A stretch of DNA of 49,668 nucleotides from a virus: the IMG/VR virus record IMGVR_UViG_3300009009_000017, positions 1 through 49,668 of that record. One strand, 5' to 3'. Under the pieces are notes generated by a model. The model was not told where the DNA came from and made no database searches. It was given only the letters and a program-made list of their open reading frames with translations. Below, piece by piece: positions 1 through 49,668 of this stretch; position 1 is the stretch's first letter, and each line of letters begins with the position of its first letter. Made by a program: the position numbers and the translations under genes.

Positions 1-441
1 AGAATAAGTTTTGCCATTTATAAATGTTTCACCAGGTATAATTGTATTTTCTGTTCTATTAAAAACTTCATCTTTAAACTGTTTTTTATAACAATCTCTG
101 CATAAATCAGTATTTGATAATGGCTCAAAATTAGCAAGTCCACATTCTGGACAATAATGCAAAATTTGTTTTTCATGTTCTTTATTTTCTTCATTTTCTT
201 CATATTCTTCTTTGAAACACGTATTACATAAAGGTGTTGCAGCATTTGGCAACAAAATTATATTTTCACATTTTGGACAATAATGGTTGCCATCATCGTT
301 CACATAAGTTCCAGCATATTCACTCATTTTAATCATCCTTTCTTTCTCTAATTGCAAATCAATTGCATTGCAAATTTTATTTTCTTGCTCATTTGCTAAA
401 ATGCCAAGTTTTATTAGAATTTTTTCAATTAATTTTTTCAT
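1..441 (-). CDS. Double zinc-ribbon protein (3' end cut by window edge)
   Basis: An open frame of 147 codons runs off the left edge without a stop. It starts at an ATG seven bases after a GGAG ribosome site; a later in-frame ATG at 327 has a GAAAGG site and is a weaker alternative. Two CxxC-x13-CxxC zinc ribbons are visible (C55/C58/C72/C75 and C97/C100/C114/C117), separated by an acidic Glu/Lys-rich linker. Such proteins usually bind nucleic acid or a protein partner, but no specific function can be assigned. It is the last visible gene of the minus-strand block and follows another zinc-ribbon gene by 17 bases, so the two are probably co-transcribed. Confidence 0.75.
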   Translation of the reverse strand, partial: MKKLIEKILIKLGILANEQENKICNAIDLQLEKERMIKMSEYAGTYVNDDGNHYCPKCENIILLPNAATPLCNTCFKEEYEENEENKEHEKQILHYCPECGLANFEPLSNTDLCRDCYKKQFKDEVFNRTENTIIPGETFINGKTYS

Positions 442-458
442 AAGTTTCTCCATTTTTT

Positions 459-800
459 TTAAATTTTTGTTATGGCAATATTTGTTATCATATAATTTAT
501 ATGATGCTTGACTGTTTTGTGAAATAACCTTAATGCATTACTACAATCTCCTGTTGTTATTTCTTTTATTTTCAGTTCATCTAAATTATTATCATTTTCA
601 GTATATGTAAAAATAAATTTATATAATTTAGGCTTAGGTTTTTGTATATTAAGTTTTTTAATTTCTGAACTTTTAATATTAGCAATATTAAATTCCATTT
701 CTTTTATAAGCTGATGTTCGTTTTCATAGCAATATTTGCAATAATATATACCTGCTTTTTTTGTATATTCTCCGCATATTCTACATCTTTCAGTATCCAT
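459..800 (-). CDS. Zinc-ribbon protein, unknown function
   Basis: 113 residues beginning with a compact zinc ribbon, C6/C9 and C21/C24, followed by a Lys-rich middle and a hydrophobic C-terminus. An ATG start lies behind a GAAAGGA sequence at a slightly long spacing. The N-terminus resembles the ribbon of the next gene downstream, so the two may share a role. No catalytic motif was seen. Function unknown. Confidence 0.7.
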   Translation of the reverse strand: MDTERCRICGEYTKKAGIYYCKYCYENEHQLIKEMEFNIANIKSSEIKKLNIQKPKPKLYKFIFTYTENDNNLDELKIKEITTGDCSNALRLFHKTVKHHINYMITNIAITKI

Positions 801-817
801 TTAAATAAAATATCCTT

Positions 818-1339
818 TCATTTTAAATAATTAAAATTTATGTTTATTATGCTTGTATCATATATCGGATTAATCCTATATTTTATTTTTTTGACAGAAT
901 CTTTTACCCTTTTTGCTAGTGTTTGTTCTGTCAAATATATCTTAAACTTTCTGCTATAGTTTTCAGCAATATCTTTATAAGTCATTTTATAAAAATATTT
1001 ACATTTTACAATATATTTATTTTCAAAGGTAAGAGCATTGATTGCTTTATCAATATTATCAACCTGATTTCTCCTTTCCAACAATTTTGTTTTTGCTCTT
1101 GCCAATAATTCTCTGATTATTTGATGATTCATTTTGTGGGCTGTTTCTCTTTTCAATACTTGTTTCTCTACCTCTGAATATATAATACTTACGTCTCTTA
1201 CTCCAAAAAAAGTGGCATGTTTGTAGTATTCTAGTTCCGATAAGTCTTCCTGTCTCAGTAGTTTTTCGTAATATTCTATGTTACTTTCAATTATCGATAT
1301 TTCTGTTTTTATAGAAATATAGTTATATAAAATTTTCAC
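818..1339 (-). CDS. Sigma-region-4-like late transcription regulator (ArpU/RinA-like)
   Basis: 173 residues with a GTG start preceded by AAAGGG. The N-terminal two thirds is helical with many charged residues. The C-terminal part, about residues 105-155 (around KYFYKMTYKDIAENY and LAKRVKDSVKKIKYR), has the spacing of a sigma-70 region 4 helix-turn-helix. Small proteins of this type in Gram-positive phages (ArpU and RinA families) switch on late genes. The assignment rests on domain shape and length only. It is far from the terminase genes in this linear window, which is unusual for a late activator unless the genome is circularly permuted or this block is a separate element. Confidence 0.55.
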   Translation of the reverse strand: MKILYNYISIKTEISIIESNIEYYEKLLRQEDLSELEYYKHATFFGVRDVSIIYSEVEKQVLKRETAHKMNHQIIRELLARAKTKLLERRNQVDNIDKAINALTFENKYIVKCKYFYKMTYKDIAENYSRKFKIYLTEQTLAKRVKDSVKKIKYRINPIYDTSIININFNYLK

Positions 1340-1394
1340 ATATAATCAGCCCTTTCTGCTATAATATAAAAAAAGGCTGTCGGATAAATTTTTC

Positions 1395-1423
1395 AGAGTA
1401 GGTGTTGCCCTACTCTTTTTTTT
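1395..1423 (+). terminator. Hairpin with T-run, reads as a plus-strand terminator
   Basis: AGAGTAGG and CCTACTCT form an 8-bp stem around a short loop and are followed by eight T on the plus strand. No plus-strand gene precedes it, so it either stops antisense transcription or acts as a leader or spacer hairpin between the minus genes on either side. Confidence 0.45.
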
Positions 1424-1431
1424 ATTTTAAA

Positions 1432-1614
1432 TTACAAAATTAGCAATGCTAATATATTTAAAATTAAAAGTATGCTAAAAAGTATAATTTTAATTTTATT
1501 ATCAAAATAATTTGGTAAATCTATTTGTTCATGTATAAATACTATTAAAGCAACAATACATACAACAATTGCAATTATATTTAATATTGCTGCTATAATA
1601 TTTAAAGTAATCAT
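1432..1614 (-). CDS. Small two-helix membrane protein
   Basis: 60 residues with two hydrophobic helices (about 3-27 and 40-60) joined by a short polar loop (HEQIDLPNYFDNK). The ATG overlaps the stop of the preceding gene as ATGA, which implies translational coupling. Holin, antiholin or superinfection-exclusion roles are possible, but nothing in the sequence decides between them. Confidence 0.65.
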   Translation of the reverse strand: MITLNIIAAILNIIAIVVCIVALIVFIHEQIDLPNYFDNKIKIILFSILLILNILALLIL

Positions 1615-1898
1615 TCTTCATTCTCCTTCAGTACATTTTCTACTATAGCATTTTCTATTTTAAATTTTATGTTATAGTAGTTTCCAACTCTATAACTTGA
1701 GAAATCATCATCTCCATAAACGGGCAATCTGTAAATAGGCAATTGGAAAAATGCATTATTATTTTCAAAATACATAAGAAAATGATTATCTTTTTGCTCT
1801 ATTTGTATCAGTTTACAATTACACTCTTTAAATTTTGTGTAATCTTCCGCATTTGGTTTTTTCTTAATCAATCCTTGTTCAATAAAATCAACCAACAT
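1611..1898 (-). CDS. Hypothetical protein, 95 aa
   Basis: An ATG start sits behind a GGAGG site. The protein is mixed alpha/beta-like, rich in aromatic residues in the middle (FFQLPIYRLPVYGDDD), with an acidic C-terminus. It is coupled by a 4-base overlap to the small membrane protein downstream. Family not recognised. Confidence 0.65.
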   Translation of the reverse strand: MLVDFIEQGLIKKKPNAEDYTKFKECNCKLIQIEQKDNHFLMYFENNNAFFQLPIYRLPVYGDDDFSSYRVGNYYNIKFKIENAIVENVLKENEE

Positions 1899-1901
1899 AT
1901 C

Positions 1902-2063
1902 CTAAATCCTCCATATATAATTATTACATATTTTGTATTTCATATTATTTTTTATTATTTTGTTTTCCAATTCTGTAATCATATCTGCTGTAAGTCTGCC
2001 AATATATATGTTTCCATAGTCCTTGAAAACACTATATTTTGCATTTATTATTTTATTTTTCAT
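1902..2063 (-). CDS. Hypothetical protein, 53 aa
   Basis: The start is chosen at the ATG behind GAGGG with an 8-base gap, which overlaps the end of the upstream gene by 11 bases. A longer frame up to 2105 has no ribosome site. The central stretch YGNIYIGRLTADMITELENKI suggests a small beta-hairpin followed by a helix. Function unknown. Confidence 0.55.
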   Translation of the reverse strand: MKNKIINAKYSVFKDYGNIYIGRLTADMITELENKIIKNNMKYKICNNYIWRI

Positions 2064-2352
2064 TATCACAACCCTCATTTTCATGTTCTTCACTATACAA
2101 TTCATCCTTAATTTTTGTTAAATCTTCAAGTTGGTAAGTGAATAAATCTGTAAATAAATCAGCTTCATGAAATCCTAAACTCGGTATCTGTAAAACTGTT
2201 TCAAAAAGCTTAAGTTTATTAGCAATTTTAAGTTGTTTAGCTATTTGTTTTAATTCATGTAGCTGGATAAACTCAACCTCTGGTAATTCTGTTGGATGTA
2301 TTCCACCTGATTCATTTATGAATATTCTTTTTATATCTTCTTCTTTTAACAT
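2053..2352 (-). CDS. Hypothetical protein, 99 aa
   Basis: The ATG start is favoured over a GTG three codons upstream because GAAAGG lies eight bases before the ATG. The protein is largely helical with an acidic tail ending in EHENEGCDNEK, a composition typical of small early phage proteins. No motif recognised. Confidence 0.6.
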   Translation of the reverse strand: MLKEEDIKRIFINESGGIHPTELPEVEFIQLHELKQIAKQLKIANKLKLFETVLQIPSLGFHEADLFTDLFTYQLEDLTKIKDELYSEEHENEGCDNEK

Positions 2353-2372
2353 AATTTTCACCTTTCGTTTTT

Positions 2373-2582
2373 TTAATTAAAATCATTTATAAATTTTTTC
2401 ATTTCTTCAACAGTATTAAGATTTCCAGTAAAAAATAGAATAGCACCTAATTCAATAGCCATATGATTTTTTGTTTCTTCATGTTTTTTCATATCAGATA
2501 CAAAACTCCCCCACATATCTTTAGGTTTTAAATATTCTAAAGCTCTTTTTTTACACCAATTCAAATGTTCTTCTCTATTCAT
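2373..2582 (-). CDS. Conserved small phage protein (NREEHLxWCKxRALEYL type)
   Basis: 69 residues. The start is at the ATG after GAGGTG, overlapping the previous gene by eight bases. The opening NREEHLNWCKKRALEYL and the later MKKHEETKNHMAIELGA match my memory of a widespread small phage protein of unknown function found in early or late-early operons of Gram-positive phages. No catalytic residues are apparent; a helical protein-interaction role is likely. Confidence 0.65.
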   Translation of the reverse strand: MNREEHLNWCKKRALEYLKPKDMWGSFVSDMKKHEETKNHMAIELGAILFFTGNLNTVEEMKKFINDFN

Positions 2583-3045
2583 GGCCACACCTCTTAGTTT
2601 TAGACAAATAAATATCCAATATATTATTGTCAATATTAAATATTCTTTTGGTTACACAGAAATATTCACCAGATATCATGAGAATTTCATTTTGTTGAGG
2701 CACAAAATTTATAGATATCTTTTTGATTTCTTGATATTTTTCATTTCCAGTAAGTTCTGGATGAATCAAAATAAATTTAACATTATTTTTTGTTTCTTCC
2801 AGTTCATTTAATATTTTTTTCAAAACATCTGTTGTTGTAGACAACTTTAAAATATCTGATTTAACAAAGTTTAAATCAATAATCATTTTTTTAATATAGT
2901 CTTGATCATATTCCTTTTTATCTTTTTCGATTTTAATCCTTTCATTTAATGCAGTATTATAATCGCATTTATCTTTCAGCATTATAAAATCGTCTTCTAA
3001 TTGCTTATTTAATTTATCATACACTGAATCTGCCAAAATATACAT
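2575..3045 (-). CDS. Hypothetical coiled-coil protein, 156 aa
   Basis: The ATG start is five bases behind GGAGG; a TTG four codons upstream lacks spacing. Residues about 15-95 are strongly helical and charged, probably a coiled coil. The C-terminal third is beta-rich (ILMISGEYFCVTKRIFNID). Function unknown. Its end overlaps the next gene, so the two are probably co-translated. Confidence 0.6.
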   Translation of the reverse strand: MYILADSVYDKLNKQLEDDFIMLKDKCDYNTALNERIKIEKDKKEYDQDYIKKMIIDLNFVKSDILKLSTTTDVLKKILNELEETKNNVKFILIHPELTGNEKYQEIKKISINFVPQQNEILMISGEYFCVTKRIFNIDNNILDIYLSKTKRCGHE

Positions 3046-3190
3046 TTCATCCTCCAATTTAATTTATCATTTTTTCTTTCAAAATTGTGCCTTAAATTGA
3101 CTGCGGAAATTTATGTATAAATCTATGCTTTTTCTTTTTGTAGATTATAGTGTTGTATTTTTGGAAATATAAATGATGATTATTTCTGTA

Positions 3191-3520
3191 TTATAAAAAA
3201 ACTTCATCATCTTCAAAAAACATTTGGTCATGACTAACGCCAAAAAATTCACATATTCTAAGTCTTAATTCTAATCGAGGTCTATTTATATGTTGTTTTT
3301 CTATTAAAGCCAATTCAGATACAGATATGTAAATTTTTTCAGCCAAATCTTTTTGTATCATATTTTTCCATACCCTGTACTTTTGTACATTATTTTTTAA
3401 CTTTGGTTTAGTTTTTATTTTAATCTGAGCTGGTCTTACAAGTTCAAAAACTTCTTTACTTGCCTTTTCTAATTCATCAATGTTAAATGGTGATTCCATA
3501 AAATTTTTCTTATTTTTCAT
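3191..3520 (-). CDS. XRE-family helix-turn-helix regulator
   Basis: 109 residues with a basic N-terminal extension of about 45 residues, then an XRE-type DNA-binding domain (about 48-105). Its helix-turn-helix lies around IQKDLAEKIYISVSELALIEK. The domain ends with LRICEFFGVSHDQMFF, the usual final helix of HTH_3 domains. It would bind operator DNA as a dimer. It is in the same orientation as the stronger repressor candidate at 4913-5152. The 133 bases upstream of the gene's end (3058-3190) hold no gene. Confidence 0.75.
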   Translation of the reverse strand: MKNKKNFMESPFNIDELEKASKEVFELVRPAQIKIKTKPKLKNNVQKYRVWKNMIQKDLAEKIYISVSELALIEKQHINRPRLELRLRICEFFGVSHDQMFFEDDEVFL

Positions 3521-3526
3521 ATGTTT

Positions 3527-3853
3527 TTATCCTATAATCCTTTCTTCTATAATTTCTTGATATCTGCCATCACAGATATCATTTGCAGTAACAAGCATTG
3601 TTTCTCTCCTGTTTTCTAAACCAACGTTAATACAAAATTTATTTGGGTATATTTTTTTAACCATGCCCGTATAATATTTAAGATTTTTTAACTTTTTATT
3701 TTTGCTAATCCTACCATCTTCTTTAAATGTAAAATTAATTATATTGCCTATTTTAAGCTTATTAATATATTCAGTTGCTCTGCTGTTGAAAATTAAGTTT
3801 ATGTCATCATCAAAATGCAAATCAAACATTTTCATATTTTTATTTTTTTTCAT
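3527..3853 (-). CDS. Hypothetical protein, 108 aa
   Basis: The ATG start is behind a perfect AGGAGG site. The protein is basic with beta-rich stretches (GNIINFTFKEDG, YYTGMVKKIYPNKFCINVG), reminiscent of a small OB- or SH3-like barrel. Only fold-level resemblance can be claimed. It lies between the replication protein and an XRE regulator and is probably in their operon. Confidence 0.6.
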   Translation of the reverse strand: MKKNKNMKMFDLHFDDDINLIFNSRATEYINKLKIGNIINFTFKEDGRISKNKKLKNLKYYTGMVKKIYPNKFCINVGLENRRETMLVTANDICDGRYQEIIEERIIG

Positions 3854-3865
3854 AAGTTCCTCCTA

Positions 3866-4687
3866 TTATTTAATATATTCAATATTGTCATATAAATTTT
3901 CGAAAAAATCATCATCATATTTTCTCTGTTCGTAATTTGTAGACTGCTGTGGCTTGTTGTTGTAAACTTTAGCTTTATATTCTGTATAATTTTCGTCTAA
4001 ATAGTCAATATAACCACTGTTGAAGAAAGTAGAGCCATACTTATAATCTAAGCTCGGAAACTCCTTTCTTCTTTCAGCAACATATTTTAAATATCTATTA
4101 ATTATTTCTTTAGATTTATCCAAACCTAAATTATAAAAATATTCCTTTGATTTTTTATTAACAGATGCCTTCCCTTTTTTATTAGGGAATAAAGACCAGA
4201 GGTTTTCAAAATTTTCTTCAATCGCCAATATATTATTATTAGTTAAATCATTATTAGTATGATCATTATTTAGTAGTCCTTCGTTTTCTACTTGTAGGTT
4301 TTCTACTTGTAGGTTTTCGGCGAGTAGACTATTTTCGTGGCTTTGAGCTACTACCCTATTTTCGGCAACAAGTGGAGTATCTTGGTTTTGAGGGTATTCA
4401 TAAACATATGTTTCCCATTTTATAATTTTACATTTATCTCTAATTGGAAATCTTTTTATATAATTGTATTTTTTAAGCTCATTTATTCCAGAAATTACAG
4501 ACTTTTCACCATCTTTTGATTGATTAATTAAATCTTGCATAACTACTTCCCAATCATCAGGTTTGCTTAATAGATAAGATAAAATGCCTTTGGCCTTCCA
4601 TGATAAGTTTTTATCACTTAGAAAATTTTTATTTAAAATTACATATGGATTGTTTTTATCCTTTTGAACTCTTATTATTTTACTCAT
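3866..4687 (-). CDS. Replication initiator / replisome organiser (winged-helix + DnaD-like)
   Basis: 273 residues. The ATG is chosen because AAGGAG lies ten bases upstream; a TTG three codons earlier would leave a one-base gap. Residues about 25-80 form a winged helix (WKAKGILSYLLSK, then ISGINELKKYNYIKR), as in phage replication proteins that bind the origin. A low-complexity linker carries a repeated LQVEN. A C-terminal helical region, about 158-235, has the look of a DnaD/helicase-loading segment (FENLWSLFPNKKGK). The last 26 residues (QSTNYEQR followed by YDDDFFENLYDNI) nearly match the end of the other replisome organiser at 45400-46587, which suggests a shared partner such as the helicase or its loader. 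Confidence 0.75.
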   Translation of the reverse strand: MSKIIRVQKDKNNPYVILNKNFLSDKNLSWKAKGILSYLLSKPDDWEVVMQDLINQSKDGEKSVISGINELKKYNYIKRFPIRDKCKIIKWETYVYEYPQNQDTPLVAENRVVAQSHENSLLAENLQVENLQVENEGLLNNDHTNNDLTNNNILAIEENFENLWSLFPNKKGKASVNKKSKEYFYNLGLDKSKEIINRYLKYVAERRKEFPSLDYKYGSTFFNSGYIDYLDENYTEYKAKVYNNKPQQSTNYEQRKYDDDFFENLYDNIEYIK

Positions 4688-4870
4688 ATATTTCAATCTC
4701 CTTAAAAACTTGAATAATCTATCTTAATTATTAAAATTTATATCATTTAAAACTGAAAACTTGACTATATTTCTAAATTATGTTAAATTGTAAAAAGTAG
4801 TATTAAAAAAATGTTGCAATAATGTTAATTTATAATTGCAATAATAAAATTTGTGAATAAAATATTTTTA

Positions 4871-4904
4871 AAGAAGTGTTACCTGGCAACGGCAGACACT
4901 TCTT
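4871..4904. terminator. Stem-loop after the XRE repressor gene
   Basis: AAGAAGTGT and ACACTTCTT make a 9-bp stem with a 16-base GC-rich loop, just downstream of the repressor stop on the minus strand. Short A/T runs flank both sides, so it could end or attenuate transcription before the replication gene. The 180 bases to its left are AT-rich with two copies of TTGCAATAAT and hold no gene. Confidence 0.5.
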
Positions 4905-4912
4905 TTTGCTGT

Positions 4913-5152
4913 TTATGCAACATTTGAATCTAAAAAAATCTGGTCAAGTGTTACATTTAAAGTACATGCGACATCTATCATTTCATCTATTGTAAATTTT
5001 TTATTTCTTTTTCTGTTAAGTTTTAAATTAAATAATGCTCTATCCATTTCTATTTTTTCAGCAACTTCACTTTGTGTGAATCCATTCAGAACAATATATG
5101 CTTTTATAACCTGTGCATAGTTTTTGTTCATTTTTACTTTAACTAAATTCAT
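4913..5152 (-). CDS. XRE-family repressor (candidate immunity repressor)
   Basis: 79 residues. The helix-turn-helix is at about residues 24-47 (FTQSEVAEKIEMDRALFNLKL), and the protein ends with the typical LNVTLDQIFLD last helix. An AAGGGAG site precedes the ATG. It is transcribed from a perfect consensus promoter at 5185-5213 and diverges from the ribbon-helix-helix gene at 5318. This is the usual layout of a repressor facing an alternative-direction operon. It contains only a DNA-binding domain, with no peptidase or C-terminal oligomerisation domain, so induction would not be by RecA-type self-cleavage. Confidence 0.8.
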   Translation of the reverse strand: MNLVKVKMNKNYAQVIKAYIVLNGFTQSEVAEKIEMDRALFNLKLNRKRNKKFTIDEMIDVACTLNVTLDQIFLDSNVA

Positions 5153-5184
5153 TTATGACACTCCCTTGTTATGTAATAATTATT

Positions 5185-5213
5185 ATTATACTTACTATGA
5201 AAAAACATGTCAA
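5185..5213 (-). promoter_or_regulatory. Consensus sigma-A promoter for the XRE repressor
   Basis: On the minus strand, TTGACA and TATAAT are separated by exactly 17 bases and lie about 30 bases upstream of the repressor start. Confidence 0.85.
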
Positions 5214-5263
5214 ATAAGTTTTTATATTTATAAACAATATGTTATTTAATAAAAAGCGATGTA

Positions 5264-5292
5264 TTGCAAATGTATATACACTATGATATAAT
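5264..5292 (+). promoter_or_regulatory. Plus-strand promoter of the maintenance cassette
   Basis: TTGCAA, 17 bases, then TATAAT preceded by TGA (an extended -10). It lies 25 bases before the ribbon-helix-helix start codon and is divergent from the repressor promoter, with about 50 bases between the two -35 boxes. Confidence 0.75.
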
Positions 5293-5317
5293 TATTAAAA
5301 ACTATGGAGGAAAACAA

Positions 5318-5494
5318 ATGCCTGCCGTATATATTAGATTAAATAAAACAAAAGATGCCGATGTTATAAAGTTTTTAGAATTGCAATCAAATAAAACTCT
5401 AGCTATTAAATTTGTAATAAGGAAATTGATAAAACAAATTGGTTATAAAGATATTTTTAAAATTATAGATTTTAAAAATGTTAAAATTAAATAA
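5318..5494 (+). CDS. Ribbon-helix-helix-like DNA-binding protein
   Basis: 58 residues. The start is placed at the ATG after GGAGG; an upstream TTG-initiated frame lies inside the promoter. The opening beta strand VYIRLNKTKD is followed by two helices (ADVIKFLELQ and LAIKFVIRKLIKQIG), with an NK turn between them. This pattern is seen in small RHH regulators and in partition or mobilisation accessory proteins of plasmids and integrative elements. It is the first gene of the plus-strand cassette and may autoregulate it. Confidence 0.65.
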   Translation: MPAVYIRLNKTKDADVIKFLELQSNKTLAIKFVIRKLIKQIGYKDIFKIIDFKNVKIK

Positions 5495-5521
5495 TTTTGA
5501 AGTTTCACAAAGGAATAAATT

Positions 5522-5677
5522 ATGCTTTTAAAATTGTTAAAATACTTGTTTAAATTTGATAGTAAAAGAAAACAAAAAGAAAAAGAAATTCCAAAAATCA
5601 TACTTGGCAATAAAACTGTAGAATATGACAGTAATTTGCTAAGGGATGAAGAAGAAATTAAAACAAAATTGAAATAG
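5522..5677 (+). CDS. Small basic protein, 51 aa
   Basis: The ATG follows AAAGGA. A hydrophobic N-terminal helix (LLKLLKYLFKF) is followed by a run of Lys/Arg/Glu and a short beta segment (IILGNKTVEYD). It may be a membrane-peripheral peptide. Its stop lies inside the left arm of the hairpin that opens the following leader. Function unknown. Confidence 0.55.
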   Translation: MLLKLLKYLFKFDSKRKQKEKEIPKIILGNKTVEYDSNLLRDEEEIKTKLK

Positions 5678-5783
5678 CAGTGCCTAACCTGACAAATTAA
5701 AACACTGCTAAATCAATAATACTTCTAGGGATATTATATAACCCCTGGAGTAAAAATACAATATTCTGGAAGGGGTGTTTTTT
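5675..5783 (+). promoter_or_regulatory. Structured leader with alternative hairpins before the VbhA-like gene
   Basis: A stem TAGCAGTG/CACTGCTA (5675-5682 with 5703-5710) is followed by TCTAGGG/CCCTGGA (5724-5730 with 5743-5749). The CCCC of the second hairpin can instead pair as ACCCCT (5741-5746) with AGGGGT (5771-5776), directly before GTTTTTT. The latter looks like a terminator and also covers the ribosome site of the next gene. The two folds exclude each other, as in an attenuator. A CCTA in the first loop could also pair with TAGG at 5726. Confidence 0.5.
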
Positions 5784-5972
5784 ATGAATAAAATTTCATT
5801 AACAAATCAAGAAATATTTTTTATAGAAAAAAATGTTGCAGGAACATTGGCAATAGAAAATTGTTACCCGTCTATTTCAGGAAGAATAATTACTAGAAAT
5901 TTTCTTTCTGGGAAAATTACATCAGAAGAAGCGATAAAAAGAATTAAATTATTAAATGGGGTGAGAGCATGA
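5784..5972 (+). CDS. VbhA-antitoxin-like small protein
   Basis: 62 residues. The ATG lies nine bases after AAGGGG; a GTG three codons earlier is inside the ribosome site. The pattern of an N-terminal helix ending in LAIENCYPS, followed by RNFLSGKITSEEAIKRIKLL, resembles the VbhA antitoxin domain that inhibits Fic toxins. No Fic protein is encoded in the window, so it may be an orphan or may have another role, for example in regulation of the translocase operon. Its stop overlaps the next start as ATGA. Confidence 0.55.
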   Translation: MNKISLTNQEIFFIEKNVAGTLAIENCYPSISGRIITRNFLSGKITSEEAIKRIKLLNGVRA

Positions 5973-6901
5973 GGAATTTAGGTGTTAGAATAACAGGCTT
6001 TCTAATTTTTTTATTATGCTTAACTGGTGTGGTTGCTACTATATTGCTTAGCATATCACACAATGTAAAAGATGTTGATAAAATTGGATTGCCACAAATA
6101 GCTTATATATTTACTGTTATATTTTCAGGATTGAGCATATTTTCTGCAAATTGTTTTATAAGTAAAATTAAGACACACTACAGAAATCATTATAGTAAAA
6201 TATTGTTGCTCAGGGCTGGCTTACTTGTGTTTATGGTATACAACAATTATGGATTCTTTTTGGCAGAATTAAATATAACAACAAACATAGATAAAGTAAT
6301 GTATTTTATTTTGTGTGTATTGCTTGATTTTGGAATCATTACACTTTTACCTTTTTCATTTGATAGAATGTTACTCAATTACTCATTTTCAAAAGAAAAA
6401 TTAAACAATAATAGTATTATAGACATAGCTAAAATGTATTTTTTAAATAAATTTTTTCCAATCACACAAAAAATCAAGCATGAATATAACAATAATTTAA
6501 ATTCCTTGATTGACAACAGTTTAGAAGTAGAAGTAAAAGAAATCAAGGAAAAACCTAAACTTAGAGTATTGAATTATAGAACTACTTTAAGGCTTGAAAA
6601 CAAAAAAAATGGCTCTGATATTTGCGGCGTAAATGATTCAAAAGAATCAAATTATAACAGCGATACAGAGTCAAAAAGAAATGATGACTTTGTCAGCGTA
6701 AACGATTTAGAAATTGTCAGAAATGCAATATTAAATAATCAAAATGAAAATAATATTGCACCTTCACTGTCTGACTTAGAAAAATTAACTGAATTGCCGA
6801 AAAGGACAATTCAGGCAGCTAAAAGAGAGCTGGACAAAGAAGGAATAATAAAGACAGAAGGCAATAAGACATTTGTAGTTGCTGAAAAAGAATTGAATTG
6901 A
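5969..6901 (+). CDS. Four-helix membrane protein with C-terminal winged helix
   Basis: 310 residues. Four hydrophobic segments are visible at about 8-30, 42-64, 78-100 and 110-132. A charged linker follows, and a C-terminal domain (about 245-310) reads as a winged helix (PSLSDLEKLTELPKRTIQAAKRELDKE, then GNKTFVV). A membrane-anchored DNA-binding protein next to an FtsK-like translocase suggests that it tethers or loads DNA for transfer or segregation. It is coupled to its neighbours by overlaps on both sides. The family is not named; similar gene pairs occur in conjugative and integrative elements of Gram-positive bacteria. Confidence 0.6.
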   Translation: MRNLGVRITGFLIFLLCLTGVVATILLSISHNVKDVDKIGLPQIAYIFTVIFSGLSIFSANCFISKIKTHYRNHYSKILLLRAGLLVFMVYNNYGFFLAELNITTNIDKVMYFILCVLLDFGIITLLPFSFDRMLLNYSFSKEKLNNNSIIDIAKMYFLNKFFPITQKIKHEYNNNLNSLIDNSLEVEVKEIKEKPKLRVLNYRTTLRLENKKNGSDICGVNDSKESNYNSDTESKRNDDFVSVNDLEIVRNAILNNQNENNIAPSLSDLEKLTELPKRTIQAAKRELDKEGIIKTEGNKTFVVAEKELN

Positions 6902-6909
6902 GGTGTGAT

Positions 6910-8085
6910 ATGGAAAATAATAAATCTAAAATGGAACTATACGAGGAAAAACAAAAACAAAATAAAAAAACTCTTGATAAGCAAGAAATTGCAGATATAG
7001 AGTTTTCAAGAAAAAGGCACCAAGAAAATGAGGAACAATGGGAAACTTTTATGATCATATTGAAGATGCCATATTATATATTTTTCAAATTACCTAAATG
7101 GTTAATTGGGAAAATTACATTCACTGAAAAAAGACATGCACAGGAAAAGGAAATAGAAAGACTTAAAAGAGTTATAGAATCAAAAGCAAGAGCTAGAGAA
7201 ATGATGGAGTTAGAAAATATTATAAAGTGGGATAATAAATATCTCATTAAAGACGGAATATTTAATATTGGAAAAGACATTAAAACAGGTAAATTAATTA
7301 CTGTAGACTTTAATATAAATTCTAATTTGCTTGTTGGCGGTATGCCTGGGACTGGAAAGACTAAATTTATACAGCTTGTTATATTTCAGTGCTTAAAACA
7401 TGGTTGTAAAGTCTATATAGGCGACTTCAAGGGCGGTGTGGACTTCATGCGGTTTAATAACAAGTGTGAAGTTATAACAGAGCATAGGAAACTTTTAGAA
7501 CTTTTATTACAGTTTAAAAAAGAGATTAAAAGAAGGCAAAAATTATTTATAGATGCAGGGGCCGAAAACCTAAAAGAGTATAACCAGATAACCAGGAAAA
7601 ACTTGAAAAGAGAGTATCTTTTTATTGACGAGCTAGGCGAAGCTATAGAAATAATTGAAGTTGAAGGCATGAAAGACAGTGATATTAAGAAACTCAGGAA
7701 TGATGTAGAGAATAACTTAAAATCAATTGCAAGGTTAGGCCGGGCATTTGGTCTAAATCTTATATGCGGAACACAGCGGCCCGATGTCGGCATATTAGAG
7801 GGGCAAACCCGCGACCAGTTCGGTTATAGAATATGTTTCAAAGCAATACACACAACTAGTAATATTGTTTTAAGTAGTAAAATAGCCAGTGAACTCCCAG
7901 ACATAAAAGGGCGGGCAGTTATAATGCAGGGTGTTAAGTATATAGAAATTCAAGTGTTTTTCTGGGATAAGGAAACACTTACAGAAATTAATAATAAAAA
8001 ACTTGATAAAAATGATTTAAAAATCGTAAAAGGAAATACAGAAAATGACAAAAATATTGAGACAATTGATATAGACTTAGATTAA
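6910..8085 (+). CDS. FtsK/SpoIIIE-type DNA translocase
   Basis: 391 residues. The ATG is behind GAGGTG. A charged N-terminal region has one amphipathic or weak membrane patch (IILKMPYYIFFKLPKWLIG, about 49-67). The motor domain follows: Walker A GGMPGTGKT at 143-151, FKGGVDF after strand 2, Walker B LFIDE at 237-241, and the FtsK signature GLNLICGTQRPD near 281-292. It lacks the long linker and gamma domain of chromosomal FtsK. This is like the shorter translocases of conjugative elements (TcpA-like) and of rolling-circle plasmids and AICEs. It probably pumps element DNA and would partner with the membrane protein encoded just upstream. Confidence 0.85.
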   Translation: MENNKSKMELYEEKQKQNKKTLDKQEIADIEFSRKRHQENEEQWETFMIILKMPYYIFFKLPKWLIGKITFTEKRHAQEKEIERLKRVIESKARAREMMELENIIKWDNKYLIKDGIFNIGKDIKTGKLITVDFNINSNLLVGGMPGTGKTKFIQLVIFQCLKHGCKVYIGDFKGGVDFMRFNNKCEVITEHRKLLELLLQFKKEIKRRQKLFIDAGAENLKEYNQITRKNLKREYLFIDELGEAIEIIEVEGMKDSDIKKLRNDVENNLKSIARLGRAFGLNLICGTQRPDVGILEGQTRDQFGYRICFKAIHTTSNIVLSSKIASELPDIKGRAVIMQGVKYIEIQVFFWDKETLTEINNKKLDKNDLKIVKGNTENDKNIETIDIDLD

Positions 8086-8145
8086 CAGCATAGAAATTTT
8101 AAAAGTTATAGTCATTTAGGGGGCCAAATTTTTAAAATTAAATTA

Positions 8146-8262
8146 AATTATTAGCTGGGTGTATAAAATCTAAAGTACCTATATACCCAGCTAATAATTA
8201 ACACACATATCAATATGAACTGACAGCAATAAGAGCATTATAAAAAAATAACGGTTATTGCT
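8146..8262. repeat. Two large dyads between translocase and integrase
   Basis: The 277-base gap at 8086-8362 holds a 15-bp perfect inverted repeat (arms 8146-8160 and 8185-8199, core TTAGCTGGGT), extended by TATA past a one-base bulge. A second dyad is AGCAATAA/TTATTGCT (8225-8232, 8255-8262) with AATAAC-G-GTTATT nested at its end. A GAGTGAGTAG/GCGAGCGAGC tract follows near 8281. There is no T-run, so a simple terminator is unlikely. A transfer or replication origin, or an integrase arm-site region, is plausible. Confidence 0.5.
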
Positions 8263-8362
8263 ATATATAATATATATAGTGAGTGAGTAGGCGAGCGAGC
8301 TATTATATTTTATATAGCGCTTGAAAAATGAGTGAAACGAATTTTGAAAGGAAGGCGAGGAC

Positions 8363-9112
8363 ATGACTAAATTAGAGTATCTTGAATATCTTAAAACACA
8401 AGGACTATCAGAAACAACAGCAAAATATTATTATAATAGAATAAAATACTATCAAAGTAACAGCCTTGAAGGTAAGAGCCGGGAATATATAGGACAGACA
8501 AAGAACGCCCTCGCCCTCTTTTATAAAGCACAAGACATCTATTATAACGATAAAGTATTGAAACTTAGTGAATTACAAAGAAAAACTAAAAGAAAAAGAC
8601 CTGTAAAGACTATTACTAAACTATCTACAGTAAATAAAAAAATTAATGCTATAAAAAATAAAAGAATTAAATTAGCTTTTCGACTTCAACAGCTCACAGG
8701 GTTAAGAATATCAGAGATAGCAAATTTAAAAAAAAGTGATCTAACCTTCCAGGACGGAAAAATTTTCGTACTGGTTAGAGAATCGAAAAATAATAAAAGT
8801 AGAAGGGTAGCAACAATTTTAAAAGATGTTTGGTTATACAATAATCTGTTAGAACTAGAAGAGAGGAAGTATATATTATTTTACAAAGAAAGTACTTTAA
8901 GAGTTAAGGCGTGGCGATTAGGCTTTAAAACTCACAAACTAAGAAAAGTAACAGCAAAAACTATAAACTTAAGGTATATGGCAAAAACAGAGGAAGAACG
9001 AAAAGAAAAAATAAGAAAGTATCTTGGACATGGAAACAATAGGACATTAAATATATACATCGACGAAAATGACAGAGAAATAGATTTATCTGGGACAAAA
9101 TTTGATATATAA
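8363..9112 (+). CDS. Tyrosine integrase
   Basis: 249 residues. A short SAM-like core-binding domain (about 1-70) is followed by a basic linker and the catalytic domain. Active-site residues are visible: R115 (TGLRISE), H191-x-x-R194 (HKLRK), H223 (LGHGNN) and the tyrosine Y232 (NIYID). Ribosome site GAAGG. A single-strand-exchange recombinase of this size fits integration or excision, or dimer resolution of a plasmid-like element. It is the best integrase candidate in the window because it retains an N-terminal domain, unlike the two small recombinases at 33.6 and 36.8 kb. The attachment site was not identified. Confidence 0.85.
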   Translation: MTKLEYLEYLKTQGLSETTAKYYYNRIKYYQSNSLEGKSREYIGQTKNALALFYKAQDIYYNDKVLKLSELQRKTKRKRPVKTITKLSTVNKKINAIKNKRIKLAFRLQQLTGLRISEIANLKKSDLTFQDGKIFVLVRESKNNKSRRVATILKDVWLYNNLLELEERKYILFYKESTLRVKAWRLGFKTHKLRKVTAKTINLRYMAKTEEERKEKIRKYLGHGNNRTLNIYIDENDREIDLSGTKFDI

Positions 9113-9127
9113 GAAAGGAATTTAAAA

Positions 9128-9316
9128 ATGGAACATATAATTGATAAATTGGAAAAAAGTCAAGTAGGTAATTTATTATTAGATTTTTTCATAAGTTGGA
9201 AGGGAATAATTTTTGTTATTGTAGTAATAGTTTTAACTATTTTAAACAAAAAGGAAAATAATTTTATATCTTTGAAGAATATTGAAGGATTTATTAAAAA
9301 ATCTAAAAAAGAATAA
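9128..9316 (+). CDS. Small single-pass membrane protein
   Basis: 62 residues with one strongly hydrophobic segment (GIIFVIVVIVLTIL, about 26-40), flanked by an N-terminal amphipathic helix and a Lys-rich C-terminus. AAAGGA precedes the ATG. It follows the integrase by 15 bases. Function unknown. Confidence 0.6.
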   Translation: MEHIIDKLEKSQVGNLLLDFFISWKGIIFVIVVIVLTILNKKENNFISLKNIEGFIKKSKKE

Positions 9317-9357
9317 AACAACTTATATTTTTAATATAAATAGAAAGGATGAAGAAA

Positions 9358-9648
9358 ATGACAAATAAAAAATCATTTTTCAGAGATTGTTTATTAGGCA
9401 TAATAGACGACATAATCAAAGAATATGATGGACATGTAATCATGGATAATTATTCTTATAATAAATTTGAAAATGGAAAATGGTATGTAAAAAATTTCGA
9501 AAAAGGCTCTAAATATGAAGAGATGATATATAAAAATTTAGACATTTATGATATTGCAGGAGAGCTAAATGTACTAATAGAAGGTATAAAAGATAGTCAA
9601 TATCCAATAATATTTCAAACTAAAGTTAAAAATACTAATATAATATGA
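9358..9648 (+). CDS. Hypothetical protein, 96 aa
   Basis: The second ATG is chosen because AAAGGA lies eight bases upstream of it and directly abuts the first. The protein is acidic to neutral and aromatic-rich (DNYSYNKFENGKWYVKNFEKG). It is the last gene of the plus-strand cassette and ends three bases before a strong terminator. Not recognised. Confidence 0.6.
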   Translation: MTNKKSFFRDCLLGIIDDIIKEYDGHVIMDNYSYNKFENGKWYVKNFEKGSKYEEMIYKNLDIYDIAGELNVLIEGIKDSQYPIIFQTKVKNTNII

Positions 9649-9650
9649 AA

Positions 9651-9679
9651 AATAACCAGGTAACCTGGTTATTTTTTTT
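9651..9679. terminator. Bidirectional rho-independent terminator
   Basis: AATAACCAGG and CCTGGTTATT form a 10-bp stem with a three-base loop. T-runs follow on the plus strand, and five T follow on the minus strand. It closes the plus-strand cassette and would also end a minus-strand RNA started at 9855-9883. Confidence 0.85.
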
Positions 9680-9848
9680 CTTTGCTATGTATAAGCTATT
9701 TTAAATTTGTCATCAATATGTAAGTTTCAATCATGTCCCCTTACGGGGATTAAATTATAATTTATGGTGTTTTTGTCTCCTTACGGAGTAATTTAAAATT
9801 GTTTCAATCCTTATTTTAATGGATGGTACTGCAAAGATTGAAACTTAC
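9651..9848 (-). ncRNA. Candidate CRISPR-repeat-like non-coding RNA
   Basis: Read on the minus strand, about 200 bases lie between a consensus promoter and a terminator, with no ORF. Two segments end in GATTGAAAC (9809-9801 and 9732-9724), which contains the classical ATTGAAAC handle of many type I and III CRISPR repeats. Before them lie CCATTAAAATAAG (first copy) and the hairpin CCCCGTAAGGGG (second copy). Between them a related hairpin CTCCGTAAGGAG is followed by ACAAAAAC. The 5' end, GTTTCAATC with flanks, is a perfect 16-bp complement of the last handle plus seven following bases (9836-9851 with 9717-9732). It may be a phage-borne repeat mimic or mini-array; no cas genes are present. Confidence 0.55.
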
Positions 9849-9854
9849 ATAAAC

Positions 9855-9883
9855 AATATATAATAACTAAATTATAATGTCAA
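9855..9883 (-). promoter_or_regulatory. Promoter for the CRISPR-repeat-like RNA
   Basis: On the minus strand, TTGACA, exactly 17 bases, then TATATT. It sits in the gap after the holin stop codon and points into the structured element. Predicted start is near 9848. Confidence 0.75.
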
Positions 9884-9889
9884 ATAATT

Positions 9890-10096
9890 TTAGAAATTTT
9901 CTTTATCTGTAGGATTATTTAGGATTCCAAAGCCGACTAGGATGGTTAATATCATCTCAAAAATAGTTTTAAAAGCTGTTTCATCTGCACCAATTTTTTC
10001 AAATATTCCAAAGCTATTAAATATAAGTAATATTAAACTTATTACAGATACCCAAACAGCTTTGCTTCTTATTCTATCTTGCTTATTATTATACAA
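9890..10096 (-). CDS. Holin, phi-LC3-like
   Basis: 68 residues starting at a TTG eight bases behind AGGAGG. The order is a basic N-terminus (QDRIRSKAVW), a hydrophobic helix (VSVISLILLIFNSFGIF), a short polar loop and a second helix (IFEMILTILVGFGILNNPT). The closing GFGILNNPTD is characteristic of phi-LC3-type holins. It would permeabilise the membrane for endolysin release. It is the last gene of the late operon. Confidence 0.75.
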   Translation of the reverse strand: MYNNKQDRIRSKAVWVSVISLILLIFNSFGIFEKIGADETAFKTIFEMILTILVGFGILNNPTDKENF

Positions 10097-10108
10097 AATA
10101 TATACCTC

Positions 10109-10306
10109 CTAACCAGTATTTTTTTTGCAATTTTTAACTATTGAATATATTTCTTTTTGTTCAAGCTTTATATCTCTTATTTCATTAATTAATTCAGCAT
10201 TTTGTTTCAATAAGTCGGTCATTGCTCTATGATTATTTTTAAGAAAATAAAACATCAAAACAACAGCTATACCGTTATTTGTAACAAATGTTAGTATCTC
10301 ATTCAT
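10109..10306 (-). CDS. BhlA/UviB-like holin
   Basis: 65 residues with one N-terminal membrane helix (ILTFVTNNGIAVVLMFYFL) followed by a charged coiled coil ending in Lys residues. This is the architecture of BhlA/UviB holin-like peptides of Bacillus and Clostridium. AGGAG precedes the ATG. Two holin-type genes side by side with an endolysin form a standard lysis cassette. Confidence 0.75.
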   Translation of the reverse strand: MNEILTFVTNNGIAVVLMFYFLKNNHRAMTDLLKQNAELINEIRDIKLEQKEIYSIVKNCKKNTG

Positions 10307-10631
10307 TAGTTTTCTCCTGTAATTTTATTCTATTGCAAATCTGAAATATTTCAAAAATTCCTTTTATTTCAAAACTCTTTTTCTTTTTAAGTTTTTCATT
10401 ATGCAATCTCCATGCCTGATCAATTATATCCTGATTAAATAATTCTAATAAAGAAAATGAAACCTGGATCACGTCCAAACATTCACAGCATTTTTTTAGA
10501 TAATCTTTTTCAGTTTCAAACTCTTCTATCTCTTCAAGAATTTTATCTATTTGATTTTTTTCAAAATTAGATTTATCAATCAAGTCGTATTTCAATACAG
10601 GCAATTTAAGCAATTGATTTAAATTTTTCAT
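10299..10631 (-). CDS. MazG-like pyrophosphohydrolase domain protein
   Basis: 110 residues. The second ATG is chosen for its GGGAT spacing; an ATG three codons upstream is possible. It carries the MazG-type metal motif EExxE (LEEIEEFETEKD) followed by ExxD (CECLDVI) and a final helix pair. MazG enzymes hydrolyse nucleoside triphosphates and may lower alarmone levels. It overlaps both the endolysin and the holin gene, so it is expressed with the lysis cassette. Confidence 0.65.
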   Translation of the reverse strand: MKNLNQLLKLPVLKYDLIDKSNFEKNQIDKILEEIEEFETEKDYLKKCCECLDVIQVSFSLLELFNQDIIDQAWRLHNEKLKKKKSFEIKGIFEIFQICNRIKLQEKTNE

Positions 10632-11409
10632 TATATTCATCCCATAGTTTATTTATTTTATTTTTTAATTCTGAGTAATCTTTTTTTGATTTTTCTAATT
10701 GATTCAAGTTATATTCAAAAATCACCTCAACTAATCCTTTAACATTCATTTTACCTTCAGTATGATGTTCATTGACAAAGCTAATCCAGCTATTATAGTA
10801 AATTGGAGATACCTTTTTTAATATATCCATCCATTTTTCATCAGTTTTTATTAAAATTAAATTAGAATTATAACTTATACAATCCTGAACAAATTTATCA
10901 AACCCACCTGACTCAGCCAATATTACAGAAGGACAATTTTTGTTATACCAGTGTTTATGAGGTACAATTGTTTTCTTCCAGTTGTCGCCTACCAGATTAG
11001 GTAAACTATTCATACACCAAACATTAAATTTAATCATGTTTATTCTTGTTTTTGACCAATCTCCATCACTATTCATACAGCCTTCTATACCAATACTATT
11101 CATATTTCCAGAATCAGAGCCGACACCATCGGTACAATGCCATCCATTTACGTTTAAAGGTAAATGTTGAATTATATATTTATCATCTATTGTTACATGC
11201 CAGCTTTTGGATTCGGTAAGATTTTTTAAATATTCTGCATGCATTAGTGCATTTGCACCTTTTGAACTATTTCCTGTATTGTGATTAGTCAAATATTCAT
11301 TATCTTTTTTTATCCATTTTGAATAATTTGATTTTTTTGGTAATATATCAACAATTACAGGAGTTCCATATATTTCTTTTACATTTATAAGACCATCTAA
11401 ACCTATCAT
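10606..11409 (-). CDS. Endolysin, N-acetylmuramoyl-L-alanine amidase (Amidase_2)
   Basis: 267 residues with an N-terminal Amidase_2/PGRP fold. Zinc ligands are visible as H43 (TNHNTG), H151 (VPHKHW) and C159 (NKNCP), and the IGIEGC strand is present near 106. It cleaves the amide bond between muramic acid and the peptide stem. The C-terminal third (about 175-267) is helical and charged with no known wall-binding repeat, and ends in a probable coiled coil. GGAG precedes the ATG. There is no signal peptide, consistent with holin-dependent export. Confidence 0.85.
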   Translation of the reverse strand: MIGLDGLINVKEIYGTPVIVDILPKKSNYSKWIKKDNEYLTNHNTGNSSKGANALMHAEYLKNLTESKSWHVTIDDKYIIQHLPLNVNGWHCTDGVGSDSGNMNSIGIEGCMNSDGDWSKTRINMIKFNVWCMNSLPNLVGDNWKKTIVPHKHWYNKNCPSVILAESGGFDKFVQDCISYNSNLILIKTDEKWMDILKKVSPIYYNSWISFVNEHHTEGKMNVKGLVEVIFEYNLNQLEKSKKDYSELKNKINKLWDEYNEKFKSIA

Positions 11410-11419
11410 ATTATCACTC

Positions 11420-12085
11420 CTATGCTAAATCATATTCTAATGCTTTAACAATTAGTATATTTGCACCTGTATAACCTTTTATGACATTGCTTGCATCTGC
11501 AATATCAAATTCTACATATGCATATATGTCATCACCTTCAGTAACAGATAAATCAATAGAACAACTTATGCTACGAAAACCAGATTGCCCAGAAACTCTT
11601 CCGGGAAAATATTGCCATGCAGATAATGTAGAATTTTTATATATATAAAGCGAAGTATGGCAAGCAACATCATCTGCATATAAAAAACATTGCGAGCGTG
11701 CTGAAACTTTGCTTATTCCTGCACCTATTTCTATGCTTTTATTTGTTGAATTGTAATTTAAATTACTTCCAACTTTCAATAATTCATTACTAAATTCAAT
11801 TTTAGTTGCTGTATCAACCGAGACAGTTTGGTCTGTGCTTCTATAAATCTGACAAGAATCAATTTTAGGACTTCCGGAATATCCAACGGCAAAAAATTCA
11901 TTATCAATTTTTGACATAATCAACTTAGATCCAACAGCAACACCAAAAAGATTCGATGTAGGTACAACTGGAATTGCTGTATCATCATCAAATAATTTTA
12001 CAGTCAATGGGCTTAATGTTATTACTGTACCAGTATAAAATTGCTGTCCAGTATTTTTATTTAAAATATAATCATATATACTCAT
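11420..12085 (-). CDS. Tail tip or receptor-binding protein
   Basis: 221 residues. The N-terminal beta-rich region (about 1-75) contains TVITLSPLTVKLFDDDTAIP, typical of an OB-like adaptor of baseplate proteins. A C-terminal beta-sandwich-like domain (about 120-221) contains alternating hydrophobic strands. It is coupled by ATGA to the upstream tail gene and sits directly before the endolysin, the usual place for a receptor-binding or tip protein. No depolymerase motif was seen. Confidence 0.6.
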   Translation of the reverse strand: MSIYDYILNKNTGQQFYTGTVITLSPLTVKLFDDDTAIPVVPTSNLFGVAVGSKLIMSKIDNEFFAVGYSGSPKIDSCQIYRSTDQTVSVDTATKIEFSNELLKVGSNLNYNSTNKSIEIGAGISKVSARSQCFLYADDVACHTSLYIYKNSTLSAWQYFPGRVSGQSGFRSISCSIDLSVTEGDDIYAYVEFDIADASNVIKGYTGANILIVKALEYDLA

Positions 12086-13176
12086 GTCTGTGGTTCGGTT
12101 ACTCTCCTTATTTTACTAATTACACTCTGCCCTACATTTAAATTCCAGTCATGGCGAATTATTTTATAAGTTTCATAAATATCAAGTTCTGTATTTTTAA
12201 ATTTAAAATGGTCACCTTGATATGGTAAACCATCATTTTCCCTTGAGGTAATAAATGCGTGTGGATAATCTATAGCTTCAGCCAATTCCATCATTTTTCT
12301 TATTTCTCTTTTTGCCCTCAAATCGACATAATCTTGACTGCTTGCCTCTGAATAAAATACCTTTGTTACATATCTGTTTATATTTGTACAAGAAAATGGA
12401 TGGCTTTCTATTCCTTCATTTTCCATAGTCCATTCTTTGAATAGATTTGCAGAACTAGACAATTGATTTGCAATTATTAATACTTTGTTATAAGCGTTTG
12501 TATAGTCAATATCCCTTAATACATCTGGTTCATAAATGCTTAATGTATCATCCTGAAAATCCCATGTAATATTTTTTGTTTCACTCCAAGGAATAGCACG
12601 AAATACTCCATTTCCACTAACCCATATAGGGTAATAATTAATCATGTTTAATAATGAATTAACTATAAATAATTTACTTGTGCCTATTTCATAGCTTTTG
12701 TCTGCTGGCAAAACTTCCATTGAAGGTTCAACATTGTATTTTGCCCATGTTCCAACACCGCTTAAAATAGTTCCGATTTCATCGGTTATTACAGTAGCAG
12801 AAGCTATTGAGTAAGATGTTGTAATTTTGTCATCTTCTAAAGCTTTTAATTGGTCATATACCTGTATGTTCCTTACAACATCTGTATCTTGAAAATGCTG
12901 TGGTGATTGCAATGGCATATATACACCCAGTGGAAACTCATATCCAGATATAACATAATATATTTTTATCCTATCTGCTAAATAATCTATATCAAGTGAA
13001 TTATCAATTTTAAATTTGGCTGTGCCTATTATATCCCTTTCAAAATCAATGCTTATACTTGCATCTTCTATATATTCAGTTATCCAGCCGCCATGGACAT
13101 ATTCTCCATTTGCAATAATTAATTTTTCAAATTTCCATGTCTCATACCTATTTCCAGTAAATATACTATTATCCAC
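12082..13176 (-). CDS. Tail hub / baseplate protein
   Basis: 364 residues. A GTG start is preferred because AAAGGG lies nine bases before it. The N-terminal part contains SISIDFERDIIGTAKFKID and YPLGVYMP-like strands seen in siphovirus hub proteins (gp27-like, DUF5048-type). The centre contains LFIVNSLLNMINYYPIWV, followed by the GVFRAIPW and YNKVLII strands. Such proteins form the tip around the tail tube. The assignment is by order and fold-like pattern. Confidence 0.65.
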   Translation of the reverse strand: MDNSIFTGNRYETWKFEKLIIANGEYVHGGWITEYIEDASISIDFERDIIGTAKFKIDNSLDIDYLADRIKIYYVISGYEFPLGVYMPLQSPQHFQDTDVVRNIQVYDQLKALEDDKITTSYSIASATVITDEIGTILSGVGTWAKYNVEPSMEVLPADKSYEIGTSKLFIVNSLLNMINYYPIWVSGNGVFRAIPWSETKNITWDFQDDTLSIYEPDVLRDIDYTNAYNKVLIIANQLSSSANLFKEWTMENEGIESHPFSCTNINRYVTKVFYSEASSQDYVDLRAKREIRKMMELAEAIDYPHAFITSRENDGLPYQGDHFKFKNTELDIYETYKIIRHDWNLNVGQSVISKIRRVTEPQT

Positions 13177-16021
13177 TATTATCAACCCTTTCTATAGTTA
13201 AAGATAGTTGATAAGCTGCATTGCTCTTATCTTTTTTATTTGGATTTGTTATACCACATTGGAAATAGTCGCCTTCATAGCTCCTGTAAAAATGATTTCC
13301 TGCTGTTTCTATAATATTTTTTATAGTTTCAAAATCAGTTTTTGGCAAATCACAGCTAAAAGTAATTATTTGATATTTGTTTTCACCTTCGTGTTTAACT
13401 GGATATTCCCTACCATGATATTTTTTGAGTTTTGTTTCCCTTCCAAATTGCTCGCTTATAGAAGTGTCGCCTCTAAGTTTTATATAATCTTCATACCCAT
13501 TTCCACCATTTAGGTAGTAATATCCTGTATGCAATATATCTATATCAACCTCAGCACTGTTTTTTGTGCTAGGCAAAGCACTTACAGCCTGAGCATAATA
13601 ATTTGTGTTACCTCCAACGCTAGGCAAATAATCTGTAATAGTTGTATTAACTGGAATATCTTCATCAACTAATTCCCATGCTCCACTAGCAACAGACCTG
13701 TATACTTTATTGCTTACTGTTTCTGCATTTCTTGGAGATATTTCAATAATTAATTCTGGTTCACTGCCTACAACTGTACTATCATAAAAATAATCGGCTG
13801 AACCATCTGTAGTACTTGCTACAACTGCAATACCTTCATAATCAGCAATATCTCCATCGCAAATATCTTGAACTAATGTAGAGATATCCCATGTTTCGGA
13901 ATCTCCTGCACTATGCGTATGGTCGTCGTGGTCGGTTGTGTCTAATGTTGGTATCGTGGCATAAGTAACAGTCGTTTCATCAAATGCAGTTTTTATATAA
14001 TTAACCGTGCTGTCTATACCAGGAGTCAAAGCATATTTTCTATACAAATATAAATATGCACTAACTATTGTGTCACCTGCAAATTCAGATAAGTCAAAAT
14101 CTAATAAAATAATACTTTTGTCTGTACCTCCACCAGTATCATCAATCAAATCAAGTTGACCATTTCCGTTATAGTTTGCGGCTGAATATGTACTATTTAC
14201 ATATGTGTCCTGTGCTGAATCTTCATTGTATGTTACTACAATAGCTGGATTTTCTATTGATATATTAACTCCACCGATATCGCTATTTTCCAGAAGCGTA
14301 ATAACTGGTGTAGTTGGCTCTAAAAATGATGTAGTAAATGTTACTTCGTTTGATGCACTCCACAAACCAGCTGCACTTTTAACCAGCAAAATAATTTTAT
14401 AAGAAGTACTGTTTGTCAATGCAGTTGTAAAAACTGCTGTATCACTGCCTCCATTTGATATATCTGTATTTTCTGTTACGGTTTCCAGTAATGTATCACT
14501 AGAATCATATAAACTACAAATATATTCAACCTGATTTGATGAATCTGGCTGTGTATAATCCCAATCAACTTCAAGACTACTATAAGCATAATTTGTTATT
14601 TCTGTTGGGTCTGTTACAACTATTACTGGTGTAGTACTTGCAACAAATGTTGCAGTATCAGACCAATCACCAGCAGTTGCATGTTGACCCCATGTTTTTA
14701 CTTGCCATTCGTAAGTTGTTCCATTTGTAAAAGTACTTCCAGCAATTTCAACAAAATTATCTGTACTTGCTGTTTCGTTATATTGTGGAGTTCCAGGCCA
14801 TGCTCCGCCCTGTTCTCTATATTGAAGTGAAAATTTAGACTGACTTGTACCATCTAATGAATTATGTGTCCAGCTAAATGTATAAGCATTATCTGCATCA
14901 ATTGCAGTTGAGTCACTTGGAATTAAGCTCGTTGGTGCTGATGGTGGTTGAATTATTATTACAACATCAGACTCAACATATGAGCTATTTAATGTTGGAT
15001 CTGTACAGTCTGCCCTTACCTGATATTTGTTATAATTTGCCGGGCTGCTGTCTGTATATATTTCTGTATTTGCCGCAATTGCACTTGACAATGTGGAATA
15101 ACTACCCCATGTTACATTATCAGTACTTGTTTTTCTTTGTATAGTCTGATTTGTTTCTGCTGTTGCATTGTCATTCCAGGTAATTTCTACAGTTGTACCA
15201 ACACGAGTTGCTATCACACTTGTAGGTACAGCTGGTGTTGTCCTTATATAATCTGTATAAGCATATCCAGAATTTCCAGAAGTATTATTTGCATAAACCC
15301 TGTATCTATATCTTTTATTTGCTACTGTTGTTGTATCTGTATAACTTTGTGCTCCATTTGTAGTATAATCTGTTGTTATTGTTGCTATTGTCGTCCATGC
15401 TCCAGATACATTGTCATATCTTTGTACATACTGATTATAAACTGGCTTGTCTGAATCTGCATTTCTTGTCCAGCTTATTGTGTGTCTTGTATCACTAACC
15501 CTTGCTACACTTGCACTAGTTGGGTCGTCTGGTGCAGTAATATAAAATAATCCTACTGTAACCTCGTCGCCTGAATCTGTACTATATCCAGACATTGACG
15601 AAAGACTCGGAAAGCTTGATGTATTAGTTTTTTGGTATGCACTTGCACCCGGAGAGCTAGGGCGACCGAAAATATGACCTCCTGATGGATTTCTATATAA
15701 ACCTACCCAGTATGTCCCACCATCCACTTTTATTGCTGTTATAGACTTAGTTTGCCATGCTTGCCCGCCGCCGGTTTCTGTACCTGCTGCCATTGAAAAA
15801 ACACTTGAATATTTTATTACACTTCCACCAGCATTCCAGAGTACTAAATAAGTGCTTACTGCACTTGTTCTACCTGCTGCATATGCCCTTAATTGAGTAA
15901 TTGCAGCATTTGCAGGTACACTGCCAATAGCCGCACAGTGCTGATTATATGTATTTGCTCCACGCCATTCATAAGAGGCTGGCTCGTCTGGATATTCTGT
16001 ATTACTGTATAACCAAGGCAT
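13169..16021 (-). CDS. Large modular tail protein with FN3 and DNRLRE-like domains
   Basis: 950 residues. An N-terminal beta-sandwich (about 1-160) is followed by a run of about four fibronectin-III-like domains (about 160-580; linkers such as PDDPTSASV and APTSLIPSDS). Next comes a DNRLRE-like domain (about 595-760: QDTYVNSTYSA, LLDFDLSEFAGDTI, AYLYLYR), another FN3-like piece, and a C-terminal domain (about 835-950) resembling a distal-tail segment (FSCDLPKTDFETIKNIIETA). It probably joins the tube end to the tip and binds surface glycans. The ATG overlaps the tape-measure stop by one base (TAATG). Confidence 0.75.
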   Translation of the reverse strand: MPWLYSNTEYPDEPASYEWRGANTYNQHCAAIGSVPANAAITQLRAYAAGRTSAVSTYLVLWNAGGSVIKYSSVFSMAAGTETGGGQAWQTKSITAIKVDGGTYWVGLYRNPSGGHIFGRPSSPGASAYQKTNTSSFPSLSSMSGYSTDSGDEVTVGLFYITAPDDPTSASVARVSDTRHTISWTRNADSDKPVYNQYVQRYDNVSGAWTTIATITTDYTTNGAQSYTDTTTVANKRYRYRVYANNTSGNSGYAYTDYIRTTPAVPTSVIATRVGTTVEITWNDNATAETNQTIQRKTSTDNVTWGSYSTLSSAIAANTEIYTDSSPANYNKYQVRADCTDPTLNSSYVESDVVIIIQPPSAPTSLIPSDSTAIDADNAYTFSWTHNSLDGTSQSKFSLQYREQGGAWPGTPQYNETASTDNFVEIAGSTFTNGTTYEWQVKTWGQHATAGDWSDTATFVASTTPVIVVTDPTEITNYAYSSLEVDWDYTQPDSSNQVEYICSLYDSSDTLLETVTENTDISNGGSDTAVFTTALTNSTSYKIILLVKSAAGLWSASNEVTFTTSFLEPTTPVITLLENSDIGGVNISIENPAIVVTYNEDSAQDTYVNSTYSAANYNGNGQLDLIDDTGGGTDKSIILLDFDLSEFAGDTIVSAYLYLYRKYALTPGIDSTVNYIKTAFDETTVTYATIPTLDTTDHDDHTHSAGDSETWDISTLVQDICDGDIADYEGIAVVASTTDGSADYFYDSTVVGSEPELIIEISPRNAETVSNKVYRSVASGAWELVDEDIPVNTTITDYLPSVGGNTNYYAQAVSALPSTKNSAEVDIDILHTGYYYLNGGNGYEDYIKLRGDTSISEQFGRETKLKKYHGREYPVKHEGENKYQIITFSCDLPKTDFETIKNIIETAGNHFYRSYEGDYFQCGITNPNKKDKSNAAYQLSLTIERVDNSG

Positions 16022-17901
16022 TATCCATACCTCCTTGTTACAGCTTCAACTTTCAAATTTTCAATCCATGCTATTACATTATTAAAATCTTTAACATTTT
16101 TAGCATCAATAGTTACATTTAGGTTATAAACATCATTACTATTATTGTTTGATGTTCTATTCATAATGCTTCTACTTTCTGCCGCTGTATGGATTCTTGA
16201 ACCTTGTGGCAATGTAACAAGTTCTGGCCCTCTTTCTCCTAACCATGTCATTCCTCCACCAAAATTCATAGAACCTGAAGCGTTTCCAACGATTTTAAAA
16301 CCTGGAATAGCAATCTGACTTATTGTGTTCATTGTATCTTTTGCTGTTTTCTTTATATCAGAAAAAGCTTTATAAAACTTTTTAGCCAAATCTGCTGCCG
16401 CTGTGCCAAAGTCGATTAGTTTTTCTATTGACTTCGCTATTTCTTGCCTATGATCCCAAATAAGTTGGGCTGTTTCCTGTATTTTATCTGCAAACTTTGC
16501 AATAAATTTCAATGCTATTTCTTTCGCTTTTTCTCCCATTTCCTGTATCTTGTACCTTAAATCATTCACTTTTTTAGCAAATTGAACAGCTTCTTGCCAA
16601 GTGAATTTAAATTTTTCTTGCAATAAATCAACCATAGCCTGAGAATCATTTGTAAATATTGCACCAATTAACTTGGTTACATTTTTTACAACTTCAATTA
16701 CTTTTAACACTGCTTCTTTTGCGTAATAAATTTTAGATGTCCAATTCTCTGCATCTTTTGCACTCATGCCAAGTTTTTCTGTTAATATTTCAAAACTCTT
16801 TCGTGTATCACCTTGTATTACAGCATTTATAGCAGATATTACATCTTTTAGAAAATTAAAAACTGCTTGCAATATACCCGTTTTTTGAGCGATTATTGTA
16901 AACACCGTTATAATTGCTGCCCATTCTGCAACGAAAACAACTAAAGCACCAATTACCGCAATAACAGGCAAACCAATTGCAGATATAGCTGTTACAATTC
17001 CACCAAGTACAGTTATTAGCGTTCCTCCGACTAACAATAATGGGCCAATCGCGCCAAATAATAAAGCAAATTTCACAGAAATATCTTTTACCCACGGATC
17101 CAATTTATCAAATTTTTCAATTAAATTAGTCAAAAACGGAACTGCTTTATCTTGTATATAATCAAACAAAGGTTTTGTAACTTTGCCTAAAAAATCATTA
17201 AACACATCTGATAATGTGCTTAATTTTCCTGATAAAGTTTGAGACCCTTTTGCCATTCCTTCATAAAATCTTCCGCCTGCACTTGTAGCATCTTTTAAAG
17301 CTTGTTCTACTTCATTGTAAGCAACTTTACCTTTTGACATTCTTTTGCGGACTTCTTCCATGCTTTCGCCAGTCCGTTTTGTAATTTCATTAAGAGGATT
17401 CCAACCCCAGTTAATTAATTGGTTTAAATCTCCACCCTGCAATTTTCCTAAGGCTGAAATTTGACCCATAACTCTTGACATGCTTTGAAAAGCTTCATTA
17501 TTTCCTAAACTAACATCACCTATTCTAGTCATTGTAGGAATTAATTTATCTTGTTCTACTCCAAAAGCTAATAATGTTTTGGAAGCTTGAGCCAATCCAG
17601 TTATCTCAAAAGGTGTTTCTGCTCCTACTTTTTTAAGTTTACCTGTAAGGTCTATTGCTTTTTCCTCAGAACCCAATAAAACACTAAAACTTGTTTGTAA
17701 ATCTTCTACAGTACTATTATATTTCACACCCTGAAAAACTAAACCAGCTAAAGGAACTGTAATACCTGCTGTCAAAGCACCTCCAAATTGCATCATTTTT
17801 CCGCCAACATTGGACAATGTATCTCCAATTTTATTTAGTGAATTATTAACTTGCGAATCGCCTCTTATAGATACATCACCAAACAAATCAAATATTTGCA
17901 T
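16021..17901 (-). CDS. Tape measure protein
   Basis: 626 residues. The ATG is behind GGGAG; a longer TTG-started frame lacks a ribosome site. It has an N-terminal Gly-rich helical region (LSNVGGKMMQFGGALTAG), a tape-measure core (LGSEEKAIDLTGKLKKVGAETPFEITGLA, in part), two hydrophobic stretches (about 290-350) and a C-terminal GGGMTWLGERGPELV motif that is common in phage tape measures. At roughly 0.15 nm per residue the tail would be near 95 nm, short for a siphovirus. It is coupled by TAATG overlaps on both sides. Confidence 0.9.
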   Translation of the reverse strand: MQIFDLFGDVSIRGDSQVNNSLNKIGDTLSNVGGKMMQFGGALTAGITVPLAGLVFQGVKYNSTVEDLQTSFSVLLGSEEKAIDLTGKLKKVGAETPFEITGLAQASKTLLAFGVEQDKLIPTMTRIGDVSLGNNEAFQSMSRVMGQISALGKLQGGDLNQLINWGWNPLNEITKRTGESMEEVRKRMSKGKVAYNEVEQALKDATSAGGRFYEGMAKGSQTLSGKLSTLSDVFNDFLGKVTKPLFDYIQDKAVPFLTNLIEKFDKLDPWVKDISVKFALLFGAIGPLLLVGGTLITVLGGIVTAISAIGLPVIAVIGALVVFVAEWAAIITVFTIIAQKTGILQAVFNFLKDVISAINAVIQGDTRKSFEILTEKLGMSAKDAENWTSKIYYAKEAVLKVIEVVKNVTKLIGAIFTNDSQAMVDLLQEKFKFTWQEAVQFAKKVNDLRYKIQEMGEKAKEIALKFIAKFADKIQETAQLIWDHRQEIAKSIEKLIDFGTAAADLAKKFYKAFSDIKKTAKDTMNTISQIAIPGFKIVGNASGSMNFGGGMTWLGERGPELVTLPQGSRIHTAAESRSIMNRTSNNNSNDVYNLNVTIDAKNVKDFNNVIAWIENLKVEAVTRRYG

Positions 17902-18224
17902 TATGTTACTCCCTCTATTTTTCTTACATAAATCCTGCAATGATGGCTTTTGTTTGCTGTATTTTTTGGCATTCCAGCAACTTCATAAGTATCACCATCG
18001 TAAATAATTAAGTCACCATTTTTAAAATTATATGTTGAGCTAAAAAACTTATATGTTGTATCAATTGTCTTTTTTCCAGCAACAACAACAGGAATATCCC
18101 TCTGAGAGCTAATATAACCTTTAATTGAAATATCTGTATATGTTGGAATAGACCTATTTGTAGTACTTTGATTTTTAGTTTTAACTTTATGGGTACAATC
18201 TATATAAAATTTTTCAATAAGCAT
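17901..18224 (-). CDS. Connector-like small structural protein
   Basis: 107 residues, rich in beta strands. The C-terminal pattern GDTYEVAGMPKNTANKSHHC followed by IYVRK resembles head-closure (gp16-like) proteins. Those normally sit between the connector and the tail terminator, but here the gene lies between the tail chaperones and the tape measure. The overlap with both neighbours shows co-translation. The identity is tentative. Confidence 0.5.
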   Translation of the reverse strand: MLIEKFYIDCTHKVKTKNQSTTNRSIPTYTDISIKGYISSQRDIPVVVAGKKTIDTTYKFFSSTYNFKNGDLIIYDGDTYEVAGMPKNTANKSHHCRIYVRKIEGVT

Positions 18225-19074
18225 TATATTATTATTTCCTTATCTTTTATGTTAGACCAGTCTATTTTAGATACTTTTTCAATTATTCTTTTTTCCTCTG
18301 CCTCTTTTTCATCATAAGACATTACATTTTGCTTTGCCTGTCTGGTATTTTCTTTGTAATAATCCTCAAAATTTCCTTTATATCCACCACTTCTATCAAC
18401 CAAAAACAGATCCCAATACTTTTCTTTCTTTTCTCTTTCTCTTGATTCTAAAAATAAGCTATACCCTTGGCTGAACTCACAATCAAGGGTATAGCTTACA
18501 TAATTAAAATCCCTGTACTGGTTCATAAGGGATTCAATAATTTTTTCTTCATCGAATAACTTTGTTAAATTTTCAGCAAAGTCAAACCAAATTAATAAAT
18601 TTTCTTTAAATGTTAGCTGTCTTCTATCTTTTTTTTAACCTCTTTTTCAACTTCCTTTAAATTTACATGAGATTCAATAAAGTTTTTCAATGCTGTAGGT
18701 AATGCATTTTTCCATATATTTTTCATTACATCTATTACAAAATCTATTTCTTTTTCCTTTACATCATTACTTGATAATCCTGTAAAACTTGCAATAAAAA
18801 TAAATAATTGTTCCTCTATCTCATCATACTTTTCTATAATAAATATTAATATATCAATAGCTAAATCTTTTTTAAGGCTTGCTGCTTCAATTGCTATTTG
18901 TTGCTGTAATATATTTTTATTTTCAGTATCTTTTTCTTTCAACAATTCAAGCTGTAATTTATCTATTTTTTCAAAGTTAAGATTTTTCATTAAATCTTTT
19001 TTGTACTCTTTTATTCCAAGCTGCTTGAATATTTTTGTAATCATACTAACTTCTTTAAATTTTAATTTTCTCAT
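18224..19074 (-). CDS. Tail assembly chaperone fusion (G-T) made by -1 frameshift
   Basis: Reading through the slippery run at 18628-18636 in the -1 frame joins the 153-codon upstream frame to the 18224-18526 frame with no stop. The joined stretch between the slip and the downstream ATG reads DRRQLTFKENLLIWFDFAEN and on through LTKLFDEEKIIES. The heptamer is A AAA AAG, the strongest known -1 slippery type. This is the lambda gpG/gpGT arrangement, in which a few percent of the chaperone carries the T domain that contacts the tape measure. Free translation from the ATG at 18526 is possible but has only a weak ribosome site. Confidence 0.75.
18613..19074 (-). CDS. Tail assembly chaperone (G-like)
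   Basis: 153 residues, nearly all helical, starting behind GAGGAC. It includes LKKDLAIDILIFIIEKYDEIEEQLF, a pattern usual for chaperones encoded between the tube and tape-measure genes. It ends shortly after the A8 run where the -1 frameshift to the T extension occurs. It coats or stabilises the tape measure during tail assembly and is absent from the virion. Confidence 0.7.
   Translation of the reverse strand: MRKLKFKEVSMITKIFKQLGIKEYKKDLMKNLNFEKIDKLQLELLKEKDTENKNILQQQIAIEAASLKKDLAIDILIFIIEKYDEIEEQLFIFIASFTGLSSNDVKEKEIDFVIDVMKNIWKNALPTALKNFIESHVNLKEVEKEVKKKIEDS
18628..18636 (-). promoter_or_regulatory. -1 ribosomal frameshift site
   Basis: On the minus strand, eight A followed by G place A AAA AAG in the zero frame of the chaperone, ten residues-worth of bases before its stop. 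The -1 frame is open to the next gene's end. Confidence 0.75.
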
Positions 19075-19092
19075 AAGTCCTCACTTTTATTC

Positions 19093-19641
19093 TTAAGTTG
19101 GTACATAATCCCTTATTTCGTCAGGTACAGTAGTCGGTGCAGCATAAGTATAAAAGCCTGTATATTCAAAAGGAAGCACAACCTCTGATTTTTCTTTCAA
19201 TTCCCATGCTAAATTACCAAGATTTAAGGCATTTTCTAACCTTATAATGCAGGCTGTTCCATCGTGCTTATACCCTTCAAATGTAACGTTGTCTAAGACA
19301 TCAGTTGATTCAAAATCTAAATCAAAGGCTATTTGTTTATACGTTCCAGTTGCATTGCTCCCATCACTTACAGTTACATTCAAGCCATATGCAATATTTG
19401 TATAATTTATTTTCAAGAAATTTATTATTAATTTTGCTACTCTTCTTTCATACATTCTCAGACTTTTGACAGGCCCATATGAACCATCAAATTTTATAAC
19501 TTTTATATTTCTATCTATTTCAAGCCTGCTACCGCCTTGCGTTGCTCCGATTACAGTACCATTATTTTTTACAATACCTTCACCTAATAATATATCGTTA
19601 CTTTTAGCAGGCACAGCCGGGTTAAATACAAAAGTAGACAT
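19093..19641 (-). CDS. Tail tube protein, short paralogue
   Basis: 182 residues. It shares GATQGGSRLEIDR and IKFDGSYGP with the larger protein encoded immediately upstream (GATQGGAKLDINR and IKFDGSYGP). Both C-termini also match, around LExGNLAWELKEKSEV and TTVPDEIRDYVP. It is the tail-tube fold without the inserted module. GGAGG precedes the ATG. One of the two paralogues is probably the main tube subunit, and the other a minor or tip-proximal ring. Confidence 0.75.
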   Translation of the reverse strand: MSTFVFNPAVPAKSNDILLGEGIVKNNGTVIGATQGGSRLEIDRNIKVIKFDGSYGPVKSLRMYERRVAKLIINFLKINYTNIAYGLNVTVSDGSNATGTYKQIAFDLDFESTDVLDNVTFEGYKHDGTACIIRLENALNLGNLAWELKEKSEVVLPFEYTGFYTYAAPTTVPDEIRDYVPT

Positions 19642-19655
19642 AATTTTTCACCCTC

Positions 19656-20762
19656 CTACGCTACATATTCTCTAATTTTTATTGGTACCGTTGTCATTGT
19701 ATTTTTATTGTAATGTGCTGTAAATTGTGTTGAGGAAACAATTTCTTGTTTTTCTTGTAATGCAAGGCTTATGGCTCCATCATTCAGACAATTTTCAAAA
19801 ATCCATTCAAAGGTATACCCATCGCCTTTCTGACCAACAACTGTTATATTATTAATATAATCATCATCAACTATTTCAAGCGATTCCTTAATTTTTCTAT
19901 ATGTTGTTTCATCGGTATAAGTCATACCACTTCCATTAATTGCCACTGGTGCGGAATAAGTATGATTTTGTATTAATTCTATAGAATCAACATAAAACAC
20001 AGTCTCAGCCGTTGTTCCAGCATCTACCTTGAAACTTACCCCTGTAACCGCTGCCCAATTTCCAGTTCCACTTTGTGTAAAACTTGATTTTGCTATTTTA
20101 AAAGTAGTCCAATCATTCGCTGTTAATGCACTTGCAGCTACATCATAATAGTACAGGTTAGTTTCTGTTAATTCTGCATCCATGTGGAAGGCAATTCTTA
20201 TATCTGCACTTCCCAAATCTGTTTTGTCCTGAGTTGTTATATATATTGCAAAACCTATGTAATCACCAACTACACTTGTTTCACTATTGTCAAATACTGT
20301 TAAATCTTTAGATGCTGAAAATACTTCATGTATTCCTGCGTTTGCTGTCGATAGCGGGATTGTTGCTTTTGCTGATTGGTCACCACTATTTACTATAGTT
20401 GTTTCTGCTGCATATGTTCCACCTGCCGAACCTGCCCATTCTTTAGACTCCCATGTACCAGTGCTTTCACAATTAGAAATAATTTTTCTATTGTAATATT
20501 TTAGATATAGTGATTCAAGGGTTATTGTGCCTATTATTTCTCTAGTTCTTATTAATGGAACGCCATTAGTATCTAATTGTGGGCCATACGAACCATCAAA
20601 CTTTATTTCGTCAATTACCCTATTTATGTCTAATTTTGCCCCGCCCTGTGTTGCTCCAATTAATAGCTGTGTAGGTTGCCTGTAATTATAATAAGCCTTA
20701 AACTCGCCTTGAACTATATCGTTTACCTCTGGTACTGTTGTTGTTACAACTCCAACTGGCAT
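19656..20762 (-). CDS. Tail tube protein, long paralogue with inserted jelly-roll
   Basis: 368 residues. Residues 1-92 and about 278-368 correspond to the short tube paralogue. Between them sits an insert of about 185 residues with the strand pattern of a carbohydrate-binding jelly-roll (ESKEWAGSAGG, GDQSAKATIPLS, YIGFAIYITTQDKTD, WTTFKIAKSSF, ETVFYVDSIELI). Surface-exposed Ig- or CBM-like inserts are known in tube subunits and can add weak glycan binding along the tail. GAGGTG precedes the ATG. Confidence 0.75.
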   Translation of the reverse strand: MPVGVVTTTVPEVNDIVQGEFKAYYNYRQPTQLLIGATQGGAKLDINRVIDEIKFDGSYGPQLDTNGVPLIRTREIIGTITLESLYLKYYNRKIISNCESTGTWESKEWAGSAGGTYAAETTIVNSGDQSAKATIPLSTANAGIHEVFSASKDLTVFDNSETSVVGDYIGFAIYITTQDKTDLGSADIRIAFHMDAELTETNLYYYDVAASALTANDWTTFKIAKSSFTQSGTGNWAAVTGVSFKVDAGTTAETVFYVDSIELIQNHTYSAPVAINGSGMTYTDETTYRKIKESLEIVDDDYINNITVVGQKGDGYTFEWIFENCLNDGAISLALQEKQEIVSSTQFTAHYNKNTMTTVPIKIREYVA

Positions 20763-20766
20763 TATA

Positions 20767-21165
20767 TCACCTCACTTCAAATAAATATCTTTGATTAAAT
20801 CTGCATGTATTTTTTTCTTGTGTTTTTATTTCGCCTTCAAATTCTATATTGCATTTGTAAAAGCCTTCTGATTCATCCTGAAAAGATTTATCAAGTCCAT
20901 ACACCGTTTCGCCTTCATCATCAGTTGTGCCATTTCTTACTTTTTCGGCAGCTGCTAATATTTCAGTATCATCATTGCTATCATTGTAATAATCTATTTC
21001 CATTATCCTGTCATCTTTGTTTCTATATTGAAAACTTGCACTTGGAAAATGGAAACATAAATAAGGGAAGGTTTCTTCACTGTCAGCCTCCCCATCATAT
21101 ACAGTTATGCCAGATAAAGCTACTAGTCTAGCTTTAACCAGTAATTTTAATTCACTCAGTGTCAT
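20767..21165 (-). CDS. Tail terminator-like protein
   Basis: 132 residues. The strands and length fit tail-terminator (gpU-like) proteins: an N-terminal helix (LSELKLLVKARLVAL), then ITVYDGEADSEETFPYLCFHF and a C-terminal RFNQRYLFEVR strand. It lies between a gp10-like protein and the tube gene, as expected for the subunit that caps the growing tube. Coupled by ATGA to the gene upstream. Confidence 0.7.
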   Translation of the reverse strand: MTLSELKLLVKARLVALSGITVYDGEADSEETFPYLCFHFPSASFQYRNKDDRIMEIDYYNDSNDDTEILAAAEKVRNGTTDDEGETVYGLDKSFQDESEGFYKCNIEFEGEIKTQEKNTCRFNQRYLFEVR

Positions 21166-21518
21166 AAGTCTAAACTCATTGTCCTTCCTGCAATCATTTC
21201 TATTTCTGCTAAATGTCCATATACAGCTGGTCTCATAAATGGTTGGGCATTCATTTTATATGTTCCAAATTCCTGAAATCCTGCATAATAACAATCATTT
21301 ATCAATTTCAAATTTTTATCCATGGTTATCCTATAGTCATTTCTGCTTTTCATAAATCCAGTATCAACAGCAGCATAATAATCCATTTTACCAGTGCAGA
21401 ACTTTCCTATTTCTGTAAGGGTTTTAACTTTATTTCTTCTAAAAATATCTAAAAAACTTGGAATATTATTTGTAACCTGTATTCTAACTCCACCATTATT
21501 CATTCTTTGAATATTCAT
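21162..21518 (-). CDS. HK97 gp10-like tail completion protein
   Basis: 118 residues. A helix near 25-45 is followed by AAVDTGFMKSRNDYRI, a short form of the DTGxLRxS pattern of HK97-gp10-like proteins, and by YYAGFQEFGTYKMNAQPFMRPAV, the diagnostic VEFGTxxMxAxPFLRPA-type strand. It joins tail to head. AAGG precedes the ATG. Confidence 0.85.
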   Translation of the reverse strand: MNIQRMNNGGVRIQVTNNIPSFLDIFRRNKVKTLTEIGKFCTGKMDYYAAVDTGFMKSRNDYRITMDKNLKLINDCYYAGFQEFGTYKMNAQPFMRPAVYGHLAEIEMIAGRTMSLDL

Positions 21519-21530
21519 ATAATCACAGCC

Positions 21531-22139
21531 TTAATAATAAATATTATTGTCCAAAAATACTCTTTCAAAATAAACCTTTTTCCAGGTATTAAAACTTTCC
21601 ATCAATTCAGCTGGAAATCCGTTTATTATTTTTGAATCTTTGTAAGTAATTGAATAATCGTCTATTTTTTCACTTTTTACATTTGGATTTTCTTTATCAA
21701 TAAGGTATTTAAATAGTTTGCTTGCAGGTAATTTAATTGACCTCGGATAATCAGCCCTAAATATTACTATACTGTTATCTGTATTGCTGGAAATAGTTTC
21801 ATTTATAATATCAATTTCAGATACAACTAATTTTGTTGAATTAATAGAATCAACTTTGCAATGTCCTTTATTCCTTTTAGTTCCATATATCCTCAAATAA
21901 TCTCCAGCAATGAACTCATTATTAAAATCGCTTATTGTTATAGACTTATCGGAACTAGCAAAAACAACATTATTAGAACGAATATATGTATCATTATCTA
22001 TATAATCAATATCTATGAAATGATTTTTACAGTATTCACAAATAGATTCTACAACAAGAGGAATATTAAAAGTAATAAATGTATCATAAGTTGTATCTGA
22101 AATTTGTAATAAAGTTTTTACATCTGTAAGAGTAATCAT
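21531..22139 (-). CDS. Head-tail connector (gp6/adaptor-like)
   Basis: 202 residues. It opens with ITLTDVKTLLQISDTTYDTFITF, the helical start of phage DNA-packaging connector adaptors, followed by a beta-rich insert (about 60-150) and a C-terminal helical stretch. It attaches to the portal and seals the filled head. Coupled by ATGA to the small gene upstream. Confidence 0.7.
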   Translation of the reverse strand: MITLTDVKTLLQISDTTYDTFITFNIPLVVESICEYCKNHFIDIDYIDNDTYIRSNNVVFASSDKSITISDFNNEFIAGDYLRIYGTKRNKGHCKVDSINSTKLVVSEIDIINETISSNTDNSIVIFRADYPRSIKLPASKLFKYLIDKENPNVKSEKIDDYSITYKDSKIINGFPAELMESFNTWKKVYFERVFLDNNIYY

Positions 22140-22327
22140 TTATATTCCCTCTCATACTCTTTTATTTTTGCCTTACATTTTTGTTTTTCTTCATCCGTCA
22201 ACGCTACTAATAATCTTCTTTGCCATTTCCTGAGCAAGGTTTCGGTTTCTATGATAGGCATAACTAATTTATTTAATTCTTGTTGTTGCCTTTCATAGCT
22301 TAAATTTGATATTTTTTCTAAATTCAA
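22136..22327 (-). CDS. Small helical protein, 63 aa
   Basis: A TTG start lies eight bases behind GAAGG. The protein is entirely helical and charged (RQQQELNKLVMPI, CKAKIKEYEREYK). It overlaps both neighbours in the head operon (TTGA and ATGA), so it is probably a minor structural or assembly factor. Confidence 0.6.
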   Translation of the reverse strand: MNLEKISNLSYERQQQELNKLVMPIIETETLLRKWQRRLLVALTDEEKQKCKAKIKEYEREYK

Positions 22328-22917
22328 AATTCAATCCTTCCTACAACAAATAAAATTATATGAAAACAATTTGGATGAAATAAACCTGCACTTTTGGCAG
22401 TTTCAAGTTGTTCAAAAGTTAAAATTTTACCTTCCCACGGTTTACACAAATCACATTTAGTACCATGAGTAGATATTTTAACTTTTTCCCTACCCTGATT
22501 TTTAGATTGTTCCAGTACTGAATTTCTAACACATTCATTGTTGACATGCCTTGTATACATGTTTGAATATGTTTCAATATTCCATCTTGCTCCGTTTTTT
22601 GCTTTAAACCCTATAATCCCAGAATCAGCATAATCATTTAATATTTTTTGTTTTAAAAGTTCATCATCAGTTGAATTAAGCTTATTGAATACTTTATTGT
22701 ATTCAATATTTGCTGTATTAAACATTTTATGCATATCTTTTTTATATTTATCAATTAATTCTTTTGAAGCTTTAGAATCATCAATTCTCTTAAAATTAGA
22801 TATATTATTCTGCAATAATTTTTCATTTACAGTAAATTTATATTTTTTATTTGATGTTAAACTGCTTAATGCTTCATCAGAAACTTTCTTGTAATAATTA
22901 ATATTATTTTCAATCAA
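22324..22917 (-). CDS. Minor capsid protein, MuF C-terminal type
   Basis: 197 residues with a TTG start eight bases after GGAG. The C-terminal half carries the MuF/minor-capsid-2 signature: KISTHGTKCDLCKPWEGK, then LFHPNCFH. A helical N-terminus precedes it. In other phages the MuF protein sits between portal and scaffold; here it lies after the decoration genes. It may be ejected with the DNA or help capsid assembly. Confidence 0.75.
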   Translation of the reverse strand: MIENNINYYKKVSDEALSSLTSNKKYKFTVNEKLLQNNISNFKRIDDSKASKELIDKYKKDMHKMFNTANIEYNKVFNKLNSTDDELLKQKILNDYADSGIIGFKAKNGARWNIETYSNMYTRHVNNECVRNSVLEQSKNQGREKVKISTHGTKCDLCKPWEGKILTFEQLETAKSAGLFHPNCFHIILFVVGRIEF

Positions 22918-22949
22918 TTAATCTACTCCACTATCATTTATAGTCCACA

Positions 22950-23924
22950 TTATACTAACCCCCAGTCTGAAATTGTCCATAATTTAGTAGTAGTCAAATA
23001 ATTTCTAGCTGCAACAGCGCTAGAGTTATATTGACTACTAGCCCTAAAAGATAAACCGCTGTTAACTGGTTGAGCTGCCCATAATATTAATAAGTTGCTA
23101 TAGTTAACTGTACTAAAACTTGAAGCACCACTAAACATATTTGTGATATTTGTTACTTTTTCTATATTAAATAGTACAGTTTGGTTAAAAGAAGTTGCCC
23201 CGCTAAACATAAAAGAGATATCTTCTACCAACACAGTGTTAAATGATACAATTTGGTTAAAAGCGGCTGCGCCTGAAAACATCGACAACAAACTTATAGC
23301 TTTAGCAGTGTTAAATGGAACAGGTCGATTAAATAACGTACAATTACTGAACATTGCACCAAAATTTGCACAATTTGCAGTGTCTAAGCTAATTGAACTA
23401 TTTAAAATACTACAACCATAAAACATCAAATTCATAGTTAGCATACTCGATGTATCTAAAGTGATGTCACAGTTTAGTTTCGAGCAATCCCTAAACATAG
23501 AGTCTCCACTTGTCATTCCAGTTGTATTTAGATTCTGAACATGTGTTAAATTGCTACAACCATAAAATATTCTATCATAATTACCTGGCGTAAAATTAGA
23601 CCCACCATTAACAATTTGAAGCAATTTAGTCTTGTCACCGGCATTGTTAAATCTAAAGCCTTCAAATTGACCAATTATGCTTATTGTATATATTCCAGAA
23701 CTAGAATAAGTATGTGTTAAATTTGCATCATTCCATGTGGTTATAACATTGCTGGTTCCATCACCCCAATATACAGTACAATTGTATGTGCCTCCATTAT
23801 ATGTAGGTAGCTTAATCTGGGTTGAATTACTGCTTCCTGTACCTGTTTTTGTAGTATCCCATACAGAAATATGGTAATTAACTTTTGTATTTGACTTATC
23901 TAATCCAAGTCCTAACCCTAACAT
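22950..23924 (-). CDS. PKD + BspA-like (DUF285) repeat protein in the head module
   Basis: 324 residues. The ATG is placed after GGAG and overlaps the previous stop as TAATG. A PKD-like domain comes first (about 35-100: YWGDGTSNVI, LTHTYSSSGIYTISI). At least six repeats of about 24 residues follow, of the form xMFxGCxxLN or xMFSGAxxFN (about 115-290), the BspA/DUF285 leucine-rich-like pattern. A short strand closes the protein (LWTISDWGL). These repeats bind surfaces or proteins. Its place between capsid and connector genes suggests a head-surface decoration protein. Confidence 0.75.
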   Translation of the reverse strand: MLGLGLGLDKSNTKVNYHISVWDTTKTGTGSSNSTQIKLPTYNGGTYNCTVYWGDGTSNVITTWNDANLTHTYSSSGIYTISIIGQFEGFRFNNAGDKTKLLQIVNGGSNFTPGNYDRIFYGCSNLTHVQNLNTTGMTSGDSMFRDCSKLNCDITLDTSSMLTMNLMFYGCSILNSSISLDTANCANFGAMFSNCTLFNRPVPFNTAKAISLLSMFSGAAAFNQIVSFNTVLVEDISFMFSGATSFNQTVLFNIEKVTNITNMFSGASSFSTVNYSNLLILWAAQPVNSGLSFRASSQYNSSAVAARNYLTTTKLWTISDWGLV

Positions 23925-24280
23925 TATGCTATACTCCTTTGATAAGCAGTAATAAGCCCGGATGATATTTGTATACTTGTACAATTTGTTATAGCATAAG
24001 AACCAGCAGGCATTGTTATTCCTGTGTAATCAGCCCAACCAGATACAACAGTCATGGAAGTTATTGCTGTACTATTGTGAAATTCTATTTTATAAAAAGT
24101 AGTGCCAGAAACAGGTGTTATTGTTCCAGATCCATTCTGTTTTTGACTTTTGCCACCAGCAAAAGAATAAGCTAACATATTTGAATCAGATGTATTAACT
24201 ATATTATTTGTAGCAATGTTTTGAATGGCATCTAAAATATCATTCAGTAATCCCTTATTTGTTCTATCTCCGTCAGCCAT
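23924..24280 (-). CDS. Decoration-like small structural protein
   Basis: 118 residues. An N-terminal helix (TNKGLLNDILDAIQNIATN) is followed by a beta-rich C-terminal domain (YKIEFHNSTAITSMTVVSG, GSYAITNCTSIQISSG). This helix-then-sandwich form suits a capsid- or fibre-anchored decoration protein. It abuts the glycosyltransferase gene without a gap. Confidence 0.55.
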   Translation of the reverse strand: MADGDRTNKGLLNDILDAIQNIATNNIVNTSDSNMLAYSFAGGKSQKQNGSGTITPVSGTTFYKIEFHNSTAITSMTVVSGWADYTGITMPAGSYAITNCTSIQISSGLITAYQRSIA

Positions 24281-25330
24281 TTAAGCCAACACCTCCTTAT
24301 ACACTTCATTCATTCGTGTATAATAGTTTTTCATATTGAATACCTTTGAACGTTCAATAATCTTTTGTTTGTCATATTCTTTATTATCAAATTTATTTTT
24401 AAATATAGTTATAGCCTCAATAAAATCATTGATATCACTGAATTCACATGTAATATCAGAAATTTTGCATGGCTGTTGAGCTATTACAGGAGTGCCACAA
24501 CATAAACTTTCAGCAATTGTCCTTGTAATAATTTTGTTTGGGCTAATTAAGCAGTCACAAGCCCTATATATAGATTCCATATTATTTACTCTTGCTTTTA
24601 AATCTCCTAAGGCACCAAGGCTTTTTAATTTTTCCAAAACTATATTCCAACAATTTGGTATAGGGTGGTCAATTCCATAAAAATGGAATTTAAATTGATT
24701 TGGAAACTTTTTAGCAGATTCTATGCAACCTACAACAGTTTCATATAAGTCAACATCTTCTCTTGCACTATCACAAACCAAAAAATTATATTTACCTGGA
24801 TTTTCTAAAGTATGTATATTGCAATCTACATTAAACCTGTTTTCATCTACAACAGGATAGTCAAAGATTAAATGTTTTGATTCCTCTATACAAACATTCC
24901 AATGTTCTTTAAATTCAGGCCAAAAATAAATCATCTTTTTGGCTCTCGGCCATTTTGATAAATCTGAATATAGACTATAACTATTTGTTTTTCCTGTTGT
25001 TTCTGGTCTAAAACAAGCTAATGGACGACCATGTATAACCCAAAATATAGGTGCTTGTGTTTTAACTGTCCAGATATCATTACAGCCAGTATGCTGAATT
25101 ATAATATCAGCCTGCATAATCATGTCAGGGTGTGCAGTTTCCAATTTAAATCCTGCCCTATCATCTACTGCATTTATTTTTCCTTCTTGTCTAACTCCAT
25201 TGACGCTAACTCCTGCATCTACAAATATGACTTGATTGCCACCTTCTATATCTGCTCTTGCCATATCTCTTGCATGTTCGTAAAGTCCACACAATGTTGG
25301 TGCAAATGGAGCTATGTGTACTATAACCAT
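24281..25330 (-). CDS. Glycosyltransferase, GT-B fold (group 1 / GT4-like)
   Basis: 349 residues. The N-terminal Rossmann half opens with VIVHIAPFAPTLCGLYEHA. The C-terminal donor-binding half carries YNFLVCDSARE and the family signature TRTIAESLCCGTPVIAQQ near residues 272-289. It transfers a sugar from an NDP-sugar donor. The gene sits inside the head operon, directly after a Ser/Thr-rich repeat protein and before decoration-like genes, so glycosylation of the virion surface is the simplest reading. No membrane segment or signal peptide was seen. Confidence 0.8.
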   Translation of the reverse strand: MVIVHIAPFAPTLCGLYEHARDMARADIEGGNQVIFVDAGVSVNGVRQEGKINAVDDRAGFKLETAHPDMIMQADIIIQHTGCNDIWTVKTQAPIFWVIHGRPLACFRPETTGKTNSYSLYSDLSKWPRAKKMIYFWPEFKEHWNVCIEESKHLIFDYPVVDENRFNVDCNIHTLENPGKYNFLVCDSAREDVDLYETVVGCIESAKKFPNQFKFHFYGIDHPIPNCWNIVLEKLKSLGALGDLKARVNNMESIYRACDCLISPNKIITRTIAESLCCGTPVIAQQPCKISDITCEFSDINDFIEAITIFKNKFDNKEYDKQKIIERSKVFNMKNYYTRMNEVYKEVLA

Positions 25331-25342
25331 ATATCACCTTTA

Positions 25343-25373
25343 TTTAAAAAGGATAGGCAAAATGCCTATCCTT
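25343..25373 (-). terminator. Stem-loop after the fibre gene
   Basis: AAGGATAGGC/GCCTATCCTT form a 10-bp stem with a five-base loop, followed on the minus strand by TTTAAAT. It would partly stop transcription between the repeat-fibre gene and the glycosyltransferase gene. Confidence 0.6.
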
Positions 25374-25391
25374 AATTATTTTATACTGCTT

Positions 25392-26498
25392 TTATGGAGC
25401 CCCAACACTGTCAACTTTACTATTTGTCACAACAAAGTGTGAATCAATTTTTGACTCTAGTGTTGAAATTAATACCGCCGTTGAATCTACTTTACTATTT
25501 GCAGTTGAAACCAATGTACCGACTGAGCCGGCTTGAGTGCCTACACTGGTTACAGCACTTAGATTAGTACTATCCGCTGTACTTGTAGCTGTTCCTACCG
25601 AACTAACGGCACTTAAGTTAGTGGAATTTGCTGTGCTCGATGCAGTCGCAGCAGAAACAACAGCACTAAGGTTAGTACTGTTCGCAGTGCTAGAAGCTGT
25701 ACCAGCACTGTCAACTTTGCTATTCGCAGTTGAGACTAATGTACCAACCGAGCCAGCCTGAGTTCCAACACTTGTAATTGCACTTAAATTAGTGCTACTA
25801 GCGGTGCTTGTTGCTGTGCCAACGCTGTCAACTTTACTATTTGCAGTTGAAACTAATGTACCTATACTTGTTGCTTGTGTACCTACAGAAACAGCACTTG
25901 AGTTTCCAGTGCTAACTAAAGTACCTAAACTTACTGCACTAGAATTTCCAGTGCTTTGTAAAACTCCTATTGAACTTGCTTTACTATTTATAGTGCTTTC
26001 TAATACGCCGATACTATCTATTTTTGAATTAGCAGTACTTACTAATGTTCCAACGCTGGAAGCTTTTACGCCAACACTATCAATTTTGCTATCAGCTGTA
26101 CTTATTTGTGTTCCAACGCTTGTAGCTCCTGAACTTGTAGCGCTTAAACCAGTGCTGTGAGCTGTGCTATTAGCTACACCAACACTATCGGCTTTGCTAT
26201 TAGCTGTACTTGTCAACGTGCCTACACTACCTACCTGAGTAGCAGCACTATCTATTTTGCTTTCGTTAACATCTACCTGTGTGCCAACACTATCTAATTG
26301 TGTTGCTGTACTAACAATTGTACTTGCAGCCGTTGAAATTTCAGTCGCACTGCTGCCGATTGTGCTTACAGCTGTTGACTGTGCTGTTACAGTGCTTCCC
26401 AAAACAACAGCTGTGGAAGCAATAGTAGAAGCTGTTGAATCTACAGTAGATAGACCCTCACCAATACTATCTAGTTTTCCTTCAAATGTATTAGCCAA
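25392..26498 (-). CDS. Ser/Thr-rich heptad-repeat fibre protein
   Basis: 368 residues. The start is placed at a TTG after GAGGTG; a frame opening ten codons earlier has no ribosome site. Almost the whole protein is a 7/14-residue repeat built from SVGTLVSTANSKVD and STNLSAVTSVGTQAG units, with hydrophobic residues in register and about half of all residues Ser or Thr. This predicts a long trimeric stalk. Its position directly after the major capsid gene suggests a head fibre. The neighbouring glycosyltransferase makes it a candidate O-glycoprotein. Repeat number probably varies between relatives. Confidence 0.75.
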   Translation of the reverse strand: MANTFEGKLDSIGEGLSTVDSTASTIASTAVVLGSTVTAQSTAVSTIGSSATEISTAASTIVSTATQLDSVGTQVDVNESKIDSAATQVGSVGTLTSTANSKADSVGVANSTAHSTGLSATSSGATSVGTQISTADSKIDSVGVKASSVGTLVSTANSKIDSIGVLESTINSKASSIGVLQSTGNSSAVSLGTLVSTGNSSAVSVGTQATSIGTLVSTANSKVDSVGTATSTASSTNLSAITSVGTQAGSVGTLVSTANSKVDSAGTASSTANSTNLSAVVSAATASSTANSTNLSAVSSVGTATSTADSTNLSAVTSVGTQAGSVGTLVSTANSKVDSTAVLISTLESKIDSHFVVTNSKVDSVGAP

Positions 26499-26518
26499 AT
26501 TTTTCACCTCTTTATACG

Positions 26519-26562
26519 AAAAAGGCAATAAAAAAAGACTGTTTAAGCCTTAATATTGCCTT
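26519..26562 (-). terminator. Stem-loop between capsid and fibre genes
   Basis: AAGGCAATA/TATTGCCTT (9 bp) closes a loop containing AAGGCTTAAACAGTCTT, followed by five T on the minus strand. It may lower fibre expression relative to capsid. Confidence 0.6.
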
Positions 26563-26599
26563 GATTTATTTTAATTATAAATTTACTTACTAGATTTTA

Positions 26600-27487
26600 T
26601 TAAGTAGCTTTATGAACATATATACCATCTACCTTATTTGCAGGACAAAAACAATCATGGTAAATCCTGTATTTTAAAATATATCCATCCGCTGTTTGAT
26701 TTGCTGCTGCATCTATAATATTACTTGTTTTGTATTTTATAATTGCCATAGTAGCAGGTTTGTAAACCAATACAAAGTTTAAAGCATCTCCGCCAGCAGC
26801 TACACTATAACCATTTGTAGCACTAAAATCAAAATCGTTATAAAATCTTCCAGAAGGCACTTGGAGAACAGGCATATTATTAAATGATTTAATAGTTGTA
26901 TCAATTGTTCCATTATTAGCAGCAACATTTATTGTTTTGAAAAATTCTCCTGAATCTTCCATTGCTTGCATAATCGACGCGCTAACAAATAAAATTCTCT
27001 GGTCTTGTGGAACTTCTGCATCGTCTAGTGTTTGTATTGCTGTTCTAATTGCAGCTATAACAGTATCATAAGTTAATGCTGCTGTAGCTGTGTTTCCTGC
27101 ATTTGTGCAAAGTGTTTCAAAACGGTAAGAATCAACTTCTGAATTTACATAAACACGTTGAAATTCAGCTCCTACCTCTGCCATTTGTATCATTGCTTCT
27201 TTTTCATCTTGTGTATCAAGAATAAACCTCTTACCTCTATCCTGACTAAAAGTGTGAGAAGCCCATGTGATTGTTAAATCGCCATCATCATACCCGGTGC
27301 TCCTGTTGTAAGTTCCAAGACCCTCAGCAGATAAAGTTTTAATATACACAGTTTTTTCATCAATACTATCAAACCTATATAAATTTGCAGCTGGTTCTAA
27401 AATACTTGTAACTGAGCCTGCTTTATATACCCTATCCAACATTTCTACGTATTTTGAAGCATACGCAATACTATTGTTATAAGCCAT
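26600..27487 (-). CDS. Major capsid protein (HK97 fold)
   Basis: 295 residues. The N-terminal arm region (YASKYVEMLDRVYKAGSVTSIL) is followed by E-loop-like strands (YNRSTGYDDGDLTITWASHTF), a spine helix (about 135-155) and a P-domain stretch (MPVLQVPSGRFYNDFDF). The pattern and size match major capsid proteins of Clostridium and related siphophages encoded after a scaffold gene. No protease gene is present, so the scaffold is probably removed by another route. Confidence 0.85.
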   Translation of the reverse strand: MAYNNSIAYASKYVEMLDRVYKAGSVTSILEPAANLYRFDSIDEKTVYIKTLSAEGLGTYNRSTGYDDGDLTITWASHTFSQDRGKRFILDTQDEKEAMIQMAEVGAEFQRVYVNSEVDSYRFETLCTNAGNTATAALTYDTVIAAIRTAIQTLDDAEVPQDQRILFVSASIMQAMEDSGEFFKTINVAANNGTIDTTIKSFNNMPVLQVPSGRFYNDFDFSATNGYSVAAGGDALNFVLVYKPATMAIIKYKTSNIIDAAANQTADGYILKYRIYHDCFCPANKVDGIYVHKAT

Positions 27488-27508
27488 TTATTATTTCACT
27501 CCAATCTT

Positions 27509-28075
27509 TTAAAGTTTGTCCATAAAAGAAAGGTCTATATCACCACTTGTTGCAGGGTCATTATTTTGACCTGTTTTGATATCTTGAGCGTTCTCTTTTG
27601 TCGGAAATAAATCAACATAACTTGATTTAAAACCCTCTAATTGAGCATCAAAACCAACCAATTTTTCATTATCATTTTTTAAACCATCATAATTTATTTT
27701 AGGCATTAACAAGTCAACATTTTCTTTTTTTACCCCTGCCCCAACTAGACTTTCTTTTACCAAACTTTTAATTAATACATTTTCAATTTCTTTATTTTTT
27801 AATTCAATTTCAGAATTAAATTTAGTTTCCAAATCAGAATATTTTGTTTTAAATTCCTCTGATTCTTCTTTAAATTTTTCTGATTCTCCAAGAAGTTTTT
27901 TTGTTTCTTCCAACTGTGTTTCATAACTTGTTACTTTCTCTGATGTAGCTTTTAGCTTTTCTTCACTTTCATCTAACTTTTTCTTTACTCCGTTAACGGT
28001 TTTTCCATGTTCAGTCATTATTTTTTCTATAACTTCATCTTCTAACTTTAATTCTTGTAAAAATTCTCTTTTCAT
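27509..28075 (-). CDS. Capsid scaffold protein
   Basis: 188 residues. A short N-terminal helix is followed by a long Glu/Lys-rich coiled coil (about 20-115), a small globular stretch and a conserved-looking tail (GQNNDPATSGDIDLSFMDKL) that would contact the capsid shell. This is the standard layout of Gp20-type scaffolds, and the gene directly precedes the major capsid gene. A GAGGGAG site precedes the ATG. Confidence 0.85.
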   Translation of the reverse strand: MKREFLQELKLEDEVIEKIMTEHGKTVNGVKKKLDESEEKLKATSEKVTSYETQLEETKKLLGESEKFKEESEEFKTKYSDLETKFNSEIELKNKEIENVLIKSLVKESLVGAGVKKENVDLLMPKINYDGLKNDNEKLVGFDAQLEGFKSSYVDLFPTKENAQDIKTGQNNDPATSGDIDLSFMDKL

Positions 28076-28101
28076 TAAATTTGCTCCCTCTACATTTTTT
28101 A

Positions 28102-28182
28102 ACCTGGTCTAGTCCAGGTAAGGTTAATTATTTTACGCATAATTGCGAATTTATTACATAAAAAAAGACCTATAAAGGTCTT
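28102..28182 (-). terminator. Terminator and following hairpin before the scaffold gene
   Basis: On the minus strand AAGACCT/AGGTCTT with seven T (28160-28182) ends the portal-side transcript. Downstream lie CGCATAATTGCG (a small dyad) and ACCTGG/CCAGGT (28102-28119), just before the scaffold ribosome site. The latter may be a 5' leader hairpin for a separately started capsid transcript; no clear promoter was found. Confidence 0.6.
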
Positions 28183-28199
28183 ATATTAACTTATTTAAT

Positions 28200-28430
28200 T
28201 TATTTATTTTCACTTTCATCAATTTCAGTTAACATATATTTTTTACCTTTATATTTTACATATATATTGCCAGCATCTATATTTATATATTGATTATCTG
28301 AATATATAATTACTGAAACTTCATCAAAATAACCTTGCTTTTTATTTATAGTAATTTCATTAGCAAAAGAAAGGTCTATTTCTTTACCATGAAAATTAAT
28401 TTTCATATCATCTCTTTCAATTATAGCCAC
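28200..28430 (-). CDS. Hypothetical protein, 76 aa
   Basis: A GTG start lies after GAGGTG. The protein is beta-rich throughout (EVSVIIYSDNQYINIDAGNIYVKYKGKKYMLTEI), like a small barrel. It is the last gene before the terminator in front of the scaffold. Function unknown. Confidence 0.6.
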   Translation of the reverse strand: MAIIERDDMKINFHGKEIDLSFANEITINKKQGYFDEVSVIIYSDNQYINIDAGNIYVKYKGKKYMLTEIDESENK

Positions 28431-28446
28431 AAACTACACCTCATAT

Positions 28447-28584
28447 TTAATTAGTTTCAATTTCTTTTTCTTCCCAATCTCCACAGCCTTGTTGGCTCGC
28501 GTCGCCTTCTATTGTTTGATTTTTTATTTTGCATGAATTATTTTTGTTGTTGTTGCATGTTTTACATGATTTTTCTTGCATCAT
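28447..28584 (-). CDS. Small cysteine-rich peptide, 45 aa
   Basis: An ATG follows GAGGTGAT, with a second ATG next to it. Four cysteines are spaced C7-x2-C10 and C18, then C34, within an Asn/Lys-rich context and an acidic tail. It may bind a metal. Coding is supported by the strong ribosome site and tight fit between neighbours (the next gene starts 16 bases after its stop). Confidence 0.6.
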   Translation of the reverse strand: MMQEKSCKTCNNNKNNSCKIKNQTIEGDASQQGCGDWEEKEIETN

Positions 28585-28590
28585 ATCACC

Positions 28591-28884
28591 TCATTCATTA
28601 ATTATCTCAATCAAATCATCTATATTAGCTTTCACAATATTGTAATTTAAATCAATTTGTAAAGATGAAACAAGATATTGCTTTTCCAAATCACATAAAT
28701 CATAATACCCTGTCAGTGTTTCTGGAACACTACACCCAATAACTTTATCTGTTAAAAATGAAGCAATCAGTATCTTTTCAATTTCGCCTTTTTCTGCCAT
28801 GTCTAATATTTTTTTCAGATAATTTACTAATGTATCTTTCTTTTCTTCTAATCTTATTATTTTTGTATTCTTCATCATCACCAT
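28591..28884 (-). CDS. Conserved hypothetical phage protein, 97 aa
   Basis: A helical N-terminus (IIRLEEKKDTLVNYLKKIL) is followed by GEIEKILIASFLTD, LTGYYDLCDLEKQYLVSSLQID and a final helix. This resembles a common small phage protein with a strand-helix alpha/beta core and a GYYNL-type motif. The start is uncertain: GTG 28890, ATG 28884 and ATG 28875 are all in frame and none has a good ribosome site. Confidence 0.6.
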   Translation of the reverse strand: MVMMKNTKIIRLEEKKDTLVNYLKKILDMAEKGEIEKILIASFLTDKVIGCSVPETLTGYYDLCDLEKQYLVSSLQIDLNYNIVKANIDDLIEIINE

Positions 28885-28919
28885 ATTCACTTTCTAGTAG
28901 ATCAACAGTTCCTACAACT

Positions 28920-29252
28920 TTATCCATGCAAAGTACCCAATTTTGGTTTTATATATTTCACATCATTAACAAATTTATCAAAGCAATTTTCCCATGCCAT
29001 CATAGTATGAATGCATTTATGATCCATTGCATTCACAAATTGACCAAGATACCATTCTATTTTCCTTAACTTAGATTTTCTTGAATTGTATTTTAATTTT
29101 GTGCTGCCAACATATGCATCACTTTTTATACCTAATTTCAAAAGAATTTCATACCATTTAAAACATTCATCATAATTAGAATTTATTGCATTTTTAATTT
29201 TATTGAGCAACTTTTTATATTTTTTTATTTTAATTAAATTTACTGATTTCAT
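28920..29252 (-). CDS. Hypothetical head-operon protein, 110 aa
   Basis: The ATG overlaps the portal stop (ATGA) and follows AAGGTG. The protein is basic and helical with clustered aromatic residues (ECFKWYEILLKLG, IEWYLGQFVNAMDH). It may be a minor head component or replace the usual MuF position after the portal. Not recognised. Confidence 0.6.
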   Translation of the reverse strand: MKSVNLIKIKKYKKLLNKIKNAINSNYDECFKWYEILLKLGIKSDAYVGSTKLKYNSRKSKLRKIEWYLGQFVNAMDHKCIHTMMAWENCFDKFVNDVKYIKPKLGTLHG

Positions 29253-30604
29253 GCCACACCTTCTTTATCATCAAAAACTTTTTTATCATGTGTTGAATCA
29301 TTAAACCTTTTTATTTCTTCCTGTTTTTCTTTATTAAGCAATTCCAATATCTTTTTTGGGTCTCTATTTCTTAAAAATGGGTGTTCTTCAATTATTATTT
29401 CAATAGGGTACAATCCCATACTTTTTATACAATTATCTATTTGTTCAGATTCATTAAATATCTGACTTCTTGTAAATTTTATTTCATTATCAATTCCACT
29501 AGAATAATATAAATTGATAATTGCAATAAGTTGTATATAAAATAGCCTGATTTGCTTTTCCATATCAGAGCATTTCATGTCTAAATTAGAGTACCGGGTT
29601 TTTATCAATGTATTAGTAATATTGCTTCCGCCAAAATCTTCGGTAGGGTCAACGCCTCGACCGAGTATAAACATATTCCTTCTTATTATATCCATTAATA
29701 CACTTCTAGCTTCAACAGGAATATCAACTTTTAAATAATTAAAATCACCATTTTCATCGACTGGAACAGTATTATATTTTTTAAGTTGTTCTGCAAATTC
29801 ATCTAAATCCTGGCTTCCATATCCACGAAGTATCATAACAAGTTCTTGAAATTTTCGTACATTTTTTATAAATCCAGTCGCAATTTCATTGTAACAATCA
29901 AGTAAAACGTCTATTCCTTCAAGGTCTGATTCATGATTTTTATTATTATAAAGAGGAACAAAAGGCACAAAACCAAAACTTTTTGGGTTTATTTCTTCTT
30001 CTACATCTCTATACTTTATTACTTCAAGATAATGATTTTTTGTTGTTGTTGTTCCATATAGCTTATTATCTTTAATTTGAAATTCTGTTACCTGTGAATT
30101 ATCCCAAACCTGTACATTATATATTTTTTCAGATTCGTTTTTCTCTTTTTTTGCTTCTTCATCTACCCAGAAATAAATTATATTTTCAATATATTTGTTG
30201 TATTCATCAAAAATAGGAATAATTTGAGAATCATTTCTATTAATCCAATCAAGCTTTTTTTGCTTATTTATATAAATCTGTACCCACCCTATACTATCCA
30301 TAGAAGCATTTAATGCTGTTTTGTCAACTATATCCTCGATGTTGAATTGTTCAGGAATACTAGGTTTCACTGTGACAGGCTTAGACAAAGAATAATCAAT
30401 CTTTTGATTAACAAGTACCTTAAACCAATTAGTATAAACCTCTTTTGTATTTTCAACCTGTTTTGTAACAATTTTATTTTGTAAATTGGGCTGTTGGTAA
30501 AATGGCATTTGTTCAGGCTTATAATAATAATACTTCCTGCCCTTATATTCTTTTTTCTTTTTTTCTTCAATTAGCTTGATTACTTTTTCAATAGATAATT
30601 CCAT
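29249..30604 (-). CDS. Portal protein (SPP1 Gp6-like)
   Basis: 451 residues. An N-terminal helical region (QQPNLQNKIVTKQVEN) leads to WFKVLVNQKIDYSLSKPVTV, a hallmark of Gp6-type portals. Wing strands follow (IIYFWVDEEAKKEKNE, VQVWDNSQVTEF), then the SFGFVPFVPLYNNK motif and a stem helix (about 330-380). The dodecameric portal is the packaging gate. AAGGA precedes the ATG with somewhat long spacing. Confidence 0.9.
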   Translation of the reverse strand: MELSIEKVIKLIEEKKKKEYKGRKYYYYKPEQMPFYQQPNLQNKIVTKQVENTKEVYTNWFKVLVNQKIDYSLSKPVTVKPSIPEQFNIEDIVDKTALNASMDSIGWVQIYINKQKKLDWINRNDSQIIPIFDEYNKYIENIIYFWVDEEAKKEKNESEKIYNVQVWDNSQVTEFQIKDNKLYGTTTTKNHYLEVIKYRDVEEEINPKSFGFVPFVPLYNNKNHESDLEGIDVLLDCYNEIATGFIKNVRKFQELVMILRGYGSQDLDEFAEQLKKYNTVPVDENGDFNYLKVDIPVEARSVLMDIIRRNMFILGRGVDPTEDFGGSNITNTLIKTRYSNLDMKCSDMEKQIRLFYIQLIAIINLYYSSGIDNEIKFTRSQIFNESEQIDNCIKSMGLYPIEIIIEEHPFLRNRDPKKILELLNKEKQEEIKRFNDSTHDKKVFDDKEGVA

Positions 30605-30607
30605 TTA

Positions 30608-30838
30608 TTATTGTTCCTTAGATTTATTTTTTGATTCTAAACTATTTATTTTTTTAGTAAGCTTATTAACTTCAATTTTTAAATTTTCTACTTCATCAGA
30701 TAGTTTTATAATTAGACTTATAGTTAAATTTGCAGAAATATTATTTCTTTGTATTCCACCTCTAAGCCTTATTATTTCCTCTTCATTAACTAAATTTCTT
30801 TCTTCCAATATTTTTAATTGCTCTATACTTTTTAACAT
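30608..30838 (-). CDS. Small coiled-coil protein, 76 aa
   Basis: The start is chosen at the ATG eight bases behind AAAGGA; the longer frame to 30859 lacks a site. It is an almost continuous helix with heptads (LSDEVENLKIEVNKLTKKINSLE), likely a dimeric coiled coil. It lies between the HNH gene and the portal. Function unknown. Confidence 0.6.
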   Translation of the reverse strand: MLKSIEQLKILEERNLVNEEEIIRLRGGIQRNNISANLTISLIIKLSDEVENLKIEVNKLTKKINSLESKNKSKEQ

Positions 30839-30878
30839 GCTTTGTTCCTTTCTTTCCATCCTAAAACTTTTTTATTAT

Positions 30879-30911
30879 AATAAAAAAACACCTTTATCTT
30901 TATGGTGTTTT
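30879..30911 (-). terminator. Terminator after the HNH gene
   Basis: AAAACACC/GGTGTTTT form an 8-bp stem with a T-run following on the minus strand; the stem overlaps the HNH stop codon. It separates the terminase-HNH transcript from the portal gene. Confidence 0.65.
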
Positions 30912-31562
30912 GATTTTAAGCTTTCTATTTATCCACATTGTTTTATTCCTACATTTTTTTGAGCAATGACTTGTTTTCATATATTTATTAATTACAAAAT
31001 TTTTGCCACAATATTTACAAATTCTAGTTTCATTATCTATTCCACTTTTTCTTCTCCATGATGATTTGCATTTGTTTGAACAAAATTTATTTATATTAAT
31101 TGTTCCAAGAAAATCTTTCCCGCAATTTTCGCATTTTCTGTTTATTTTTTGATGTAATTTTGCTTTGCAATACATTTCATATTGTTTCTTATGCCATTCA
31201 ATACCTTCTTTTGAACCATGCCATTCGTTTGCTTTTGGTCTTGCGTTTTTGTTCATATTATTTCTTGCCCATTCAAGCCAATCTTTATCATTAGATTTTT
31301 TTTCACCATGTAATGTTTGGTGTTTTCCATTTTTTATTAATTCTAAATTGCTTATTTCATTGTTGCATTTATCATGGTCTTTATGATGTATTTGATATCC
31401 AGTTGGTATTTCTCCTTTATGTAAAATATATACTGCTCTATGAAGTCTTATTCTTTTATTATTTACTTTAGTTGTGCTTAAATAATATCCAGTCTTGTCA
31501 TCTCTAATAAATTTTATATTGTTGAAATATGCAAATTTATTATCATTATCATATTTAATCAT
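30900..31562 (-). CDS. HNH homing-type endonuclease
   Basis: 220 residues. The start is at the ATG about nine bases after AAAGGAG; the open frame continues upstream into the terminase gene without a ribosome site. The HNH core is RLHRAVYILHKG followed by YQIHHKDHDKCNNEISNLEL and KHQTLHG, with His as general base and Asn next to it. Two treble-clef-like zinc motifs follow (CENCGKDF with FCSNKC; CKYCGKNF with HCSKKC). Free-standing HNH genes beside terminase are frequent and either spread as homing genes or assist packaging. Confidence 0.85.
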   Translation of the reverse strand: MIKYDNDNKFAYFNNIKFIRDDKTGYYLSTTKVNNKRIRLHRAVYILHKGEIPTGYQIHHKDHDKCNNEISNLELIKNGKHQTLHGEKKSNDKDWLEWARNNMNKNARPKANEWHGSKEGIEWHKKQYEMYCKAKLHQKINRKCENCGKDFLGTININKFCSNKCKSSWRRKSGIDNETRICKYCGKNFVINKYMKTSHCSKKCRNKTMWINRKLKIKTP

Positions 31563-31633
31563 ATCTGATACTCTCCTTTTATCAATTATGTATCTTATTT
31601 TATCAGACATGGTCGCATATATCAACTGTAATT

Positions 31634-32872
31634 CTATTTCCAACCTAATATTTTTTTATTATAAATAATTGTATTTATCATATATCTAAGTAAATCACAC
31701 ATATGATCATTCTGTTTAATTGGCTTTTCTTCACCTCTCAAAATAGCCTTCTCATCCCATGAATAAGAATAAAATTCTCTTATCATATTTTTACATTTAT
31801 AATCAAAATTAATTATATTTTCATTTAAAGCACTACATGTGTTTTCAATACCTTCATGTACATCATTTTTAGCTTTTATAATATTATATTTACTTCTTTT
31901 TTTAATTGTTGCTATAAAGCTACTTGCAGAAGGATCTATTATTATTCCAATTATATTTCTATTACCTATAAATTTTTCTAAAATATTATAATACTCTTCA
32001 TTATCCTTTTGTTTTAATTCATCTTTTCCTGAATAATAATATTCATCGGTCATATACCACTTATTTTTTTTTAGTTCGTATCCAAATAATCCTAATGTAA
32101 AAGCATTATAAACACCATAGTCGCAACTAACATAATATTTTGAAAGTTTTAAATCTCTAGTATCTACACAATGCTTATCTTCAGAAAACATATCAAATAT
32201 TATTCCTTCAGCTACTACCCAAAGACCTAAAATATATCTTTTATAAAAAACTCCAGAATATTGTTTTTCATATCTTTCTCGAGTTCTTTTAGCTAATGTC
32301 AAATTATCATCCATTACAAAATGTAGATGATATATATTTTTTTCTTCAGCTTTGTCTATATATTCAGTTTTAAAATAATGATAAGGTCCAGCAGGATTAC
32401 AATTAAAAAATATTCTGCTTCCTTCAACTGAACACCTTGAAGTCATTTGTTCAGTAAAACTTTGTGGAAATAATGCTACTTCATCCGCAAGTGCTCCTGC
32501 TGCCGTTAATCCTTGCAAAGCTTTATAGCTTAATTCATTACTAGCACCATACATATAATAAATATTTGTTCCAATTATCAAATAATTTTTTGACCTATTA
32601 TAAACATATTTTAAATTTAAAGATAATAATATTTCCATTAATGGATTTATAACATTTTTTTCTAAACTATTTATACTTTGTCCAGCTATAATAAAATTTT
32701 TATTTCTAAATGTTTTTTGAGACCAAACTAAAAAAGAGCAAATCATAGAAATAGTTTTTCCACTTCTTATTGCTCCATCTGCTATTAGTATATCTTTTTC
32801 ATCTTGTTTCCACCAAGTTAACAATTCTAATTGTTTAGGAGAAAATGCTTTTATATCAAATTCATTATTCAT
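31634..32872 (-). CDS. Terminase large subunit
   Basis: 412 residues. The ATPase has Walker A DGAIRSGKT (about 32-40), Walker B GALADE (126-131) and the coupling stretch FNCNPAGP near 157-164. The nuclease half shows acidic residues in SCDYGVYNAF, IIIDPSASS and QNDHMCDLLRYM, the RNase-H-like Asp set of TerL. It packages and cuts concatemeric DNA. It overlaps the small subunit by eight bases. Confidence 0.92.
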   Translation of the reverse strand: MNNEFDIKAFSPKQLELLTWWKQDEKDILIADGAIRSGKTISMICSFLVWSQKTFRNKNFIIAGQSINSLEKNVINPLMEILLSLNLKYVYNRSKNYLIIGTNIYYMYGASNELSYKALQGLTAAGALADEVALFPQSFTEQMTSRCSVEGSRIFFNCNPAGPYHYFKTEYIDKAEEKNIYHLHFVMDDNLTLAKRTRERYEKQYSGVFYKRYILGLWVVAEGIIFDMFSEDKHCVDTRDLKLSKYYVSCDYGVYNAFTLGLFGYELKKNKWYMTDEYYYSGKDELKQKDNEEYYNILEKFIGNRNIIGIIIDPSASSFIATIKKRSKYNIIKAKNDVHEGIENTCSALNENIINFDYKCKNMIREFYSYSWDEKAILRGEEKPIKQNDHMCDLLRYMINTIIYNKKILGWK

Positions 32873-33583
32873 TTGAGTTATTTAATTCTTCTTTTTTGCC
32901 TAATAATTTATCAACAAAATAATCAATATTTTTTTGCTGGTCTTCATTTTTTGTATCAGTATTCAATTTCTTTTCTTCAAGTTCAATTTTCTTATTGTCT
33001 ATTTTCTTTGTATGTTCAAATTTGGATCTGTCTAATCTGAATTTTTCTTTATCATATTCTTTTCTATGCTTACTTTCTGGATTCATTTCAAAAAATTTAG
33101 ATAACCAATCAAGAGCTTTTTGTCTATCTTCAAGCTTAACACTTATTCCATCTTTACCTTGTTTTACTTCATGTATTATTCCACCATCCACAATATCGCT
33201 ATTTTTAAATTTTACATAATTTAAAGATTCTTCATTACCCCATTCAACAAAATCCGTCATATCTGAAAATGCTATATTCATATATTTTTCAACAATATCA
33301 TTTTCATCAAGTATTATAGCTTTTCTTTTTTGCTCTTTAAGTTTTTTTATTTCTTGTTGAACTCCATAAATATCCATGATTTTATATGAATTTTTTAAAG
33401 CAACTTCTTTACTACAGTTATAAGCTTTCATATATGAAATCATTACATTTCTATTTTTTATAAAGTATTGGCAAAATAATTCCTGTTTATAATTTAATTT
33501 TAAAGCTTTCTTTTTAGCTTGTTCCTGTCTTTTTTTTTATTTTTAGCAAAATCTTTGTTAAATTGTCTTATATTTCTTTTCAT
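32865..33583 (-). CDS. Terminase small subunit, needs a -1 frameshift at an A9 run
   Basis: The ATG at 33583 (AGGTG ribosome site) opens MKRNIRQFNKDFAKNKKK. At nine A (33530-33538), this frame soon stops. The -1 frame continues as RQEQAKKKALKLNYKQELFC, then QYFIKNRNVMISYMKAYNCS and the rest of a TerS, 239 residues in all. The helix-turn-helix region typical of XtmA-type TerS lies across the slip and the MISYMKAYN stretch. Either programmed slippage, a miscounted homopolymer or a real frameshift explains this. Translation from an internal start near 33443 would lose part of the DNA-binding domain. Confidence 0.75.
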
Positions 33584-33591
33584 TTATTCAC

Positions 33592-34152
33592 CTATATTTC
33601 AAAATCAATTAAAACTTCATCAAGTTCATCCTGATTAATTCCAATATATTTTAATGTTTCCTCAGCGCTAGCATGATTAAATAATCTTTGTAATATTGTA
33701 AATTTATTTGTATCTTTAAAAAAATGATATCCAAAAGTTTTTTTTAATGTATGTGTACCAATATTTTTTAAATTAAACTTTTTTTCAATGTCTTTCATAA
33801 TGTCATAAGCCGTTTTTCTTGATATATTAGTATTTTTATATCTTGCTTTAAATAAGTAATCTTTAATATCATTCAAAGCTATATAATCATTTATAACCTT
33901 TTTCATTCTTGGCTTTATAATCATTTTTCTTAACTTTTTCGTCTTATTTTCTCTTAAAATCAAATGTTCTTTATTTAAAAATTGAAATTTTCTCAATTCT
34001 AATAAGTCGCTTATTCTTAATCCTGTATTAAATCCAATGTAAACTAATACATAATCCCTTTTTTCCGCTACTCCAATTCTTTTTTTGTTTTCAAGATAAT
34101 CATATATATTATAAATTAAATTTTTATCTCTAATCGGTTCAACTATTTCCAT
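33592..34152 (-). CDS. Small tyrosine recombinase lacking N-domain, HxxK variant
   Basis: 186 residues, catalytic domain only. R46 (TGLRISDLLEL), H160 (FNHAS) and tyrosine Y169 (TLKYIG) are present. The second arginine of the HxxR box is Lys (H134-T-L-K137), which could weaken strand cleavage. Small XerC/D-like proteins encoded just upstream of terminase in Gram-positive phages are of uncertain role, such as late-gene control or dimer resolution. It is clearly related to the 36.8-kb paralogue through VEPIRDKN and THTLxKTFGYH. No good ribosome site. Confidence 0.75.
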   Translation of the reverse strand: MEIVEPIRDKNLIYNIYDYLENKKRIGVAEKRDYVLVYIGFNTGLRISDLLELRKFQFLNKEHLILRENKTKKLRKMIIKPRMKKVINDYIALNDIKDYLFKARYKNTNISRKTAYDIMKDIEKKFNLKNIGTHTLKKTFGYHFFKDTNKFTILQRLFNHASAEETLKYIGINQDELDEVLIDFEI

Positions 34153-34312
34153 ATATTATCAAACTTTCAATTATTTTTCACATCCTCAAACGGTTTGTGT
34201 CCGGTAATATTTTTTTTTACTTTTAATCTATAACTAAAATTCAGACACATGTAACTTTTTCCCACATCCTCATTCTTATTTTTGGTCACCATCTTTTAAA
34301 TATTTTTTTCAT

Positions 34313-34870
34313 TCAATTTGTTGTTTTGATGTTAATATTTTCAAATATTTTTTCATATGCTTGTATAGCTCCATTTTTTTCATCAAGCTCTTGATACAAA
34401 TCACTCATTTCTGTGCAATTTTCGTCTTGCATTTTTTTATATTTATCTAATAATTGGTTTTTTTCTTCTAATTCTGTTTTAATTTTTTGGTTTTTTTCTT
34501 CTAATTCTTCTTTAATATTTTTCAATTTTAAATATTTAATTTCTAATTGTTTTAAATAACTATTATCTCTTTTAAGTTCTTTCCACTCTAAGTTATTTAA
34601 ATATATATATTTATAATTTTGTTTTATATTGTATACAGTATTATATTTAGGATTTATTGTAGAAATTAAATATTGTTCAATTAAATTCATTTCGTATTCA
34701 CTTTCTACTGTTATGTATTCAATTTTAAATAAATACTTTAAGCATTCTTCTGGAAGATGTGAAATTGAAAAGTGATTATATATTCTTTCTTTTATGTTTT
34801 TTGACTTGCCTATATATAATATATTTTCTTCACTATCGACAAATTTATATATATTATAATTATTACTCAT
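34313..34870 (-). CDS. GIY-YIG endonuclease with coiled-coil tail
   Basis: 185 residues. The ATG lies ten bases behind GGAGG. The GIY-YIG module is at about 5-85: NIYKFVDSEENILYIGKSKN, then R29 and the Glu-containing LIEQYLI helix. The C-terminal half is a Glu/Lys-rich coiled coil instead of a DNA-binding module. It may be a homing nuclease or a phage-competition nuclease. The 160-base gap on its left has no gene. Confidence 0.8.
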   Translation of the reverse strand: MSNNYNIYKFVDSEENILYIGKSKNIKERIYNHFSISHLPEECLKYLFKIEYITVESEYEMNLIEQYLISTINPKYNTVYNIKQNYKYIYLNNLEWKELKRDNSYLKQLEIKYLKLKNIKEELEEKNQKIKTELEEKNQLLDKYKKMQDENCTEMSDLYQELDEKNGAIQAYEKIFENINIKTTN

Positions 34871-35015
34871 TTTTAAAATACCTCCACATTTACCATATAT
34901 ACAAGTCATGTTTTGTTAACTAAAAATATTCTCTCAAATTCACTAAAATAAATAAATTTAAACAAATATTTTTGATTAACAAATATTTCCATACTTAAGT
35001 TGAGTATATGGTAAT

Positions 35016-35168
35016 TTATTTCATTTTTTTACGTTTTCGACTACTCAAACTATTCATATCTAATTTAATATCAATATCAAATTTTCTTTCTTGCATACAA
35101 AAAGGACATCTTAGCGACCAAATCAAACTAATTGTCCTGCATCTTTCACACCATATTAATATATTCAT
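35016..35168 (-). CDS. Small zinc-ribbon protein, 50 aa
   Basis: The frame reads MNILIWCERCRTISLIWS, then LRCPFCMQERKF, giving a zinc ribbon C7/C10 with C21/C24 and a basic RKRKKMK end. The cysteine pairs make chance coding unlikely, but there is no clear ribosome site and a terminator hairpin lies directly upstream. It may be a small transcription or replication accessory factor. Confidence 0.6.
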   Translation of the reverse strand: MNILIWCERCRTISLIWSLRCPFCMQERKFDIDIKLDMNSLSSRKRKKMK

Positions 35169-35177
35169 ATTTTTTTC

Positions 35178-35201
35178 AAAAAAACAAGGGGAGATCCCTT
35201 G
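35178..35201 (-). terminator. Minus-strand terminator
   Basis: CAAGGG/CCCTTG form a 6-bp stem with a five-base loop and seven T on the minus strand. It lies between the iteron region and the small zinc-ribbon gene. Confidence 0.65.
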
Positions 35202-35294
35202 ACATTTTATTATAAGATATCTTGTATTTTATTTTGTCGTTCTTACCGACATTGTAATCATAGAGCAAAATAAATTATATTTCAACTATAATTT

Positions 35295-35386
35295 ATCTAT
35301 ACTCAATCTATGCTCAATCTATATACAAATCTATACTTAAACTATACTCAATCTATACTGAGAATCTATTTAATCAATCTCTATTG
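35295..35386. repeat. Iteron-like array of 11-bp direct repeats
   Basis: Six consecutive copies of ATCTATACTCA with 1-3 changes start at 35295, 35306, 35317, 35329, 35340 and 35351, with looser copies at 35364 and 35377. The 11-base phase (one step of 12) puts them on one face of the helix. The 376-base gap at 35169-35544 also holds TGTCG/CGACA and AAGATATCTT. It has no protein gene. A replication origin or a regulator-binding array is likely. Confidence 0.7.
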
Positions 35387-35390
35387 CTGT

Positions 35391-35419
35391 AATGTAACTT
35401 ATTACAATACTGTTACATT
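35391..35419. promoter_or_regulatory. 8-bp dyad next to the iterons
   Basis: AATGTAAC and GTTACATT are perfect inverted repeats with a 13-base spacer, five bases beyond the last iteron. They form a possible operator or origin element. Confidence 0.55.
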
Positions 35420-35544
35420 GTGTAAAATTAAAAGATACTAAATTATATTTATTATGTTTTTATTTTGCAATATAATTTAAACTAAGTTATAATTTTTTTT
35501 TCAAAAAAATAAAGCCTATTCAGCTTTATCTAAAACCTTACACT

Positions 35545-36288
35545 TTATTTTTCATTATTTTCACTATACTTTTCTTTTAATTCTAAATTATAAGCAATTT
35601 TTAAATATAATTGCCTATGTAATTGTATTAACTGATTAGGTGTATATTGCTTTTTACATCCAGTTTTTATATCACATATTTCTTTATCAAATAAATTACG
35701 TACCATTATTAAAAAATCTTTATTAACTTCATTTTTTAAATATTTAGTTCTGTCTATGTTCATATTGTTTTCATTCCTCTTGTCTGCTTCTTCTCCTTCA
35801 AAAACAGGTGCTCCAAAAGGTGTTGAAATAATTTTATCTTCGGTATTTTTCAAAGATTGTTTCAAAGATTGATATACAATTGGATTCATACACAAATATT
35901 TGTCATGTAATATCTGTACAGTTTTTATGTCTATAACTAATTTAGTTACAAGTATTTCAATTATCGCAGGTTTTTTTATATTTTCTAAATTATTCATCAT
36001 TTCTTTTATTTCATCTTTGTTTAATTCTGTTGTTGCTGATGTTGTGCAATCATCTTCACAAAAGGCTTTATCAAAAAAACTATTTCTCATATCATCCATA
36101 GCTTTTTCAAAAGCAAATTTAAGTAATTTATGTCTATGCATATTTTCTGCTAAATTAATTTCAGGGCAATTATAATTTTTTGGTATTATTGGAGCTTTCA
36201 TTTTTGCCTCTGCTAAAACTTTTTCAGCAATGTTTTTGTTTAGTTCGTCCAATTTTAAATTTAATTCTTTTAATTTATCTTTGTCCAT
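35545..36288 (-). CDS. Hypothetical protein, 247 aa
   Basis: The ATG lies eight bases after AAAGGA. The protein is mostly helical. It includes a Cys cluster (DKAFCEDDCTTSATTELN), a hydrophobic helix (AIIEILVTKLVIDIKTVQIL) and a C-terminal helical region (TPNQLIQLHRQLYLKIAYNLEL). Its 3' end borders the iteron array, so an origin-related role is possible, but no replication motif was seen. Confidence 0.6.
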   Translation of the reverse strand: MDKDKLKELNLKLDELNKNIAEKVLAEAKMKAPIIPKNYNCPEINLAENMHRHKLLKFAFEKAMDDMRNSFFDKAFCEDDCTTSATTELNKDEIKEMMNNLENIKKPAIIEILVTKLVIDIKTVQILHDKYLCMNPIVYQSLKQSLKNTEDKIISTPFGAPVFEGEEADKRNENNMNIDRTKYLKNEVNKDFLIMVRNLFDKEICDIKTGCKKQYTPNQLIQLHRQLYLKIAYNLELKEKYSENNEK

Positions 36289-36359
36289 TCTTCTTATCCT
36301 TTCAATACAAAATCTTTATTTTGTCTAATTATTAATTTAAATATTTGGTAAATTAACAA

Positions 36360-36503
36360 TTAATACTTACTTTTCTTGTATTCTTCTCCGATTTCTTTTA
36401 ATTTTTGCCTTCCTATTTCGTTAATCATTTCGTTTTCAATATATTCTTCATTTCGAAATACATCGTCGATCTTTTTTAATGTTTCATCTTTTAAATTTTT
36501 CAT
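36360..36503 (-). CDS. Small acidic helical protein, 47 aa
   Basis: The ATG follows AAAGGA with good spacing. The product is a single charged helix set (KDETLKKIDDVFRNEEYIENE, in part). It lies between two operonic genes. Function unknown. Confidence 0.6.
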   Translation of the reverse strand: MKNLKDETLKKIDDVFRNEEYIENEMINEIGRQKLKEIGEEYKKSKY

Positions 36504-36548
36504 TTTGTTATTCCTTTCTATCCAAAATTTTATTTTGTTTAATTAAAA

Positions 36549-36815
36549 TTATTTTGCAATTTCATAAGTTTTTTCAAATTTTTCTGGTTTACAAGGATAA
36601 AACTCACCTAATACCCCTTTTATTATATAATCATTAACTTTAACTCTCATCATATTTCCTTCAAGTGTTTCTATTTCTAATTCATCATAATGGCTTGTTA
36701 TGTTGTTAATTATTGAATATTTACCTTTGTAAAAGGATTTGAATTCAGTATGATTTACTCCAAACCATTGCATAGCTTCAATTTCAACAGGTTTTTTTAT
36801 ATATTTTATAATCAT
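36549..36815 (-). CDS. Conserved phage protein (KKPVEIEAMQW ... GEFYPCKPEKFEKTYE type)
   Basis: 88 residues behind a perfect GGAGG. The opening KYIKKPVEIEAMQWFG, the middle IETLEGNMMRVKVNDYIIKGV and the end GEFYPCKPEKFEKTYE match a very common phage protein of unknown biochemical role that occurs in many Gram-positive and some Gram-negative phages. It is probably a small beta barrel. Confidence 0.8.
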   Translation of the reverse strand: MIIKYIKKPVEIEAMQWFGVNHTEFKSFYKGKYSIINNITSHYDELEIETLEGNMMRVKVNDYIIKGVLGEFYPCKPEKFEKTYEIAK

Positions 36816-36833
36816 TTAATTTCCTCCTTCAAT

Positions 36834-37430
36834 TCACAAATTTAAATCCAGATATACCTCTTCCATTTCATCCTGCTGTATGCCAATATACCTCATTGTT
36901 ATTCCCGGTGCAGAATGATTGAATATTTTCTGCAATATTTCAATCCCAACTCCTTTCATTCTGGCATGATAACCAAATGTCTTTCTCAATGTATGAGTAC
37001 CAATTTTATCTTTTATTCCAACTTCATTGGCAACATTATTTAAGATATCATACGCCTGTACTCGGCTGATTGGTTTATTTACACCTTTTTTACTTTTAAA
37101 TAAATACCAATCTAAGCCGTAGTTATCTAATGAATCAATATACTCTTTTATAGCAGAATCAATATATTCTTTTATAGCTTCTTTTGCAGTTTTATTTAGC
37201 CTAAATACTTTTTCTTTACCTGTCTTTTTCTCTCTAATATAAATACTATCTTTAACCTTGCATTTATGATCCATTACATCAGATAATTTTAATTTTAATA
37301 AATCGCTTATTCTAAGACCGGTATTTATTCCAATTGTAAATAATAAATAATTCCTTATACTTTTATTTTTTAACACAACTTTCATCAGTTTTATTTTATT
37401 TTTATCCCTGATTGGTTCAACTGTATTCAT
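36834..37430 (-). CDS. Small tyrosine recombinase, catalytic domain only
   Basis: 198 residues. The ATG lies eight bases after GGAG. Full active-site set: R40 (TGLRISDLLKL), H146-T-L-R149, H172 (FNHSAP) and Y181 (RYIGI). It lacks an N-terminal core-binding domain, so it probably acts with a partner or has a special target. It contains a tandem duplication of AIKEYIDS (85-92, 93-100) from a 24-base repeat. It is a paralogue of the HxxK protein at 33.6 kb. Confidence 0.8.
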   Translation of the reverse strand: MNTVEPIRDKNKIKLMKVVLKNKSIRNYLLFTIGINTGLRISDLLKLKLSDVMDHKCKVKDSIYIREKKTGKEKVFRLNKTAKEAIKEYIDSAIKEYIDSLDNYGLDWYLFKSKKGVNKPISRVQAYDILNNVANEVGIKDKIGTHTLRKTFGYHARMKGVGIEILQKIFNHSAPGITMRYIGIQQDEMEEVYLDLNL

Positions 37431-37980
37431 CAAAAACACTCCTTTTCAATATATCTTTCAAGTTAATTTGATTTTTCAAAGGTACATGTTTTTTAATGAT
37501 ATTTTCACATTTCATAATTCTTGCTTTACGATAAGGAGTTATTTTATTGTTTATATAAATATTTAGTATCCTCCTTCTTAATGCCTTAATTGTATCTATT
37601 TGCTCTTGTTCAAAACTATGAATTACCTGAGGCATACATATATTAAGTGCAATTTTTTCTAACTTTGATTTGCTTTTGCAAATATAACAACGTCCAAATG
37701 TATCGTTTCTAATACTTTTATGATTACAATAAGGGCAATGAAAAACATTGCTATAATGATATAAAACTTTTGGCTTAAAATTAAAATTTATCTTTTTTAC
37801 ACTAAATATATTTTCTGAAATAGTACTTACTGAAAGAATTCTGTATACATTTTTTTCAATCTGTATTAAATCAAAGTTTTTTTTCCTATCAACATTTACT
37901 TTACATATAAGCTTTTCTGTTTCATGCTCAATTATTTCAAAAATATCTGAACCATTATTGTAAAATTCTTTTAAATTCAT
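37417..37980 (-). CDS. Zinc-ribbon protein, 187 aa
   Basis: A beta-rich N-terminal half is followed by a four-Cys ribbon FHCPYCNHKS ... CYICKSKS (about residues 80-110) and a helical C-terminal half with basic patches (RKARIMKCENIIKKH). AGGTG precedes the ATG, and the end overlaps the recombinase start. It may be a nucleic-acid-binding regulator; no known family was recognised. Confidence 0.6.
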   Translation of the reverse strand: MNLKEFYNNGSDIFEIIEHETEKLICKVNVDRKKNFDLIQIEKNVYRILSVSTISENIFSVKKINFNFKPKVLYHYSNVFHCPYCNHKSIRNDTFGRCYICKSKSKLEKIALNICMPQVIHSFEQEQIDTIKALRRRILNIYINNKITPYRKARIMKCENIIKKHVPLKNQINLKDILKRSVFDEYS

Positions 37981-37997
37981 AATATCACCTATTTATT

Positions 37998-38513
37998 TTA
38001 TTTTTTTAGTTTACTTTCCATTTCATAAATTTTTTCAAGAAATAACTGTAAGTTTGTATCTATATATCCTCCTGATTTTTTAAAGGATATTATTAAATTT
38101 TCATATTCTTGTTTTATTTCAAAAACATTTTCTATTAGTATCCCACAGTTTTCAACATCTTCAACTAAAGTTTTTGCTTCTACTAAATCAAAATCTAATT
38201 CTTTTTTTACAATATATTCAGTTCCTAATATTCCATCTATTTTTTCTCTTAAGTTAAATCCTATTTCTAAACCATCTCTTTTCCCTAGTATAAATGGTTG
38301 ATTTATTTTATTTTCAATTATTTTTTCTATTAATAATTCTTTTTTTGAACATATAAAAAATATATCCCAAAAATTTTCACCTTGATGCCTTTTTCTTTTT
38401 GTAATTCCTTTTATTTTAAATACTATAGCTTGTAATATTCCACTTTTATCAAATATTTCTATTCCTCTTGTGTAATTATTGTGTTTGTTATTTTTTATTA
38501 AAATTATTTCCAT
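37998..38513 (-). CDS. Hypothetical protein, 171 aa
   Basis: The ATG follows GAGGAGG. N-terminal strands (KSGILQAIVFKIKG, FWDIFFICSKKELL) are followed by a helical C-terminal region. It is the first gene of the leftward group that starts near 38.55 kb, where a TATAAT with an upstream TG overlaps one TGTTAGATT repeat. Function unknown. Confidence 0.55.
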   Translation of the reverse strand: MEIILIKNNKHNNYTRGIEIFDKSGILQAIVFKIKGITKRKRHQGENFWDIFFICSKKELLIEKIIENKINQPFILGKRDGLEIGFNLREKIDGILGTEYIVKKELDFDLVEAKTLVEDVENCGILIENVFEIKQEYENLIISFKKSGGYIDTNLQLFLEKIYEMESKLKK

Positions 38514-38573
38514 AATACTAATTTCCTCCTCAAATTTTATTAACCTAACTTAATATATTAATATTATATCATA

Positions 38574-38690
38574 TGTTAGATTATTTTCCCACTAATTTAA
38601 AATTAAAAATAAAAAAGTATAGCAAGCCAAATAAAATAGATAGTTTGATATACTTTTCTTAATCTAACATAATACTAGTTTTGTTAGATT
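38574..38690. promoter_or_regulatory. TGTTAGATT dyads at the IS-remnant junction
   Basis: The 9-mer TGTTAGATT occurs at 38574-38582 and 38682-38690, and inverted at 38661-38669. The last two form a perfect dyad with a 12-base spacer, and AAGTATAgCAA/TTTGATATACTT lies between the outer copies. They may be operators for the divergent genes or the left-end hairpins of the inserted element. Confidence 0.45.
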
Positions 38691-39100
38691 GGATTTGCAT
38701 AAAATATGTTATAATTTTTAAAAAAATGAGGTGATTTTAATTGAATAATAAAAAATTAAAACTTCCTAGTTTTAAACATCTAAATCAAGAATTAATTGTT
38801 ACAAGAAGAATCTTATACCAGTAAAGCAAGTTTTCTTGATAATGATAAAATACCAAAATATAATCAAGACAATCCAATTGAATATAAATTTTCTGGGAGA
38901 AGGATAAAACGTGGATTGTATAAAACAAAAAAAGGTATATTAATTAATGCAGATGTAAATGGGGCATTAAATATATTAAAAAAAAGTAGTGTTGTGAGTC
39001 TTAAGACTCTATACAGTAGCGGCGAAGTGGATACGCCTGTCCGTATTAGAATTTCCTAATACAAAACGAAGCCCCCACTTCTAAAGTGGAGGGTAGTTCA
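38661..39100 (+). mobile_element. IS200/IS605-family remnant (IS1341-like, tnpB only)
   Basis: The element keeps a start region with GAGGTG and TTG, the C-terminal end of tnpB and a right end with the hairpin CCCCCACTT/AAGTGGAGGG, followed by GTAGTTCAC, a typical IS605 right terminus. The internal part of tnpB is deleted. The left boundary is uncertain. No tnpA is present. Confidence 0.65.
38741..39059 (+). pseudogene. tnpB: Internally deleted tnpB
   Basis: The start codon and about 25 codons (NNKKLKLPSFKHLNQEL) run into a different frame that carries the TnpB C-terminus: ESYTSKASFLD of the zinc-finger/RuvC region, FSGRRIKRGLYKTKKG, and INADVNGALNILKK with the last RuvC Asp. Well over 200 codons are missing between them, including the first RuvC Asp and Glu. 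The product cannot be an active nuclease. The C-terminal frame alone is open from 38796. Confidence 0.75.
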
Positions 39101-39122
39101 CGTGAATTGGTGATTTAATAAA
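38930..39122 (+). ncRNA. Omega-RNA (reRNA) scaffold of the tnpB remnant
   Basis: The 3' part of tnpB and the right end keep the region that makes the TnpB guide RNA: AGTCTTAAGACT palindrome, GCGGCGAAGTGGATACGCC, and the terminal hairpin at 39071-39092 ending at TTCAC (39100). About 20 bases beyond this would be the guide. The 5' limit is approximate. It may be an orphan or be used in trans by a TnpB elsewhere. Confidence 0.5.
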
Positions 39123-39144
39123 AAAAGAGAGTTTAAACCCTCTC
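39121..39144 (-). terminator. Terminator overlapping the stop of the HTH_11 gene
   Basis: GAGAG/CTCTC around GTTTAAAC is followed by six T on the minus strand. It ends the leftward early transcript before the IS remnant. Confidence 0.6.
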
Positions 39145-39435
39145 AATTATCCTTTTTACTTTTTCATATAAATCATTATTCAATTTTTCTTTCAACCTTA
39201 TCCATTCATCTTGTGTTAATTTTTCTTCTATTAACTCATATCCTCCATTTTTTCCACCTGTGGATACAATATTGTATCCAAATTTTATTGCAATTTCCTT
39301 ATGTCTCCTTATCTGTCTTTCTTTTATGTTTAAGCATTCTGCCAGTTCAGATATTTTCATTTTCCCATTTTTCCGTAATGCTTTTATTAGCATCACGGTT
39401 GGATCGCTCATTATATTTCCTGTTTCATCTTTCAT
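39133..39435 (-). CDS. DeoR/HTH_11-type DNA-binding protein
   Basis: 100 residues. The ATG is behind GGTG; a GTG three codons upstream is less well placed. The helix-turn-helix is at about residues 16-50 (LIKALRKNGKMKISELAECL, then KERQIRRHKEIA), followed by the wing GYNIVSTGGKNGGYEL, which matches the N-terminus of WYL-type regulators without the WYL domain. It may regulate early transcription. Confidence 0.75.
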   Translation of the reverse strand: MKDETGNIMSDPTVMLIKALRKNGKMKISELAECLNIKERQIRRHKEIAIKFGYNIVSTGGKNGGYELIEEKLTQDEWIRLKEKLNNDLYEKVKRIIERV

Positions 39436-39436
39436 A

Positions 39437-39757
39437 TTATTCACCTATCAAAAAATGTTTTTCTAATTCTTTTACATCTTCAAAATTAAGATCCTCTTTG
39501 TAATAGTAACAAGTGTAATTCCCAGAATCATTACACGCATTAATACCTTTACAATTTTCTTTTATATAGTTTTCAATGTGCTCTAGCAAATCATTTTGTA
39601 AATCTTCGTCGTCATTAAATTTTTCAAAATCTTCAGCTATTATTCTTTCTTGAATTTGCATTGAAAACCTTTCAGTGTTATCACTTTCATTAAAAAAACC
39701 AACTTCGCTCAATTGAAAATCAATTTCTTTTTTTATCATTTCATCATAATTTTTCAT
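39437..39757 (-). CDS. Hypothetical acidic protein, 106 aa
   Basis: The ATG follows AAAGGAG. The protein is acidic and helical with three Cys near the C-terminus (ENCKGINACNDSGNYTCYYY). It is preceded by a structured 64-base leader repeated upstream of the next gene. Not recognised. Confidence 0.6.
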   Translation of the reverse strand: MKNYDEMIKKEIDFQLSEVGFFNESDNTERFSMQIQERIIAEDFEKFNDDEDLQNDLLEHIENYIKENCKGINACNDSGNYTCYYYKEDLNFEDVKELEKHFLIGE

Positions 39758-39774
39758 AATAATCTCCTTTATAA

Positions 39775-39838
39775 TTTTATTTAGAGTTAATTAACTCTAT
39801 AGTGCCTACCTGCTAGATAAGCACTAACAATTAATTAA
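39775..39838 (-). promoter_or_regulatory. Two-hairpin leader element, copy 1
   Basis: On the minus strand, AGTGCTTATC/GGTAGGCACT (10 bp, including G-U pairs; loop TAGCA) is followed by the palindrome AGAGTTAATTAACTCT. The gene's ribosome site comes next. It is nearly the same as the element at 40246-40308; stems are identical while loops differ. Confidence 0.65.
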
Positions 39839-39841
39839 AAT

Positions 39842-40228
39842 TTATCTAATTTGCATCTTATTAATAAAATGCAAAATTATTTCACCGTCGACACTGATGG
39901 TTGTTTTAAAGTTGTAATTATGGCTTAAAAATTCATAAGTCATAAAATCATTTAACGACTTATTACTTATAATTCTGTTTTTTATCATGTCGACTAACTG
40001 CCATAGACTAGTATTGTATGGCAAATTACAAACACATATATTATCATATTCAAACTTCAAGTCAATTGGTTCTGACTTGATGATATATACCTTCAAGTCT
40101 TTTTTGTGAAAAATACCATCAATTCCAAAATCCTCTTTGAACTCTTTTAAAGACTGATTTAAGTCTTGAAAGAAATATTTTTCTATTATTATATATTTAT
40201 CATTTGTTGATGATAATTCAGTAATCAT
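39842..40228 (-). CDS. Hypothetical protein, 128 aa
   Basis: The ATG is behind AGGAGG. It has alternating strands and helices (DKYIIIEKYFF, DLKVYIIKSEPIDLKFEY, TTISVDGEIILHFI). It is the second gene with the repeated two-hairpin leader. Function unknown. Confidence 0.6.
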   Translation of the reverse strand: MITELSSTNDKYIIIEKYFFQDLNQSLKEFKEDFGIDGIFHKKDLKVYIIKSEPIDLKFEYDNICVCNLPYNTSLWQLVDMIKNRIISNKSLNDFMTYEFLSHNYNFKTTISVDGEIILHFINKMQIR

Positions 40229-40245
40229 AATAATCCTCCTAAAAA

Positions 40246-40308
40246 TTTTATTTAGAGTAATTAACTCTATAGTGCCTACCCGTTAGATAAGCACTAACAG
40301 CTAACTAA
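40246..40308 (-). promoter_or_regulatory. Two-hairpin leader element, copy 2
   Basis: The same AGTGCTTATC/GGTAGGCACT stem as copy 1, with loop TAACG, then AGAGT/ACTCT and TAAATAAAAT before AGGAGG. It lies between the stop of the upstream gene and the start of the next. Confidence 0.65.
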
Positions 40309-40505
40309 TCAATAAAGCTTTTAAATAATTTTTCCCAAATTGGGTAATCTGAAGAAGTTCCTTCCCAATCTTCAACTTCCCAATCTTCATTTTCGTCCTG
40401 TCTGGCGTATAAAACGCCATTTTCTTTTTTATATTCGAAGCCACCATCTTCGAATGTTTTTCCTTCTTCAATTCTGTTAAAAAGTTTGTTTAATAAATTT
40501 TTCAT
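40305..40505 (-). CDS. Small acidic protein, 66 aa
   Basis: The second ATG is chosen for a seven-base gap to GGAGG. A basic N-terminal helix (MKNLLNKLFNRIEEG) is followed by an acidic aromatic middle (DENEDWEVEDWEGTSSDYPIW). This charge pattern occurs in DNA-mimic-type phage inhibitors, but that is only a resemblance. Confidence 0.6.
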   Translation of the reverse strand: MKNLLNKLFNRIEEGKTFEDGGFEYKKENGVLYARQDENEDWEVEDWEGTSSDYPIWEKLFKSFID

Positions 40506-40520
40506 ATTCATTCCTCCAAA

Positions 40521-40841
40521 TTAAAATTTTGTTGTGTATAATTCATATAAGTAATTAACAGCTTCTGTAAGCTTTTTCATTTCGTCGTCATAGATGCTGC
40601 CATCTTTATATAGATCTTCTAAATCTTCTATAGTCCAGTTAGCTTCTAAATATTTGTCGTCTCCCATATTAACTTTATTGCTTTTGTTAATATAGTCTAG
40701 TTTCTCATCAAATGTTATTTTTTTTGAATACAATTGACTAAGTTCAAGTCCAAATTGTACTCTATAATTTAAGTTTGAATTTTCTGTAAGTGCTATTTTA
40801 GTTAATCTGTGTGCTTGTACAAATCTTTCTGAATTAGTCAT
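40521..40841 (-). CDS. Hypothetical phage protein with AHxLTK motif, 106 aa
   Basis: The ATG lies behind AAAGGGG; a TTG six codons earlier lacks spacing. The N-terminus SERFVQAHRLTKIALTEN and YRVQFGLELSQLY resembles a domain common in phage early proteins (AHxLTK then YxxxFxxxLxxxY). The rest is acidic and helical. Function unknown. Confidence 0.6.
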   Translation of the reverse strand: MTNSERFVQAHRLTKIALTENSNLNYRVQFGLELSQLYSKKITFDEKLDYINKSNKVNMGDDKYLEANWTIEDLEDLYKDGSIYDDEMKKLTEAVNYLYELYTTKF

Positions 40842-40942
40842 TGTATTTTCCCCTTTCAATTATTTACTATACTTATATTTTACCACATGGTCATATATAT
40901 GTCAAGTAATAATACTATGTAATATAAGTGTAATAAACAACA

Positions 40943-40971
40943 AAAAAGCCTTCTGTGGGATAAGGCTTTTT
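40943..40971. terminator. Bidirectional terminator left of the plus-strand cassette
   Basis: AAAAAGCCTT/AAGGCTTTTT form a 10-bp stem with a nine-base loop, with A and T runs built into the stem so that it can act on both strands. Confidence 0.75.
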
Positions 40972-41077
40972 GTTAATTAAGTAATTATTTATTATCTAAC
41001 ATATACATTGATACTCGTTTTTTCAGGATAAAACGGCAAAAATCCACTTAAATTATATCATAAAAATTAAAAATATA

Positions 41078-41086
41078 TGGTATAAT
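41078..41086 (+). promoter_or_regulatory. Extended -10 promoter for the small membrane protein
   Basis: TGG directly before TATAAT, 22 bases upstream of the start codon. No good -35 box is present at 16-18 bases. Confidence 0.5.
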
Positions 41087-41108
41087 TTTTTAAAAAAGTT
41101 GGTGTCAT

Positions 41109-41279
41109 ATGAATATATTGGAGTGGTTTTTCTTTTTCATAATTTTATTATTTTTCTTTGTAATATGCATAATATTTGCAATTTTCTATATATGCTATAT
41201 TATTATATTGTTGCCTTTTTATATTGTAGCAGGCATCATTAATTTGTTAGGGAGATTAATTTATGTTCAAGATAGATAA
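41109..41279 (+). CDS. Plus-strand hydrophobic peptide, 56 aa (moron candidate)
   Basis: The product has an almost entirely hydrophobic core (WFFFFIILLFFFVICIIFAI, then YIIILLPFYIVAGIINLLG), likely two membrane helices, and a short charged tail (RLIYVQDR). A GGTG sequence lies upstream. It is the only plus-strand gene between 9.65 and 49.4 kb apart from the tnpB remnant. It has its own extended -10 and is enclosed by terminators at 40943-40971 and 41284-41306. That is the layout of a moron expressed independently of the phage programme, for example a superinfection-exclusion peptide or toxin. Confidence 0.6.
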   Translation: MNILEWFFFFIILLFFFVICIIFAIFYICYIIILLPFYIVAGIINLLGRLIYVQDR

Positions 41280-41283
41280 ATAA

Positions 41284-41306
41284 AAAAGAGCCATTACAGC
41301 TCTTTT
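41284..41306. terminator. Bidirectional terminator right of the plus-strand cassette
   Basis: AAAAGAGC/GCTCTTTT form an 8-bp stem with a seven-base loop. It overlaps the end of the minus-strand gene at 41294. Confidence 0.7.
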
Positions 41307-41479
41307 CGTTGTTGTTTTATTTCAATAATTATTTTTCCATCTTTTCTAACTGCCTCGATTTTGTATATTTCATTTTCAAAATCTTTTCCAGTTCCTTCTA
41401 GTTCTGTCAATTCAGCATATTGTATTAACATATTAATCATATCACTTGCAACATCGTGTATGTAACCTAATTTTTTCAT
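41294..41479 (-). CDS. Hypothetical protein, 61 aa
   Basis: The ATG follows AGGATGG. A helical N-terminal half (DVASDMINMLIQYAELTELEG) is followed by a beta hairpin (YKIEAVRKDGKIIIEIKQQ). Function unknown. Confidence 0.6.
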   Translation of the reverse strand: MKKLGYIHDVASDMINMLIQYAELTELEGTGKDFENEIYKIEAVRKDGKIIIEIKQQRKEL

Positions 41480-41491
41480 TTTAAATCCATC

Positions 41492-41731
41492 CTATTCTTC
41501 TACTATTCTTAATAAATCCCATTCAAACATATCTAAATGACAATCTAAAAAATGAGATTTTTTTTCAATTCTTTTCATTGCTATTCTCTGTTCTTCCTCG
41601 TTAAAATAAACAATATAAATTTTATTTGACTTTAATCCAATATATTTTTGACCTATTTTTAATTTTGGAATAGTTTTATCAGCATCTAAAGTTTTATAAT
41701 AATTAGCTTTTTTGATTTCATAATGATCCAT
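41492..41731 (-). CDS. Hypothetical protein, 79 aa
   Basis: The ATG overlaps the stop of the radical-SAM-like gene (TGATG) and follows GGAGGG. Its strands (KIGQKYIGLKSNKIYIVYF) suggest a small SH3-like barrel. Likely translationally coupled to the gene upstream. Not recognised. Confidence 0.6.
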   Translation of the reverse strand: MDHYEIKKANYYKTLDADKTIPKLKIGQKYIGLKSNKIYIVYFNEEEQRIAMKRIEKKSHFLDCHLDMFEWDLLRIVEE

Positions 41732-42570
41732 CAAAAACCCTCCTGTATAAATTCACCGTCCCAGTATTTTTTAAGATTATCTTTCATGAAAATTGATATA
41801 TTTTTTACTCTGCATATATTAACCAGTGCTTCTAAAGCTTTATTATATGGTTTTAAAATTCTATTTCCGGTCATAGCACCAATAATAATTTTTCCTGGAA
41901 TAGATTTATTAGTATGTTTAAGTTCAAATGGATTATCTATAGTACAATTTAAAAATGGTTCTGCTGAAACAAATCTTCTTTCTTTATCACTTATAAAACT
42001 TAAATAATGTATCTTTGGTTCTTCTCTATGATCTGTTATAGTTATCCCAAAATAAGCATTTTCTAAATTTAGCAAGCACCCCAAACCATTTTCATATAAT
42101 TTCATAAATCTATTCGCATTTTTGGTAAGAAAAATAAATTTATGCTGTTGGCATTTTTCAACTACTTCAAATATTTTTTCTATCCATTCATCTGGAACCC
42201 ATGAACCAAACAAATCAGCCATACTGCAAACAAATATAACTTTTCCTTTTGTTTTGTTAACTGGTTCATCAAGTCTGTACTTGTGAAATGTTGGCTCAAA
42301 ATAATATGGATAAGGTTCAATTTTCTTTTTTGGGTAAAATGTATATACTGGATTATCTAAATAATGTATTTTTTCATATTGTGTATAAGTTTCACAACTT
42401 TTACACGAATCCTTTTTACAATCTGGAGCATATCCACAATTTTCAGGTATACTATATCCACCAAACCTTTCAGCTATCTTTTTCGCGTAACAATATTTAC
42501 AATTATGATAACAGCCTGTAACTGGATTCCAACTCATATCACACCAATCAATTTTAGTTTTATTCATCAT
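41731..42570 (-). CDS. DUF5131 / phage Gp37-Gp68-like radical-SAM-type protein
   Basis: 279 residues. It opens TKIDWCDMSWNPVTGCYHNC, then KYCYAKKIAERFGG. The cluster motif is C20-x3-C24-x2-C27, the 4Fe-4S ligand pattern of radical SAM enzymes. Two further Cys pairs follow (YAPDCKKDSCKSC). The later VIFVCSMADLFGSWVPDEWI and KFIFLTKNANRF stretches are typical of this phage family, which is related to spore photoproduct lyase-like enzymes. The substrate is unknown; modification or repair of nucleic acid is the usual guess. Only a weak GGAAG ribosome site is seen. Confidence 0.85.
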   Translation of the reverse strand: MMNKTKIDWCDMSWNPVTGCYHNCKYCYAKKIAERFGGYSIPENCGYAPDCKKDSCKSCETYTQYEKIHYLDNPVYTFYPKKKIEPYPYYFEPTFHKYRLDEPVNKTKGKVIFVCSMADLFGSWVPDEWIEKIFEVVEKCQQHKFIFLTKNANRFMKLYENGLGCLLNLENAYFGITITDHREEPKIHYLSFISDKERRFVSAEPFLNCTIDNPFELKHTNKSIPGKIIIGAMTGNRILKPYNKALEALVNICRVKNISIFMKDNLKKYWDGEFIQEGF

Positions 42571-42599
42571 CTTCCGTTGAGTAAAACTTATAAAAATTT

Positions 42600-42925
42600 A
42601 TAAATTAATATATTAAACTTATAAATTTTATAAAGTTCATTCCTTGTTCATCGCGTCCCATTTGGTCTAATCTTAAAAAGATTATGACTACTCTGGTTTG
42701 ATATAACGCTCCAAAGGCTTAAATTTCCGTACAACGCACGGTACATATTAACAGTATCTTTTTAGTGATATTCTGTTAATTACTCAACTTACTCCTTTCC
42801 TAAAATTTTTATTACATTTATAAATATCGTGTGTAAGACTCTTAAGCCCTGAATAAAATCCAGTCGAGATTTACAATACATTCCCACGAACCTATAACGA
42901 TTTATAGGATTTTGTAAGTTCTTAT
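42600..42925 (-). ncRNA. Structured intergenic region, candidate ncRNA or long leader
   Basis: The 364-base gap at 42571-42934 has no gene, and its GC is visibly higher in patches. Stems seen: CCTATAA/TTATAGG with a four-base loop (42891-42908), competing AAAATCC/GGATTTT (42855-42861, 42907-42913), ATTAACAG plus TATC with GATA plus CTGTTAAT (12 bp, 42747-42780), CCGT/ACGG (42727-42741), TAATCTT/AAGATTA (42668-42684), and GCGT/ACGC closing the last part (42653-42709). An AAAGGAG on the minus strand precedes TTG-AGT-AAT-TAA, a three-codon frame. It could be a 5' leader of the DUF5131 gene or a separate RNA. Confidence 0.5.
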
Positions 42926-42934
42926 AAGTTTTTG

Positions 42935-43201
42935 TTAACTGTTATCTTCCTCCAATCCATAATTCAACCATCTTTTGCAACTTCCTAAACTCTTAAATTC
43001 TTCTGTCCATGCATGGCTCTTCCTATTATCAATTCCAATGTAAACTCCATTGTCAATAGAATAAAAAGCCCCTAAAGGTATTCTATTTTCAATTATGCTT
43101 ATAGATTCTTTTTTACTTACTTTTTTAACTTCCGTAACAATCATCGCAATTTGACTATCTTTAAATTTTTTGTTATGTTTAAAAATTTCTGCATGCTTCA
43201 T
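42935..43201 (-). CDS. Hypothetical protein, 88 aa
   Basis: The ATG follows AAAGGA. The protein has a basic N-terminus, a beta-rich centre (LGAFYSIDNGVYIGIDNRKS) and a conserved-looking end (AWTEEFKSLGSCKRWL). It lies just upstream of the structured region. Not recognised. Confidence 0.6.
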   Translation of the reverse strand: MKHAEIFKHNKKFKDSQIAMIVTEVKKVSKKESISIIENRIPLGAFYSIDNGVYIGIDNRKSHAWTEEFKSLGSCKRWLNYGLEEDNS

Positions 43202-43246
43202 TACAATTTATCCTTTCCAGTTTGTCGTAAATCCCTACCAACTTAT

Positions 43247-43957
43247 CTAAAATGGTAATTCTTTTTCTCTTTTTATAAAATTTTCTTTGCACTTTTCCGA
43301 ACAAAATAATCTTTCATTATCTTTTATCATTTTATTTTGAAATAAATCTTTACAGTTGTTGCATTTATTCATTTTGCTAATAATTTTAAATATTTCAAGA
43401 TATGCATACATGCAAATTGGTGTAGCTCTTCCAATTTCCCACAATTCAGAATCATGCAATTCATCAACCTCACTTATTGTATTATAATAATCTCCATACA
43501 ATTTCATTTCCCATTCTTCTATAGTTCTAACATCTTGAGCTAATCCAATTAATACTTTATATACATTTCTCAATTTATTTAATTTTTCATTATCACAGCT
43601 ATGATAATCTTTCATTTCATCAAACCAATATTTTAAATCATCAAGAGCAATTTTTGTTTGAAATTCCTCTTTTTTGCCACTTAAACATCTTAACTTACCT
43701 ATAAAATAATACATATCATATTTAGCAATCTTTTCTATTTCAGCCTTTTCAGTTAAACAATAAATAGCTTCTCCAATATCCCCAGTAATAATTATATAAT
43801 TTCTATCAAGTATAATCCTTACTGCATATTGATAACTATTATCAGCTTTTATAAAATCTATTTCTGTTGCATTATAAAAGTTGCTTTTTATTGTTGCTTT
43901 GTGAGTAGGAAACCACGTTTCTCTAATTTGCTTTAAATATAATTCTTTTAAATCCAT
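43247..43957 (-). CDS. Hypothetical protein with C-terminal treble-clef zinc motif, 236 aa
   Basis: Residues 1-190 are mixed alpha/beta without a known motif. The C-terminal 40 residues carry CNNCKDLFQ ... RLFCSEKCKENF, a CxxC ... CxxxC zinc finger like those at the end of phage-encoded HNH and small DNA-binding proteins. AAAGGA precedes the ATG at a normal distance and is itself preceded by a GGAGGC/GCCTCC hairpin. Function unknown. Confidence 0.6.
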   Translation of the reverse strand: MDLKELYLKQIRETWFPTHKATIKSNFYNATEIDFIKADNSYQYAVRIILDRNYIIITGDIGEAIYCLTEKAEIEKIAKYDMYYFIGKLRCLSGKKEEFQTKIALDDLKYWFDEMKDYHSCDNEKLNKLRNVYKVLIGLAQDVRTIEEWEMKLYGDYYNTISEVDELHDSELWEIGRATPICMYAYLEIFKIISKMNKCNNCKDLFQNKMIKDNERLFCSEKCKENFIKREKELPF

Positions 43958-43974
43958 TTTATTTTATCCTTTCT

Positions 43975-43992
43975 GGAGGCTATTATGCCTCC
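43975..43992 (-). promoter_or_regulatory. Hairpin just upstream of the ribosome site
   Basis: GGAGGC-ATAATA-GCCTCC on the minus strand, a 6-bp perfect stem, lies five bases before AAAGGA of the next gene. It may slow translation or act as a processing or stability hairpin between genes. Confidence 0.5.
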
Positions 43993-43999
43993 ACTTTTG

Positions 44000-44155
44000 T
44001 TATTTTTTTAATGACTTTATTTTTTCTTTTATTTCTTCATATTTTTTATCTAACTTTTTATTATTCTTATAATAAAAGCATAAAAAGTATACATATGGAG
44101 AACAAATCATTAAAATCACTATTATAAAACCAAATATTATTAATATATTATCCAT
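44000..44155 (-). CDS. Small membrane protein, 51 aa
   Basis: One membrane helix (ILIIFGFIIVILMICSPYVYFLCFYY) is followed by a Lys/Glu coiled-coil tail. AAAGGA lies about eleven bases upstream, and the start overlaps the end of the previous small frame. It resembles holin-like or membrane-anchoring peptides. Function unknown. Confidence 0.6.
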   Translation of the reverse strand: MDNILIIFGFIIVILMICSPYVYFLCFYYKNNKKLDKKYEEIKEKIKSLKK

Positions 44156-44285
44156 TTAAAGATAATCTTTCCTTTCTCTTTTTAGCCAGTATGCTTAAGG
44201 TACTGGCTAAATTCTTCTCAAAATACTTACTAATTTTTATATTGATTCCAGCTTCATCATTTTTGCATTGCTCTTTTATAGTCAC
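44148..44285 (-). CDS. Possible small protein, 45 aa
   Basis: A GTG start overlaps the previous stop as GTGA and lies nine bases after GGAAGG. The product is basic and helical (KNLASTLSILAKKRKERL). It is supported by coupling and ribosome site only. The stem TTAGCCAGTA/TACTGGCTAA near its end could instead mean that this is an untranslated leader. Confidence 0.45.
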   Translation of the reverse strand: MTIKEQCKNDEAGINIKISKYFEKNLASTLSILAKKRKERLSLNG

Positions 44286-44662
44286 ACTATCCATCCTTCC
44301 TGTGAAAAAGGATTAACCAATTTTATTCCATCACTTTTCAAAGATTCTTCGCATTCATCAATATAATATTTCTTACAAACATCAGTATCAATTAAAAATA
44401 TTTCAATTACATCTAAATATTCATCATATTCAATACCATATTCCCAATCATATGATTCCTCTTGTTCTATCTTAGCAATAATAATATATCTATTGTCAAC
44501 TTCTATTTCTTTAGCATCTATCAAATTTTCAAGTAACATGTCTATAGAATCAGTACAATCATAATCGTCTTTAACATCATAAGAATATTCAACTCTATCA
44601 CTTATAAATCTTTCAGAATCATTGAACACATCAACAGTTATTACTACATCACATTTTTTCAT
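44282..44662 (-). CDS. Hypothetical acidic protein, 126 aa
   Basis: The ATG overlaps the previous stop (ATGA). The protein is strongly acidic with alternating strands (DVVITVDVFND, NRYIIIAKIEQEESYDWEYGIEYDE). Its negative charge suggests a DNA mimic or metal binder. No family recognised. Confidence 0.65.
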   Translation of the reverse strand: MKKCDVVITVDVFNDSERFISDRVEYSYDVKDDYDCTDSIDMLLENLIDAKEIEVDNRYIIIAKIEQEESYDWEYGIEYDEYLDVIEIFLIDTDVCKKYYIDECEESLKSDGIKLVNPFSQEGWIV

Positions 44663-44964
44663 ACCTCTTCACCTTTTTCCTTTTTATGTTGTTGTTGCAA
44701 TTCTTTCTCAATTCTTTCTAATTCTCCAAAGTTAATAAATCCTTCTGAAATTATGTATTCTATAAGTGTATCTTTGTTGTACCCATTAAGTTTTTCCACA
44801 ACTGTACATTTTTTAATTTTCTCTTTATGCTTTCTCATGTCCTTTTCTCCTCTCGATTCATAATATTCAAAATCCAAATTTTTTATGTATTCTTCAAAAC
44901 AGCAATTACAAAGTTGTAGTATTATATCCCTATCTATTTCACATCCACACTTTTCACAATTCAT
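44659..44964 (-). CDS. Zinc-ribbon protein, 101 aa
   Basis: N-terminal ribbon C3-x2-C6-x-C8 and C19-x-C21-C22 (NCEKCGCEIDRD, QLCNCCFEE), then helical segments with a Lys/Glu-rich end. Both ends overlap neighbours, so it is part of a tightly packed early operon. Probably nucleic-acid or protein binding. Confidence 0.65.
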   Translation of the reverse strand: MNCEKCGCEIDRDIILQLCNCCFEEYIKNLDFEYYESRGEKDMRKHKEKIKKCTVVEKLNGYNKDTLIEYIISEGFINFGELERIEKELQQQHKKEKGEEV

Positions 44965-45224
44965 ACTGCACCTTCTTTATTTTCTGTTGCGATTTCATGC
45001 AAAAACTTTCTCAATATTTCTATTTCACCAGATGCATATGTTATCTGGTCATTCACTATGTTTAAGTCATTGTTAACTATTCTTTGCTCTTCTTCATTGC
45101 CAGGTCTTTTTAGTAATAACTTTGCCCTTTCTTTTGAAAGATTATCTCTTCGTTTAAATTTTATGTCCAGTAAATCAGAATACTTTTTATACAAGCTATA
45201 ACTTATTTTTATTTCAATACCCAT
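44961..45224 (-). CDS. Helical hypothetical protein, 87 aa
   Basis: Mostly two antiparallel helices (YSDLLDIKFKRRDNLSKERAK, VNDQITYASGEIEILRKFLHE). The ATG overlaps the upstream gene by 16 bases and follows GGGAAG. Unknown. Confidence 0.6.
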   Translation of the reverse strand: MGIEIKISYSLYKKYSDLLDIKFKRRDNLSKERAKLLLKRPGNEEEQRIVNNDLNIVNDQITYASGEIEILRKFLHEIATENKEGAV

Positions 45225-45379
45225 ATATCTTCACTTCCCTTATAATCCGAATTTATATATCTCACATTGCCAATTACAACAGATTCAAGATAATAATTAA
45301 AATCAGCATCATTAAACCTTTTCTTAGCAAAATTTACAAAACTTATTATTTTAATCTCCATATGATTTCTATTTGACAT
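45209..45379 (-). CDS. Small hypothetical protein, 56 aa
   Basis: An ATG follows GGAGG by ten bases. The product has a helix (VNFAKKRFNDADFNYYLESV) between short strands. It fits exactly between the replisome organiser and the next gene and overlaps the latter. Unknown. Confidence 0.6.
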   Translation of the reverse strand: MSNRNHMEIKIISFVNFAKKRFNDADFNYYLESVVIGNVRYINSDYKGSEDIWVLK

Positions 45380-45399
45380 TTTATGTAATCCTCCTTCAC

Positions 45400-46587
45400 T
45401 TACTTTATATAATCAATATTGTCATACAAATTATCAAAGAAATCATCATCATATTCCCGCTGTTCATAATTTGTACTTTGTATAGGTTTGTTGTTGTTGT
45501 AATTCTTATATCCAGTATTCTTCTTAAATTGTTCCTCGGTTCCCCAGGTCTTACAAAATTTATAGAATACCTTTTCAACTTCCTTTGCACTGGAGACATA
45601 ATCACCAAATATATCAATACATTTTTTAACAATGTCAATCCCTTTTTCTTTTATGAGATTATTTAATAATTTTGGATCCAATTCTCCTTTATATTTCTTT
45701 TTAAAAGATTCAATAAGATTTTTTACAACAACAACATTTTCATTTGATTTTTCATGTTGTTGTATATCTGTATTTAGATCTGTTTCTATATCTGTATCTG
45801 TATCTGTGTAACTGGTAGACGTCACTGTGACGTCACAAAATTCGTTGCAAGATTCATAATATCCAATAGATTGAAGTATTTCACTAGGTATAAAATTATT
45901 ATTTTCATTTAAATTAGAATGACATTTTCTACATAATGTTAATAATTTTTCTTTTAGTGATGATTTATAATCTAATTCATTATATCCATCTATATGATGC
46001 ATACATAAATTATCAATAGATCCACAAATTGCACATTTGTAATTGTCTCTTTCAAAAACTATATAATAATTTCCGTTATATCTTTTTGCGTTCTGGTAAT
46101 CTTCAATATATGGTATATACTGTTTTTCATAACATTTCTTTTTTGCTCTGTAAATTTGTGAACGCTCAGTTGATGTTTTTGCTGGTGATTTTATTTGTTG
46201 TTTATTTTCTAATTCTAATTGCTTCTTCTTTTCTCTATGCTTTCTCATTCTTTCAGCACTTGTAGACTCTTTACCGATTAGATTTGGTATTATACTCATA
46301 AAAATTTCATCTTCTGAAATTTCTTTAACTAATTGATTTTTTATAAGAAACAATATTGTAACTTTTACGTTTTCAACATCTTCATCAATTTCAAGAGCTA
46401 TCTCTTCTGCAAAATCATCTTCAACTCCATCAAAATATAATTTACCTTCGTTTTTTAAGCTTAGTAATAACATTTTTTGATATATTATTGTATATGTATC
46501 GCCACCAGCTATTTTTCTAAGTTTTTTTATTTCTTTTTGCCTGAAAAAATCTTCATTAAGTTTTAGCCAATAATATTTTCTTGCCAT
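45400..46587 (-). CDS. Replisome organiser with an inserted HNH nuclease domain
   Basis: 395 residues. The ATG is chosen for its spacing from GAGGTG. Residues 1-125 are a phage replisome-organiser N-domain (KYYWLKLNEDFFRQKEIKKL, STSAERMRKHREKKK). Residues about 178-226 are an HNH zinc nuclease: C185/C188, H197/H198 (CMHHIDG) and C219/C222-H223 (LCRKCHSNL). After a Ser/Thr/Asp linker (DVTVTSTSYTDTDTD) comes a DnaD-like helical region (about 285-365) and the QSTNYEQR/YDDDFFDNLYDNI tail shared with the 3.9-kb protein. It would bind the origin and load the helicase; the HNH may nick the origin or be a homing insertion. Confidence 0.8.
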   Translation of the reverse strand: MARKYYWLKLNEDFFRQKEIKKLRKIAGGDTYTIIYQKMLLLSLKNEGKLYFDGVEDDFAEEIALEIDEDVENVKVTILFLIKNQLVKEISEDEIFMSIIPNLIGKESTSAERMRKHREKKKQLELENKQQIKSPAKTSTERSQIYRAKKKCYEKQYIPYIEDYQNAKRYNGNYYIVFERDNYKCAICGSIDNLCMHHIDGYNELDYKSSLKEKLLTLCRKCHSNLNENNNFIPSEILQSIGYYESCNEFCDVTVTSTSYTDTDTDIETDLNTDIQQHEKSNENVVVVKNLIESFKKKYKGELDPKLLNNLIKEKGIDIVKKCIDIFGDYVSSAKEVEKVFYKFCKTWGTEEQFKKNTGYKNYNNNKPIQSTNYEQREYDDDFFDNLYDNIDYIK

Positions 46588-46613
46588 TATGTTCACCTCA
46601 TGGGAAACCTCTG

Positions 46614-47390
46614 TTAAGAGGCTTCCTTATTTCTTTTATTTAGTATTTCATTTTTTACTTTTTCAGCTATTTCAGGATATCTCATTTTAATTTTTCCATA
46701 TGTAGCCTGCAATCTAGCAATACTTAAACTATCAGTGTTTGTTACTCCTGCTACCTTATTTCCATTTTTGCCAACAAATGAAGTATATTGTTCTAGTAAT
46801 TTTTTTGATTCTATTTCATTTTTTCCTGAAACTTCCCACAAGATTAATTTTATTTTTTTGATGTAATCAACTCTTGTACACTTTTGTGGAGGTATATTGC
46901 TAGTTTTATTTTCAATTTTATTATCACTACCTGTATTTTTATTATATTTGTTTTCATCTGCATTAAAATAAACATCTGCACCAATACCAAGAGCTTTACA
47001 AGCTACAGACAAAGCGTCTGTATAAGCCATTTTGAAACATTCATCCGAGGTATAAAGACCATTTTTATTTTTTTCAACAAATGAACTTCCCCCACTGCCT
47101 TCGATTGCTTCTGACCATTCACCATCAATTTTGATATATAATTCTATATCTACAAATGCTGATTTTTCTCCATTTGCTCCATCTTCAATCCATTTTTTAA
47201 TAGTTTTGGTTTTCCATCCAAAACCTATAATTCCGAATGTTTCAGTTAGCTTTTTTATTCTCCACATAGCATTTATGTTAGTCTTTCCGTTCATTCTTCC
47301 ACCTTGAATAGTTGTTTTTGCTTCGTCTGGAACTATTCTTAACTGGTTATAAAGGTCTAAGTTTGTATTTGAATTTTCCATCATAATCAT
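46614..47390 (-). CDS. Rad52-like single-strand annealing protein (Sak/DUF1071-like)
   Basis: 258 residues behind GGAGG. The N-terminal part (TTIQGGRMNGKTNINAMWRI, TFGIIGFGWKTKTI, VDIELYIKIDGEWSEAIEGS, GGSSFVEKNKNGLYTSDECF, YTDALSVACKALGIGADVYF) follows the beta-beta-beta-alpha core of phage annealing proteins. The ALSVACKALGIGADVY helix is especially characteristic. It anneals complementary single strands in phage recombination and replication. No partner exonuclease or SSB was found nearby. Confidence 0.8.
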   Translation of the reverse strand: MIMMENSNTNLDLYNQLRIVPDEAKTTIQGGRMNGKTNINAMWRIKKLTETFGIIGFGWKTKTIKKWIEDGANGEKSAFVDIELYIKIDGEWSEAIEGSGGSSFVEKNKNGLYTSDECFKMAYTDALSVACKALGIGADVYFNADENKYNKNTGSDNKIENKTSNIPPQKCTRVDYIKKIKLILWEVSGKNEIESKKLLEQYTSFVGKNGNKVAGVTNTDSLSIARLQATYGKIKMRYPEIAEKVKNEILNKRNKEAS

Positions 47391-47415
47391 AATAACCTCC
47401 AGAAATTTTATTTTA

Positions 47416-47436
47416 GAGAGGGATTAAATCCCTCTC
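47416..47436 (-). promoter_or_regulatory. Leader hairpin of the annealing-protein gene
   Basis: GAGAGGGAT/ATCCCTCTC form a perfect 9-bp stem with a three-base loop, followed by TAAAATAAAATT and the GGAGG site. The layout matches the hairpin-then-TAAATAAAAT leaders at 39.8 and 40.2 kb. Confidence 0.55.
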
Positions 47437-47438
47437 AT

Positions 47439-47612
47439 TTATTTTGTTAGTAAACTGTTTAATGCCATTCTCTTTTCTGCCTGTTCCCTTATAAAAAGTT
47501 TATTACCTGTATTTAGGAATCTGTGTGTTTTTATTTTTCCTATTTTCCATTTCAACATAAGGGATTTTCTAAGTTTCATATATCTATTTGATATTATTGT
47601 GTATTTTGACAT
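47439..47612 (-). CDS. Small basic protein, 57 aa
   Basis: The ATG directly follows the TAA of the upstream gene, so it is probably translated by reinitiation. The product is strongly basic (RYMKLRKSLMLKWKIGKIK, FIREQAEKRMALN) and may bind nucleic acid. It lies just before the annealing protein. Confidence 0.55.
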   Translation of the reverse strand: MSKYTIISNRYMKLRKSLMLKWKIGKIKTHRFLNTGNKLFIREQAEKRMALNSLLTK

Positions 47613-47765
47613 TTAAGCAGCCACCTCCATTTCTGGAATGAAACTGTTGTAATAACCTGATGTTTTAAGATATGTTTCAAATTCTTCTGCTTTCTCTGAT
47701 TCGTAAGATTCGATTGGTTCTGATTCGTACCCTTCGATTTCATAACCCATTGTAAAAATATCCAT
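47613..47765 (-). CDS. Small acidic protein under a structured leader, 50 aa
   Basis: The ATG lies seven bases after a perfect AGGAGG. The product is acidic and Tyr-rich (YEIEGYESEPIESYESEKAE). The ribosome site is buried in a hairpin and the transcript begins at a perfect consensus promoter, so expression looks conditional. It is the first gene of the replication operon. Function unknown. Confidence 0.65.
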   Translation of the reverse strand: MDIFTMGYEIEGYESEPIESYESEKAEEFETYLKTSGYYNSFIPEMEVAA

Positions 47766-47883
47766 AATAAAACCTCCTATTGATTTTTTAGGAGGTACAA
47801 TGTATACTAAAATTACAATGGAATTTCGGTATGCATTGTACCAAGTTTCTCGTAAGGTGGTTGTCGCTAGCAACCACCTTACA
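47766..47883 (-). promoter_or_regulatory. Structured 5' leader sequestering the ribosome site
   Basis: From the predicted start, the RNA opens with GTAAGGTGGTTG/CAACCACCTTAC (12 bp, 47852-47882). Next is GGTACAATG/CATTGTACC (47834-47842 with 47794-47802), with a second CATTGTA at 47814-47820 as alternative partner. Last is ACCTCCTA/TAGGAGGT (47789-47796 with 47772-47779), which covers AGGAGG. The second and third stems share bases 47794-47796, so they compete, as in a riboswitch or protein-controlled leader. Confidence 0.6.
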
Positions 47884-47889
47884 TTTACT

Positions 47890-47918
47890 ATTATAACTTA
47901 TAACTTACCAAGTGTCAA
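47890..47918 (-). promoter_or_regulatory. Perfect sigma-A promoter of the replication operon
   Basis: TTGACA, exactly 17 bases, TATAAT on the minus strand. It lies seven to eight bases before the first hairpin of the leader. Confidence 0.88.
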
Positions 47919-47953
47919 TTACTTTTTTATTACAAAAATAAAGATTATAAATA

Positions 47954-48169
47954 TTATTTTATAACCTTTAAATTTTTCTCATGATATTCAATTATGCTTT
48001 CATCAAAGATATATACTCCTCTTTTTTTTCTTTTAGATTTTTTCAATCGATAATAAGACTGTGGTATTCTTTCTCTTTTTATTAAATCTAAAATGTTAGA
48101 CTCTGTTGTTCCAATTATATCAGCGACTTCTGATAAAATTAAAATCTTATCTAATAAATTTTTACTCAA
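47954..48169 (-). CDS. Helix-turn-helix regulator (excisionase/MerR-like), 71 aa
   Basis: A TTG start lies six bases after GAGGTG. The reading LSEVADIIGTTESNILDLIKRERIPQSYY is a winged helix-turn-helix of excisionase or MerR type, followed by a basic stretch and GVYIFDESIIEYHEK, the usual wing and last helix. It is transcribed from 48223-48252 and points toward the replication-operon promoter. A role in early-gene control or in excision is likely. Confidence 0.7.
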   Translation of the reverse strand: MSKNLLDKILILSEVADIIGTTESNILDLIKRERIPQSYYRLKKSKRKKRGVYIFDESIIEYHEKNLKVIK

Positions 48170-48222
48170 AAAATCACCTCTATTCACTTTTAACTTTATA
48201 ATTAATTCGACTTGCTAAATTA

Positions 48223-48252
48223 ATTATAATTTGCTATTTGCTTATTCGTCAA
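48223..48252 (-). promoter_or_regulatory. Promoter for the HTH regulator
   Basis: TTGACG, 18 bases, TATAAT on the minus strand, about 50 bases before the TTG start. Confidence 0.7.
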
Positions 48253-48269
48253 TTACGATATAGAAGTTT

Positions 48270-48347
48270 TGTATTGACATTTGCAATACATTACTTGCTT
48301 TCTTGCAAGTATGCTTTGATTTTCTTTGTGTTGCATTTTACAACACA
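48270..48347. promoter_or_regulatory. Three tandem operator-like dyads
   Basis: TGTATTG-N7-CAATACA (48270-48290), TACTTGC-N6-GCAAGTA (48292-48311) and TGTGTTG-N7-CAACACA (48327-48347) lie just upstream of the regulator promoter. All have 7-bp arms meeting at a TTG/CAA core and are 20-21 bases long. This resembles a phage operator cluster. They sit in the 323-base gap at 48170-48492. Confidence 0.6.
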
Positions 48348-48365
48348 TTTTTATTTTTGCAAAAT

Positions 48366-48393
48366 AAAAACCACAGGGATAATATCCCTGTGG
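48366..48393 (-). terminator. Terminator downstream of the ParB-like gene
   Basis: CCACAGGGATA/TATCCCTGTGG form an 11-bp stem with a one-base centre, followed by TTTTTATTTT on the minus strand. Confidence 0.8.
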
Positions 48394-48492
48394 AAAAAAT
48401 TTAATAGGATTAAAAATCATATGGAATTTTTCAAAAAAAATTTTATTATACACTTTTTAATAAAATAATTATATAATTGCATTGATTAAAAT

Positions 48493-49248
48493 TTATTTTT
48501 TTATATATGCATCTATATCATCAAAATATAGATGATTTTTTTTATTTAAATTATAATTATATTTTTCTTGTAATACATCTATATATTCAGAAACGGTAGC
48601 TCTTGGACTTATTTTAGGACGATTTTTTAATCTATCAATCATTCTTTTATGATTATATTTTTTTGACCTTGTTATTTTCCATATAGCACTTATAAAATAA
48701 AAATTAGTATAATCAATCCCATCTATTATTTTATAATCAAGTATTTGTTTTATTCTTTTTATCGTGTCATTATAATTTTTAAATTTAAATAATCCATCTT
48801 TTATTATATCTGTTTTATCAGTTCTTTTAGTTCTTGCAAATGAATCTTTTGCAGATATTATAAAAAAATTTTTCTGGGTTATTTCTGGAAAAATTCTTGG
48901 TAATTCACAAAGTTTTTTGTATTCACTATTTTCTAAAGCATATGATTCTACGTAATCCCACGATTTCCAACTTGTCATATTTTTGTTTATTGTTCGAGCT
49001 TCATTTATTCCTTCATTTTCTGAAATATAATAATAAATTGGTTTTTCGGATTCTTTTGCAGCCATGAATCTATGTTGACCATCTAATATTTCCATATTTT
49101 CATTAACCTTTATTGGATTAATTATAAATTTTTTACACATTGCTTCTTTCAACCTATTTTTTTTAGTTATATCTATGTTCCTATTTCCTTTTAAAAATTT
49201 AAATATAGAATAATTTTTAGTGCAATAAATTTTTAATTCTTTTTCCAT
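48493..49248 (-). CDS. ParB/sulfiredoxin-superfamily protein
   Basis: 251 residues. The ATG is behind AAAGGAG; two TTG codons upstream are less likely. The N-terminal ParB-like NTPase core reads NPIKVNENMEILDGQHRFMAAKE, with the box motif D56-G-Q-H-R60. A helical C-terminal domain (about 110-251) has no clear ParB helix-turn-helix. No ParA is nearby. Phage proteins of this type act as regulators or nucleases rather than in partition. It has its own promoter and terminator. Confidence 0.8.
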   Translation of the reverse strand: MEKELKIYCTKNYSIFKFLKGNRNIDITKKNRLKEAMCKKFIINPIKVNENMEILDGQHRFMAAKESEKPIYYYISENEGINEARTINKNMTSWKSWDYVESYALENSEYKKLCELPRIFPEITQKNFFIISAKDSFARTKRTDKTDIIKDGLFKFKNYNDTIKRIKQILDYKIIDGIDYTNFYFISAIWKITRSKKYNHKRMIDRLKNRPKISPRATVSEYIDVLQEKYNYNLNKKNHLYFDDIDAYIKK

Positions 49249-49273
49249 CAACAACAGCTCCTTTTTGTAATAT

Positions 49274-49301
49274 ATTATAAACTAATAATTTAATATGTAA
49301 A
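49274..49301 (-). promoter_or_regulatory. Promoter for the ParB-like gene
   Basis: TTTACA, 16 bases, TATAAT on the minus strand, about 20 bases before the ribosome site. Confidence 0.65.
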
Positions 49302-49412
49302 ATAAAAATTAAAATCTAATAATTAATTAATTTAATATATCTGCAATATAGGGAAATAATTGTAATTAATATAATATAATTATAAAATAAAAATAAAACA
49401 AAGGAGATTTAT

Positions 49413-49668
49413 ATGAAAAAAACAATTTTAGTAATGATAGTAATGATTTGCATTTTGTCTGGCTGTGATTATGGGCCAGAAGTTGAAAAATATAATGGGA
49501 AAAATACAGATGCTACAACAACAGAAAAAACAGAAGTTACGGAAAAAGAAAAAGCCCCAGAAATTTATAACGATCTGGAAGTAAAATTTGAATTGAAGAA
49601 AACATCTTATGGGTCCAATAATCTTGTTGGAATATATAAAAATAATTCTGAATATGCTATAACTAAAA
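49413..49668 (+). CDS. Lipoprotein (3' end cut by window edge)
   Basis: The ATG follows AAAGGAG. The signal peptide MKKTILVMIVMICILSGC has a lipobox LSGC, so the mature protein would be lipid-anchored at the Cys. A Thr/Glu/Lys-rich linker follows, then a beta-rich start (LEVKFELKKTSYGSNNLVGIY). It is on the opposite strand from the phage early genes. It may be a lysogenic-conversion gene or the first flanking host gene. The rest lies outside the window. Confidence 0.75.
   Translation, partial: MKKTILVMIVMICILSGCDYGPEVEKYNGKNTDATTTEKTEVTEKEKAPEIYNDLEVKFELKKTSYGSNNLVGIYKNNSEYAITK

Follow-up and report, generated by a model that had tools for sequence, protein, structure and literature searches.

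Among the copy-number controls of Gram-positive plasmids, antisense attenuators are a textbook example, and they are in use as a part family in synthetic biology. Another way of opening a transcript with RNA is found in phage lambda, where the N leader acts through RNase III and N. In plasmid pT181, the repC leader is bound by a countertranscript of 87 nt, which releases the 5′ arm of stem-loop IV from a pre-emptor; stem-loop IV is the predicted holder of the RBS and stops transcription (PMC5703833; PMC5435934). The 83-nt RNAI of pSK41 acts on translation (PMC5703833). The HK022 putRNAs, two stem-loops near early promoters, act directly on RNA polymerase (PMC9378689). Already known are, besides plasmid antisense attenuators, the phage antisense RNAs sar of P22 and c4 of P1/P7, which stop antirepressor synthesis (PMC12197685). 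In the open-licence papers searched, no pT181-type pre-emptor attenuator turned up on phages, whether before a replication operon or before Gram-positive antirepressors.

The leader considered here lies on the minus strand of a viral sequence of 49,668 nucleotides (IMG/VR record IMGVR_UViG_3300009009_000017; hereafter the window, meaning this whole stretch). It is most probably a pT181-type antisense-RNA attenuator of the first gene of a replication operon, a reading based on its pT181-like parts, on the energetics of masking and on the covariation of stem P2. Anatomy, conservation, covariation, promoter placement and energetics come from sequence and computation; the antisense RNA, its ends, its binding and the repression are what we infer from them.

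The sense promoter (47890..47918, minus strand; TTGACA at 47918-47913, 17 nt, TATAAT at 47895-47890) matches the consensus at 12/12 positions, and is as perfect as the first-pass annotation had described it. A promoter scan gives it as the single 12/12 match within 42500-49668. Across the whole window, exact TTGACA-17-TATAAT occurs twice; the other copy (5185-5213, minus strand) lies upstream of a small helix-turn-helix-like gene. With +1 placed 7 nt past the −10 hexamer and the ATG at 47765, the structured leader measures ∼118 nt, against the 117 bases given earlier. It begins with P0, the 12-bp hairpin already noted at the 5′ end (47852..47882, minus strand; GTAAGGTGGTTG/CAACCACCTTAC; read as 47882-47852). 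Stem P1, the closing stem of the predicted fold, joins GAAAC (47845..47849, minus strand) to GTTTT (47773-47769) right after the SD. P2 is formed by arm 1, the pre-emptor (GGTACAATGCATACCGAA, 47825..47842, minus strand), and arm 3 (TTTAGTATACATTGTACC, 47794..47811, minus strand), with 16/18 pairs in the window; arm 3 holds AGTATA, the complement of the antisense −10. Within it, GGTACAATG (47842-47834) pairs with CATTGTACC (47802-47794) over 9 bp, extendable to the 16/18. The P2 loop contains arm 2 (CCATTGTAA, 47813..47821, minus strand), which by sequence can pair with arm 1 or with arm 4 (TTACAATGG, 47747..47755, minus strand, within the first codons). P3 (47772..47796, minus strand) is an 8-bp hairpin joining ACCTCCTA (47796-47789) to TAGGAGGT (47779-47772); the latter contains the SD AGGAGG (47778-47773), which is buried as previously proposed. 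In the window, P3 is followed by a UUUUAUU tail.

P2 and P3 overlap by exactly three bases, ACC. Their mutual exclusion, claimed on this ground, holds as far as the shared ACC goes but is not strict: in the predicted fold P2 coexists with a P3 shortened to 5 bp, both closed by P1. Likewise, the two alternative partners ascribed to arm 1 are both present in the sequence (GGTACAATG also pairs over 7 bp with the loop CATTGTA), but the second one, arm 2, is not kept in the relative L024 described below. Folding of the leader RNA is much stronger than that of shuffled sequences (z −5.1 to −6.0; 0/200), and opening of the SD costs 7.2 kcal/mol, rank 3 from the top among 55 SD-bearing starts of the window and the L024 contig. 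Cotranscriptionally, P2 is predicted to form once arm 3 emerges, ahead of SD synthesis. In the window alone, transcription through codons 5–8 leads to a predicted closed equilibrium fold, reached in codon 8, through pairing of arm 2 with arm 4. This flip was set aside as a conserved switch, since L024 lacks arm 4, the arm 2 partner and the flip itself, and shuffling of the coding start reproduces it in 4.5% of cases. Two 7-codon mini-ORFs start from the P2 5′ half, MHTEIPL (window 47813-47836, minus strand) and MYTKIPN (L024 2404-2427, plus strand); lacking an SD, they were not retained as leader peptides.

As annotated at first pass, the leader precedes a tiny acidic protein and replication genes. 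The first controlled gene (47613..47765, minus strand) encodes a 50-aa acidic protein without family match in profile searches; its L024 homologue is 67% identical, with the last 23 residues identical. The ATG of the next gene (47439..47612, minus strand) directly follows its stop and begins a 57-aa basic protein, 98% identical in L024, for which AlphaFold predicts a single, uninformative helix. Then come a Rad52/ERF-like single-strand annealing protein (46614..47390, minus strand; phrog_7838), homologous to a Ruminococcus phage protein annotated as a Rad52/22 family annealing protein, and a replisome organiser (45400..46596, minus strand; PF09681; phrog_5968). The latter carries an HNH endonuclease domain, supported by HNH matches and inserted in-frame at about residues 153–240; the L024 homologue is without it and the L067 homologue has it. 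A hairpin with a paired change separates the genes of the 57-aa and annealing proteins (window 47416-47436, GAGAGGGATTTAATCCCTCTC; L024 ∼2803-2822, GAGAGGGTTTAAACCCTCTC) and is possibly a processing or coupling element. Just upstream of the leader, a gene encodes a 77-aa HTH-like protein whose resemblance to HTH_17 is below cut-off. A ParB-like protein (48493-49254, minus strand; phrog_12305) adjoins the replication operon. Further away, a RAGATH-18 RNA (42640-42717, minus strand; 72.1 bits) has no adjacent TnpB gene; the family is reported as a guide RNA of IS607 TnpB (PMC11061315), and this copy may be a relic or act as a guide on its own.

What had been overlooked is the opposite strand, where the conserved bases of the P3 loop and of the P2 3′ arm spell a predicted antisense promoter (47780..47808, plus strand; TTGATT at 47780-47785, 17 nt, TATACT at 47803-47808). 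It matches the consensus at 9/12 positions, and the exact TTGATT-17-TATACT motif occurs once in the window for 0.08 expected. Its complement is AAUCAA of the P3 loop and AGUAUA of P2, and it reads back over arm 1 and P0. Scanned on the plus strand, the P0 region is a terminator-like hairpin site, with a weak tail in the window (ATTTACTATT). This promoter and the proposed terminator are packed into the same 110 bp as the leader. The positions of the two delimit a putative antisense RNA of ∼75 nt (47815..47890, plus strand), able by its sequence to pair with P0 and with arms 1 and 2 and predicted to fold into two hairpins in both the window and L024.

In the proposed mechanism, arm 1 would pair with arm 3 as P2 during leader synthesis when antisense RNA is absent. 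P2 would take the ACC needed by P3, leaving a short SD hairpin that gives access to ribosomes. The convergent plus-strand promoter inside P3/P2 would make the short two-hairpin RNA ending at P0. Once bound to arm 1 and P0, this RNA would block P2, so that P3 could close with 8 bp over AGGAGG and stop translation of the acidic-protein gene together with its coupled genes. Because UUUUAUU follows P3, the closed hairpin may also halt transcription, as in pT181; the best reading is a translational control, possibly a transcriptional one too. Output would track the level of antisense RNA, in a dosage-type control. A convergent promoter sequence, a pre-emptor arm and an RBS-containing hairpin, the features of the pT181 class, are all present in sequence or prediction. 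The computed energies, which consider the RNA apart from proteins, ribosomes and kinetics, agree with the scheme. If arm 1 is withheld, opening of the SD takes 9–12 instead of ∼4–7 kcal/mol in the window and L024. Masking of the antisense-covered part raises the opening cost from 1.7–5.7 to 9.5–13.1 kcal/mol, a rise of 4.6–11.2 kcal/mol seen in 9/9 leaders.

The sole close relative found with a leader of the window type is L024 (IMG/VR contig IMGVR_UViG_3300009082_000005). Its gene order is that of the window, with a related HTH-like gene upstream, the leader, the acidic gene and the 57-aa gene; the annealing protein differs. Both hexamers and the 17-nt spacing of the sense promoter are retained in a changed spacer sequence. 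L024 also retains P0, P2, P3 and the closing stem, and its P2 is perfect (18/18), a stem without equal among 1,162 SD starts scanned. A covariance model built on L024 alone matches the window leader at 95 bits, and in a structure alignment 38/39 pairs are intact in L024 and 37/39 in the window. Three pairs show two-sided changes, one each in P1 (C–G in the window versus U–A in L024), P2 and P3. When the observed substitutions are permuted, pairing reaches P 0.0009 and double changes P 0.004, values that lean toward structure as the alignment was fitted to it; sliding the partners by 1–3 columns leaves zero double changes. Searches through the annealing protein, the 57-aa protein, the 77-aa protein and the replisome organiser gave no relative with the leader beyond L024. 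Other probes were discarded: a pattern scan for P0 reached 31 contigs, all by chance except L024, TTTAGTATACATNGTACC matched twice by chance in coding sequence, and an Enterococcus phage match to the SD region is A-rich chance sequence. Beside its replication region, L024 carries genes for a stand-alone DnaA N-terminal domain (1590-1859, minus strand) and a TnpB-like protein (309-1580, minus strand).

More distant leaders came from searching 391 genomes, all from a single Clostridia class, with the L024 model. A single match resulted (33.4 bits, E 4e-4), where chance would give ∼0.16 in a set of this size; it lies exactly upstream of a Bro-N antirepressor gene. It has hairpins resembling P0, P2 and P3 in unchanged order and keeps AAUCAA in the P3 loop, the stem CCUCC/GGAGG becoming CCUU/AAGG. 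A three-sequence model matched 8/71 genomes of that family, and 31 viral contigs, several with two copies, contained the element by pattern scan; these later searches used models and patterns derived from the E 4e-4 match and so probe spread, not membership. In this group, referred to as the C. difficile group and exemplified by Clostridioides phage phiCDKH02 of C. difficile, P3 has a CCTT/AAGG stem with the loop AAATCAA retained, and the downstream genes tested encode Bro-N or ORF6N antirepressors. On the antisense strand, the position of P0 is occupied by a hairpin followed by TTATTTTTTATT, a strong and long T-run. Four R2 matches (L163, L164, L166 and L167) were chance-like or set aside. 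The one model match together with the layout suggests that the C. difficile group is homologous to the window and L024 leaders, likeness of function being better supported than descent. Paired leader copies ∼2 kb apart occur in L171, L177, L179, L182, L189 and L196, where cross-talk of two antisense RNAs is possible, and CRISPR arrays (CRISPR-DR14 or DR3) stand no more than a few kb from many of the antirepressor leaders, in L158, L160, L162, L165, L171, L177, L179 and L196.

The antisense promoter motif has the same location in the window, in L024 and in the C. difficile-group leaders, with a spacing of 17, once 16, and with TATAAT replacing TATACT in L165; the contig scan pattern included the complement of the −35 and the motif listing was selected for the motif, so that in the 31 contigs independence is limited to the −10, the spacing and the remainder. 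The AGTATA and AATCAA bases are unpaired or unchanged across members, and those of arm 3 are invariant in a three-way alignment. In an alignment of 17 distinct rows, which include the reverse strands of the window and L024 as two rows, P2 shows two-sided changes in 7/18 pairs (21 cells). This cell count is reached by 0/500 shuffles, and slid controls are far lower. Collectively, the switch-like leader hiding its SD, as first described, is borne out by the compensatory changes in L024, by the 17-row covariation of P2 and by the anti-sequester effect of P2 in all members tested. Covariation among related leaders, the check suggested at the time, brought two-sided changes in the closing stem P1 as well as in P2 and P3. 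The earlier observation is thus confirmed, and its interpretation partly supported.

The unsupported part concerns the trigger, for which sensing of a molecule or binding of a protein had been proposed. Neither the window nor the L024 leader matches an Rfam riboswitch family and there is no conserved unpaired core; loops vary, and the conserved bases belong to the stems and the antisense promoter. An antisense RNA is indicated instead, and a metabolite riboswitch is unlikely. In favour of a sensing element, the stems compete at the SD and the window leader is predicted to close once codons 5–8 are transcribed, a closure absent in L024 and given by the same 4.5% of shuffled coding starts. As to a thermometer, opening of the SD varies smoothly with temperature, without sharp transition. 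For metabolite and temperature sensing together, the probability is minimal. Binding of a phage protein, such as the 57-aa basic protein or an annealing protein, to P0/P2 as a translational operator setting P3 would agree with the covarying stems and with a basic protein of one long predicted helix that accompanies the leader in L024 too (98% identical). It leaves unexplained why AAUCAA and AGUAUA stand at promoter spacing ahead of unrelated genes, as it does the ctRNA_pT181 matches given below, and the 57-aa protein was found neither in ∼600 Clostridia/Firmicutes genomes nor in the phage and plasmid collections searched. Such an operator is unlikely.

P2 is also an inverted repeat downstream of a promoter, and as DNA it could bind a repressor, perhaps the 77-aa protein encoded upstream with its sub-threshold likeness to HTH_17, folding being incidental. 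Two-sided changes in P1 and P3, outside the palindrome, speak against a DNA operator, as do the constant adjacency of the SD to the repeat and the lack of further convincing half-site copies within the window; the probability left to it is low. Long perfect stems are general RNase III substrates, so a plain 5′ stability leader deserves mention, and so does a put-like antiterminator, given terminator-like sites downstream at 41.3 and 39.1 kb and a likeness to the HK022 putRNA (PMC9378689). The put stems, however, are nearly adjacent and have a specific core, whereas P0 and P2 stand 9–11 nt apart, outside the put definition; a cut in P2 is predicted to tighten P3 rather than open it, and the antisense promoter is explained by neither idea. 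Both are very improbable. On the side of antisense attenuation, Rfam ctRNA_pT181 (RF00242) matches short stretches of the antisense strands of L162 (41.2 bits), L158 (38 bits) and phiCDKH02 (38.2 bits) with E 7e-5 to 5e-4, all below the gathering score of 56 bits. It gave no match for the window or L024, and no other Rfam antisense family matched the C. difficile-group leaders.

If antisense attenuation operates here, the dosage of antisense RNA would determine phage replication or induction, and in Clostridia, C. difficile included, both phage replication and prophage induction would be tied to it. The general claim that countertranscript attenuators related to those of plasmid copy number are widespread in Clostridia phages, before the replication operon and antirepressors, has about an even chance of being right. 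ParB-like or DnaA-like genes are further present at the window and L024 loci, and the ParB-like gene next to a putative antisense control prompts the question whether the prophage is kept in a plasmid-like state. Acting in trans, the antisense RNA would be expected to shut down this leader on a superinfecting relative, which would amount to an RNA-based immunity with specificity residing in the variable P0/P2 loops. The leader would also add natural attenuators to the part family of synthetic biology.

Among known systems, the lambda N leader and the HK022 putRNA resemble the present leader as structured RNAs opening an early phage transcript and differ from it in working without antisense RNA. 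P22 sar and P1/P7 c4 share with it an antisense stop on antirepressors, as proposed for the C. difficile-group members; sar, compared by description, and c4 are described as pairing near the start of the ant mRNA instead of working by a pre-emptor, and belong to Gram-negative hosts. Closer is pSK41 rep/RNAI of the RepA_N plasmids, where a two-hairpin antisense RNA of ∼83 nt induces an RBS-hiding hairpin in a translational control (PMC5703833), a likeness drawn by description, the pSK41 target lying ∼100 nt upstream of the start region. The nearest parallel is pT181 repC/RNAI. Unlike pT181, the present leaders are phage-borne and, where pT181 has repC, face antirepressors or an acidic-protein/replication operon; the window P0 loop differs, and P3 is without a strong U-run in several members. 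What they have in common with it is a convergent two-hairpin antisense RNA, here putative, a pre-emptor arm and an SD hairpin before the start codon, and the putative antisense RNAs of the C. difficile group share the terminator loop CAAACUUUGGUC with the RF00242 consensus.
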